Shown: piece by piece, positions 1 through 64,000 of the stretch
Numbering within the stretch: position 1 is the stretch's first letter
Layout of the letters: every line of letters starts with the position of its first letter
Assembly (NCBI GenBank): GCA_963402885.1
Contig: OY727093.1
Coordinates: 28,457,409 to 28,521,408 of the forward strand
Direction: 5' to 3'
Origin: Antedon bifida
Taxonomy: Eukaryota > Echinodermata > Crinoidea > Comatulida > Antedonidae
Length of the DNA stretch: 64,000 bases
Translations under genes and position numbers: made by a program
Notes under the pieces: model-generated
The model's database searches: none
Seen by the model: only the letters and a program-made list of their open reading frames with translations
Told to the model about the DNA's origin: nothing

Positions 1-145
1 CGCGGTCGAAACGCATGAACGAACATGACAAACCTGTATCTGTACTTTGTCCTTTGCGATTGCGTTGCGATACCAGACCACCACCTCCCTGGGAAGATTC
101 TACAGATATATTTTTATAACCTAGGCCTATTTCAAAACTACAATC

Positions 146-210
146 ATGCTAAAAGCAATTGTAGTTGTTGGTGGGATAGCTATCATTTTCCACCATATTA
201 TCACACTAGG
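146..210 (+). CDS. PON: PON exon 1 (signal anchor)
   Basis: ATG at 146, 65 nt, then donor GTAAGC. It encodes a hydrophobic leader rich in Ile and Val (starts MLKAIVVVGG), as expected for the retained N-terminal helix of paraoxonases. It ends in phase 2. Confidence 0.85.
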
Positions 211-3200
211 GTAAGCGTTTGTGGATCGCCTTGTTTTGTTATGTAAAATGTGTTAAGCTAGCTAGCTTCACCCGTCCCATATCTTCCACTCGGCAAGCAG
301 TGGAAGATCTAGACCTAGATCATGGAGTTATAACTCCATGCCTAGGCCTAGATTTACTTAACTTCCGCCAACTGTGCTCTGTGCTGCATATATGGTCCTC
401 TAGGTTAGCTAATGAAATTAATAAAATGCAAAGAAATTAAGCTATTGAAATTTATAATGTTTCATTATGGTTTTAATGTACATTTTCTGTCGCGTTGTAC
501 AAGCGGGGACTTCCCTTTGTTTTGGCTTTTATGAAGCGGGAAATTCCCATTGTCTTTACATTAGCAAGACGAAGGGAATTCCCCTTTTCGTGATTTTTCT
601 TTAAACAATTGATAACAATCTCTGACTGTAGCCTACTACTATATTTTAATTAATTTATATACTGTACTTTTACAGAGTACTAATCTTTGGGAAAAAATGT
701 ACAACCTTATGAAGTTTGGGTAGTACGTATTTAGTATTAGGCCTTAAATTTGTAACAATTTTTTTTTAGTATCATCATGGGCTATCATAAAAGCATTTAC
801 AACCACAGACCAGGACCATGTAGGGTGGTTCCTGGTATCGGTAAGTTTCATTCAATAATGGAAAAAAGAAGTACTAATATGTATGCCTATATAAAAGTCT
901 GTTGCTATCTTATAGTAAATATTTTATAGCATTAGTAATGTTGATTAGTCATCAGATTCATAGCAAATAGTGTATGCCTACATTAAATTCCTGCTGGTGG
1001 TAACAGCATATACTAATAACATAAATAAATATGAGACTTTGGGCCCATCATCATATTGGCCTAACTATTATTAATTAGTATTAACGGTACTAAATTACTT
1101 TCTTCAACAGTAAATGGTTCAGAAGATATTTTTGTTTTACCAAATGGACTTGCACTCATTTCATCAGTGAGTTTTAATGATTTCTTTTTTTGTTTTGTAC
1201 CATTTACCAGTTAACGAATGGCATATCATCATTACCAAGTTTTTTAAAAAATTACATTTTTCAATATTTAATTTTAGATCCTACCTAATTGTGTTTAGCC
1301 AGTGAGCGCTCTTAGCCGTTACATCACTGAATATACTGTACATATCATTTCAGAACAAATGTAGTTAATTCATTTACAGATATTCTTTTGTTGTTGCTTT
1401 TCTATTTTTAAAGAAAATTTAATTATTAACTTTTTTTTTTCAAAGGGAATGGACCATTTCCATATTAACCCAAATACAGATTTAATCATGCATGGTTTCA
1501 AAGGTCAAATATACTCGTTTGATTTTAACCAACCAGACAACCCCGCCAAGGTCGTTCCTATTGAGGGAAGCATTGATAAAACTAAGTTTAGACCTCACGG
1601 TATAGATGTCTGGCATGATAAAAAAACTGGTAATTTAGTTTGTTTATTTTAAAAGAAATGAATAACTCAATGTAACTCTATGAAACTATGACATTCTAGT
1701 TCAATCAATCATTCCATTCCAACAGTCATTGCTCATGGCGCTGCCAAAAATATCAGAAAATGTGAGTTTTGAGTAGTGAGTGTTTGTTAGTTCAGGTATA
1801 TGTATGACATGCCATGTGTGCCAAAATGTGAAAGTGCTTTTTCAGCATAGTTGCTAAAATTATGCATTTAGCAGTACCAAAAAGATTGTATTAAATATAA
1901 TTTGAAATAGGGAAATAATATAATATAATAATAACAGAAATTTATATAGCGCCAATTCAAAAATTTATCAAAGGCACTGTGTGAGAATGAAGCAAGGTTT
2001 ATAAATATTCTGAAAAGGTGTGTCAAGTGGATTTGGTGAGTTGCGAATAGAGGCTTTAAAGGAAAAGGCACGTTTTGGTTTTGTGTTGAATGGTAACTGC
2101 TAAGTGAAATTTTGAAGTTAAATATTGTAATTCCCTCAAATTACCCACTTCCCTTGCCAACTCCACCCATGTAAATGCCTGAAATGTTTCTAATTAACAT
2201 TTTTTTTTTTCAAGGACTTGTACGATTGTTTGCAGTAAACCATGGCATAGAGGACACTATAGAAGTCTTTGATTTTGACCAAGATAGACTTGTACTCAAA
2301 CACAAACAAACATACAGGCATAAGTTAATGATAAGGTATGACCTTTGGCCTTTTGAAGATATTTTTCAAAGATCAAAACAGCCTAAAGCTCTATCTACAC
2401 TCTCAAACTTTAGGTGACAAAAAAGTTTGATGTGCCCATATATGGACATGATGATGTTATATCACTACCATATTTAGGCATATCACTACCATATTTGGGC
2501 ACATCACACATTTTTTGTCAAACTAGTTTTATAGTGTAGACAGAGGTTTAGAAAACATGCCCATAAAAACTGCTTTAGAAACACCAACAACTTTGATTGT
2601 CACAAAAGTGTTTACATGACATGGTCTGTTTTATTGGAGACTTAGAAAGCTACATTTTGGTTCGGAGGACATTTTTATCAAAATGCTCATATTGCATAAT
2701 TATATTGTATACTTACTTATAATTATTGTTATTAAAAGTGCTATTTTGAATTTTATATATAGTATTAATGACATCGTGGCAACAAGCAAAAGTTCATTTT
2801 ACTTTACGAATGATGCTCTAAATCGGGAAGGAATTAAAAGGAAAATAGAATCACTTTTGCTTTGTGCTTGGAGTACTGTGGTCTACTTTGATGGCAAAGA
2901 TGCAAAGATAGTGCTGGATAAAGGCCTTATGTATAATGGCATCAATACCTCACCAGATAAAAAGTAAGATTTGTAGTTTTTACTATATACATGCACCTTT
3001 CAATTCACGGCATGTGATTGGTTAATGGCCGGTCTATAGTTATTGCCATGCTCTCAAACTATAGACCGGCTAAACTGTGCATGTCCGTTTCCTCTATCTT
3101 CTTCAATACAATCGCATCCACATACGCATCCAAGCCTGCCTTGCTGTTAAGCTGGCTTTTTTATGTGACAAAAATGTGAAACGATGATGTCATCACTACC

Positions 3201-4567
3201 ATATTTAGGAACTAGTTTGATAGTGTAGACAGAGATTAAGACTAATAAAAAATGTTTAAATACTTTAAATAAATATATTTAATCATTTTCTTGCTTCTAA
3301 TGCAAATTTTATAATTTAATAACTTTTTATAGTTGGTAATCTATTAAATTAAATTTAAATTTTTATTTTATTTTTTAGATTACTTTATGTAAATCAATTA
3401 ATTTCAAATACAATGTTAGTATACAAAAGAGAAGCAAGTAACACACTGAGTTTTGTAAAGGTAAGTTTAAGCAGATACATGGGCAAATGGAGTTGGGATG
3501 GGGTTGAAAAAGTCTTGGTTTAAGTTTCAATTGATAATGTTTATCATCATTATTATTTTTATTTATTCAGGCAAAAGATACATTTTACAAAATATAATAC
3601 AAATCAACAAATTACAACAACGCAAGGAGAAAATATAATATCATAGTCACTAGCTGCCAGGAAAGCACAAAATCAGCCAATTAGGTGTTATTGGTAACGT
3701 TCTTTTAGTTTCAAAGTACATTAATATACTTTGTATTTTCAGTCAATTCATATGAAGAGCATGTGTGATAATATATTTGTGGATGAATCTGGTGATATTT
3801 GGCACGGTTGTCACCCCATAGGTCACAAATTCAATTCACATGCACAAGATTTTAGCCTTCCTACTCCATCACAGGTAAGCTGAACATTTCCAAATTAAAA
3901 AATTAGGACATTATTTTACGATTGTTTTTCTGTTTACTTGGAGTTTTCTTGAGTTTGTTGGCTAGTGTAGACTTCTGCAAACTTGGTTTTTGCAGTTTAC
4001 CAACATTTTTCAACTGGTCAACTGGGCTATTCCTTCCTTCTCCCACCCCCCTCTGAAAACAGAAGATAAATTTTGCATACAAAATAGTCATAATGTACTT
4101 GTCAATTGTATGACCCACTATATGACCACCGAGAGAGGTGTGTTATTTGTCCGATGTGAGTCATACCATACCATGAGTCACCTGTGCGTCAAAAATATGA
4201 TTTACCTTTAGGTGACCATGATGCACCCATTTTGACACACTGTGACCATGTTTATGATATGGTGGGTGGTAAGGGGACGACACACCATCGTTCATTGATG
4301 TGACGTATCTAGTTTTTAAATTTTGTAAATGACGCACCCATGATGCACCTCTTGTGGGGTCATATAGTGGGTTTACATATATACATTTTTTTCCCTTAGG
4401 TAATTCATGTTTCCACAAAATCAGCGCAAAATTATGCAATACGTGAGGTACTCAGTGATGACGGCGGTTTAGTGAAAGGATCGTCTGTAGCGGCGTATTA
4501 CAAAGGAGCTATGTTGGTTGGCACGGTGATGGACAAAATGGCATACTGCCAAGTACAAGCGTTTTAA
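146..4567 (+). CDS. PON: Serum paraoxonase/arylesterase-like protein (complete gene, 9 exons)
   Basis: Calcium-dependent lactonase/arylesterase of the PON six-bladed propeller family. Joining 146-210, 770-840, 1111-1166, 1446-1629, 2215-2335, 2763-2963, 3379-3460, 3743-3874 and 4400-4567 gives an uninterrupted 1080-nt frame, 359 residues; human PON1 has 355. All introns are GT-AG. The N-terminus (residues 1-25) is a hydrophobic segment like the retained signal anchor of PONs. By alignment to PON1 the calcium ligands are present (E50, D51, N168, D169, N224, D269, N270), as is the His dyad (H115 in RPHGID, H135 in VNH). So are the disulphide pair (C39, C354) and the free-cysteine position (C283 in GCHP). 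I take it as an intact, probably membrane-associated or secreted enzyme; the natural substrate cannot be told from sequence. Starting at ATG 146 gives the expected PON N-terminal length. It converges on the NELL gene. Confidence 0.93.
770..840 (+). CDS. PON: PON exon 2
   Basis: Acceptor follows a T-rich tract ending TTTAG; donor GTAAGT. It encodes the segment with GPCRVVPG, containing C39, equivalent to PON1 C42 of the conserved disulphide. Length 71 nt. Confidence 0.9.
1111..1166 (+). CDS. PON: PON exon 3 (calcium ligands)
   Basis: Short 56-nt exon between acceptor CAACAG and donor GTGAGT. It encodes VNGSEDIFVLPNGLALISS; the adjacent E50-D51 pair corresponds to calcium ligands E53-D54 of PON1. 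Confidence 0.92.
1446..1629 (+). CDS. PON: PON exon 4 (first dyad histidine)
   Basis: 184 nt, acceptor CAAAG, donor GTAATT. It contains FRPHGID with H115, matching the PON1 catalytic His115, and I117, whose backbone contacts calcium in PON1. Confidence 0.93.
1925..1990. repeat. Fragment of SINE type-2 tail (TTTATATAGCGCC)
   Basis: In PON intron 4. The words TTTATATAGCGCC and CAAAGGC match the end of the tRNA-derived element seen complete near 61.1 kb. Only this domain is present. Confidence 0.5.
2215..2335 (+). CDS. PON: PON exon 5 (second dyad histidine)
   Basis: 121 nt after a T-rich acceptor ending CAAG; donor GTATGA. It encodes GLVRLFAVNHG, with H135 equivalent to PON1 His134. Confidence 0.93.
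2386..2548. repeat. Family A palindromic MITE, copy 1
   Basis: In PON intron 5. The ends are AAGCTCTATCTACACT and its inverted partner AGTGTAGACAGAGGTT, flanked on both sides by TA, suggesting a mariner-like TA target duplication. The interior carries the family A words CCCATATATGGACATGATGATG and ATATCACTACCATATTT. Confidence 0.8.
2763..2963 (+). CDS. PON: PON exon 6 (central calcium ligands)
   Basis: 201 nt, donor GTAAGA. It encodes SINDIVA (N168, D169) and YNGIN (N224), the same residue numbers as the PON1 ligands, plus a CAWSTVVYFD strand typical of the family. Confidence 0.94.
3028..3070. repeat. Perfect 14-bp hairpin in PON intron 6
   Basis: GCCGGTCTATAGTT (3028-3041) is repeated inverted as AACTATAGACCGGC (3057-3070) with a 15-nt loop. 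It is GC-richer than its surroundings. Function unknown. Confidence 0.7.
3154..3237. repeat. Family A MITE fragment
   Basis: It contains TTATGTGACAAAAATGTGA and AACTAGTTTGATAGTGTAGA, both family A words, with internal deletion. In PON intron 6. Confidence 0.6.
3379..3460 (+). CDS. PON: PON exon 7
   Basis: 82 nt between a T-rich acceptor and donor GTAAGT. It encodes LLYVNQLISNTMLVYKRE, aligning with the YVYIAELLAHKIHVYEK strand of PON1. It ends in phase 0. Confidence 0.9.
3743..3874 (+). CDS. PON: PON exon 8 (DN calcium ligands, GCHP)
   Basis: 132 nt (44 codons), acceptor TTTCAG, donor GTAAGC. It encodes CDNIFVDESGDIWHGCHP, with D269-N270 (calcium ligands) and C283 (free cysteine position). 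Confidence 0.93.
4114..4371. repeat. Inverted-repeat element (TIR CCCACTATATGAC)
   Basis: CCCACTATATGAC at 4114-4126 is matched by its exact inverse GTCATATAGTGGG at 4359-4371. The element fills most of the last PON intron and ends about 28 bp before the exon 9 acceptor. No ORF is seen, so it is probably a nonautonomous DNA element. Confidence 0.65.
4400..4567 (+). CDS. PON: PON exon 9 (terminal)
   Basis: Acceptor CCCTTAG, 168 nt to the TAA at 4565-4567. It encodes the GSSVAAYYKG and GTVMDKMAYC motifs; C354 pairs with C39 by homology. No convincing AATAAA follows closely, so the 3' UTR end is not placed. Confidence 0.92.
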   Translation, partial: VIHVSTKSAQNYAIREVLSDDGGLVKGSSVAAYYKGAMLVGTVMDKMAYCQVQAF

Positions 4568-4709
4568 TTGGTTAATCTATTTTGTAATTGTTTTTAATAC
4601 GTTAATGTACTTTGAAATTGGGTTTGTAGAGTGGATCCAACATTTTTTTAATGCAGTATTTAAAGTGATGTATTCATTCTGAATGTAATTGAATGAGATA
4701 TTAGTTCTA

Positions 4710-4858
4710 CAGCTCTGTCTACACTTTTATTTATTTGACAACATGTGATGTCATATATGATGATGTCATATCAATATCATATTTTGGCATATCACTACCA
4801 TATTTGCAAACATCACACTTTTTTTGTCAAACTAATTTGATAGTGCAGACACAGCATT
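4710..4858. repeat. Family A MITE
   Basis: Left end AGCTCTGTCTACACTT; right end TTTGATAGTGCAGACACAGC; internal GATGATGTCATATCA and CATATCACTACCATATTTG. It lies 140 bp past the PON stop, so it may fall within the 3' UTR. Confidence 0.75.
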
Positions 4859-4926
4859 AGGTACTAATACCCTTTTCACAACAACTAGCAAAACTCCGGA
4901 GACACTCCAGAGTTTTGACACACTTT

Positions 4927-4965
4927 TGGCAATTTTTCCAAAAAATCCATGTACTATAGTACACT
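4927..4965. repeat. Isolated relic of the satellite core
   Basis: GGCAATTTTTCCAAAAAATC followed by CATGTACTATAGTACA is nearly the core of the satellite that starts 540 bp downstream, but only a single copy stands here. Possible seed or escaped unit. Confidence 0.55.
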
Positions 4966-5499
4966 GGGGCGTCAACTCTGGAGTTGTGGTTGACGTGAAT
5001 GGTAAACTCAAGTTCAAAACCTCAACATTATGTGGTATTGTGTCCAGTTTCTTTCTACACCGCCTTATCCTGCCTAGTATTTTCAACAAGCTACTCATTA
5101 ACATCTTGGTGGACTTGGATTTTTTTTTTCTTATTGGAAATTCAACCCGAGTCACGTGTCCTAGCCTCTTGGCTACAGCAACTCCCTAACTACTAATTAA
5201 TACAGTATTATTAATTAGTCTGTAAAAAAAAAGTAGTTTATAATTGTATTTAGCTGTCAAAAGGAGGAAGTAAGGGCCCCTAGCGATATCGTTGTATCTG
5301 TTTTACTGATTACATCAAGACTGTTAATACTGTTATATTTTTATACTCTCTAATTTTGATTGAATTCATATTCTGTGCAATTTGTTTTTTTTGTACTGTA
5401 TAAGGTAAACTTGCCCCAAGTCTGTAGGTATTTCGAGGCTTTTCGATGTTTGTCTGAAATACCAACCTCAAGTAGTACACGTATGAAACGCTATATATA

Positions 5500-8301
5500 A
5501 TTTTTCGACAAAACTGGTTACAAACAAAAAATAGTACAGGGATTTTTTCCAAAAATGGCCAAATTTCGACCCTTTTTTCCCCGACAAAACTGGTTACAAA
5601 CACTCTATAAGATGATGGTAAGGCAATATATGCGCATATATAGCAATATTATCGCATAATAACTGAATTTTAAAAAGTCGATATTTTGGCAATTTTTGAA
5701 AAAATCCCTGTACTATAGTACAGGGATTTTTTCCAAAAATGGGCAAATTTCGACCCTTTTTTTTTCCGACAAAATTGGTTACAAACACTCTATAAGATGA
5801 TGGTAAGGCAATATATGCGCATATATAGCAATATTATCGCATAATAACTGAATTTTAAAAAGTCGATATTTTGGCAATTTTTGAAAAAATCCCTGTACTA
5901 TAGTACAGGGATTTTTTCCAAAAATGGGCAAATTTCGACCCTTTTTTTTTTCGACAAAACTGGTTACAAACACTCTATAAGATGATGGTAAGGCAATATA
6001 TGCGCATATATAGCAATATTATCGCATAATAACTGAATTTTAAAAAGTCGATATTTTGGCAATTTTTGAAAAAATCCCTGTACTATAGTACAGGGATTTT
6101 TTTCCAAAAATGGGCAAATTTCGACCCTTTTTTTTTTGACAAAACTGTGGTTACAAACACTCTATAAGATGATGGTAAGGCAATATATGCGCATATATAG
6201 CAATATTATCGTATAATAACTGAATTTTAAAAAGTCGATATTTTGGCAATTTTTGAAAAAATCCCTGTACTATAGTACAGGGATTTTTTAAAAAAATGGG
6301 CAAATTTCGATCCTTTTTTTTTTTCGACAAAACTGGTTACAAACACTCTATAAGATGATGGTAAGGCAATATATGCGCATATATAGCAATATTATCGCAT
6401 AATAACTGAATTTTAAAAAGTAGATATTTTGGTCATTTTTGAAAAAAATCCCTGTACTATAGTACAGTGATTTTTTTCCAAAAATGGGCAAATTTCGACC
6501 CTTTTTTTTTTCGACAAAACTGGTTACAAACCCTCTATAAGATGATGGTAAGGCAATATATGCGCATATATAGCAATATTATCGCATAATAACTGAATTT
6601 TAAAAAGTCGATATTTTGGCAATTTTTGAAAAAATCCCTGTACTATAGTACAGGGATTTTTTCAAAAAATGGGCAAATTTCGATCCTTTTTTTTTTTCGA
6701 CAAAACTGGTTACAAACACTCTATAAGATGATGGTAAGGCAATATATAGCAATATTATCGCATAATAACTGAATTTTAAAAAGTCGATATTTTGGTCATT
6801 TTTGACAAAAATCCCTGTACTATAGTACAGTGATTTTTTTCCAAAAAGGGGCAAATTTCGACCCTTTTTTTTTCTCGACAAAACTGGTTACAAACCCTCT
6901 ATAAGATGATGGTAAGGCAATATATGCGCATATATAGCAATATTATCGCATAATAACTGAATTTTAAAAAGTCGATATTTTGGCAATTTTTGAAAAAATC
7001 CCTTATAGTACAGGGATTTTTTCCAAAAATGGGCAAATTTCGACCCTTTTTTTTTTTCGACAAAACTGGTTACAAACACTCTATAAGATGATGGTAAGGC
7101 AATATATGCGCATATATAGCAATATTATCGCATAATAACTGAATTTTAAAAAGTCGATATTTTGGCAATTTTTGAAAAAATCCCTGTACTATAGTACAGG
7201 GATTTTTTCCAAAAATGGGCAAATTTCGACCCTTTTTTTTTTCGACAAAACTGGTTACAAACCCTCTATAAGATGATGGTAAGGCAATATATGCGCATAT
7301 ATAGCAATATTATCGCATAATAACTGAATTTTAAAAAGTCGATATTTTGGCAATTTTTGAAAAAATCCCTGTACCATAGTACAGGGATTTTTTCCAAAAA
7401 TGGGCAAATTTCGACCCTTTTTTTTTTCGACAAAACTGGTTACAAACACTCTATAAGATGATGGTAAGGCAATATATGCGCATATATAGCAATATTATCG
7501 CATAATAACTGAATTTTAAAAAGTCGATATTTTGGCAATTTTTAAAAAAATCCCTGTACTATAGTACACGGATTTTTTCCAAAAAGGGGCAAATTCCGAC
7601 CCTTTTTTTTCGCCAAAACTGGTTACAAACACTCTATAAGATGATGGTAAGGCAATATATGCGCATATATAGCAATATTATCGTATAATAACTGAATTTT
7701 AAAAAGTCGATATTTTGGCCATTTTTGAAAAAATCCCTGTACTATTATAGTACAGGGATTTTTTCCAAAAATGGGCAAATTTCGTCCCTTTTCTTTTTCG
7801 ACAAAACTGGTTATAAACACTCTATAAGATGATGGTAAGGCAATATATGCGCATATATAGCAATAATATCGCATAATAACTGAATTTTAAAAAGTCGATA
7901 TTTTGGCAATTTTTGAAAAAATCCCTGTACTATATAGTACAGGGATTTTTTCCAAAAATGGGCAAATTTCGTCCCTTTTCTTTTTCGACAAAACTGGTTA
8001 TAAACACTCTATAAGATGATATTAAGGCAATATATGCGCATATATAGCAATATGATCGCATAACTGAATTTTAAAAAGTCGATATTTTGGCAATTTTTGA
8101 AAAAATCCCTGTACTATATAGTACACGGATTTTTTCAAAAAATGGGCAAATTTCGTCCCTTTTCTTTTTCGACAAAACTGGTTATAAACACTCTATAAGA
8201 TGATATTAAGGCAATATATGCGCATATATAGCAATATGATCGCATAACTGAATTTTAAAAAGTTGATATTTTGGCAATTTTTGAAAAAATCCCTGTACTA
8301 A
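5500..8301. repeat. Palindromic satellite array, about fifteen units of 178-189 bp
   Basis: The word ACTCTATAAGATGAT recurs about every 186 bp (near 5607, 5794, 5980, 6169 and so on to 8197), 15 times. Each unit carries CCCTGTACTATAGTACAGGG inside a longer A/T palindrome (34 bp perfect in most units), then a pyrimidine tract, CGACAAAACTGGTTACAAAC, and the palindromic ATATGCGCATAT. Units are nearly identical in the middle; variants (ACCATAGTAC, ACTATATAGTAC) and a pyrimidine-tract change to CCCTTTTCTTTTTCG cluster at the right end. Repeated minus-strand ORFs of about 64 residues are by-products of the unit, not genes. The array separates the 3' ends of PON and NELL. Confidence 0.95.
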
Positions 8302-9400
8302 TTCTGTTGTTTAAACCAACGATTCCACTTATTTTTTTTTAAAGATGAAATAGTATTTTTAATCAAACACCACGTGACCCACAATTTACCAATCAAATGA
8401 CAAGAATATATTTAGGTGTGTTATAATATTGTTTATTAAACTTTTCTACACAAAATCTTTTTTCCACAAGTTTTTTTTTCACGCCAGTTTTAGCAACAGA
8501 TTCCTTTGTCCAATTCGGGTCTTGGAGTAAACAATACTTAAGTTATTAAACTTTTCTAAGACTTTTCTCACGAGTTCAAACATATGACTTATGGTATTTC
8601 CATATAAATACACTTAAGATGACATACACAAAAATTGTCACTCAGTGTATTTTTCTATTTATATATATCTGTACATAGCTAAACAAATTAGGATTTGATC
8701 TACGTAAATATTCAATTATTATATAATCTAGAAAAAACGATTAAAGGCTCTGATTATGACTACATGGACTTACAAAGGACTGGGTACAAAATAATAAATG
8801 CTCTTAAAACATGAACGAAAGTATTTCTAATGATAAAGATACCAGAATATTTTTATTCCAATACGGAGACAAAAAATATGAAGCAAAATAGATACAATCC
8901 AAACCAATCCACCCGATTGTCAGTACATTATCTACTGTACATTATGGCACTATTCTATGATACATCTTACTATGGCACTTGTGAGTACTGTCCAGGCGGG
9001 CCTTAAATTGCAGTGCAGTGGTGTTTGAATCATCTCCGTCTATTTTTTATTGTCATTAACGGGTTGTCTTTGGTTAGCCTATTTCCTGTTCAGCTAGATC
9101 ATTTTTAATAAATGTGGTATTATATATAAATGTAAGTTACATGTGGGTAACATGTGGCCAACATGTAAGTTACATGTTGTTACACATGATTCTATTAATT
9201 TTAATGGAAGGTTTAGGTTTAATGATAAACTTTCTCATACTCATAGAATTTGTATACAATACTAATTGTAGAAAATCAACTAAGCAATTGGTCTTTTTTA
9301 TCGCTTCAGTAACTATTGTACAATTTTGGAATTTGGCACTGTTGCACAAGCTGTCACAATGTTTGCGATCATTTTGCAGATGATTTTAATCTTATCAATG
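8302..9400. other. Convergent intergenic region, right part
   Basis: No gene recognised. 8365-8430 shares the words CAATCAAATGACAAGAA and GTGTTAT with about 59.4 kb, suggesting a dispersed repeat. 9125-9190 has short repeated TTACATGTNGGTAACATGT words. Confidence 0.45.
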
Positions 9401-9405
9401 CATCA

Positions 9406-9411
9406 TTTATT
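9406..9411 (-). terminator. Candidate NELL polyadenylation signal
   Basis: TTTATT on the plus strand is AATAAA on the coding strand, about 365 nt past the NELL stop. A second one follows near 9426. Placement is by motif only. Confidence 0.35.
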
Positions 9412-9771
9412 ATAATATCTTTTCTTTTATTATCAAAACTGGACTACTACTACATGGCTCTCTGCTAGAATTACATAATTACAAAATACTTATTTTAACA
9501 TTTAACATACATGGTAAAGAAACATGAGATACATAATCATATCACCTTAAAACACATCTTTTAAAATTCACACCAAATATCATTTTGAAATAACAAAACT
9601 GGTATTATAAATGTACATATTTATCTATTTGATTTACATTAGGGAAAAATACATTTCATTTCTTTTCCTAAAGATACTAAAAAATATAGGATCCTTCAAT
9701 CTGAATGACGTATGCAGCCGGCTGCCTCTCCATCATTTTTTACCCTTGCCTCATCATCCACGGTATTTTTC

Positions 9772-9816
9772 TTATGGAGCACACGCGCTACTGTACATGC
9801 AGCACACGTTTCCATC
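9772..9816 (-). CDS. NELL: NELL exon 17 (C-terminus)
   Basis: Acceptor TTTTCAG, 14 codons DGNVCCMYSSACAP and stop TAA (9774-9772). It matches the NGHICCSVDPQC end of NELL2, so the C-terminus is complete. Confidence 0.92.
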   Translation of the reverse strand, partial: DGNVCCMYSSACAP

Positions 9817-12800
9817 CTGAAAACAAAAAAAATTTAAACTTGTTAATTTAACAATGAAACATATTAAAATAACTAAAATATATATTGTAACCTAAAAAAC
9901 AACATTTTTTGTTGAATAGTCCATTTTAATGTCACAATAAGTAATCCATTTGAGCAAAATTATAATTTAAAGAGAAAAAAAAAGTCATTATTCAGACATT
10001 TTTGTTAAATAACAGCTTATTTTGTCTTCTTTATTTATATAAAGCGAAATCCTTATTTTTATTTATTTTTTCCTGGCGAAAGTGATTAACTTGAATAAAA
10101 CTACAAAATAGCCTACTCAAAGTTTGATGTTTTACGTTTTTGGGGGATACATTACATACAAAAATAAAAGAAGGGACACACTAACCAGGCAGACACACTC
10201 TGAGCAACGATCATTATCCATAAACCAGCGTTCTTTGTGTTCAAAAGTCTCAACTCCTTGTTGGCAGCTGGCTGTGCCGTCGGTCTTGCTACTCAAAGAC
10301 GAACACTCATCATGTTCTTGACATTGAGGGCAGCATTGTCCGAACGGTGTGTACGTATTCTCGCAGTTTATACGTGGGCAACTCTTAGCAGAGCATGTTA
10401 TTGTGCTGTTCTGTAAATTAGAAATTTAAACTTTGGTTTCTTGATACTGTATTATCTGAACGTATGTTTGGTATTGGAAAGATATATATAATACATTACT
10501 CCTTTCTTATACAAGGAGATCCACTGAATAAATTCAGATAAACTAAAACGGTAGTGTAGGGCATAAGATAACTCAAAATAAAGAAACACATATATAGAGA
10601 ATTCAATTTTAAGAAAATTATAAAATTGATCGAAATGTGTATTCTGTCTCTTTCATTTTACATACCGTAAAATATTAAACACTAAAAAAATATTCTCCCA
10701 TCAACTCATAAAAATACTTTGTAGATATGGACTCAAAATAAAAGTGGTTTTTTAATATTACAAAAAAATTGCGCCATGAATGTTAATGTCAAAGGAAATG
10801 AAAAGATGTTTTTAAGATGAATTTAATTAAAGAAACTATTTGCCTTAGAGAAGACGAAAAGGTTAATTATATCTGATATCCAACAATAAAGTATAAATAT
10901 TGAATGTCATGCCCACACAAGAAAATGGATTCTTACACATCTTATAATTCAAAATATTATTATGTATGACTATTTCTAAATTGTATTTATTTATTTTCAG
11001 TCACATTTAACAACGGGAAAATGGATTAAAAATAATTATGTTATATTTACAAGAAATATCCCAAACTAATGCTACCTGATTATACGTACTGTATCTATAA
11101 TACTACAGTATCATAGGAAAATTCTGTGATACAGCGTCACATATGTATCACATGTGATACCTGTGTATATGCCATAAACCTAACATAACCACATGTGAAA
11201 CCTGTGTATATGCCATAAAACTGTAACATATGGGGCACATGTGATAGATATGTGACACAGAGTTTGCTTATGTGGACATAAGGGTATAGAGATATAGTAG
11301 AGATACTGTGAGTATATTACTTACCGAACATCTGCACTTCTGGCAGGCATACTGCCATGTATCGTCATGTTCATAGATTATTCCCAGCTCCTGGTGGAGA
11401 CATCTGCCATTGGCGGCGCACTCTGGACAGCAATTGAGGTCCACGTTATTGCTACTACAATCACATATGATCTTGGAACAACTGGTTACACCATTCTAAA
11501 AGAAAGAGACAAATAAAAATGTATTACTCTAGGTACAGTGAAAATACTGACAAATATTATAGAACACCACAGTGCAATGCAGACTTACTTTCTAAAAATA
11601 TAAATATTTGTATACTTTATCAATTTATTTATATAATAAGAATGGTTCTTGTAGCGCTTATTTATATCTTTCTAGAAATTACAATTTAAATATTCAATAA
11701 TTTCTATAAACAAGTTACAGTGTATTTCATGATGCGTGTTATGATTGAGTTGGAAATTGCTAGAAAGGTACATATTTTAGACATCACTGACTTAATTAAT
11801 TTTATGGATATGTTTAATTTTCTAAAAAAGTTCATTTAATTAATTACTTACATTGCAAAGACAGGAGTGACAAGCGTCTGGAGTCCAACTGGCTTGATCT
11901 TTGAACTGTTGCCCTCCGTAGTGACATTTGCGGCTGCACGAATCTGAGGTGGCGCACTGGCACGAATAGCTCCCTTGGTCGTTGTCACAGGTCGTGTCAG
12001 ACGGGCATGAGTGCACGTTATCCTTGCATTCGTTAATATCTTTAAATGGAGAGGTCAAAGTTCATTATGGTTTATTTCATTCAGAATTCAAAATTCTGTG
12101 TATAAATGGATAAACTCATTTCCGGTGGAGTCCTGTTTCTACTCTTGAAGGTCTCAAATGATAACATAAAGTATGATACAGTTTATCCATACTGTAATTG
12201 GTGAGTTACTTAATTAAAAATTAATATTTAAAAAAAAACCAGTTTTGACCCCTGACCTTCACATTGTTTCCCCTTGTTGTTGTCTGTCGATGGACTGGTG
12301 TAGCCCTGTTTGCAATGACAATAGTAGCTTCCAGGCAGGTTGACACAAAAAGACTTGCTAGTTCTACAGCCATGGTTTCCTTGGCATTCATCAATGTCTG
12401 AAGAAAATAAAAGATGTTCGATTGAATTAGCAATTCATATGGGCTTGTCCAACAACTATTTATAGATAATTTTAATATGCAATTTGAATGTCACATATAG
12501 CTATTCACTTTGACCAAAAACCGGATCGAAAAACAAATTATTTACTAAAAAAATGTAATTTAAAGCAAAATTACAGACAATGGTTTTTGGTTAGAATTAA
12601 ACTTTTCTTTGTCTTTTTATAAGTGAAATAATTAATTTTGTTTTTTTTTTTTACAAAAGTGAATAACTTTTATTAAAACTGCAAAATGGCCTATCTTCAT
12701 TTTTCATGTTTTTGGAGGACAATACATCTTTAATATACTGAATTTAATAATATTTAAGTAAGTGAATGTTATTTTCTTATTTTACTGCTATTGCTTTTCT

Positions 12801-15800
12801 AATAATAGCTGAACACATACCTGTCTGGCATTGATCGCCAGTGTAGCCATCAGGACAAGTACACACACCAGGTGTATTACATCTACCTCCGTTCTCACAA
12901 CTTGGAGAGCACACAGCTGAAATGAGATCATCCTTTATTAGAACGACTGACTACAGTAATTGGATGATCCAAAGCTTTGTCTACACTATCAAACTTTATG
13001 TGATGTGCCCATATATGGACATGATGATGTCATATCACTACCATATTTGGGCATATCACTACCATATTTGGGCATATCACTATCATAATTATTTGGCCAC
13101 ATCACACTTGTTTTGTCAAACTAGTTTGATAGTGTAGAGAGAGCGTTAGATCATGGAGGTATAAAATAAAAAATAAGGGGGGCATCTTTAACAATTGTAC
13201 TGTACTCACACCTCCATTTCTTTCAATATTTAAATAATAATAATAATATATCAATCAATAATAAAATATTCATAGGAACAAAATGTGATGATGAAAATAT
13301 TAAAATATTGAATACCATTATGATGGTGTGTAGGCCTATATATTATAGTTTTTTATGTATATATTTGATTCATAATTCATTTTCCCTTGTGGGAATGCTA
13401 CCAATTCACTTCAGACAATATATAATCTCTATTGAGGGACACCTTTGGGCCCCAAACAAGTGTAGTAGGCCTAGGGTTCTCATCTGTAAAGTGGTTGGTA
13501 ATAGTGTTAAAACATATACTTCTTGCTCATTTCAAGGGAAAATGTCCCCTTAATAGGGGTGTCTTCTGAATAGGGGTGTCTTCTAAATAGGGGTGTCCCA
13601 CAGGAGAGGTTTTACTAGCGTAGCCTAGCTATGCAATCCTTTTTAGACCACATATTAATCATTGCTATGAATGATCCTTATTTGTAATAATACTGTTCCT
13701 AAAGCGTATTTCAATCCATACATCACACTTCAGTGGCGAATCAAGATACGGTAATCTTAGGCAAGCTTCTGATCTGTGTTATTCCATCTGCTCCTAACAG
13801 GGATTACACAACTGTTGGAATCAGGCTGAAGTCGATTCTGACATGTACGACCTACATTTAGTTGAATTATGTATTGTGTCTGCTGCCACCAATATTAGAT
13901 TAGTCTATTACCGACATTAAGCGAGTCTGACGAATGTATGACTTAAAAGTCTAGGTTCTATATGGTGATTCGGCCTAATATTGGTGGCACACATAGCGTT
14001 TCCAATGATATCCTAACAATTGTTTTCAGGGTAGAAATGATTACATTTTGGCAATGGTTTGTTTTCAAAAGGATGGCTATAAATGTAATGATATACCGTG
14101 ATCTGTACACTAGTTTACTTTCTTAAACTTAAAGTTGAAAATATGCTATGAAACACTACTATACTAATGTACATAATCACATATAAATGGAACTTAAAAT
14201 ACCATATTAAGGGAGGAGGATCACTTTCAGGGCCTAATAAAAAAGTGTCCCTTTATAGGGGTTTTCCCAGAATAAGGGGTTGCTGTATTTTAAAAACCTT
14301 TCCCCTTATTCTATTCACAGGAAAAACCTAAAAAAGTGGGTGTCTGCAAGGAGGGGTGTCTGCAAGGAGGGGTGTCTCCAAGAAGGAGTGTTACTTACGT
14401 AGGCAGATGATACCATCTCCTTCGTATCCGTCTTTGCATTCACACGTGTAGCTACCTACGGTGTTAGTGCATTTGCTGTTTCTACCACATGTGGTATCTA
14501 TCTTACATTCATTTATCTCTGAAATAAAACATTGACACATTAATGTTTGTTGGAGAAAGACACATGATACTGATAGAAGGTCATAGTGATAGAAGATAGT
14601 AGTTGAAGAAATGTAGACAAAATGGAAGCTCTAAAAATTACCAACTTCTAGTATAAGATATCAATGATGATTAAAACTGGGAATATGATTTTAATTCATA
14701 AAAAAGTATTCCAAAATTTAAATCATTTAGCAATGCCTTTATATACAATACACAGATATATTATAAGGAAAAATTCATAATATTGATTAATTTTGTTGTT
14801 GAATATGCCATAATAGTTATTCCCTTTGACCAAAAATTGAAAAAAACTGTAATTTAAAGCAAAAAATACAATGGGTTGAATTTAAAAGTTGAAAACATTT
14901 TTTGCGGAAATGATTTATTAAAATTACAAAATGGCTTATTCAAAATCTGATTTTATCGATCCTTATTTTTCATGTTTTTGGGGGACAATGCATATATAAT
15001 TGTATACATGAAAAATAATGTCTTATTTTATTATTTATTGAAAAAAAAAACTTCACTGTCATATTATCTTTTAATTATTAAAAAAAAAAGTTAATGTAAT
15101 GATGTGATATTTTTTTTGATCACAATTTTAACACCTGTATGCAAATTAACAACACTTACCTGAGCAGCTAAACAAATCTTCTCTTTCAAATCCTGGTAAG
15201 CACTGACAAACGTACGAGCCTACGGTATTGGCACAGGTGGCACCATCGTGGCAATGATTGCCGTATTCTCCTCCTACTGTCTTACATTCATCAATCTCCA
15301 TACATTCACCATCTTTTTCTTTAAATCCATCTTGACAGATGCATTCATGTCCAAAGTCCATGTTGTGGCAAACCTTGTCATTTGAGCATGTAGCTGTTGC
15401 GCAATAATCATGACCTACACAACAAATTTACATATTTGATTATTTACACCTGTATGGACATATTTATTCAAATAATATTCAAATTAGCAAATTTTTTCAT
15501 TTGAGCATGTAGATGTTGAGCAATAATCATGACCTACACAACAAATTTACATATTTGATTATTTACACCTGTGCGTAAATATATAATAATCAAATTAGCA
15601 AATCTTATTATTTGAGCACAGTAATACTACATAGCATATTTACATAATTTGATTATTATACACCTGTACGAACATATATTCAAATTAGCAATCTTATAAT
15701 TTAAGCATGTAGCTGTTGCGCAGTAATCATGACATGCACAACAAATTTACATATTTGATTATTTACACCTGTATGCAAATTGAACCTGTCATTATTCATA

Positions 15801-18800
15801 GCATATTTACATATTTGATTATTTTACCCCTGTATGGACATATGCAAATTAGCAAATCTTATAATTTAAGCATGCTGCAGTTACATAGTAAGTCATGACC
15901 TATTTACACAGATTTCCACCTGCATGGACATTTATTTAAATAATATTCAAATTAGAAAATCTTATCATTTGAGCATGTTGCTGTTGTGCAGTAATGACCA
16001 ACACAACAAATTTATATTGACAAAATGATAATCCAGTATTTTTTTGTTTTTTTGCGAGTCAGTTACAATCTTCAAATTTGTGCAAACTCTTAATGAATAA
16101 TCAAGCATGCATTCAACTAAACCATTCATCAATCAATCTATTTGTACATGATACAAATAAGCCTAATGTACACATACTCCCTATAGGCATAACACCTCAT
16201 ATGCCCCCTTATCTACTGTGCATATTGTATGTAAGAACATCACACCTAGTTCTCATAATTTGCATAGCCATTACAAATACTAAATCAAGGGATGATATTA
16301 TTACAGACCTCCCAACTTGGAAAAAATGAAATATCTGGAGGTTTGATTATGAAAGCATGGCCAAACTATAGAAGGCGGTATAAAATTATTAAATCAAACT
16401 GTAGAGGAAACCTTTATGATAAGAGAGATGACACAAAATATACTCCCGTGATTGCAAATAATGAATGTTTGCCTTGGCCCTGTGAAAATTACAATGATTA
16501 TTTATAAGTAGCATTAAGAATTAACAACTAAAAGTTGTACATAAAAATGGTAAGAAAATAACAATACCTCGACAATATGTACAACAGTCTGAATCTCTGT
16601 AGATAACATCTCCTTCATCACATGACACTTGCGGACAGGGTGTTTTGGTAGCAGCTGTCACCATGCTACCATCCTAGAGATTGAATGTCAGATTTGTTTA
16701 TGCATGATACCGAGAAATCAAATAATTAGTTTCCATGCTACCAAGCATGCTACAAAAGAAGTATTATATCCAGGTACCATGCTACGAGAAAGTAATATAA
16801 CCCAGGTACCATGCTACCAGTGTGAAATTATATCCAGGTACCATGCTACTAGAAGTATTATACCCAGGTACCATGCTACTAGAAGGATTATATCCAGGTA
16901 CCATGCTGCTAGAAGGATTATACCCAGGTACCATACTACTAGAAGGATTATACCCAGGTACCATGCTACTAGAAGGATTATACCCAGGTACCATGCTACT
17001 AGAAGGATTATACCCAGGTACCATGCTACTAGAGAAATATTATATCCAGGTACCATGCTACTAGAGAAATATTATATCCAGGTACCATGCTACTAAAAGG
17101 ATTATACCCAGGTACCATGCTACTAGAGAAGTATTATATCCAGGTACCATGCTACTAGATAAGTATTATATCCAGGTTAAAAAAAATTCCTTACCAAACA
17201 TTCCATTTCTATGCATCGTGTTCCTTTACGAGCCATTCTTTCCAAGTGATCATACTGACTTCCACCATATGTACAATAGGCTGCACTCGGAAAAACATTA
17301 GAGACCATGTCAGTAATAATTTAATAGTAATTTATTTGATTGTTTACACTACAAAACTAGTTTGAAAAACAAGTTTGCCCAAATATGGTAGTGCTATGCC
17401 CAAATATGGTAGGGACGTCATCATGTCCATATATGAGCACATCACATTTTTTTGTTACATAAAGTTTGATAGTGTAGACAGTGTTTTTAAACACTAGACT
17501 AAACATAATGTAGTTACTGTGTACTATATTTTGACAATGTCCTTATTTTTTTCGCTTATATTATCAGATTTTACTAAGCTATCGCGCATCAGACAGCTAG
17601 GATGACCAGGGTTTATAATAGACATTAATATGCCAACCTCAGTCATGTACTGTTTGATAGATAAAATAATTAGCAGGCTTATGGTAATTATTTGCATCAG
17701 TGATGCGTTCCCAGAGGTTACTGCATGTTAATAATATCGCGTAAGCGTGAACTATTCTTAGAACTGGAGCAGTAAAAGAAAAATTGTTTTCACCTCAGGT
17801 TTTATAATTATAACTGACAATTATATAGTAATGTGTTAAGGGTATTGGGACTTGATTGTAGTATTTCTTTGGATGTACGATTGTTGGGAACAAGAATGCT
17901 CGTTTAGCAAACCTATGTTTACAATTGGTCATAAAATTTCCTCATGCAGATGAAATTCTTTATTAATTCAGTACATCTATGAATGGAAAACTTTAGGTGG
18001 CTGTAGGAACGCAGTAAACAAAACACAATACTGTGACAATCATATTTGGAATATACCTTGTAAATTCTATACCATTATTACTTTTAATACAGCACATCTA
18101 TGAATGGAAAACTTTATGTGGCTGTAAGAATGCAGTAACCAAATCCAATACTATGACAATCTTTTGGGAGTATACAGTACCATTATTACTTTTATTGCTA
18201 TTTTATGCTATTTTATGATATTGTTAGCTTTTTATTAACATAAATATTTAGTAATATTTATTACAATAACTATTCGGATTCATTTATTCTAAAATGTTTT
18301 AGGACAATGTTTTTGATATGGCCGCCTGTTTTTACATATAGAGTAAAACTTTAAATCATATGATTATTACTTTTATTGCTATTTTATGATATTGTTAGCT
18401 TTTTATTAACATAAATATTTAGTTATATTTATTACTATAACTATTTGGATTCATTTATTATGTTTGAAAAAAACATTCTAAAATGTTTTAGGATAATGTT
18501 TTTGTTATGGCCGCCTGTTTTCACATATAAAACATTACATTGCTTATGTTTCCCACATGTGTATAATATAAAACATACAATTTGATTCTCAGTTTTCACA
18601 TTAGTCTTTTCTCTATGACTATACTCTGAAGAAACAGTCTGCTTCTTTATAGTAGTCAATAAAACCAAAGTATTTATGATGTTTTTATTAGGATAGTTGG
18701 ATATTGTTACAACAAACATCTTCTTGTTTAATGACATGCCGCTGCGGTCTCTCATTATCTCCAAATGATACTGATAAATGAAACAAAAAGCTCTTTTCAA

Positions 18801-21800
18801 ATTTCTTTGACAGGAGATTCTATTGTTCTATTTTACACAAGTTTTACTTTGTGTAATTGAAAATGTAACTTGACAGCGGTGTTCATAACAATGAATGCTT
18901 TGTTGATACAACAACAAATATAACTGTTGTAATTAATTGGCAAAGAGTTTGTTTAAAAGTTATGATTAAAAATTATATATTTTCGTTTTTTTTAAATTGT
19001 CATTGTATTGTTTTTTATTATTCTTTAGTACTGCTAAAGCTTGATTCCCACTTGGAGGCATGGAGTCCTCACTCAGAAAAAGAAAAAACGACATTAGAAA
19101 AAGTTCAAGCATGGGCAACCAAAATTATTCCTAACCTGAAAGACCTACCATACGAAACGCGGCTACAAAGATTAAGACTCACAACGCTTGAAGATAGAAG
19201 GAGAAGAGGTGACCTTATACAAACATACCGCATTATAACACAGAAAGATAAAACTGAGCCTACAAAAATGTTTAAGAAAGCCGAGTATGGAAAGACAAGA
19301 GGACACTCGTACAAATTGAGAAAAGAAAAACCAAATCTGGACAGTAGGAAATTCTTCTACAGCCAGCGTGTAGTGAATGACTGGAACAACTTACCACGAA
19401 GTGCAATATCTGCTCCAAACCTACTCTGCTTTAAAAACACATGGGTTTATAATGGGCCAAAAAGCCCCCTTAACCCTGCCACACTCTATCGAAAGAAGAT
19501 GGACTGTGGCGATTCAAGGTAAATTCAAGGTAAATTTAGGCGCAAAGAAAGTGAGTTGATGACTAATCATAAATGAGAATTTGGATTGTCCATTGTTTCA
19601 TGATTGGTCGTCCTTTTTGCATTGTATTCAACCTTACTGTATGAGTGACAATTCATTCATAATAGAAATAACCAGTTGGAATGTCATATTTTAAAAGAAA
19701 ATTAACACTGGGCTAGCAAATATAGCATTAAAAATTGATATAAAATAATGATATGACATATTATTATGAGGGTATATCTAACATTACTTGGAAACGGGCT
19801 GAACTTCTCATACTCTCAATTTTGTCTGTTGCCTATACTGACAATTACAGCTCACATCAAATGCATTATGCAGCTACTAAATAGGGTATGTGATTCCCCT
19901 GCATCATAACTCATGCTTTGTGACGGCCTTGAGAATAATGTCTCTACATCATAACAAATGTTTCTAGGCCATCATTCATATCAGAAATGAAGTTGATTGA
20001 TCGATACTATTTCAACATTTATGTTCGATGAGGAGCCCCATAAAGTGTGTTCACAATGTGATCGAAAAAATTATAGATTATTTGGTTGGGGAGGTATCTT
20101 CTAGTGAGGGAAGGGGAGGTGTCTTTTAGTGAGAGAAGGTAGGGGGGTGGGATGTGGAAAATGACCCTCATATTCTAATTATGCAACAATAGTATGATAC
20201 CCTTGATAATATTATGAACATATAGTAAGTATAGTATAAGTAGTATAAAGCCACTACTAAATATAATAATGATGATCAAATAAAGATCGACCGAAACATC
20301 GAACCATATGGCTTCCTTCTCGTTATTTGGAGTCAGTAATATACTATGTTATTTAAACATAATCAGTGCATTTATTGGTTTTTACTCAAGCTGCATCTTC
20401 TTTTTTCCCCATTCATTTCATATGCATCCAACAGCAAGTAACTCGCCAATTACAGGATGGATAAACTATTTTATAATCAATTATCATGCTTATAAGAGTT
20501 TCATTTGGGAGTTAAGTTGAAAAGAGTTGTGGAACTACGTCGAGGATTGAACAATGGAACTACGTCAAGGATTGAACAATGGAACTACGTCAGGATTGAA
20601 CCCTGGCCTTGGGATAAGAAAGCAAGCACATTAATGATAAACCCTTCCATCTAAATCCGCCATGCCACCTGCAGTATGGTACCCATGATACAATCATCAT
20701 TACATAACCTACTCCAGGTATGTCTTCTCTACATTCAGTACTATTGCAGAGAGAATCAATTTTTTGTATTAAAAAACGGTTTTCCAAATACCTTTACATA
20801 CGGGACAGCACTCGCCTTCCTCCTTTACTGGATTCTTACAGTTTGGAGCTGGACAGGTCATCGGACTACAGGATACTTTTCCTTCCTAAAATGGTAAATG
20901 GTATTAATAATTTTAATAATTTGTTTTAATAATTTAGGGACCATGTTAAAATTATTCTACTGCAGTAATGGCAGTACTACATTTTGTTTCTTTAACCTGT
21001 TTATCCTATCCTATTATTTATCAAGCTTCTTTTTGGTAATCATACAGTACACAGTGTACTGTTTATTGCAATGACTGTCTTATAAACGTCTACATTGAAT
21101 CAAATTAATCATACAATATTGTAGTGAAAAATGTAGTTTCTGCAGTACCTGCAGTAGAATAGTTTTAATACTTAACATTAGAATTGCAAATACCAAACAG
21201 CCTACAATTTTGTACATACGTACTATATAAAACCATTACATGTCTTATATTATTATATTTATTTTTATATTTCATTTTTGCATTTAATAGTTTATTAATG
21301 ATTCATTTATTTGTAATTAATTAACTCAATAAAATTACTTTATATAAACAAATTCACTTTCTTTCCAAGCTTTCACTTTTAAGTTTTAATTTACAGATTA
21401 TATATCTTACTGGAAGTAAATAAATTAATTAGTGACAGTGAATTGCATTCAAAGTCATAAAGTTTTCTTTTCGACCATGTTTTTCTTTTCTTTCCACTCT
21501 GTTCTTTGATATTTTTTATATCAATTGTAAAGGCCCCCAATGGAAATTATTCCTTCTTGTAAAGATTAATTGGGTCAGTGCCCAAATATGGTAGTGATAT
21601 TTCCAAATATGGTAGTGATATGACATCACCTTGTAAAGATTAATTGGGTCATCCTAAATCTATTGTTCTTTGTATTGTTTTTTTTGTATTGTTTATAGAT
21701 TCACTAAAAACAAATAAAACAATTGGTAGCTATAGAAATTAATTTAGAAGTAAACTCATCTTCTACCACCCCATCCCATCCCACCCTGTCTGAGAGAGCA

Positions 21801-24800
21801 AATTTACTTACCGAACAAGTACAATTATCGCAGCGATCAATCCAAGTTTCACCGTGTTGGTATGTGATATCATTTACCGTACAGCTTTGCACGCAGCCAC
21901 ATGTCTCAAGGGCAGAGATTCGACGCTCAGCAACAGACATCTGTAAAAACAAACAAAAAAATATACAACAAATAAAAAAAAGGAAATAGTAAAGTATTAT
22001 TACCAATAAATTATTTTAAAATGATTAACAATAAAAGACACATTTTTTTGTGACGACAGAATGTGCTTTTGGGCCATATTATTTATGTAAAATTTGGGTC
22101 ACATAGCGAGATCATAATGAATTTACTAATTAGATTGTGCATGTCCACTGGGTTTAAAATAAAGAAAATAAACCAAATTCAAAAATATATATGAATATAA
22201 TAAATTTAGTCAAATATTTAGAATACTTTTAATAGCCAACCCTAAAATAAACTTTTGCAGCACTACAATTATAAAGGTTAAGAACAGAACTATCCCTTTC
22301 CCTAAAGCTTTGTCTACACTAACTAGTTTTAAAAAAGTGTGAAGTGCCCAAATATGGTAGTGATATTTCCAAATATGGTAGTGATATGACATCATCATGT
22401 CTATACAGTATATGAGTATACAAGTTTGATAGTGTACAGACAGTGCTTTACAAATTTATGTAGCATTTTTTTACAATATATTTTATAATCCACGACATGG
22501 TTTTTAAAATAGTTTTAAGGAATTATATAAAAAAAATATGTTCACATCTCAAATTTGAGTAAAGCATAAAAACGGAGGCCATGTTATATTGCTCTTTAAA
22601 AAAACTCATAAACTAGAGTAACATATGTTAAGCTGTTGTACATGTTGAATGCGATTTGCTTTCATATTTTTCAAACTACTCTCAAACTCGATGCGCGCGT
22701 CTTAAATTGCTTCTAGAAACCACTGAAACATTTGCCCGTTTCACCCTCTAGAGGTTTTATGCGATCACGAGAACACGCAAATTGTTGGAACTCGTTTGAA
22801 AGCTATTGATGATGATAATTGATGATAGGAGAATTGTATCTGTATCTGAAGATGGAAATTATTCCAGGGAGTAATTTGTAATGACTTTGAGTGCAATGGC
22901 TTGTTAGTATTATACCTAGGATAAATAATGCTCAATATTTTGCAGTATCAAACCAAGAAATAAAAAACAATTCAAAATAAATGATAATTCTGTGATAAGA
23001 ACTAAGACTTATACTTAATATAAAAGATAACAAATAAACAAATTAAGCTCTGTCTACACTATCAAACTTTATGTGACAAAAAAATGTGATGATGTCATAT
23101 CACTATTATATTTAAGCATATCACTACCATATTTGGGCATATCACTTTTTTTTTTGTCACATAAAGTTTGATAGTGTAGACAAATTGTAGCAACAAATAC
23201 AAATTTTTACAGTTTGGAGCTGGACATAAACATTCTCAATACCATAATTGTACATGTCATTGTCATTAAAAGTTAATTGAACAATACCAGGAAGGCTATT
23301 AGCATGAATACACATGTAAACAAGAAAAGGATATAATTACATTATATGACAGTATAATCTGACTCCTAATCCCCCCTTCCCTATTTAAGAAAAATGTGGA
23401 CACTTTGGTAAATTCCAGACAGAGCTTTACACAGCCCCCTGGAATTATACTTGGTCATATACATAATAATATGTTAGCCCCAAGAAATGGAGAAATTATC
23501 TAATATAAGCATGATTAGTTTTAAACAAAAAGAAAAAGACAACAAAAAGAAAACAATCAATTGAAGTTCCATATTTTGGTTTTATGTCTGTATTGAGATT
23601 CGAATCGTCGACCTTACCTACCTACGGAAAGTTTCATACAGTTAAACCACATAAGGTTTTTTTTTTTACTTACATAGCTACATATCAAATCAGAATATAT
23701 GTTTTAATAAATCTGTTTCCAGCTGACGTTATTCATAATTGTCCAAGCGAAAGCAAAAAAAAATCAATGTGAACATCTTAATTAAGACGCCTACCTGATG
23801 CTGTAGCTTCTGCACGACTTCTTCCAAGTCAGTTACCATGCCAACCATCGACAGGTATTCGCCGCAGGTCGGGCAATTACGGTCAAGCTCTGGACATTGA
23901 TGGAGAAATCCGTGATTTGCAACAACAAGTTTCACTTCTTGTACAATTCCCTGAAACCAAACATTAAAAAACGGATAGACTTAATAAAGATAGCGAATTT
24001 GATTATAATTATTATTTATTTATTCGTTCAGGAATCCAATCTTTACTTTAATTCATTTAATAATTCATTTATTTAATCTCCTATTCGATCAACTATTATC
24101 TTAAAAAATGTATACAGATTAACGCATTTATTTATTTGGAACGAATGGCCTTGGGCTAAGCGCAAGCAACAGGTACGTCTGGTCAAACTAATGTCTACAA
24201 GCAGCCTTGAAAAGTGATGTATATTATGTAGAAACTATACAGATTATCGTGTATTGTAAATACCATATTTATTTGAATAAACGATGATGATAATGATGTT
24301 CCATCGGGGGCGTTTATTCGAGTTCAAAGCAGGGCGTTTATTCAAAAAAATACATTAGTTGTATTTTTGCAGTGTTTTGCACAATTTTAATATTGTATAC
24401 ATTTTTTAAAAAATAAAATGATGTAGGCCTACTGTAGTATAGTAACTTTTAAAATCAGTGTATTTCTATTAAGAAATTGTATTTCACTTAAAATTAAAAT
24501 AAAAATGGTGGCAGAAACCAGGATTTTTCAAATACAGGCAACTAACTTATAGTATTATTATTCTGTGAAATATAGAAATATATTAAAAAGTAGTTCATAA
24601 TTTCATTTTAGCTGTCAAAGATGAGTGCCTCCTAACCCCTCTAGATCCACCCTTGAAAAATTCTGTTGTAACTTTAAATTATAGCAATTCTTTATTATTA
24701 TATATCTGCATTCAAATTTAGTAGCTTGACAATTTCTTTAAGAAACACCACTATTAAGGGGACTTTGCTTTGGACCCAATGGTGTCTCATGTAAAGGGTC

Positions 24801-27800
24801 CTACTGTAAAACTAAAATATATTCAATCTTCCATTTTTATAATTTTCTTTCCGGGGAGAATTGACATAAAGATTATTCTGTGTATTTTGTTTAAAATTAT
24901 ACAATCGAAATTTCAGAAAAGCAATATTCATGCTTTTTGCATTGCAAATTGGAATAAATAATATAGAATAAATAATATTTTATCATCAACATGTATTTCT
25001 TCCAACCTAATGTGTCTTTTGAACATGTTCAAACAATGCAATTAATTACCATATGATAGTTCTAGTTACATTATTTGTTTCAATATAAATTACAAGTTTC
25101 AATTTTAATCTTGTATATGTTTGCATCATAGAGCTAAGCAGACAAGAAGAATTCAGAGAAAGAATTCTCATGCAACTACGAATAATCAGTAATAATCAAG
25201 GGATTTACTATCTAATAAACAAACACATCTATCAACTTACGGTAAATCGTAGTTTAGATGGTCCCCTTTGACCCAGCCAGATGTTTAGGTTTTTATTACG
25301 TATATCTGTATCTGGAATGAGAATGCGTCTTTCCGCGACCTTTACACAGTTTACGTACAGAGTGACGTGAGAACCGCTCACGCTAACTGCAACCTTGTGC
25401 CATTGGTTGATTGCGAACTCTTGGTCGAAGCCTTCGTTGTAAATCTTGTTCTGATGCGTGTAGAAAAATGTAACTTCATTCGTTTTTGTGCTTATCATGA
25501 CCTCCAAGAATCTACACAAATGAAATTTTAAATGTACAACATTATATATAATTAACAATTAAATGTGTATATTTATAATAAAACAAATGCATATATAATA
25601 ACAAACACATTGTATAACGTTTTGTAAAGTATTATTGCTTGGAAATAGTATCAAAAATTGCTTCAGCCCTGGTCTCATCCTTTGCTTCAACCCCGGTCCC
25701 ATTCTTTGCTCCACCCCTGGTCCCATCTCTTGCTCCACCCCCGGTCCCATCCTTTGCTCCACCCCTGGTCCCATCTCTTGCTCCACCCCTGGTCCCACTA
25801 TTTGCCTCACCCCTGCTCCCATCCTTTGTTCCACCCCTGATCCCATCCATTGCTCCACCCCTGATCCCATCCTTTGTTCCACCTCTGATACCATCCTTTG
25901 CTCCATGAAAGATCTATCCATTTGCAAACAGATTTTATCCATTTTATTAGGTATTTCTCAAACTATAGAAGAATTAACATCACAATCCATAGACTGTAAC
26001 ATCATCGTCTAAGACCAGTGGCTCAGGGCAACCTAATTATATTATTTAAATAAACATTTCAACCACCTCAGTATCGACAAAAGTTTCAACTTGGAGCCTA
26101 TAATCAGGGATAAATATTTATATTGAGATGTGCATAGAAATTCTAATTCTCGTACAAACATAAAGCGAAAAAGACATAAACATTCATAGTGGCTGAAAAC
26201 GACATGACTTTCGGCTAGGAAGACACTCAACGAATCGATAGTTAAGTTGCACCTGTCAGATGGTATCTTCATAAGTATAATCACTTATCTTGTCAAATGT
26301 TTGAGCTTGACACATGCTCATAATAAAGGGTATTTAGCTATTTAGAAATACTGATGCAATAGAAGAGCCTCCAATAAAAAAAAAAGGAATTACGCTATTT
26401 TATTTATTTATTCAAGATCCAACAGCGTATCACCAATATAGGATCGCCACATAATTTAAAATTTGATTTACATAAAAATATATTAGGAAAACAACAGATT
26501 TATATATTATTTATGACATAAAAATGTCAATGTCGTAAGGAAAAATATGAACAAAATCATTATGATTGGGCAACCTGACAAAAACGTTTTACAACTTTTT
26601 GCATTTCTTATGTTTTCTTCCACTCGTGTAGGTCGTTGAAAGAAAGAAAAAAATGACAATTTAAAATTTAAAATGGCAGGCATTCGATACTCCAAAAATA
26701 ATAACATATAAATAAATAAAAATACTTTTTAAACTTTTTATCTTTTATGTTTTAAAGGAACAACACAATTTTTTAGTCCGAAAGGACCTATTAAGATGTA
26801 GAAAAATGAAAATAAAAAATTTAATAATATTAATTTTGCTATTTCGATATGAATTTTGAGACTACCTTTTGATAATGAGTTATTAAAAATCAAATTATAT
26901 CAGGTTTTGTAACACCTTGATATCCTTAGAGGTTTAAACGTTGTAAGGTTGAAGGCGATGATAGCAAAACGCACACAAGCAATAAAGCCTGAATAAAGCC
27001 GCGATTCTGTACTGTATGGTTGAACAGGAACGACAAGTACATTGATTAGGTACTGTACATTGTAACGACTCCGCGGGGAGTTGGTTAAATTGTCTAGATG
27101 CCCTTCTGACTAACTCAATTAATTTATAGATGACAAAAATGATGTTGCTTTAGCACTAGGGAAATTAAGATTGTAAAATAATGCTAAATGGCCTTTTCAC
27201 TTGATATAAAAATAATGTTTATTTTAGTAAAATATCAATGGATGCAAAATTAGTATCGCCATTAAATAGGTTTACTGCTTATTCTATAAATATGTCATAT
27301 TTCAATTTAACTATTCTTAATTATTTTTTGAGAATTAAGTGTTTAAAGTTCTTTATAATGCACTACCCATCCGAAGGACAACAACACAATGAGAGAAAAT
27401 CAATGGATAAGCAGATAGATCTCAACCCCAAGTCTCAAATATGCGAGCCATAATATCTCTCGCATGGATTTACGCTATACCACTCTCGTCTCAATTAGAT
27501 CAAAGGTAAATAAAATAAATACCAAGATTATAATAAGAAAACAAAAACAACTGTCTTTATAATATTACATAATTCAACTAATTTAAATTACTGTAATTAT
27601 AGATAGAAAAGCAAAACAAAAGTTGAAGTGAAAGCAAAAACAATTTTGAAATCTAAAGCTCTGTCTACACTATCAAACTTTATAAATAATAATAGTTCAT
27701 TCTTATATAGCGCATACAAGCAAGCTCTCTAAGCCCTGAACATTATTACCCCAGTCATTTTTTAGATCAAACACGTATGGAAACATACTCCCATAATGCA

Positions 27801-30800
27801 GCTAGTAATCAGCGCAAAGTTGTGTCTTGGTCTAACCGGGTTCCCATTTATACACCTGGGTGGAGAGAGGCAAACGTAAGTAAAGTATCTTGCCTAAGGA
27901 TACAAGCAATGCGGCGAGAGTTGGATTCGAACCTCGGTCTCACGATCAGTAGTTTAACGTCCAACACCCTGCGCCACACGCCTCACATGTGACAAAAAAA
28001 TGTGATTTGCTCATATATGGACATGATGATGTCATATCACTGCCATATTTGGGCATATCACTACCATATTTAGGCACATCACACTTTTTTGATAGTGCAG
28101 GTTTAACATTTTTTTAACATACCATGGTTTCTTAACCCAATGAAAGTAGGAAAAACTGTATAACATACAGTCAAACATACAATACAATATATAGAATTAT
28201 GAATATTACTTATCCCACTCAATTATTCACAATACTAGTTGACTATCTCAATTGCATCTAATGTGCTTATTCTGTTCAGTAATCATGGATGATTTATTTG
28301 ATATTTAAACAAAGAGAGACAAGGCAATTGTCTTCAACATTAACAAAGAAAATTGGACATGTTCTTTCTTGTTAGAGAGACGATGTTCACATTCATATTT
28401 TACAATTATTTAAATTGTCAAAATGATAAGATGAGGTATTGTCTCCAATGAATACCTTTAACTAAGACAGCCATTGCTCCAACTAAGACAGCCCTTGCTC
28501 CAACTAAGCCCTTGAACTAAGACTCAGTCCTTGCTCCAACTAAGACAGCCCTTGCTCCAACTAAGCCCTTGAACTAAGACTCAGTCCTTGTTCCAACTAA
28601 GACTCAGTCTTTCCTTTAACTAAGACTCAGTCTTTCCTTTAACTAAGACTCAGCCCTTGCTCCAACTAAGACTCAGCCCTTGCTCCAACTAAGACTCAGC
28701 CCTTGCTCCAATTAATACTCAGCCCTTGCTCCAACTAAGACAGCCCTTGCTCCAACTAAGACAGCCCTTGCTCCAACTAAGCCTTTGAACTAAAACTCAG
28801 TCCTTGTTCTAACTAAGACTCAGTCCTTGCTCCAACTAAGACAGCCCTTGCTCCAACTAAGCCTTTGAACTAAGACTCAGTCTTTCCTCTAACTAAAACT
28901 CAGCCCTTGCTCCAACTTAGACTCAGTCTTTGCTCCAACTAAGACTCAGTCCTTGTTCTAAGACTCAACCCTGAGTGCCTGTTGAGATAGAGTTAGAGAT
29001 ACTTACTATACTACAGTACGCCTAGATAACATACAGATAAAGAGTATAGAAATAAAGATTCGCAGTTATAACACGAATGCACTCCAGCTGTTCCATAAAG
29101 CCTTGTCTACATTATGAAACTTTATGTGACAAAAATAAAATGTGATGTGCCCATATATGGGCATGATGATGGGATATCACTATCATATTTAGGCATATCA
29201 CTACCAAATTAAAACCTCAATCCTCAGGTGCTTGGCTCTGAATGTTGAGATACAGTATATGTTTTAATAATTCGTTTTAATTTACATAGAGAAACGCAAA
29301 CTCATGAATGATACTGAAATGAATATCATGAAAAAATAAACATGAGAAACATACTGTAGTTATGATCATTATACTCATCTTTATTTTTAATTAGTAAACA
29401 CGCTTTCTTAATTTACAATTATTATTACCATATCCATGGCAACATGATGCACTAAAGATACTGTATCCATTAAAGCTGACAAGTCTACAAATGGTAAACA
29501 GCAACTTGATGAATCAATGAATAAAGGTTGATAGGGTCATTTGAATTGAGAAGAACATTTATAATGGCTTTATGTTTGTCTTTAACTAGTGTACTTAAAA
29601 TGTTTCTACTAAGTGCGAATAATTTCCGATGCAATATCGATTCATAGAAATTAGTACTATAATAGAACTCCTACTTTGGGACACTCCTATTTAGGGACAC
29701 TTTCCCGTGAAATTATTAAGGGAAACAAATATATGTTATTGTTTATTTACAATATTTATTTTTTCTTTTCAGTGAAAAAAAAAACACTGGAGAGAGACAA
29801 GAGATGTTAATAACCCTATGGCCAACCACTGATGAGAGAACACCCCTAATAAAGGGACACTTGTCGGACCAAAATTCGAAAGTACTAAGATATTAAGAAC
29901 TGTTCAATTCAATCTATATTTAGAAGATTACCGACACGTACATGTACTGTAGTATCGACGTACGCTCATACGTAAAAAAGAATTATGTTGACGATCTAGT
30001 TTACAAATTTTTCAGTTTACGAATAACCCTTGGTACAGTGGGGTACGTAAAATAGACGTTTCACTGTAGCAGTAGTAAATCAATACAAAATTTACCTAAA
30101 GTGCATAGTCGTCAACTATACAACTATACAAATGCACTGTCGTTAATATACCTGGACTTGTTTTTGTAATTCGAATAACAATCTGATGCCGAGGCAAAAG
30201 AAAAAAAAGGAATGTTAATTTTGTAATGAATTAAATAAAATATCGGAAAGTTTTAAGTATAGAAATATTTTTTCAAATTTCATACACATCTTAAACAGCA
30301 AGTAGCCAACATGATAGATAACTATATATGCTTATAAACTATGTCTAATTTGTGGCTTAGGGAGTGGAGTACAAAGAATTAAAACCCTGGAACCAGGTCA
30401 GGATTGAACCCTGTACCGTGCAAGTCAAGAATGTTAAGCAATAAAATTCAATACAGATACAAATTGTTCCAGTTTTATCAATTTGAGCTCATCAACGTCG
30501 GCATATTTGTAAACAACTTGTTCATTAAACACTAATGACTTGAGTGTTGACCCAACACTAATGATGCAACTACTTAAAGACGTCTGGCGCTTCATTATGC
30601 CTCGAAGTATCTTTAAGCCAAATATCTAGGTTTAGGTCATGTTTTAATGAAGACTCAAGGCAGTGATGATACGCAAAAAAATTGATACAGAATGATATTC
30701 TTGAAATACAAATTATTTTTATGATGAATAAATTCCTCAATAATTAATAAAAATGATTGTGAAGAAGTAACGTCCATGATACATAATGATGATGTTGATA

Positions 30801-33800
30801 ATATGATAACGGATAATGATATGTTATTCTGATATTGATTTTTGATCTGAAATTGATTGTGAAGAATGTTGAAGTAAGCATAGTGATACATAATAATGAT
30901 GTTTATAATTTGATGATAACATTGATAACGGATAATGATGTTATTCTGATATTGATTTTTGATCTGAAATTGATTGTGAAGAATGTTGAAGTAAGCATAG
31001 TGATACATAATGATGATGTTGATAATTTGATGATAACATTGATAACGGATAATGATGTTATTCTGATATTGATTTTTGATCTGAAATTGATTGTGAAGAA
31101 TGTTGAAGTAAGCATAGTGATACATAATGATGATGTTGATAATTTGATGATAACATTGATAACGGATAATGATGTTATTCTGATATTGATTTTTGATCTG
31201 AAATTGATTGTGAAGAATGTTGAAGTAAGCATAGTGATCCATAATGATGATTTTGATAATTTGATGATAACATTGATAACGGATAATGATTATTCTGATA
31301 TTGATTTTTTGTAATGGTAATTTTATCATAGTAATGCAGGTAATGACATAATTTATGATGATGACAATTGTAATTATATAATTGATGATAAAAGATGATA
31401 TTGATTATATAGATAATGGTGATGATTGTATTTATATTTGTGATAAAGTGATAATGATAATAATAATATTAATTGTAAGCCTAATACTCTAATATTACAA
31501 AGCTTGATTTTCCAACAGACTTTAATTCAAATCAGCATAATCAATTGATGAATATGCTTTCAGCAATAGACACACAGCCAAAGTGTGCCAAACATTTTAA
31601 CTGTATACATCAAAATGATATTTCATTCAAAATTCATAAATACACAAGCTTGTGAATGAAATAAAATTATAATAATTATATTGATATAATGAAATAAATA
31701 TTTTTTCATTTACCTCTCATTTTAAGCTTATGAATGATACAAAAGGTACACAAAAATCAGATTTTTTTCCAATGAAAATAAAAATTATTAAAATGAAATT
31801 ATTCACTTAATACCATACATTTCAAGCATAATTGAAACAATGATGAAAAAAATACAAAAGAACGGCTTTGGCTTAGTGTAAAGATGATAACAGCGAGACG
31901 ATAGTTACGAAAAGACAATTTTGTGTGCGATAAAAGCAAATGACTTGTTTTAATAGCTGAATACATTTTTAATGAGCGTCAGCAGGTTCATCTTGATTAC
32001 TATACCTGTCGTCACAAGTTACCGTGCCGTCATTACTAAGAACATCATTGCAGCTAAAAAAACATACATAGTTAAATATAACATTTGTTTACCACCACTA
32101 TAAGAAATTCTTTGATATTTAAACAAAATGAGTCAATATGGATTAAACTAGCAAAGGAATATGAGAGTGACACAAGTTGAACCAAGATTCCTTTTTATTC
32201 TCGATATGTAGGCACCCTACCAATAGACCACTGAAATGTTCACAAAGAGTTAAAAACATGTGTAATATTATTGAAAAAAAAAAAACTGGATCGAAAACAA
32301 AAAAATTCCCTGAAAAAATGCAATTTAAAGCAAAATATACCTAAATTGTCATGAGACAATGGTTTTTAGTTAAAATAACCATTTCTTTTGTCATTTTATA
32401 AATAATTATTTTTGTTGATTTGGTTTCTACAGAAGTGAGTAACTTTATTAAAACTCCACAAGGTAATTTAGGTGGGTTTGTCTGAACCATAAAAACACAC
32501 CCTGGCTATGGGGATTTAAAGATTCTTGACAGCACAACAGTTTCATTTTTTTTAAATCAAAATATTTTGCTTGTGTTTTGTTTTTATATAAAAAAATGCC
32601 AAGGAAAACTACAAGTGAATTCACTCTTAAAAAGGTGGCAATACTAGTAATAGGTTTTATATTTTAAATTTACATCATTTCATGAATGTGGAAACTAGTT
32701 GCTTCCATCTTAAACCACTGGATCTTCTCAATAATATTCAAAATGGTTTACATTGAATTTAGCTCAACCTCTTTCATATCGATATTTTATTTTTAAAGAA
32801 TTTTGTTTTTGAACTACAGTTTTTCAAAAATACATTAAAAATATCTTTTCACATGATTTATAATTATAGTTTAAGGAAAACTAAAACGACAGGATGTTGG
32901 AGCCAAGAAAGTGCGGCCTGAAATCTACGTTTGAAAATTAAATGCAATTTCTTAGGTTTCCATCCGATATTGATCGTTACTTAAAGCATACCCTGGATGA
33001 CCTTAAATGACCTTTCCGTCTGTAGTGGTTCAGGTACATTATTGACTTTTTAGTTGTCATAAGATAATGAAAGACAAATAGAGATTTCTTCTCCTCTGGG
33101 ATATTTTTATAATTAGAAAATATTTAGACAAATAATATTTGAAAGAGTATGTTGTGGTTTTCAACTATAGAAGCAAGAATATAAACAAGAAATATTTCTT
33201 ACAAAAAACGCTGCTCGCTTATTGACGTAACAGTTTTAAAGAAATATTGTCCCTCTGAAAAATATTTTTTATTTCAAAATTGTTTTTGAATGTGTCATTT
33301 TATTGTCACATAATAGTTATTTTACCTGAAAAAAATGTAATTGAAAGCAAAAAATACTTAAATTGTCTGTCAGACAATGGTTTTTGAGTTATAATTAAAT
33401 GTTTCTCTTCTCTTTTTATATGTGAATTTTGTTACAGAAGTGAATAACTTTGATATGAAACACAGACTCAATTTAAGTCTGGGGGTCACTTCATCACACC
33501 TAGATACTTCAATCATGGACTGTTTTGATAATAATTCAATGATTATCTGACAGCCAATTACAGTATTATATAATATCATGGGACTCATAAATACTGTTAG
33601 ACTCTTTTCCCAGACGTTTTTTGGGTCCATCAGCTGGTACCTATAAATTATAGTCGAGAATCATTTTTCGCAAAAATGTCAGTGTCTAGTACTATAACTG
33701 CTGCTTGCTTTCATCTAATAAATCAGTCATCTCTTGTGACATAGCGGGCTAGAGCAGCAGCGTGAAAAATAATAAGACACTATATGATTACAACAGAACA

Positions 33801-36800
33801 GAATAAATGCAAAGAATGTAAACACATATTTACGTTTGTTCTTCCTCTCCTGAAATACACTTCCAATACAATATACTGATTTCCAGAGGTTCAGTGACAA
33901 AGAATAATAACAACTTATATAATAATACTTATTAAAATTAAATAAATGAAACACAAAGAAATATAAAGTAAAATAAATAAAGGTAAAAGATGATCAAGTT
34001 AAAAAACTAAATTTGAACTTCAAACTCATTTTTGGACACTAAAAAAGATAAGTGTTATTCAATAATAAAAATTTTAAAAAAATATAGTAGTATAATAATA
34101 AAACAATGTAAATAAAATATCATCCATTTTAAACTCCACCGTTTTTTTTTTCATAATATCATTCTTTCACTATAATACATCAGATTTAAGGCAAACAATC
34201 AAACAACTGATTTAGCTTTGTGACGCAAAGCTAGCAGTAATCAGACATTATCAAATTAAAACCTTGGTACCCAAGGAATTTCTAACTATTAAGAATGTGA
34301 TGTGCCCATACAGTATATGGACATGATGATGTCATATCACTACCATATTTGGGCATATCACTACCATATTTGGGCACATCACACTTTTTTTGTAAAACTA
34401 GTTTGATAGTGTAGACAGAGCTTTAGGACTCTTAAAACTATTTTAGATATAATTAATTTCACCGCAGACCTATAGGATCCTGATTGGCACACAGTAAACG
34501 GAAGGAAGTAGTTCTCCTTGAAAATAAACTAGGCCGCAAATATCTTGTATCAAAATATTCAATCAATTAACCCAATTCCAATTGTAAAGTACAACTATAC
34601 CGAATTAGGTATACAGGTATATATTGTACATGTGGTTACTTTTATACCAATGCAGTATGTACTTAACGTTTCGCTTTAAAAGTACATATATTTCTTTCTG
34701 ACATTTCTATTCTAATAATAATAAAACCTCAAAAAGAAGCCCTACAGTATTTGGTCTGCAAACGTAATCTCGATTTTAAGATAGCATGGGCTTCTTTATA
34801 AGATGGGCTTCTTTATAAGATGGGCTTCTTTCTAAGATGGGCTTCTTTTTAAGATGGGCTTCTTTTTAAGTTGGGCTTCTTTTTAAGATGGGCTTCTTTT
34901 TAAAGATGGGCTTTTTTTAAAGATGGGCTTTTTTTTAAGATGGGCTTCTTTTTAAGATGGGCTTCTTTTAAGATGGGCTTTTTTTTTAAAGATGGGCTTT
35001 TTTTTAAAGATGGGCTTCTTTTTGAGATGGGCTTCTTTTTAAGATGGGCTTCTTTTTGAGATGGGCTTCTTTTTGAGAAGGGCTTCTTTTTAAGATGGGC
35101 TTCTTTTCAGATGGGGGCTTCTTTTTGAGATAAACTATTTTGAATATCAAAGGAACAAGGTGATTTAAAGAAAGCCCAGATAAATTTATGATTCATATAT
35201 AATGTATGATTGTACATTCATTTTATAGTAAAAAATATATATACTAAAAAATGAAGCCCATGGGCTTCTTTTCGAGGTTTTACAGTATGTTTTGATCTGT
35301 TGCATGTTGTCAATTAAGTGTTACCTAAATAGGGAGGGGTGTCCCAAAGGGAAGATAATACATGTATAATTTTTTTTTAATAACATTCTGAAATAGATAA
35401 ATCTAATTTAGATAAATCATAAAATCAGCAATACCATTGTTTATGTTATCAAACAGAAAGAAATTTGATATTTAATAATCTGAGAGAATTTTTAAAATAA
35501 TTATTCAGTTCATTGTCACAGTGAATCCTTTCCTTCCTGTGTTTACTGTAGCTGTCTCTTCTGAAGGTCTAACTCGTTAAGGATACATAAAACGAACCGC
35601 TAATACAATTAACACAAAGAATATAGTACACTGTCAATGTGAACTAAAATAATGTATGAATGAACTTTACTTAGGAGCAACAGCAGTTAAGTACATACCC
35701 ACACTTACAGTACAAACGTGTCCTGTCAGTGAGAGGTGGTTGGTTTCCTTTACCAGAGTCTTTTTTATAACAAAACAGTATAAATGTTATAATAATAAAA
35801 TAAAAAACTGTTATGGCCAATTTACACAGTGGTAATGGTAAAAAATATAGAATCTATGTTATTCCTTAAGACCATTTATTTTACACACAACGTGGAGTGG
35901 ACGGGCGGTTTCCGGTCAAGACAGACACAGATTCTATGTGGGCCAAGCTACATGGTTTTCCGCTTACCATTACCGCTGGTCTTTGAGTTGTATAATACAG
36001 ATGTCTTAATGTACTCTTCAAATTTGTTTGAATGGGGAATGAGGGGGATGGGTTGTAACTCTTCTAGGGGAGGGGGAAATGGTCTAGCCTGGCCAGAACC
36101 TTAATAAAGGCAACGATATCTACTGTAACAGTATTCTAAGTGTGACCTCATTTCCCTATAGCAGAATTCAACAAAATAAATTGTTTCCATGTCTGTCTTG
36201 AAAAATAATTCGAAGCTGTACGATATTTGCCTCGCATAGAACGAATCCGCAGAGTGAATTTAATGAAGCGTATATAAGTAATCATAATGCTTCACAAATA
36301 GATATGAACTTACAAGATAATGTGACTGCATTATTGTACAGAGACTTAGTTGTATACAGTAGTTTTAACACCAAAATGCATAGTTATGGATAATTTATCC
36401 ACTATACTTGCGATATCATCCTCATATTTCTTCATCAAGTATTATATTAAAGTTATTAAATTTCAACCTAGCTTACACTACAGTATGTGATAACACCTTC
36501 ATTGGTAATTTTATTTATATCATTAATGTGATGGCAATATCAGTGTCGCAAGCGCAGGTGTCATAAGTGGATCACACGTAAAAAACAAATAAATTAACTT
36601 ATTAAAAAATAAAAAACTAAAATAATATTAAATAATTATTCTCAATTTAGGCATATTGTCTAGGCTAGCCATAAGTGAGTTCAAACAAAAACAAAATCTT
36701 ATTACACTAAGCCCTGTCTACACTACCAAACTATTTGACAAACAAATGTGATGTGCCCATATATGGACATGATGATGTTATATCACTATCATATTTAAGA

Positions 36801-39800
36801 ATATCACTACCATATTTGGGCACATCACACTTTTTTTTATCATACTAGTTTGATAGTGTAGACAGAGCTTAAGTCTATGAATGAGTGGCAGTTGCTTTTT
36901 GTAATGAGAAAACAATCATGGCAGGATTTGGACCCAGGACCCTGTTATCCGACCATCTTAACCGCTAAACTGTACAACTATACTTGCATAGTAGATATTA
37001 CAGGAAATTTATATGATGAAAAACAGAGCATTAAGCTAAACTCTCGTAACAAGCGTTAGTTAAAAAGAATGCTTTTTAGTAGTCGCAATATAAATGCCAT
37101 AATGCAGTTGAATGTGTGCTGCAAAAAAAAACAATCATTTTGGACAATCATCGTTAAATTTACATTTTAAGACGTCCAGGAAGGAATGTTAAATTTATTA
37201 ACTATTTCACATAGAAATGTCAAGCAGAGCAGCTGCAACAAAACCGTCGTAAAATATTTTTAATAGGAGAAAATACATTCCAAGTTTTAAAAACAAGTAT
37301 TTTTTTTCTGTATTTATGGATTTAACTTTAAGCAATAATCTAAAAATATTAAAAGAATATTATTTTATGATTTCTGTTTCAGCGATTGTTTAGTTAACAT
37401 TGTGGGAAAGATTAATTGCGTATTATAAGTAGAAATTTGACCCCAGGATTGAAGCCAAGTCAATTTGTTTAAGATCATCCATTACTTCGAACAAATAGCG
37501 GAAGAATAACAAATTAATTCCCTTTCATTACCCTCGGATTTGCTAAGAAAATAATAAAAGCGGATCTTAGGATTGAAGAAATTTGACAGAATGGTTGGAT
37601 GACAGGTCTTACAAAGAAATTGTCTCCACCCAATAAAAAATGCTGAAAACATGAATTTAAGATGAGATACGTCAGTTTATAGAAATTTTAATATTTTTAA
37701 TTAATAATTTTAATTATGATAAATAACAATAATAATTATGTCATGATAAAATAATTCCTTACATAAAAAAAAAATCAATCAATTTTTTAGTCACAACAAT
37801 GTTGTTCCGAGCAAAAGGTTGTTTTACTAAAACAATAATTTATTCAACACTGATTTTGAATGTTGTAAAAATATTTTATGGGGACTAAAAAGTAGCTTTC
37901 ATTTTTGGTTAATTGGTTCATTTCAAATATATAAATAATGTATTTATCTACTGAATTTATCTGGTATAAATTTTTTTAAACAATAACAAATGATTTATAT
38001 TGTAATATGTGGTTGACAATTTCTTCCATAGAAATAAAATATACTGGACTAAAAAAAATGTATTAAGCATTTCAATCTTACAAGGAATAAAATATACAGC
38101 TTCTGTGAATGTGTACTACATTAAATTTTATTTTCTCTAGATTTAGAAAAAGAGACAAAGTTATAAGATGTTGTTCTTGAATTTATAAATGTCAACCACC
38201 AAAATATTAAAAGAACTATGCTTGTATTTTATTTATCTTGGAAAAAAAATGATATGAAAATTGCTAAAGATATATCAGATGAACAAATCCGAGATACAGT
38301 ATAAGAAGATACAGAAATCTAGTACATTTAGATAATAGTCAAAGCCAAATTGCCAACATTATCCGTAGCTTAAACTACAGCTTAGATGTTAATGTGCGCT
38401 TAGTTGTATTGAGCATTGCTGAATATGGTGACATCATTTCAGTATGTTAGCATGAAAGATATAGGTTGAAAGACAATCTATTGTTCTATCATCTCATCTT
38501 GTTTTACAATTACAAAATACAATCACAAATACAATCTGCATGTTTTAGTGCATACTATGAAATTACGACTTTAAAGCAGGATTGTGTCCTGTTTAGGAGA
38601 ATACTTCTCATTTTAAACTTAGAAACATATACTGTAAGTTATTATAAACATCAATAAATATTGATATTGTTTTTATTTTCACATTGTTGTAAAGAGAAAA
38701 TTAAGTTCAACAAAATACTACATTTAGTCACTAAATTAGAAACTGGAATATCTAATATATTTTTTAAAAAAAGTAAAAATATTTATTTTTATTAAGTTAA
38801 TATTATAAAAAGTGCAAAACCATATTAAAACAAAATTGCCCTTTTTTTCTAATACTGTATGTATGTTTGATATTAAATCCTGGTACTTATACAGTATCAT
38901 AATTGTAGTTAGAGCGATGTCTGACATGAATTTTCAAAAGGAATATATAAATCTGAATCATGTTAAGCTCTGTCTACACTATCAAAGTTTATGTGACAAA
39001 AAAATGTGACATATGACTACCATATTTGGGCACATCACACTTTTTTGTCAAACTAGTCTCGCATAGACAGAGCTTTAAATATAAATATTCTTATTTTTTC
39101 ATTCATAAAAAGATTATTTTTAGTAACAAGTACAGGTTTTGTGCAGTGCACTAGTTTAAACATTTTTATATGAAAAGAAATTATGAATCAAATCTATATT
39201 CTCAGGGTAACCGGACTGAAATATTAACATTAGCTGAATCGTTGATTAAACTCAGCCTTGCAGAATGTAATAGGCATCTCAATGCTGTAGGCGTTATGTA
39301 TTATATGAATGATTTCTCTGAATTTAAATTTATTGGTTTGTCAAGTCTGCAACTTTAACTGTATAATATTGCTTCCTAATTAGTAGTATGATACTTATGT
39401 ACTCTAGCCAAATGGATATTATGCTCCGTCTATACTATCAAACTAGTTTGACAAAAAAAAGTGTGATGTGCCCAAATATGGTAGTGATATGCTAAAATAG
39501 GATAGTGATATGAAATCATCATGTCAATGGGCAAATCACATTTTTTTGTCACATAAAGTTTGATAGTGTAGATAGAGCTTCAGGCTTAGTCAAACTAGTT
39601 TGACAAAAAAATGTGACCAAATATGGTAGTGATACAGTACGCCCCAATATGGTAGTGATATGATATCATCATGTCCATATACTGTATGGGCACATCACAT
39701 TTTTTTGTCACATAATGTTTGATAGTGTAGACAATTTACTGTACTTAGATAAAAGATAAAGAGAGCTTGGAATGTATATCAGTACTTTCTTTCAGTTGGG

Positions 39801-42800
39801 TACTGGTCATTTTCCAGAAATTCAAATTAACAGAATCCCTATATGAAAGGGATACCTACGAGATCAGACACATGTCACTTAATAGTGGTGTCCTCTCAAT
39901 CAGTCGTACCGTAGTGATATATTTTCCCTGTTGATTTCAGGAGTGTCCCCTTACTTGGGTATTCTACTCAATGATCAAATGAAGAGAAAACGAGCACAGA
40001 CGACATGAATATGGTCAAGGAAGGATTAGTGCTTGATGTGCAAGATAGGAGAAAATGAAGATGATGATACATAGAATGAAATGACAGTTGGTTAACTGAT
40101 GCAGCACTTAATGCTGTAGTGATTAATTATAAAAAAAGAGGGTGAAATACTTTAAGAAAAACACCAGTGAAGTCAAATTGAGGGCTCCTCCACTAGCTGA
40201 ACTGGCTTTCTGAAAATCTATTTCTGTGTCCTGTCTTTATTAATGTATGCATATCATAATGTGCTGAAAATGGGATGGGAATTGCAGAGAAAGTCTTTGT
40301 AAAAAACAGTTGTGGCTTGGTGGTTATGATGCTTGGCTACCACTCCAAGGGTCCTGGGTTCAAGTCCCGTCACATGTCAGGATTTTTTCTAAGGACCAAA
40401 TTACTCCACTCCCAAAGACTTGTAATAAGACTTTGTTTATGTAGAGCATCTTGTGTATATGTTTGTCTTGTGAACCTCTGAGGGTCCCTAATGATCAGCA
40501 ATAGCTGGATGGATCACCCTCATTAAATATGGTTAAAAAAAAAAAAATTAAAAAAATTTCGTGGCCTGGCTATATAGTATAATTTGGACTTGTAGCTGTT
40601 TTTGTTTTATCTTGGCACTAACATCCAAATTTCACCAATGAATGGAAGATGGACAATTATGCAAGGCAAGACTTGTAAAACAGTAGGTTTTCAGTAGTGA
40701 CACTTCTTGGCCATGAGATAAATCCTGGTACTGATACGTCAGTCCATGATGTGATCGAAGAAATTGTCACGTACAACAACAGTGAATTAGTTCTCTAATG
40801 ACATTTGGCAACAAGCCAAAGAAATCTGTAAAAATCTAACTAGATAGTAGCAAACTTTCGTTTCAGAACAGTATATGAAGAGATGAATTTTAAGTTGACC
40901 AACAGCAGCTCCAATATGAATGGAACAGCATATTCTGGGTAACAGTATGCAATCTTTTATTAAAATGTGATGTGCCCATATATGGACATGATGATGTCAT
41001 ATCACTACCATATTTTGGGCACATCACTACCACATTTGGGTACATCACACTTTTTGAGTTTGATAGTGTAGACAGAGCTTAAGTCTACTGTCCCAAAGCA
41101 AAATGTAAAAGTTTGGTATTGTAGTGTCGGAACTGTAACCTGTTTACCTATTTGGGCAATACAAACCAGAAATATGGTCTTAATCCATTTTGATTTTAGC
41201 AAACTTTCTTTTATAATATATTAAATAAAATATTCATAAATCATAGATGACGATGGGAATAAACCTATTACTCTAGATACAAGAATGCCCAAAGAAAAAC
41301 ATTGTCAGAAATCTATTAATTCAAAATCTTCATGATTTTTATGAGTTTGAAATGTTCGGAAAAGATGTAGCCTATAGTCATCTAATGAAATCCAGGAAAC
41401 CAGATCTATTAAAGTCAAAATTAACTAAATAGCAGACAAGCGTAAAGAATGATTTACTTGAAGTATTATTAGAAATATTTATTAAACTTAGGTATATTAC
41501 ATGTTTTCATAAAAATAACTCCTTTTGGACACATCTATTCAGGGACACTTACCACGGAAATGATCAAGGGGCAATCAAATTAGCCAACCCATAATCTGTA
41601 CACTATTAAGGGGACACTTTGTTTGGTCTTGAATAGGGGTTCTAATGTAATATACTGGGCATTACTGAAAAAATAGTGGCTTTTATACTGTGATCCAAAT
41701 ACTGAAAACTTAAAGAAGTATTGTCCCCCAAAAACATGAAAAATGAAGACTAAAAAAATCAGACTTTAAATAGGCCATTTTGTAGTTTTAATAAAGTTAT
41801 TGACTACTGTAAAAACACCCCAAAAAAGAAATGGTTAATGTTAACCAAAAAACATCTGACAGACAATTTAAGTATTTTTTGTTTTAAATTACATTTTTTT
41901 CAGGTAAATAATTCTTTTTAATTCAGTTTTTGGTCAAAGTAAATAACTAAAACAAAAAACAAAACAACAACAAATTAAAACAAAAAGACTTTTTTTAGGG
42001 GGACAATGTATCTTTAAGTATAAGGCTAGCCAGAGTACTAAAATGATGCACACAGTATTTCAAATAGTGACCAATAAGGGCCAAAATAAAAACACAGTTT
42101 ATTTCCTATATTAGTTTCTGAGACGATACAGAATATTCTCAATTCCTCAAAGCTCATTATCTTCTAGCGTTACAAAATTGGTAACCGAATCTACATGTAA
42201 ATCAGTCAGAGCATTACAGTGTGAATTCTGTAAATTCTTAACTACAGCAATTAGAATTTAAATGATTGATTTTTCAGCTATTTACTTACATACTCAAGAT
42301 TTTTAAGTGATGGAGCAATTAGTTTCGTAAGTGCATCAATTAAACACTTGCTGAAACGAAAAGTACAACAAATAACACTTTATATTTAATTAAATAAAAT
42401 AAATTTGAATTCACTTTAAACTTGTAATTTGCGGTAACCTATGATTTCAATCAATTATTTCGCTGGGGATAATCAAAGCGGCTTGGTGGGAGAATTAAAT
42501 GGAGAAGACATGACTTTCCCTCTCCTAAACATACTTTGAGATTTCCTTTCATTATTTTCTTTAGTGGGCCATGTGCAAAGATGTTTTTAAGCAAATGCTA
42601 AAATGAAAGGATTTTATAAAACAATTGCACTGAGTGAGATGAATATATGATTATCCCTAAAAACAGTTTATTTATGTCAATTTATATTAACACAAAAACA
42701 TCAGAAAAAAACTCATAAAATATATATACATTATATATTTTTGGGACTGACTTAATTAATTTTTTCTAGGATAGTAATGTTCTCTACAGTACATTATTAT

Positions 42801-45800
42801 ACATACATTATTCAAATATGGCAGTGATCAATATTATTTTCCTGTTTTACTTCCAAATGTCTTTAATTCATATACTGTACCTTGACATTTCTATGTAAAT
42901 GCTCTTTTTTTGTCTGGATTTCTTTGAATTACGTCAACTTTAATTTTGTACAAAATGTTAATATTTTTATCCATCTCATAAAATATAGAAAAGCGTTTTG
43001 TAATCTTTGATTCATTCATTTCATATCGCGGAATATCTTTCTGAACATGACTTGTTTTTTCTTGATTCGTTTGAGGAAGATAAATGACTAGTGAGATTTA
43101 ATGTCTTTTATCGTTAGAGGAAAAGTAAATTATGAAAAATGAATTTCAAAGAAAAACATGAAAGCATTTTATAAATTGATAGCTATTTTGTTATCTCCTT
43201 ATAAATCTCATTATGTTTTCTGGTAAAAAGGAAAATTTACATGTTAGTATTTGAATGTGCATCATCCATCCAACCTAGAAGCACTTTAAACAAAATTTAT
43301 CAAAATGTTTACAAAAAGCTACGCATACGCTTCGTTAAAATGTGAGAAGACAATGCAAGAATGGCATGTGATACAAATCAAGCAATCAAATAGCAAGGAT
43401 ACACTATGTGTGTGTTATCATACTGTACCTTAGAATAAAACAATCATAATATTTTTAGCTTTACAATGGTAACAAGAACGTTTTTCAAATCACAATATAT
43501 AAATCGTAACAGTAAAATAAAAGTAAACCGCATACTATTTGAACGATGCTCGATACGATTATACGATTATGTTCTGTATGAAGAATGAGCACAGATTCAT
43601 AATCTGATATTAAACTGTTCTAAATATGAATTTTAGATTGAAACTGTGCATATAAGAAGGAATTACATTATTATATACTACAAGACTTAACAACTACTTT
43701 AGGTAAATCTCTACTTTCACAAACGGTCCAATATAACCAGAAATATCAACTTTTTTCTTCTATTATTCCACGCAATAATCTCTGATTTTGAAAGGTAATG
43801 TATATTCATGTATAGATTTACAATGAACAAACTCGAAAACCATAAGAAAATAAATCAGTATTTACTTCTATAATTTACCACTGTCGGCAATATGTCTTGT
43901 ACTGTCTTCAAAGTTTGTCTTTATGACGACTTAAAAATTAAGCTTTCTAAAATGTCATAGATGCTATTGCTCTTACTTTAAATGCCTAAATTTTCTTAGT
44001 ATAGAAATATTGAGGCCATTTTCAATACTTATATTACAAACTTCGAAGAAAGTGAGGTAAGTTTATATTGTGATTCTCTATTTCAAACTTTACACAGGCT
44101 TTATACTAAGACATTATTCTGATATTTGTGTATTTGATTTCTAATAATTATGATTGGTTCATTGTGCTTTTATTTTTATTACTTCTGATTGGTAAGATTG
44201 TACATCATATTAAAACTTGTATTTGTTACATATTAATATCATCATTATTTTGATATCTTGAATTAAATTGATACTTGATACTTACAATACATTTTATTCC
44301 TCAAGATGAAAAAAAAAATCTGCTTTGAACTATAACCTTATAATACATTTTCATACAAACTTTTCAACTGGGGGGAAAAAATGTGTTTTTTTTAACTGTC
44401 TTTCCTTTTTTTTTTTTCAATCTTGATTATATTTTATAACTGAGTATCTTCTTAACCTCCACTTCTGTATATCATTCAATTAATAAAAAAATAAATAAAG
44501 AGGCTTCCAAACGTACAGTAATAATATATATATATATGTCAATGTTTTTACTTACTTTTTATTTCCAGCAGTGATGGAAAATAGAGTTCCTTTACTTTGA
44601 TACTTTATTCAAGATGAAATAAAATCTGCTTTGAACTATACCATCAAAATATACTTTCATACAAACTTTTCAACCGGGGAAAAAAATGTGTTTTTCTTAA
44701 CTATTTTTCCTTTTGTTTTTTTCCATTGTTGATTATATTTTATAACCGAGTATCTTCTTAACCTCCACTTCTGCATATCATTCAATTAATCAAAAAAATA
44801 AATAAAGAGGCTTCCGAGGGTACAGTAATAATATATATATATGTCAATGTTTTTACTTACTTTTTATTTCCAGCCGTGATGGAAAAGAGAGTTCCTTTAC
44901 TCCTTGCTGTTTGTATGAAGCTGCCCATTATTGTATATTCCTTGGCATCCAGTAGAAGCTGTTGAGCTTTCTCAAAATCTGCAGTGCTAACATTCAACTC
45001 CCTTTTTCTGTCACCTTCTGCAAAATGAGAATGATTCAAAATGTTATTAAAGTGCAAAAAAAAAAGAACTTTCTCCATAACATTTTCGGAAAGAAAAATG
45101 TTACAAAAATAATTTTGAAAACTCTCTTTTCTGGTCACCTTCTGCAAAATGATAAGAATGATTCAATCTTTTATTAAAGCACAAAAAAGAACTTTCTCCA
45201 TCACATTTTTGAAAAGAAAATGCTACAAAACGCAAATTTTGACACAAAAGTTCCAACAAAATGAGCAACCCATCTTGGAAGAAAGTACATTTTGGCCAAT
45301 TTTAGTTATAAAAATACCAAAATTTAAGTTTGAAAAATTTGCAGATCAAAGTCTACCATATAGCTTGGTAATTGTTGAGCAACTAATCTTTCAAACATTA
45401 CTGTTGGAGAAAACATACCTAGATAAGAAACTATGAAAAATCTACAAGTAAATTTAGTTTTCTAGGGTGAATTCTGAACCCTAAAATATATTGGCAAGAC
45501 ATTTATATTATTTATTTGTTATTTTCACCATAATTTCAAGAGAGTGACCCTACCAGTCTGAGTTGTTATAAATAGCTAGCATTTATGATGGGAGATTTGA
45601 GGAATGAGAGGACAGGTGTTTTTGAAAAGACATTATTTTACTAATAAACAAACAAGTGGGAATGTTTTTTTAGTAATATTTAAAATATAGAATAAATTTA
45701 ATAGTAGATACATGGATTATGAAACAAGTGTATCCAATCATGCAACACTTTTTAGATTATTTATTTTAGATTATAAAAGGATCCCATCAGAAATAAGCTA

Positions 45801-48800
45801 TCCTGGAAAATCATTCATAAATGTATATTTGTAATATCAAGTTTAATTTTATCTGTATTTTTAAAAATGATTTTCCTAATAAATTAAAATCAAATCAAAC
45901 AAATTTAATTAATGCATTATAAAAATGTTTTTTATGTGTTCACTGTCAATAATTTTAGAGCAACTTTTTTTTGCAATAGATTATAATAAAATTGTTTGCA
46001 AATAGAGCATTCCTATGCTTCGGTTTGGTTTTTCTTTTTTGTCCTTTTTTGGAGTAATTTTTTTCATTTTATATTTAGTGCTTTGGTTTCACATTTAATA
46101 AAATGCCATATAAATTCAAGGTATTATTCATTTATAAGCCATATAATGGATTTTTTTAAATAAAATGATAAATTTTCATAATCTATAATACTACAATATC
46201 AAATCTTCAAATATTCATATTTATTTTATTTTAAATTTTATAGCTGAGGAGTGACATCTTCAAAGAACGTAATTTATTTTTAAAGAAAAAAATAATTTAC
46301 AGCAATAATAACACTTCATTTCTGCAAGCATTGATTCTTGTTTGAAACAAATTTTTCTGAAAAATAATTTTCACATTTCTAATTTCTTTTAGACTCAATC
46401 AGTTGGCGAGTCGTTCCAAAAATCTGCCAGAAAAGTTATGAGTTAAAAAAAACCCATGACAAATCACCATACTCCAAACTTGTGGTTAACACGACTATAA
46501 ATTATTATTATTTAAGGATATATTTCAAAATAAATAGTTTGCTTTTGGCAAAATAACAGAGAACCTTAGATCATAAATAACATTTATGTAAAGAGGAATC
46601 ATATTCCAATATATATTCAGCTAACTTGGATTAAAATTTCTTCAAACTTAACAGAAGTCATTAAATTCATTTTTTGTATTGATGCATTTGGTTTTCAACT
46701 TTATAATTTTCAAAAGTCTGAATATTTAGAAGTATGTCTCAGAACCACCAGCGACTGTAGAAATTAGTTCACAATAAAAAGGTAGATGATTTTAAGGAAT
46801 GAGGTCAAATTATTCTAATGCAATAATGTATATACTAATAATGCAGTAATTACACTTATATTATATATTATTTTATTTTGTTTCAATGTACACGTTAACA
46901 AGGCAATCACTTCAATATAAAACAATGAGTTTGTTGCCACAAAAAACAAAACAATTGTATAATCATTCCTTTAATGTAAATTACTTTATTATTAGTTGTC
47001 ATTATTTTTATTATTATATATTGTTATGTTCTCTACTGATCCACTTTGGAAATCAATGTTTTAGCGTCATTCAGTATAAAGACATAATAATAATAATAAT
47101 AGTCTGGTTCACAATAAAGCCATTGCCTATACAGTAAGTATACTAAGGTAACATGGTTCACATTGAAGTGCGTTTTAAAAGTTAAAAAATGTTGATGCAA
47201 AATTCAATGAAATTACCTCTTCATTTTCACAAGGAGAGGTATGCTGGCCCAATGGTATATTACTGGATCTGTTTTGTATCTCTGAACACTGTTAATGTAG
47301 TTTAACCAATGACATTTGTTTATAGAATTATGTATTTAAAAGCTCTGTCTACACTATCAAATTTTATGTGACAAAAAAATGTGATGTGCCCATATATGGA
47401 CGTGATGATGTCATATCACTATCATATTTGGGTACACTTTTTTTGTCAAACTAGTTTAATAGTGCATACAGCACAGAGCTTTAGGCTATCATTAACTTGA
47501 TAAAAGCAATCAGGTGGTACAGTATTGTGTACCATGCATTTGGATGCTTCACTAGTGAAAATGTTCCCTGCTTAGGATAATTAAAAACATTTTAAATATA
47601 GTTCAAATCTTGTCTTATTTCTTATTTAATCACATTTTTAATGAGTAAAAGTGCAATGAACACAATACAGAGCATGCTTGAACAAATAGCTTCTTATAAT
47701 ATTGGCTATTGATTACTTACCTTCAAACAGCAGAGCAGGCTCTTTGCTGTTTGTGCCAGGCACCTGAAGGGTATCTCTTAGATTCAATAGTACAGATTCG
47801 ATCAAATCAACCTCAAGCCTTGAGTCAATACCAAAACCATATCCTGAAAATAGAGCAAAGAATTATTATAATATTTTCATTCATTCAATTGTCATTGGAA
47901 TTAGACAAAAAGTGATAGGCCCCATCCAATTGTGATAATCAATGCACTCGAATGCACATTCAGTTTTCTGTAAACATTTTGAGAATTTTTGCCATGCGAC
48001 GTGACTGATCGCATTCGAAAATAACTACAACTATAACTGTTCTACTCCACGTTCAAAGTTGGAGCACTACCTTTTTTTAAAGGCCTAGCTTCTCGGCCTA
48101 GCATTTATCAATGATTTACAATGGATAACTTAAATAAAACTATGTGTGTGATATAAAACAAATAATGAATGTTCTGTATTCGTTGAATGGAGAGAATATT
48201 TAATTCGATGAAAAATTCTCATGAAATATTCTCACCATACAACTCATAAACTTCATTATTTAAATAATATTTTTAAACACAGTCAAACTAATGTGGAACA
48301 AGTGACTGTCATTAACTTCTTATCGGCTTTAATACGGATGATTGTAATGATATCACATCTCTATTGTATATGTATGCAATATACAGTACAAACTTCTTCT
48401 CATTAATTTAACAATATTCTGCAATCATAGCAACGATCCAGGTCTTTAATAATACACACTTAGAAACCATCCAGGGACCACAAAACAAATTTTACAGCTA
48501 TGAATTTGCAATTAACTGTGAGCAGAGTTAAAACATTTCCATAGCAACAGATGTGGGGATTATTAAGAAAAATGATATTACAAATGTAATTACGATTCCG
48601 AACAATTCACAATAGATACATTTAATTGCCAGAGAATCTCTAAACATTTATTGTTCACATACATGAATAGTCTCTCTCTATCTTATATCACCAATTAAAA
48701 ATATCAATTATGGACTTGTATCAGTATAATTATGTACTTTAGTTTTATTAGGAGCATTACAGAATATTTTACTGTCCAACTGTGTATTTTTGAAATGTCA

Positions 48801-51800
48801 CAATAATTTTCAAGCATATCAAATATATTTTTCTTTGAAATAACAATTTCATTTTTTATAATTATTAATGATAATAGTTAAGATGATTACTTTTACTTAT
48901 GCCTATTATTATCATTATTATTACAGTATTTCTTTACTCTTATTTTTTTTAATTTGAGACAAAAAAATAAATTTATATGGAGGTTTCTGCTACAATGCGG
49001 ATATAAGGAATCAGACAAAAACAAAGATATATTGTAGTGGTATATATCACTTTCATTTTCTATTTATTTAATTTTCTTAATACAAACAGCAACACATAGC
49101 TTGATTGGGCCAAGGAGTGGCTTACTGTATGTTGCTGCCGATTAGGCGTGCCAAGAATCAAAATGTAATAATGGTATATAATGAAAATACAGTTAAACTC
49201 TACAGAAAAACTATACATTATTTTTGTTTATTTATGCCTATCATCATCATTATTACAGTATTTCTTTATTCTTATACATAAATACTACTTATTTTAATTT
49301 TACACAATAAAATAAATGTATGTTTTAGCTGCTACAATGTGTGTATAAGGAAGCAGACAAAAACAAAGATATACTGTAGTGGTATATACCACTTTCATTT
49401 TCTATTTATTTACACAAACAAACAGCAACACATAGCTTGATTGGGCGAAGGAGTGGCAAAAGAGGCCGACAGCTTACTGTATGTTGCCGCCGATTAGGCG
49501 TACCAAGACTCAAAATGCAATCGTATATAAATGATAATACAGTTTAAACTCTACAGAAAAACTATAATAGGTTTAATATAATTTCCAAACTGATTCTAAA
49601 TTGGCATTCTTTTGAATCAACTTACAAACACAGTTAGGAGCAGAAGACAAGCATTGCAATTATATCTCACAGACTGAGATCTAATTTGATTTGTTTCACT
49701 GCCAAATTTAAATTGGCAAATCTTTACAAATGAACTTAAGTCAACCAACACGAAAAAAAAAAACAATAGTATTAAAGAAATGGAAGAAACATTCTAATCA
49801 TACTAGACTATAGGTCTGATTCAATTTCCAAGCTGACATTCTAATGAAATTGGCAAATTACACAAATGAACAAGTACTACAGTACTATAGGTCTAATTAA
49901 ATTTAAAGTTGAATTCTAATGTCATTGGCAAAAAATCTAATAAACCTAGTAAACCAGGTTAGAAAATATAATGATTATTTAATTGGTTACAAATCCCTTT
50001 ATTTGTATTTTATAACATTTTTATAACAATCTGAATGTTATGCCTTTTGGATGGATGTTTTTAGTGTTTTGTATTTGTCTTCTTGTTTTATTTGCTTCCA
50101 AGCTGTGACCTGGGGTGTTTGTTACATTCTTCTGTTTTTATATAGAAATAAAGGATGATTTTACTACAGTACACGGCAGAAATTGCACTTTATTTCACAA
50201 AAGTAGTACAGTACTGTCGTACTATGTTTATGTAATCTTACTGTACTTTCCTTATTAAATTGAGCACATGACGATGAAAAGATGGTTAATATTTTACTAA
50301 CTCTCAAAATTTCACATAAATGAAAATAATTCCATGACACTAAAGATAATATTTTGAATACCATATAATCTTGCTGAATAAAATCTGAATAAAATCTTAA
50401 TAGAATCGCATAAAGATCTGTGCATATACACATCTTTTAATTTGGCTCATCCATTGGTATTTTTTTTGTGTGGAAAAAATCTTACCTAGATCAAGATCAG
50501 ATTCAAATTTTATAGCTGCCCTATGTACCGGTTAGCCAAATGTATGTATGAGACGAGGGCCTCATTCTAGCCTATTTGATAGCACAGTGAGCCTATGTAA
50601 TTAATTATTTAATTTTACGCGTACCTTGGGTTAACGAACTATAAATACACAGACATCAGGGCAACATAAAATAAATGGAAAATCAATAATTCTATGTTAT
50701 CAAGGAAGTACATAGGTGTGTTCAATAAATTATGATTACAAACTATCTATTCTAAAATAGATATAATACAGTCATGTAGCCACAAGAAATAAAGTGGTAC
50801 GGTTTTTCGCAAGAAAAGGGTTGAACAATCTCTGTTCAAGCCACAGAGTTGTCAAAGACCTCTGTGAAAAAAGCAGTCAGGTTGAAACCTTACTGGTGGC
50901 TACGGCCCTGTAATATACTGTTAGGCTTTATTGTACATTCGCACGTTTCTCCATTTTGTTTGAAAAAAGAATAGCCTTGGAACAATCTTTGCATGTGGAA
51001 CGCTGATAAATTCAGACTAATGTCAATACTGAATTTTACAACCAAGGAGTGACAGGGCAACATAAAATAAATGGAAAATCAATAATTCTATGTTATCAAG
51101 GAAGTACATAGGTGTGTTCAATAAATTATGATTACAAACTATCTATTCTAAAATAGATATAATACAGTGATGTAGCCACAAGAAATAAAGTGGTGCGGTT
51201 TTTTGCAAGAAAAGGGTTGAACAATCTCTGTTCAAGCCACAGAGTTGTCAAAGACCTCTGTGAAAAAAGCAGGTTGAAACCTTACTGGTGGCTGTAATAT
51301 ACTGTTAGTCTTTTGTACATTCACACGTTTCTCCTTTGTTTGAGAAAAGAACAACCTGGCAACAATCTTTGCATGTGGAACGCTGATAAATTCAGACTAA
51401 TGTCAATACTGAATTTTACAGCCAAGGAGTGGCAATTAAATACCTAGGTACACAACACATCCGTTTAGAAAATTACTTTACAACGCCATCTTACAGTTTA
51501 CATTTGATAAATGTCGTGGGTACATATCCGTTAGTTAGATTACTTCACAACACTGTAAACCACTAATAATCAAATTATACATAATTATTTGAGTTGTCAA
51601 TAGCAACCACAGGTTTTGCGTTATTCTGACCTTGGCGTGATCTTCAGGGGAAAGAAACTTAATCCAGTAACTGCTAAATGAGGATTGATTTTGGCGGGGT
51701 TACTTAGGGCAAGCTTCTTAATTGCGTCTTTCAATTAATGCATGTCAGTTTTAGTAGAGCGAGATGTGTGTGTTACTTTAGTATAATGTAAACACAAGAT

Positions 51801-54800
51801 ATTTTAATCTAATATCGGGTAGTAAAGTTAGGTTCACTGTACATTCATAGATTTTAGCTGCTGATACTAGACTTTTTAATTGCGTATTTCAATTAATGTT
51901 TAAAGTTTAAATAGTATGAGATGTAAGGTATACTTGGGTTAAAAGTAAACTTTATCTAACGTAATATGTAAATGTATTTCTTCAATCAAAAAATGGTGAA
52001 ATTAATTATTAAAGTGGTATTAGAATTTCCTTTTTTTATTTTCTTTTCTGTTCTATGTTTTGACAATACTACAACTACACTTACTTTATATCCTTTGATT
52101 TATGATAAAAGTTAAGGGATCCTTGATAATGACTACGTGTATTTATTTTTATTTTTTTATTCAACATTATTTATAGTGGGTGACCCTAAACAGCGTATGT
52201 TGACAACCAAGGGGCCCTCATAATGAGTTATGATATGTGGCTGTGTGTATACTAGTACACCGGGTAACCCCCTACTCGTCTTGAAAGATGTACTAGGTTC
52301 TTTAAAGTGCACATGAGCTAGATGTGTACACTGGACCTACGGTTTATAGTCCTTATCCAAGAAGACTCGTTCTACCACCAGAACCATGAAGCGAGTGAGG
52401 CTCGAACCCTTGCCGATGTTATGGCTAGGTATTATGGTTCTACTTCCTTGGCCACTCACTCGCTCGCTGTTAAGATAAACACGAGAAACATACTATACCG
52501 GCATTGTAGAATTTAGAATCTACTATTTAATTCTTTTATATTTTCTGTTTAGCCTGACAGGTACACTATGTACTATAAACTACTATATTATTTTATGATA
52601 ATGGATAAGGGATTTAGATCCTTGATAAATGACTAGTCTGTACATTCATCAATACCTACTAATAAAAGCCAACACTGAAGTCAATTAAAAAACTTTTATG
52701 ATGAAATATGAGGAACATGCTTTCAATTTTCAACAAACACCCGTTGCTACAGTATATATCAGGTGGGTAAAGCTCTGTCTACACTGTCAAACTTTATATG
52801 ACAAAAAATTGTGATGTGCCCAAATTTGGTGGTGATACTGTATGCCCAAATATAGTAGTGATATGACATCATCATGTCCATATATGGGCGCATGACTGTT
52901 GAAGAGAAGTGGAAAGATTGTATTAAAAAAAAAAAGAGAATTAAATACAATTGGGATAATAAACCTTCTTCAATATTTTTCTTAAAATTAATTTATAGTG
53001 CGGTAAATGTATTGATATTTTCAAGTAATAAACCTATTTAAAATTTCTCGAAAAATACAGGCAGTGGTTTACCGCAAACAAACTTCTATATATAGTTTAG
53101 CATACTGTAGGTACTATGCAGTATCTTAACCCCGATAGATAAGATGGGAAATATGAATAATCATGTGTTGCTCATCATTGTCTGTGAATGTGAAAAAAAC
53201 AATAAGGAACATAGCTCATAACTAATCGGATGTTAAAGATGTTCCTGTTGTTTGATAACCTTAAATGGATAAGTATGTATAGGTATGGCTTATTTTACAT
53301 TCAGACATAGTGTACAAGGAAATGTACTTTTTAGTGTTACATGGTTAAAGGCCAAGTACGCCTAGACAAGTATTCTTTCCTATACAACATCAAACCAAGA
53401 TATTTTCCCACGATCACAAGAAGCCACTCACCTCTCCTACAAGTTTTTGACCATGCATGTAATGTCTCTATGGATAGACATTTCAGAAAAAACCGTTTAA
53501 CAAATTACACACTCAACCAAAAAATGTTATGTGCCCATATATGGAGACGATGATGTCATATCACTACCATATTTGGGCACACTTTGTTTGATAGTGTAGA
53601 CCTGAGCTTTATATAAATTTATTCTTGTGCTTATGTGGTGCTTTCAATCCTACCGTACAAATCGAACAACACACAATTTCAATCGGATACGTCTAGGAAC
53701 AATACAAAAACTAATTTGGAAAGCACTCAGCAGATGAGACCATGACTGAAAACAGAGCCTCAACCTCCACCGGGGTGAGACCAAGTCTCTCTTGATCCAA
53801 CATCAACCTTTTCCATGACATAATGACTTTAAATGTAGAGATTAAAAATGTACAAACATGAAAAAGTATAAAATACCAAAAACAATTTTTAAATTATACT
53901 GTTCACTATGTGAATGTTTAAAACACAAAATGTCCCCTCGTTCCTTAAAGAACCATTGGTTCTGCATATATCTACTTTTCTTTATTTTACTTTGTCTTTT
54001 ATTCAAAAGAAAATTTGTTTTTAACTGTTCTGTATATATCTTTCAAATTATGCCTATGTATGCTTTTATTTTTCTGTATATATGTTATAATTTTTCTTTA
54101 CTTTTAAACCTTGTAACTGGACCATTTTGAAAAGCAGTACTATGTTACTAAAAATACAGTCAAAAGAAAGAATAAATAAATTGGTATGACAATGTAAATA
54201 TTAATAAGTTAAATTTGATAATGTGTGACCTTCAAATTAATTTGAAAATTCTCAACAATTAGTAAAAAGCAAAATGCTGACATTGTTTTTTTTCAGTATT
54301 AAAATTGTTTAATGAGACTTGGATTAAATTCTACAATTTGATTGGTGCGATTTGGCAAACGTCTTTAAGTTTGTCATTTATGTAACCCTGTTTACAAATC
54401 TTTAAAGAATATGATTTCCTGTCGTTTGGACAACATAATGACTCAAAATATACTTATTACTCAACAACAAAACGGAGTTAGTACAGCATAGGATCTGCCG
54501 GCATACTATAGTACTTTAATTACTATAAATTGTATTCATCATCTTTAATAAATTGAGCATCATCAACTTTTTGTTTTTTTTCTCAGTAATTGTCATTAAT
54601 TTCAACAAGAATACAGTACATATTTTTGTATGAGCTATGAAAAATATATTTTTTTTAAATGCCTTTCTTTGTTAGACAGTGGCAGATCCAGGATTTTGAA
54701 ATAGGGAAGAGTGGAGGATGGGGAGGCCTAAAATTGTAAAATGACTGGAACCTTTTTTTATTTTTTACATTTTATTTTATAAAATAGAGGTCCTAATTCA

Positions 54801-55041
54801 GTCTGTATACAGTATGATTGAGGATGTTCTTGAAGATAACAATTTTTTTTTCAGACCGACGTTTAGCCCTTTGTTTACTTTACTTTAAAAAAAAGCTGGT
54901 CACCCTAATATTAAAAATTTATATAACTATACTGTCAATTAAATATTGAAAACATATTTCAAGGAATTAAATAATATTTAACTTACCTTCTTGGGTAAAT
55001 AAAACCAATGGCAATATCGTCACAATCCACATTAAATCCAT
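9772..55041 (-). CDS. NELL: NELL-type secreted protein kinase C-binding glycoprotein (complete, 17 coding exons)
   Basis: Secreted multidomain glycoprotein of the NELL1/NELL2 family. In vertebrates these bind Robo receptors and act in axon guidance and skeletal growth. The 17 exons listed separately join in frame to 2364 nt, 787 residues; human NELL2 has 816. Order: signal peptide (1 to about 18), LamG/TSPN domain (about 20-205), CPELDRNCPTC then a short helical segment (about 205-248), VWC1 and VWC2 (about 250-374), six EGF modules (about 375-612) and VWC3-5 (about 612-787). Four EGFs begin with D/E-I-D/N-EC calcium-binding motifs and four show the Asn/Asp beta-hydroxylation pattern CxN/DxxxSYxCxC. 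Every intron has GT-AG ends. A single gene in this position fits an invertebrate ancestor of NELL1 and NELL2, so no number is assigned. Intron 3 is 19.3 kb. Confidence 0.95.
9955..10150. repeat. Family B element, degenerate copy
   Basis: It contains AATTTAAAG, GATTAACTTGAATAAAACTA, CAAAATAGCCTACTCAAAG and TTTTTGGGGGATACAT, all matching the family B consensus seen near 12.6 and 41.8 kb. It lies just 3' of NELL exon 16 on the coding strand (intron 16). Confidence 0.6.
10186..10410 (-). CDS. NELL: NELL exon 16 (VWC4 end, VWC5)
   Basis: 225 nt (75 codons), acceptor TTTACAG, donor GTTAGT (unusual T at +3). It encodes ITCSAKSCPRINC and GQCCPQC, then RWFMDNDRCSECVCL, like SWIKHGTECTLCQC of NELL2. 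Confidence 0.94.
10411..11324. other. NELL intron 15
   Basis: AT-rich, no gene seen. At 11120-11260 is a short tandem and inverted cluster around ACATGTGATACCTGTGTATA (two copies about 50 bp apart) including the perfect palindrome GTATCACATGTGATAC near 11146. Confidence 0.5.
11325..11495 (-). CDS. NELL: NELL exon 15 (VWC3 end, VWC4 start)
   Basis: 171 nt (57 codons), acceptor TTTTAG, donor GTAAGT. It encodes IICDCSSNNVDLNCCPECA and GRCLHQELGIIYEHDDTWQ with CQKCRCS, aligning with VCDCENPTVDLFCCPEC and GDTWVQNCQQCRC of NELL2. Confidence 0.96.
11852..12039 (-). CDS. NELL: NELL exon 14 (EGF6 and VWC3 start)
   Basis: 188 nt, acceptor TTAAAG, donor GTAAGT. It encodes DINECKDNVHSCPSDTTC and GSYSCQC (EGF6), then CHYGGQQF and CHSCLCN, the beginning of the third VWC. 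Confidence 0.94.
12257..12397 (-). CDS. NELL: NELL exon 13 (EGF5)
   Basis: 141 nt, phase 1-1, acceptor CTTCAG, donor GTCAGG (a weaker donor than the other exons). It encodes DIDECQGNHGC and CVNLPGSYYCHCKQGY, matching CINLPGWYHCECRDGY of NELL2. Confidence 0.94.
12480..12735. repeat. Family B element
   Basis: In NELL intron 12. TTTGACCAAAAACC, AATGTAATTTAAAGCAAAAT, GACAATGGTTTTTGGTTA, AAAGTGAATAACTTTTATTA, CAAAATGGCC and GGAGGACAATACATCTTTAA follow in the family order. Confidence 0.7.
12821..12916 (-). CDS. NELL: NELL exon 12 (EGF4)
   Basis: 96 nt, phase 1-1, acceptor TTTCAG, donor GTATGT. It encodes CSPSCENGGRCNTPGVCTCP and GYTGDQC, the short non-calcium EGF that matches CKDGCRNGGACIAANVCACP in NELL2. 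Confidence 0.95.
12971..13147. repeat. Family A MITE (nearly full length)
   Basis: Left AAAGCTTTGTCTACACTATC, right AACTAGTTTGATAGTGTAGA. The interior has three tandem copies of GGCATATCACTACCATATTT-like words. Confidence 0.85.
13425..13610. repeat. Family C element
   Basis: GAGGGACACCTTTGGGCCCC at the left; two adjacent copies of AATAGGGGTGTCTTCT and a third AATAGGGGTGTCCC at the right. These words recur at 24.7, 29.7, 39.9 and 41.6 kb. Confidence 0.55.
13884..13989. repeat. 106-bp inverted-repeat element
   Basis: TGCCACCAATATTAG (13884-13898) is repeated exactly inverted at 13975-13989. No coding potential; could be a tiny MITE or a hairpin-forming site. Confidence 0.6.
14205..14300. repeat. 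Family C fragment
   Basis: GTGTCCCTTTATAGGGGTTT and AATAAGGGGTTGCTGTA match the right part of family C with internal change. Confidence 0.45.
14340..14387. repeat. 16-bp triplication at the exon 11 donor
   Basis: GTGTCTGCAAGGAGGG is repeated twice exactly and once with three changes, ending 5 bp from the intronic end of the exon 11 donor (14393-14398). Confidence 0.8.
14399..14518 (-). CDS. NELL: NELL exon 11 (EGF3)
   Basis: 120 nt, phase 1-1, acceptor ATTTCAG, donor GTAAGT. It encodes EINECKIDTTCG and CTNTVGSYTCEC, a calcium-binding EGF with the beta-hydroxylation consensus. A 1-1 phase module can be skipped without breaking the frame. Confidence 0.95.
14805..15010. repeat. Family B element
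   Basis: In NELL intron 10. TTCCCTTTGACCAAAAATTG, ACTGTAATTTAAAGCAAAAA, CAAAATGGCTTATTCAAA and TTTTTGGGGGACAATGCAT occur in family order. Confidence 0.65.
15160..15414 (-). CDS. NELL: NELL exon 10 (EGF1 and EGF2)
   Basis: 255 nt, acceptor TGTGTAG, donor GTAAGT. It encodes HDYCATATCSNDKVCHN and ECICQDGF (EGF1), then EIDECKT and CANTVGSYVCQC (calcium-binding EGF2). Two EGF modules share one exon. The acceptor end is the last unit of a degenerate tandem array. Confidence 0.94.
15367..16010. repeat. Degenerate tandem array that includes the exon 10 acceptor
   Basis: A unit of about 119 bp begins in exon 10 (TTTGAGCATGTAGCTGTTGC, then ATAATCATGACCTACACAAC) and runs through its acceptor into the intron (TTTACATATTTGATTATTTA). 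Copies follow near 15490, 15600 (truncated), 15690, 15856 and 15957. The second copy keeps the AG acceptor and the coding frame start but hits a stop after 16 codons. NELL intron 9 is largely built of it. Confidence 0.85.
16011..16567. other. NELL intron 9, remainder
   Basis: No gene or repeat recognised beyond AT-rich DNA; ORFs here have no family signature. Confidence 0.4.
16568..16673 (-). CDS. NELL: NELL exon 9 (VWC2 second half)
   Basis: 106 nt, acceptor TCTCTAG, donor GTATTG. It encodes TPCPQVSCDEGDVIYRDSDC and CTYCR. Its first bases (coding strand) contain TGGTAGCATGGT, the same word as the adjacent 30-bp minisatellite. Confidence 0.9.
16740..17180. repeat. 30-bp minisatellite, about 14 units
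   Basis: The unit begins ACCATGCTACTAGAAGGATT and ends ATACCCAGGT, with 32-33 bp variants carrying AGAGAAATATTATATCC. Each unit junction forms a GGTACC site. Because 30 is divisible by 3, several frames stay open on both strands; these ORFs are artefacts. It fills NELL intron 8. Confidence 0.95.
17195..17280 (-). CDS. NELL: NELL exon 8 (VWC2 first half)
   Basis: 86 nt, acceptor GTGCAG, donor GTAAGG. It encodes YCTYGGSQYD and RCIEMECL; it aligns with ICQFQGRTYFEGER and VCVLYECKD of NELL2. The donor lies next to the 30-bp minisatellite. Confidence 0.9.
17340..17485. repeat. Family A MITE
   Basis: Left end GTTTACACTACAAAACTAGTT, right end AGTTTGATAGTGTAGACAGT, with CCCAAATATGGTAGTG repeated inside and CATCATGTCCATATATG; this copy is inverted relative to copy 1. 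Confidence 0.75.
17945..18185. repeat. Two-copy tandem duplication, about 120 bp
   Basis: CATCTATGAATGGAAAACTT and the following GTGGCTGTA, ATGACAATC and ATACC/CCATTATTAC words occur twice in the same order. Confidence 0.75.
18160..18535. repeat. Two-copy duplication, about 200 bp
   Basis: TTTTATGATATTGTTAGCTT, TTATTAACATAAATATTTAG, CTAAAATGTTTTAGGA and ATGGCCGCCTGTTTT occur twice, from about 18210 and about 18387. Confidence 0.75.
19020..19522 (+). pseudogene. Non-LTR retrotransposon reverse transcriptase C-terminal remnant
   Basis: An open frame ending at 19522 encodes a segment typical of the region after the RT domain of CR1/jockey-like elements: LEKVQAWATKIIPNLKDLPY, ETRLQRLRLTTLEDRR, RGDLIQTYRII, TRGHSYKLR and FFYSQRVVNDWNNLPRSAIS. 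The catalytic RT motifs and endonuclease are absent, so this is a 5'-truncated, dead copy, as is usual for these elements. It is in antisense orientation to NELL, inside intron 7. The reading frame is still open over about 165 codons, suggesting relatively recent insertion. Confidence 0.88.
20525..20680 (-). repeat. tRNA-derived SINE head with 27-bp triplication
   Basis: On the minus strand, TGGCATGGCGGATTTAGATGG (A-box-like) and CCAGGGTTCAATCCTGAC (B-box) are spaced as in a tRNA-derived promoter. Just beyond, GGAACTACGTCAAGGATTGA is repeated three times. Intact cloverleaf pairing is not evident. Confidence 0.5.
20792..20885 (-). CDS. NELL: NELL exon 7 (VWC1 second half)
   Basis: 94 nt, acceptor TTTTAG, donor GTATTT. 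It encodes GKVSCSPMTCPAPNC and GECCPVCK, the closing half of a von Willebrand C module. Confidence 0.94.
21575..21625. repeat. Family A fragment
   Basis: CCCAAATATGGTAGTGATAT then CCAAATATGGTAGTGATATG and ACATCA only; a short internal fragment in NELL intron 6. The flanking word TAAAGATTAATTGGGTCA is duplicated on both sides (near 21558 and 21632). Confidence 0.55.
21812..21940 (-). CDS. NELL: NELL exon 6 (VWC1 first half)
   Basis: 129 nt, acceptor TTTACAG, donor GTAAGT. It encodes AERRISALETCGCVQSCTV and GETWIDRCDNCTCS, matching NELL2 QCYCERTCTM and ESWIDGCKNCTC. Confidence 0.96.
22309..22452. repeat. Family A MITE
   Basis: Between NELL exons 6 and 5. TAAAGCTTTGTCTACACTAA to GTGTACAGACAGTGCTTTA, TA at both edges, with the ATGGTAGTGATAT repeat inside. 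Confidence 0.8.
23045..23183. repeat. Family A MITE
   Basis: Starts TAAGCTCTGTCTACACTATC and ends AAAGTTTGATAGTGTAGACA. Here both arms carry the AACTTTATGTGACAAAAAA form, giving a nearly perfect long hairpin. Confidence 0.85.
23580..23655 (-). repeat. tRNA-like sequence
   Basis: Minus strand GTGGTTTAACTGTATGAAAC and GACGATTCGAATCTC resemble A and B boxes of a SINE head. No convincing tRNA fold was established by eye. Confidence 0.3.
23795..23950 (-). CDS. NELL: NELL exon 5
   Basis: 156 nt (52 codons), acceptor TTTCAG, donor GTAGGC. It encodes GIVQEVKLV and HQCPELDRNCPTC, close to NELL2 AQCPDLNRTCPTC, followed by the start of an amphipathic helix (LEEVVQKLQHQ) that probably contributes to oligomerisation. 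Confidence 0.96.
24735..24800. repeat. Family C fragment
   Basis: CTATTAAGGGGACTTTGCTT, TGGACCCAATGGTGTCTC and TCCTACTGTA match the right end of family C. Confidence 0.45.
25241..25511 (-). CDS. NELL: NELL exon 4 (LamG core)
   Basis: 271 nt, acceptor TGTGTAG, donor GTAAGT. It encodes NQWHKVAVSVSGSHVTLYVN (NELL2: DKWHKLSLAISASHLILHID) and LNIWLGQRG (NELL2: TFWLGQRN). It ends in phase 0. It is notably less AT-rich than the intron on either side. Confidence 0.96.
25670..25905. repeat. 24-bp minisatellite, about 10 units
   Basis: The unit reads CCCATCCTTTGCTCCACCCC plus TGGT, repeated about ten times with few changes and much GC-richer than the region. The period equals eight codons, so long proline- or glycine-rich ORFs appear in several frames on both strands. 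It lies 160 bp from NELL exon 4 inside intron 3. I see no start, splice or homology support for translation. Confidence 0.93.
27656..28102. repeat. Family A MITE interrupted by a SINE
   Basis: AAAGCTCTGTCTACACTATC plus AAACTTTAT stands at 27656-27682. The expected continuation GTGACAAAAAAATGTGAT resumes after 27987 and runs to GATAGTGCAGG near 28102. Confidence 0.85.
27683..27987 (-). mobile_element. tRNA-derived SINE type 2, inserted in a family A MITE
   Basis: On the minus strand it starts with a tRNA-like head (GTGGCGCAGGGTGTTGGACG ... GAGGTTCGAATCC) and ends with a TATATAGCGC tail domain and an AATAATAAT-like run. A second copy lies at about 61.1 kb with some 80 percent identity by eye. 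It splits a family A MITE, so it is the younger insertion. Confidence 0.8.
28455..28980. repeat. 21-23 bp minisatellite, more than 20 units
   Basis: Alternating units CAGCCCTTGCTCCAACTAAGA and CAGTCCTTGCTCCAACTAAGACT, with some CCCTTGAACTAAGACTCAG variants, show higher-order structure (the block with TTGAACTAAGACTCAGTC recurs). Confidence 0.92.
29098..29212. repeat. Family A MITE, right-truncated
   Basis: AAAGCCTTGTCTACATTATG, AAATGTGATGTGCCCATATA and GGCATATCACTACCA; the right TIR is missing. Confidence 0.7.
29664..29880. repeat. Family C element
   Basis: TAGAACTCCTACTTTGGGAC, ATTTAGGGACACTTTCCCGT, ATTATTAAGGGAAAC and AATAAAGGGACACTTGTCGG appear in the order seen at 41.5 kb. Confidence 0.55.
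30370..30445 (-). repeat. tRNA-like B-box fragment
   Basis: Minus strand GTACAGGGTTCAATCCTGAC, the same B-box words as the SINE head at 20.6 kb. Too short to classify. Confidence 0.3.
30740..31312. repeat. 117-bp tandem repeat, four and a half units
   Basis: TGATACATAATGATGATGTT recurs at about 30884, 31001, 31118 and 31235. The period is 39 codons and the units are almost identical, which keeps a frame open for 159 residues on the plus strand and 224 on the minus strand. The composition (Ile, Asn and Asp, or Ile, Tyr and Asn) and lack of any fold signature argue against a real protein. Confidence 0.92.
32265..32475. repeat. Family B element
   Basis: CAATTTAAAGCAAAATATAC, GAGACAATGGTTTTTAGTTA and GTGAGTAACTTTATTAAAAC match family B; the right end is degraded. 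Confidence 0.6.
33236..33460. repeat. Family B element, right-truncated
   Basis: Left end TTTAAAGAAATATTGTCCCT, then AAAAATGTAATTGAAAGCAA, CTGTCAGACAATGGTTTTTG and GTGAATAACTTTGATA. Confidence 0.6.
34297..34426. repeat. Family A MITE, left-truncated
   Basis: GTGATGTGCCCATACAGTAT at the left, then two copies of ATATCACTACCATATTTGGG and right end TTTGATAGTGTAGACAGAGC. Confidence 0.75.
34722..35282. repeat. TIR element with an internal 17-bp minisatellite
   Basis: The left end TAAAACCTCAAAAAGAAGCCC is the inverse, with one change, of the right end GGGCTTCTTTTCGAGGTTTTA. TA stands at both borders. Between them lie about 19 tandem copies of GATGGGCTTCTTTTTAA (34785-35130). The repeat unit contains GGGCTTCTTTT, the inner part of the TIR, so the array seems to have grown out of the element's own end. 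Confidence 0.85.
35827..35978. repeat. Inverted-repeat element (CAGTGGTAATGGTA)
   Basis: CAGTGGTAATGGTA at 35827-35840 pairs with TACCATTACCGCTG at 35965-35978 (one mismatch); ATAGAATCT and AGATTCTAT lie inside as a second matching pair. Likely a MITE. Confidence 0.6.
36710..36871. repeat. Family A MITE (near full length)
   Basis: TAAGCCCTGTCTACACTACC to TTTGATAGTGTAGACAGAGC plus TTA; the internal words are all present. Confidence 0.85.
36885..36985 (-). repeat. tRNA-derived SINE head
   Basis: Minus strand GTTTAGCGGTTAAGATGGTC (A-box) and GGGTCCTGGGTCCAAATCCT (B-box) directly abut the right end of a family A MITE. No tail recognised. Confidence 0.45.
38964..39077. repeat. Family A MITE, internally deleted
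   Basis: TTAAGCTCTGTCTACACTAT, ATGTGACAAAAAAATGTGAC, CATATTTGGGCACATCACAC and CATAGACAGAGCTTTAA. Confidence 0.8.
39424..39583. repeat. Family A MITE
   Basis: TGCTCCGTCTATACTATCAA to AAGTTTGATAGTGTAGATAG; orientation inverted relative to copy 1. Confidence 0.8.
39593..39732. repeat. Family A MITE, adjacent second copy
   Basis: GTCAAACTAGTTTGACAAAA to TGTTTGATAGTGTAGACAAT, lying head-to-tail 10 bp after the preceding copy, with its left TIR lost. Confidence 0.75.
39831..39975. repeat. Family C element, diverged
   Basis: AGAATCCCTATATGAAAGGG at the left, TGTCCCCTTACTTGGGTATT then CTACT at the right; similar ends to the copy at 41.5 kb. Confidence 0.45.
40311..40550 (+). mobile_element. tRNA-derived SINE type 1
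   Basis: TGGCTTGGTGGTTATGATGC (A-box) and GGGTCCTGGGTTCAAGTCCC (B-box) form the head. The body has CAAAGACTTGTAATAAGACT and a GATGGATCACCCTC stretch, and an A-rich tail follows near 40530. A second copy at 57.2 kb shares head and body. Confidence 0.82.
40963..41082. repeat. Family A MITE, left-truncated
   Basis: AAAATGTGATGTGCCCATAT to GTTTGATAGTGTAGACAGAG. Confidence 0.75.
41511..41655. repeat. Family C element
   Basis: AATAACTCCTTTTGGACACA at the left; AAGGGGACACTTTGTTTGGT and TTGAATAGGGGTTCTAATGT at the right. The ends are roughly inverted repeats. Confidence 0.6.
41706..42020. repeat. Family B element (full length, inverted orientation)
   Basis: The left CTTAAAGAAGTATTGTCCCC and right GGGGACAATGTATCTTTAAG are inverted repeats, defining the ends of family B. 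Inside are the complements of the words AAAACTACAAAATGGCC and GACAATGGTTTTTGGTT. Confidence 0.75.
44296..44906. repeat. 305-bp tandem duplication including the exon 3 donor
   Basis: Two copies offset by about 305 bp share ATCTGCTTTGAACTATA, CATACAAACTTTTCAAC, CATATCATTCAATTAAT, ATGTCAATGTTTTTACTTAC and the exon end TTTTTATTTCCAGC. The left copy (exon part 44556-44598) repeats about 43 nt of exon 3 plus its GTAAGT donor, then diverges; it has no acceptor of its own. Confidence 0.88.
44861..45017 (-). CDS. NELL: NELL exon 3 (LamG part)
   Basis: 157 nt, acceptor TTTGCAG, donor GTAAGT. It encodes LLLDAKEYTIMGSFIQTARS and GTLFSITAGNKK, matching KHEFTILVTLKQTHLNSGVILSI of NELL2. Both edges of this exon are included in local tandem duplications (see the separate repeat entries). 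Confidence 0.93.
45011..45230. repeat. 125-bp tandem duplication including the exon 3 acceptor
   Basis: TCACCTTCTGCAAAATGA, AGAATGATTCAA, TTATTAAAG, AAAGAACTTTCTCCAT and GAAAAGAAAATG/GTTACAAAA occur at 45011 and again at 45136. The second copy repeats the exon start and its TTTTGCAG acceptor, 125 bp upstream on the coding strand. Confidence 0.85.
45231..47720. other. NELL intron 2
   Basis: AT-rich, one family A MITE (47339-47486); otherwise no gene or clear repeat seen. Confidence 0.45.
47339..47486. repeat. Family A MITE
   Basis: AAAAGCTCTGTCTACACTAT to AACTAGTTTAATAGTGCATA and CAGAGCTTTA; it carries a small insertion in the right arm. Confidence 0.8.
47721..47843 (-). CDS. NELL: NELL exon 2
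   Basis: 123 nt, acceptor TTTTCAG, donor GTAAGT. It encodes SRLEVDLIES and TLQVPGTNSKEPALLFE, aligning with the LQIDVLTELEL and RQVPGLHNGTKAFLF of NELL2, the start of the TSPN/LamG fold. Confidence 0.93.
48897..49567. repeat. Two-copy tandem duplication, about 335 bp
   Basis: CATTATTATTACAGTATTTC, CAGACAAAAACAAAGATATA, CACTTTCATTTTCTATTTAT, AACACATAGCTTGATTGGGC, TGCCGATTAGGCGT and CTCTACAGAAAAACTATA occur in the same order twice. In NELL intron 1. Confidence 0.88.
50657..51433. repeat. Two-copy tandem duplication, 396 bp
   Basis: CAGGGCAACATAAAATAAAT starts at 50657 and again at 51053. The copies are nearly identical over about 380 bp (AGAAAAGGGTTGAACAATCT, CTTTGCATGTGGAACGCTGA), with a few small deletions in the second, so the duplication is recent. 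Confidence 0.93.
52150..52480 (-). mobile_element. tRNA-derived SINE type 3
   Basis: Minus strand GAGCGAGTGAGTGGCCAAGG (A-box region) and CAAGGGTTCGAGCCTCACTC (B-box) head an element whose body includes CTAGTACACCGGGTAACCCC and GTGCACATGAGCTAGATGTG. A typical invertebrate SINE layout, single copy here. Confidence 0.65.
52769..52893. repeat. Family A MITE, right-truncated
   Basis: TAAAGCTCTGTCTACACTGT to CATCATGTCCATATATGGGC. Confidence 0.75.
53525..53612. repeat. Family A MITE fragment
   Basis: TATGTGCCCATATATGGAGA, CATATCACTACCATATTTGG and TTTGATAGTGTAGACCTGAG. Confidence 0.7.
54987..55041 (-). CDS. NELL: NELL exon 1 coding part (signal peptide)
   Basis: ATG at 55041-55039, then MDLMWIVTILPLVLFTQE and donor GTAAGT. 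A hydrophobic core follows a short start: a secretion signal. The first codon is split in phase 1 with exon 2, giving GYGFGID, which matches the LGVDPSLQIDV region of NELL2. Confidence 0.88.
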
Positions 55042-55094
55042 CACGCAAGACGCAAACAAAACACTCCCGTCTTAAATCTCTCCAATTTTATGAT
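55042..55094 (-). other. Probable NELL 5' UTR part of exon 1
   Basis: Upstream of the ATG, a T-rich tract ending TTTAAG makes a plausible acceptor at 55095-55096, so the start codon may lie in a second exon with about 53 nt of leader. Confidence 0.5.
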
Positions 55095-55265
55095 CTTAAA
55101 AAAAAACAAAAGATAAAGGTATCGCTGTTCTTACTAATAGATACAAGATCTGAGGGAATATTAAGAATCCTATAGTGACCGGTTTAATTGCTTGTTCTTC
55201 ACTTTGTACCACAGGATGTAAGGTTTCATAGGCTTTATGTATAGAAGTAAAGTAACGCCCACAAC

Positions 55266-55720
55266 ATGGGCCATTCTCATTATAGTCAGAGGGGTGTTAT
55301 ATCTGCAAAACACTTTATCAATGTTAAATTGAATACATTTTAAAGTATAAGCTCACAACATACAATTGACAAAATAGATAAATATATATAGTATTAAGAG
55401 AAATGGTGTTTCTTAATGTTCTTTATTAATTAATGATTATTTACTGTATAAAACATGCACAAGATTATAACAAATAATTTGATATTGTTATATGGGCTAT
55501 TCTCATTAGAGTCAGAGGGGTGTTATATCTGCAAAATACTTTATTGTTAAATTGAATAAATTTTAAAGTATAAGCTCACAACATACAAGTGACAAAATAG
55601 ATAAATATTTATACAGTATTAAAATCAATGGTGTTTTTTTAGTATTCTTTTATTAGTTAATGATTATTTACTGTATAAAACATGTACGAAATTATAAAAA
55701 ATAATTAGACATTGTTACCA
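55266..55720. repeat. Two-copy tandem duplication, about 230 bp, upstream of the NELL start
   Basis: GTCAGAGGGGTGTTATATCT, AAGTATAAGCTCACAACATA, TTAATGATTATTTACTGTAT and AAAACATG occur twice in order, from 55266 and about 55495, 200 bp upstream of the exon with the start codon. Confidence 0.85.
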
Positions 55721-57237
55721 TAGTTTTATTTATTATTAGTGGCAATTGTACGATTCTTTTATTCAATCTGCAAATAAAATAAAACAGAAAAAAAAACAAT
55801 CAATATTATTATGAGTTAAATTATTGGTAGGCCTACATAGTTGACAGGGGCTGGTCAAGCACATCACAAGATGACAGTTTTATACTTTTGCTTTTCCGCT
55901 ACTCCCCTGTTATACTTATATTATGTTTGTTTTTTTTGCTATGTAGAAAGATTGAAAATAAATAATAAATAAATACATGTATGCCATATGATTTATAACA
56001 AAACCAGTAAAGACAAATAATTCAATATACTATTAATGTATCTACTGTATATATTGTATATGTTTTATTTGGTCCCTAATTAGAGGTATCCTGCAATGCT
56101 CTTTATTTGTAAGGAGAAACCTGCAGGAATCAATACACAACACATACTGTATGATTCAATTATTTTAAAAACAATTGGTGGCAGTCTGTATGTTTAACAC
56201 ACAGTGATATTACAACCGTCTGTATGTAAAACTGTCGAATATTTATTTACCTCCGCCAAGGAGGTATATGTAATCGATCGTGTGTGTCTGTTTGTTTGTT
56301 TGTTAGCAGGATTACTCAAAAAGTTATTGCAAGATCTTTACCAAAATGAATATACAGATAGATACAGTATGTGGTCAAGGACAACTCCATTAAATTTTGG
56401 AGGCAATCTGGACCATGGTCACAATTCTGGACCACTTTTTAGTATTATTTTCAGCTAGTGTTAGTTAGATAGGACAGAATTTTACAGTAGGCAAAGGTAT
56501 GCACTCTCGGAGTGGCTTTCTGGTTATTCTTTTTTTTTAATTTTGCAAAGTACATTTGATAATCTTTTTATTTATTTGTAGATTGCGAAATGAAACACTG
56601 TGGTACATATAATTATTTTGTTTCATTTCATAGATTGCGAAGGATAAACAAATATGGTAAAATATAAACAATTAATACATTAACAAAATGTGTGGCTGAA
56701 TAAACAAATAATAATGTTATTTATTTACCTTTAAAGGAAGCTGTCACAAGTCTAGTATATCACACTTTCCTTTAAACAGTCTTTCTAACTGTTCCTTAAC
56801 TACTTCAGGATATGATAGAGCATGTGTAGGTACTGTATATCATCTCTTTTTATCCACAACCGGAGTGTTGGTTGAACCACAAATATAAAATCTAGTAGGC
56901 CTGAAAAAAAACCTCCAAAATTAGTCATTGTCATACTTGTTCCGTCGTAAAAAGCGCGCTATGTGGTATATATATTATTATTTGTAAAATATAATTTATT
57001 CAAATTATCATATTGAAAATAAATGCAGACAAATTTTGGTTTTTTAAAGAATAAAAGAATTTAGAAATAAATGGTTGTTTTCTTGGTATAATCAGGGAAG
57101 AATTAAATGTAATTTAACTCTTCCCTGGTATAATGGAGTCACATAATTCAAAACTGAAAGTTAAAAAGTGTAAAAACTTGTTTGGTGTGTGAATAATATA
57201 AAGATGAGGAAAAAGGAACTTAATGCGGAGCACATCA

Positions 57238-57430
57238 TCTGAGTGGCTTGGTGGTTATGATGCTTGGCTACCAATTCAAGGGTCCTGGGTTCAAGTCCTG
57301 TCATGTGTCAGGATTTTTTCTAATGACAAATTATAACTCTACTCTCAAAGACTTGTAATAAGACTTTGTTTGTGTAGAGAATTTAGTATATCTTCTTGTG
57401 GACGGGAGTGCTCCTTTAAGAAGGATAGTG
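57238..57430 (+). mobile_element. tRNA-derived SINE type 1, second copy
   Basis: GAGTGGCTTGGTGGTTATGA, GGGTCCTGGGTTCAAGTCCT and CAAAGACTTGTAATAAGACT as in the 40.3 kb copy; the 3' part differs and no A-tail is visible. Confidence 0.8.
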
Positions 57431-57533
57431 AATGAATTCGCATATGGATGATCATTGGCAAATTTTCCTAAATATATAAGAACAAAAAAAAATTGCAATG
57501 CAGTAATTGATATCGATTCTTTTATAATGAAAT

Positions 57534-57694
57534 AAGTCTACACTATCAAATTTGACAAAAAAAGTGTGATGTACCCAAACATGGTAATGATATACCCAAA
57601 TATGGTAGTGATACTGTATGACATCATCATGTCCATATATGGGCACATCATATTTTTTTGTCACATAAAGTTTGATAGTGTAGACAGCTTTTAA
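57534..57694. repeat. Family A MITE
   Basis: AGTCTACACTATCAAATTTG to AAAGTTTGATAGTGTAGACA; inner CCAAATATGGTAGTGATACT. Confidence 0.8.
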
Positions 57695-58327
57695 TAATAG
57701 TTCCACAAGGTGGCCTACTTACTAGTACACGTCATGAATAAAAGGCACAGTTCAAGCAAATATTCCTAGGCTAGCCCGGAACAGTACATATCCTGTAAAC
57801 TGTAATAAAGATATATATAAAAACATAAATAGTTTAGTAGTAGGCTCACTACATAAACCACAAAGTTGAATGACCAAAACTCATTATGAAATGATGTTTT
57901 AATTAGATAATTCAAAGAAATAGGTCTAACTTTTACCAATTCTTAAAAATGTAAATATACGGTAGGCTAGGTAGATTAGAATGAAGGAAATGATTTTGTT
58001 TAAATTTGTTTTGTGTCAAAATAAGAATAGGCAATTTACAAATAAAATTTGAACATGTTTAGTTTTTTTTTTAATTAATAAGGACCATGACTCTAGCTAG
58101 GCCTAGGCCTACAGTATTGCCAAAATCGGTAGACTATATGGACCTATAAATTAGTCCATGCTAAGACTATCGGGCTCAAACTATAAGACAAGCGAAGCGC
58201 GAAATTCAAGTTGTCGTGGAATACACGCTTAGATAGAAAGACATATGAGAGTAGGCCTACATTTTGCATCATTGGAGAATAAGTTGTGGATTATTGTTTT
58301 TAAAAAATAACTCTAAAACCAGCTTAC

Positions 58328-58440
58328 GTACGTGCTATAACCAAGTACTAGGCCTAAGTAGATTTCCTTGCTTTCACCACCAACCAGCAGACGTGGGAGA
58401 GAGCTGAGAGAACTGTAACCACTCATCGGCGTGTGGTTCG
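58328..58440 (-). other. Candidate noncoding first exon of NELL
   Basis: The minus strand has GCACGTAC followed by a donor-like GTAAGC at the left edge and a less AT-rich stretch to the right. It could splice to the acceptor at 55095-55096. Support is positional and by motif only. Confidence 0.3.
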
Positions 58441-58443
58441 TTA

Positions 58444-58451
58444 TGACGTCA
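58444..58451. promoter_or_regulatory. Perfect CRE palindrome TGACGTCA
   Basis: TGACGTCA, the consensus binding site of CREB/ATF factors, with nearby CpG-containing words (CGGCGTGTGG, ATACGCGAGC) in otherwise CpG-poor DNA. It sits where the NELL promoter would be expected. Confidence 0.45.
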
Positions 58452-58654
58452 TACGCGAGCAAAAAGGTCAAAGACCGAATTCAAAAACAAGATAACGGGA
58501 AATCCCCTAAATGAAAGATTCCATAGTGAGTTTCTTAATTTAAATTTTTTAACAACAATCATAAATTGTTTTCTCTGAGAGAAAAGACAGAGGATAGGAA
58601 GCAATGAAACAAGGAAGAGATGGTTCTTGAGCAAAAGTTTGAAGGAAGAGTAAA

Positions 58655-58747
58655 GATCCGTTTACACTATCAAACTTTATGTGACAAAAATGGTAGTGAT
58701 CATAATTATATCACCATCATGTCCATATATGGGCACATCACATTTTG
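58655..58747. repeat. Family A MITE fragment
   Basis: CGTTTACACTATCAAACTTT, ATGTGACAAAAATGGTAGTG and ATCATGTCCATATATGGGCA. Confidence 0.65.
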
Positions 58748-59042
58748 ATTGTTATCTCAGTTTTACATCATTAACAATATAATATAATCATCCATCCCTC
58801 CAACATTCATCGCATTTTTAATCTCCGACAAAAACAAATAAAAACTACATAAATAGATTGTTATCAATTTATTCTTCTGATTTGTAAAAATATTAAATTT
58901 ACATGAATAAAAAAAAAATACAGAGTACAAATGTATTATTTATTCCACATCATTGGAATATTTTCCCAGAACTATTACATCATCAACCTTTTCCTAAATT
59001 TATTAAATTAAGAATTTCAGTTTTATAAATCAGTTTATATCG

Positions 59043-59196
59043 TACAAATAATGAATGCTTATGAGTAGAATGGGGAGAATATTTCTATGAGACTGTTTTA
59101 TTCAATGATGCAAAGCTGAGTTGAAACATGGAGTAAAGGTTGAATAGTACAGTCATATTCCACTCACTAATAAATATAAAACATTCATTATTTGTA
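59043..59196. repeat. 154-bp inverted-repeat element (TIR TACAAATAATGAATG)
   Basis: TACAAATAATGAATG (59043-59057) and its exact inverse CATTCATTATTTGTA (59182-59196). A related arm, ACAAATAATGAATGTTCTGT with GGAGAGAATATTT, occurs near 48160. Confidence 0.7.
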
Positions 59197-60544
59197 TAAC
59201 AAATATAATAAGCAATTTTTTATCCAATTAACCTAATATAAAAAGTCATGCGATTAATAAAGCCACTGCAGAGTAGAGCAATTATTGACAACGCATATTA
59301 CAGGTTGGTTTTGCAATTCACCAGTCTATCAAATTGCACATTCTCAAAAGCTGACCATACAATATTACATGAAATGGGTGAAAATAATGCATGACATGTG
59401 ATATGAAATCAACCAATCAAATGACAAGAACACACATAATTGTGTTATACAAATATTGCAAGAAAAACGCTGACAATTATTGAAGTACTTTCTCAAGAAA
59501 TAATTATATAATTATATATTCTAAATACATATATTTAAATTAATAAATTGTGTAGTAGTTATTAATCTAGTATATTAATATACACATTATAATTTATGCA
59601 AATTTATACAGATCATCTCCATGTGTTTATATATTCAAATTTATGACATCTTAAATAACAGAAAGCAAAACTTGACTGGTGGTAACATTAATAAAATCAT
59701 AATATTTCAGTGGGGTTAATAACAAATGCAAGGGTTCTTGAAATAGTACTGGGAAATATCATAAAGTATAGCATATAAAATTGTATATGACTAAAAAGTA
59801 TACACATTTTGCACAAATTAGGGGGCAGGATTATTGACTAAAATACAGTATTGTGTGTCCTTATTTAAACTATAGAGGCGGGATAATTCTGTACTTAAGT
59901 GGGATTACTGTATACTCAGCCATTAAAGGTTATAGTGAGGATTGACCGAGTTCAAAAGGGTGCTGTAGGTAAAACCAACATATTATGTTCGTCATAATTG
60001 TGATAACAAAATGACAATGATAATTCTTATGAATTGAAAATAAAAAATAATGTCAATGTCATTGTCACAGGAAATAATGATACCTATTATAATGATATCG
60101 ATTGATTAAATACAAATAGCCATAAATAATAGTGATTCACTACATAAAAAAGGCTAAAACATATGATAAAAATATAGTACAATATTGAATAGAATATGCC
60201 ACTCTTCCTGATGCCACCAAAGGAAGTGAGATTAGGAAAGCCTTAACCTCAGGAAATATTAATCCAAGGTTTAACACCAATACTTAAATATTAATCTACA
60301 TTAATCTCCACTAATCTATCTTAATCTCCATTAATATAAATTACAGTACGTTATGTCAAATTTACTACTATCCAATTTGTAATTAAACGTCCTATATAAA
60401 ATGTTGAATTCTCAAGACAACTATTTCCATATAGTACCATTATGAATAATTTTGCAAAAAAACACCTTAACTCAAATATTGATAGCAACTATGTTATTAT
60501 TATTATAATGCTATTAATGACAGAATTTACAATTTTGGTTTTAG

Positions 60545-60759
60545 CAAGGCAATCTAACAACAGGACACTGAGCTCGCCTTGCCAAGATAGGAACTCATAA
60601 CAGTCCTTTGATCTTATGTCTAGCTACGAAAAATACCAACAGTACTGTACTATGTACAAATTCTCCATGGCGTCTGTTAAGGGACGTGGAACTGATAGTG
60701 TCCTAGCCACATATAAACTCTTTGATCTCCGGAGCTCATCATCCTGTTGTTAGATTGAC
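60545..60759. repeat. 215-bp inverted-repeat element (TIR CAATCTAACAACAGGA)
   Basis: CAATCTAACAACAGGA (60550-60565) and its exact inverse at 60742-60757; GAGCTC occurs just inside both ends. The 10-bp direct repeat TTGGTTTTAG stands outside each end (60535-60544, 60760-60769), a possible target duplication. Confidence 0.7.
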
Positions 60760-61082
60760 TTGGTTTTAGTTTACTAAGTTTCAGGCTATAAAAAAACTTC
60801 AATCTTACATACCAAATGGTTTCCCTATTTTAAAATTTCTTTACCAACAGCCCTGTGTTATCCACCAGGTGGGTGACCCATTACATTTTGGTTATTGTGT
60901 CTACCCTTCTGAACATAAGAGGTGTTTACAAACTCCATTGTTAATCAGATCGACTGCCCAAAATTAAGCTTGAGACAGAATTGATGAAGTAGATCTGACT
61001 GACAGCAAACCAATTAAAAAATGATAACTCATTTTGTAAATAACTGAATAACATTACTAATGTACATTATGAAATATGACAT

Positions 61083-61401
61083 TAACAATAATAATAATAG
61101 TACCAGTATTTATATAGCGCCCTTTTCGTGAGTAATTATGCTCAAAGGCGCTTTACATAGCATTATTACCATGGCCAATTTTTTAATCAAACATGTATCG
61201 AAACATACTCCCATAATGCAGCTGGTAATCAGCGCTAAATTGTGTCTTGATCTAACAGGTACCCATTTTATACACCTGGGTGGAGAGAGGCAAATGTAAG
61301 TAAAGTGCCTTGCCTAAGAATACAAGCAATGCTGCGAGAGTTGGATTCAAACCATTATCGGTTAAATCAAGCATCCAACATACTGCGCCACATGCCCTCA
61401 C
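61083..61401 (-). mobile_element. tRNA-derived SINE type 2, second copy
   Basis: Minus strand tRNA-like head (GTGGCGCAGTATGTTGGATG, GGTTTGAATCC), central CACCTGGGTGTATAAAATGG and ACATACTCCCATAATGCAGC (plus strand), and tail TTTATATAGCGCCC with AATAATAATAAT. It has the better preserved tail of the two copies. Confidence 0.82.
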
Positions 61402-62090
61402 ATTTTATATTAACAATCTAGACAAATACAACACTAATAATTAAAAAAATATTACTAAATAAGCTATTAGGTCTAAAATAAATTGTTATGTTGCCCAAAC
61501 TGAAAAACAGGGTCAGTCGGTTTTGATATTTTTTTTAGTCAAAGATATCTCGTTAAAAACTAATACCATTGGGCCAAAAAGATAAAGAGAAAATTCACTC
61601 TTGCAAGGAAAAAAATAATTAAACACTCTATAAACTCTAACACTCTAACAAAAAATAGTCATATTTTTATTATTAATTCCTGGTCGGTTGGATTTAGGCA
61701 ACACAACAATTTAAAAAAAGTAATTTAACCTTGAAACCTAGTACTGCTTTTAAAATATAGCTATAAACCTATAACTTATATTTTAATTAGAAGATAATCA
61801 TATAACATATACTATGAATTACAATACTAATAATGAGATAATAATTATACATATATATATAAACACTTATAAAAAATAAATTATTACTGTATATGTGTTA
61901 TTACTCGTACATAGAAGTTTTTAATGAAGATATTATTATACCATTACCATAAATTGGTGTATATTAAATTTAATTAATGTATTTTTAGTAAATTTAACCA
62001 TCGTATTACCATTTACATTTCATCAGAGCCAGAGAATTAGAAATGTGGTAATTAATTGAAGTTTTATATTTGTGCAATGAAACAATATTT

Positions 62091-62096
62091 TTTATT
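62091..62096 (-). terminator. Candidate sialidase polyadenylation signal
   Basis: TTTATT on the plus strand (AATAAA on the coding strand), about 720 nt past the stop. By motif only. Confidence 0.2.
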
Positions 62097-62815
62097 CAAA
62101 TTTTTAAGATCCACCAATAAAAAAACCAAATTCTTTAAATACTTTGAATCAAATTCTATATTTTGTAGCAATAATAATTAGTATTTTTAAATACTATTTA
62201 ATATTGAAGTATTCAAATATTTAATGTCAAGGTGAAATAAATATATAATATAGTTCTAATAATTAAAATTACTGAATCTGATTATCTTTATAATGTCTTA
62301 TATTAATATCACCAGAAGTTCCACTGAAAAATACCAGATGATAATATCATAAGTATAACACATTTTGAGAATTCTAATATTTGAAAATTCTAAATTGAAT
62401 TCTGTCTTTCTATTTGAAGTCACTCTCATGTTATAATCTTCAAAGTGGTAACCTTCTTTTATATTTAATCAGTAAAATCGAGTACATTTTTTCATGCTGA
62501 CTGTACACCCAGAAAAAGATATAATGTGCATGCTTGTGCCTAGAATAGAATTGACAAAAATTGGGTCCGACGACTTTGCAAAAAATGCTAAATCACCATA
62601 TATGCGAATAGTATTTTTAATGGTTTACTGTATTTTCTGTAGTTTCTGTACAACCATTTTGCTAGTAGAGTAGTTCCTTTAAAAATCATTTTATAAAATA
62701 AACCAAATACATTAATATAAAGATATCTTTATAATTTTAAGAAAGTAAAATGGGAAATAAAGATAGTTATAGAAATAAAATATTTTGAAAGACAAAACAG
62801 TACACTGGAAAAAGG

Positions 62816-63382
62816 TTATAGAGTAAGTGCATCTTCCTTTTCTAAATTGTTAAGGTTATCTACCTTTAACTGTTCAAAATCTCCTGGCTTATTTGCTGTT
62901 ATTGCTTCAAAATCTTCCGGCCCCTTTGCTCCTATTGGTTCAAAATCATTTGCTCCCTTCACTCCTATTGGTTCAAAATCTTCCGGCCTCTTCACTCTTA
63001 TCAGTTCATAATCTTCCAGGCTGTCTGATTTTCTTAATGGTTCAAATTTCTGCGAAAATTCTTGACCTCGATAAAATGCGTCCAAATTGAATGTTTTAAA
63101 CAGAATACTTTCGTGAGGTTGTTCCAAACCGCCCTCAAACAGAATTGCAAAGTTCTGTGTCATTTTTCCTGTAAATGGATCGGTGTCTTCAAAATATGTC
63201 AGATCCGAGTATGAACTCTTTAAGTTGTATACCATCCATCCTGGACTCCATGTTTCCCCGCCGTCGTGGCTTAATTTCACGGTCATGTAATCACGGAACT
63301 TTCTTGATGCAGGATTCGAGAATAATAACCAACGCTTTCTTGGATGATTCGGATCTGGACTTGGGAATGCTATAACACTTCC
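62816..63382 (-). CDS. Sialidase terminal exon
   Basis: Acceptor ATTTCCAG at the right edge; 188 codons to the TAA at 62818-62816. It holds the Asp-box, the nucleophile Tyr motif and the repeated tail DFEPIGVKGAN / DFEPIGAKGPE / DFEAITANKPG. The apparent ATG upstream (63394) lies in the intron and is not the start. Confidence 0.92.
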   Translation of the reverse strand, partial: GSVIAFPSPDPNHPRKRWLLFSNPASRKFRDYMTVKLSHDGGETWSPGWMVYNLKSSYSDLTYFEDTDPFTGKMTQNFAILFEGGLEQPHESILFKTFNLDAFYRGQEFSQKFEPLRKSDSLEDYELIRVKRPEDFEPIGVKGANDFEPIGAKGPEDFEAITANKPGDFEQLKVDNLNNLEKEDALTL

Positions 63383-64000
63383 CTGGAAATGCAAGAAAAA
63401 AATTTATAATCTATTTCTTTTTCATTTTTATTTCCGATGTTTTTAACACACCTGAGTAGATTCTTGTTATTTGATTAGAGGATTTTTGGGTCACATTGTG
63501 GGTCACTACTCCATTGAACCTCTTACGTCAAGACTGAAATTGTTTTAATATATACAAGTGCAAATGTAAATTTTGTACTATCCAAAAAATCCATGTACCA
63601 CTAATTTTAAATGTGACAATAAGGTATTTATTTACAGTACTACCTTTGTCAAAAAAAAATGGTCCTGGGTGTAGTGTAAAATACCCAGTTGAAAATATGA
63701 AAATCAGAGAATAACCTATGAATATTCATTAATGGCCACAATGACATCTATTTACTAAGAATAGGATGTCTCTGTATATAGGCATATCCATTGAATTAAA
63801 ATTCTCTTGATTTGTTCATTGGCTACAATAGTAATTGCACAATAAATTGTTCATTGGCTACAATAGTAATTGCACAATAAATGTGTTGGTAACCATATAG
63901 TTTACTGTCCAAAAAGTGGCCCTACATTTGAGGCTACTTTACCTGGCAACCTGCTGCCTTTGATGGTATTGTATAAAAATCATCAACAATTTTAAAGCCA
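62816..64000 (-). CDS. Sialidase (neuraminidase, NEU/GH33-like), 3' end of gene
   Basis: Exoglycosidase that removes terminal sialic acids. Two exons are in the window (63943-64000 and beyond; 62816-63382), joined in phase 0 across a GT-AG intron to read AAGCQGSVIAFP, a hallmark of animal and bacterial sialidases. The last exon contains RKRWLLFSNPASRKFRDY (region of the third arginine of the triad), an Asp-box SHDGGETWS, and SSYSDLTYF, whose Tyr matches the catalytic nucleophile in the AYSDLQ of human NEU2. FAILFEGG (NEU2: GCLYEAN) follows. After the domain ends (FNLDAFYRG) comes an unusual acidic tail of five 11-residue repeats. The N-terminal part with the first catalytic residues lies outside the window, so family assignment within NEU1-4 is open. 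Confidence 0.9.
63383..63942 (-). other. Last sialidase intron
   Basis: 560 nt. It contains a 38-bp near-exact direct repeat around TTCATTGGCTACAATAGTAA (63818 and 63851) and a TCCAAAAAATCCATGTAC word that also occurs at the satellite relic near 4.94 kb. Confidence 0.5.
63943..64000 (-). CDS. Sialidase penultimate exon (partial)
   Basis: Donor GTAAAG at 63942-63937. The frame reads FKIVDDFYTIPSKAAGCQ and runs off the right edge. It joins the terminal exon in phase 0 to complete the GCQGS motif. Confidence 0.85.

Follow-up and report, generated by a model that had tools for sequence, protein, structure and literature searches.

Tandem duplications copying the splice sites of a NELL exon in Antedon bifida

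Exon 3 of a NELL-like gene is bordered on both sides by tandem duplications, each of which copies one of its splice sites into the adjoining intron. This locus raises the question whether the copied sites may compete with the real ones, and whether the arrangement reflects something particular to this exon or the ordinary turnover of tandem duplications.

The NELL gene and the duplications at exon 3

The window, i.e., the whole stretch of DNA analyzed, comprises 64 kb (C1:28457409-28521408) of an assembly of 315.6 Mb in 27 contigs. Its minus strand carries a NELL-like gene, located by collinear tblastn matches to an approximate human NELL1 sequence. Fourteen collinear exons with GT-AG borders were set by eye (relevant features in Table 1). 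Missing from the model are the first exon, anything past exon 15 and, as the phases of exons 7 and 8 do not meet, one or more exons between these two. The label "exon 3" follows the numbering of a sequence-only reading of this DNA; the first exon was not found. Exons 2-7, when joined, matched NELL2 in the PDB (E 8.5e-67, residues 4-309) and were assigned Laminin_G and VWC domains by Pfam, while EGF_CA and VWC domains were assigned to joined exons 8-15. Based on the predicted order of an N-terminal LamG followed by VWC and EGF domains, along with the sequence match, the gene is classified as NELL (NEL-like).

Exon 3 is found between introns of 2,703 and 19,349 nt. It had been proposed to encode part of the LamG domain, and it does sit at the start of that domain, since it corresponds to approximately residues 41-92 of the joined NELL protein and Laminin_G_2 (Pfam) covers residues 76-189. 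When exon 3 was searched alone against Pfam, no match was returned.

Other coding sequences were also noted in the window. A sialidase-like (BNR) exon with a 33-bp coding tandem repeat is located at 62816-63403 on the minus strand. The best of its 16 PDB matches are bacterial-type sialidases, with a designed protein in the top row; Sialidase-1 and -2, which we take to be animal-type, are also among the matches and score lower than the bacterial-type ones. On the plus strand, an open frame of 217 aa (18869-19522) had no Pfam match, and by eye it resembles the final part of a non-LTR retrotransposon protein.

Table 1. Coordinates of the NELL exons discussed and of the duplicated units within the 64-kb window.
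Feature	Position	Strand	Basis or remark
NELL exon 2	47721..47843	-	tblastn with approximate NELL1, splice borders and frame
124-bp unit, upstream copy in intron 2, with decoy acceptor	45120..45242	-	
Decoy acceptor (...cattttgcag copied)	45139..45161	-	implied exon start 45141; score 9.9 vs. real 12.1
124-bp unit at the exon: real acceptor and 5' end of exon 3 (22 nt)	44996..45118	-	
NELL exon 3, 157 nt, phase 1 to 2	44861..45017	-	tblastn; GT-AG borders; frame continuous with exons 2 and 4
305-bp unit at the exon: 3' end of exon 3 (41 nt), real donor, adjoining intron	44609..44901	-	
305-bp unit, second copy in intron 3: exon-tail copy and decoy donor	44301..44596	-	weaker match on to ~44272
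Decoy donor AAA / gtaagtaa, identical to real donor	44548..44558	-	exon end would be 44556
NELL exon 4 (LamG)	25241..25511	-	tblastn, splice borders, Pfam
Decayed array of exon 9 acceptor region	15368..16017	-	spacings ~90-120 and their sums
NELL exon 9 (EGF), acceptor also tandemly copied	15160..15414	-	tblastn, splice borders, Pfam, BLAST repeat

The presence of tandem duplications on both sides of exon 3 that copy its splice sites, as originally reported, was confirmed by BLAST and alignment. In the order of transcription, the acceptor-region copy is followed by the real acceptor region with exon 3, the real donor region and the donor-region copy, so that the decoy acceptor lies within intron 2 and the decoy donor within intron 3. 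The copies of the 305-bp pair are spaced 12 nt apart and differ at 22 of 291 aligned bases over their core (7.6%; BLAST E 9e-109); in a global alignment the match runs on, gapped, to about 44272. Those of the 124-bp pair are 1 nt apart and differ at 13 of 117 aligned bases (11.1%; BLAST E 4e-24). Two details of the original description had to be adjusted: the donor is indeed copied, along with 41 nt of the exon's end by alignment rather than about 43 nt, and the duplication of the acceptor and the 5' end of the exon, given as 125 bp reaching 45230, ends at 45242. Tandem Repeats Finder listed the 124-bp pair, while the 305-bp pair was absent from its output. The units are unlike in length and divergence, which makes two separate events, as had been suggested, the simplest account.

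The copied exon tail carries two differences in 41 nt, both of which appear to be synonymous by our own reading of the frame. Within the 305-bp pair, the first 80 aligned positions (with exon tail and donor) show 2 differences, compared with 20 in the remaining 223 (P 0.076 by Fisher's test, 0.04 by permutation), but P rises to 0.49 when any 80-base stretch is considered. A dispersed element was considered and judged unlikely: when the 305-bp unit was searched against the genome, these two places were the only ones reported among the best candidates scored, which speaks against dispersal. The whole 935-bp stretch likewise matched one place in the genome among the best candidates scored, and the search with the 124-bp unit alone covered the 64-kb window. 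There was no Rfam match at the gathering threshold in the window that would point to a structured RNA. Adjacent direct copies of a unit that appears to be non-dispersed characterize both pairs as intragenic tandem duplications.

Strength of the copied sites and consequences of their use

Splice sites were scored with a weight matrix built from the other 13 placed exons of NELL, and given so few sites the scores are rough. The original description of decoy donor and acceptor sites is supported by this scoring: both are intact and score the same as, or close to, the real sites. The decoy and real donors are identical and both score 7.0, while the scores of the decoy and real acceptors (Table 1) become 10.0 and 12.1 when exon 9 is also omitted from the matrix. 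For comparison, leave-one-out scores of the real NELL sites range from -3.1 to 12.1 for acceptors and from 0.7 to 13.3 for donors, and by this measure 13 of the 14 real acceptors fall below the exon 3 decoy acceptor. Strong decoy splice sites are commonplace in the NELL gene span: over its 37.7 kb, the decoy scores are equalled or exceeded at 30 unannotated donors and 7 unannotated acceptors, counts that include the decoys themselves and may include sites of unplaced exons.

It had also been proposed that the decoys could give rise to exon extension or to a pseudo-exon. The former is possible, and a premature stop was found in all three extended forms of exon 3 that were translated. Extension from the decoy acceptor adds 124 nt, shifts the frame and yields an exon of 281 nt, with a stop 13 codons past the junction with exon 2. 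Reading through the real donor toward the decoy donor meets a stop at once, and the form extended at both ends stops at the first of the two stops. As the form of exon 9 extended to its own acceptor copy (see below) contains a stop as well, none of the four translated forms gave an in-frame protein. Regarding a pseudo-exon, the available partner sites are poor relative to the decoys. The best acceptor-like AG between the real and the decoy donor scores 3.4 and is located at 44589, just 34 nt from the decoy donor, while the best donor-like GT between the decoy and the real acceptor scores 1.3. A pseudo-exon using either decoy thus seems unlikely, and we do not put it more strongly because, with each real site left out of the matrix in turn, the acceptor-like partner still outscores 6 of 14 real acceptors and the donor-like one 1 of 14 real donors.

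Mutually exclusive or duplicated exons arise by tandem copying inside a gene. The NELL case shares this in-gene copying, but just 41 or 22 nt of exon 3 were copied, each with one splice site, and for this reason no complete second exon of the mutually exclusive kind is present; the copies are exon ends alone.

Exon 9 and the tandem-repeat background

Exon 3 had been singled out, and its special standing is weakened by two observations: the acceptor of exon 9 is copied too, and tandem repeats are common in the window. The exon 9 array was cut by hand into seven segments. The nearest copy, which would place the exon start at 15533, 119 nt upstream of the real one (15414), is identical to the real acceptor over 20 intron and 14 exon bases, and the two have an equal, modest score of 2.1 with exon 9 out of the matrix. 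In the five farther segments the AG is lost in two, the region is lost in one and the AG is kept near its expected place in two; the latter (15626 and 15899) have poor surroundings and score -7.3 and -2.9. The state of these farther copies fits the pattern that neutral decay would be expected to leave.

Contiguous tandem-repeat loci were counted when their period, or a multiple of it, was 60-600 nt, a definition that takes in some short-unit arrays. The window contains 17 such loci vs. 11 in 100 kb sampled as 10 stretches elsewhere in the genome, at round coordinates on five long contigs; this corresponds to a density about 2.4-fold higher in the window (two-sided P 0.03). Extrapolation from 1.1 loci per 10 kb gives about 35,000 loci that should be expected genome-wide, and hence exons clipped on both sides may well arise elsewhere by chance. 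The divergence of the three splice-site duplications (7.6, 11.1, and 11.3%) falls inside the range of 2.9-12.2% of seven other two-copy duplications that cover no mapped NELL splice site. The least diverged of the 10 duplications measured (50657-51434; unit of ~396 bp, 2.9% substitutions) lies upstream of NELL exon 2. The window also contains a satellite-like array at 5531-8300 (185-bp unit, 15 copies, 94% matches), as well as a 21-bp unit, CATATCACTACCATATTTGGG, with variants, in short runs at 2459, 13031, 21582, 22348, 28033, 34333 and other positions in both orientations. A 31-base pattern derived from this 21-bp repeat had no matches in viral contigs.

We also asked how often duplications would cover splice sites by chance. 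Among eight in-gene loci with a unit of at least 60 nt, a list from which three arrays of 17-30-bp units were omitted, three copy a splice site vs. 0.69 expected at random (P 0.025, post hoc). Other lists gave P 0.013 (6 loci) and P 0.045 (13 loci, whole window), also post hoc, and random placements hit two ends of one exon in 0.8% (gene span) or 1.4% (window) of cases, again in a post hoc test. A local copy is present for 3 of the 28 splice sites and for 174 of 1500 random intron positions, i.e., there is no excess at splice sites, though the latter background is overstated, as every copy of an intronic repeat was counted. Finally, in 10 partial kinase exons, hand-picked from 139 matches and with unmapped edges, no contiguous repeat extended over the matched exon core; three of the 10 loci have repeats elsewhere, and in one a dispersed repeat stops 32 nt short of the core.

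Origin of the decoys and their significance

The reading that we prefer, and to which we would give a probability of roughly 0.8, is ordinary tandem-duplication turnover in a repeat-rich region, with the inner sites favored by exon definition and the decoys mostly silent. It builds on what is seen directly: the duplications themselves, their intact splice sites, the frames of the extended forms and the high density of tandem repeats. Two unremarkable tandem duplications within the gene, of ~305 and ~124 bp, would have chanced to span both ends of exon 3. Since the intact body of the exon is joined to only one copy in each case, the other copy of each site is left in the intron as a decoy. The long introns on both sides make exon definition the most likely mode of recognition, which would favor the inner pair of sites bounding the 157-nt exon, and in transcripts with the exon extended to either decoy, the premature stop would probably lead to degradation. 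We infer both that the inner sites prevail in the cell and that neither decoy has a function. Speaking against this reading are the excess of duplications over splice sites and the double hit at one exon, both from post hoc tests, the few differences in the exon-tail and donor part of the 305-bp pair, the upstream acceptor preference discussed below and the repeat-free cores of the kinase exons. The arrangement is real and slightly unusual, its cause is probably ordinary, and the analysis turned up no evidence that the decoys function. Tandem duplications of similar size are frequent in Drosophila; in 15 lines 1,901 mostly tandem duplications with a median of 367 nt were described, of which 624 included some exonic sequence (Emerson et al., cited through PMC2891723), and in the same genus small duplications are reported to originate frequently and to be eliminated rapidly (PMC6380325).

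What is known about competing sites supports the expectation for the donor more clearly than for the acceptor. When flanking introns are long, the sites nearest each other across the exon are favored, according to PMC9225289; together with the equal strength of the two donors this points to the inner donor, and the decoy donor is expected to be mostly silent. According to the same paper, of two 3' splice sites at least 20 nt apart the upstream one is preferred, although significantly less so in exons with long introns (PMC9225289). The exon 3 decoy acceptor may therefore see some use. In globin substrates with a duplicated acceptor, splicing was very inefficient and used the distal site only, as found in PMC5389562.

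A regulatory role as an unproductive-splicing switch merits consideration, in which a share of the transcripts would be spliced to the decoy acceptor and, with exon 3 at 281 nt, be degraded, lowering NELL output. The decoy acceptor is intact, nearly as strong as the real one and above almost all other NELL acceptors, the preference for upstream 3' sites (PMC9225289) would act in its favor, its product has an early stop, and exon 9 repeats the pattern with an identical acceptor copy and again a stop. On the other hand, there is no sign of selection on the decoy, the divergence of its duplication resembles that of the others, and the farther exon 9 copies are degraded; such a switch is thus unlikely. 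That the duplicated acceptors before exons 3 and 9 are both used and jointly set NELL output by unproductive splicing would be more improbable still.

Another suggestion would be that splice-site regions attract tandem duplications, whether because mutation is biased toward them or because selection retains the copies as back-ups for splicing. The excess of splice-site-copying duplications within the gene agrees with it, but this test was post hoc and concerned one gene with 28 sites, random intron positions had local copies about as often (an overstated background, as mentioned), and the kinase exon cores were free of tandem repeats, so we regard such an attraction as very improbable. Heterozygous genomes are prone to false duplication in assembly, and two haplotypes could, for example, have been joined in tandem at this locus. 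The two units are, however, unlike in length and divergence and contain indels, exon 9 has a multi-copy decayed array, other stretches of the genome hold similar repeats, the assembly has contigs of more than 30 Mb and the region matched one place among the best candidates scored; an artifact of this type appears extremely improbable. Ordinary turnover of tandem duplications remains the best explanation for the decoys.

Among the matches listed in literature searches on duplicated or decoy splice sites none was about a NELL gene, and the matches for NELL with intron, tandem duplication and splice were unrelated by title. Similarities to described systems do exist. Partial-exon duplication and intron gain or sliding, as outlined for Drosophila (PMC2891723) and for a potato RdRp gene (PMC4974935), also involve a copied border that could provide one more splice site of the same type; unlike the cases outlined there, the NELL copies sit in existing introns and extension to them means a stop. 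The closest experimental counterpart is the cis-competition substrates of Reed and Maniatis (1986), in which, as presented in PMC9225289 and PMC5389562, a duplicated acceptor or donor with little exon rivals the full site. Those substrates were constructs, whereas the NELL case is a natural arrangement, known from sequence alone.

The NELL gene thus provides a clean natural example of how exon-clipping tandem duplications leave intact decoys behind while the mapped exons still read as NELL. Gene predictors could wrongly extend exons 3 and 9 at such sites. Both exons represent natural competitions between near-identical splice sites and, if both decoy acceptors are used, near-equal sites could be compared that differ mainly in the length of the exon behind them.
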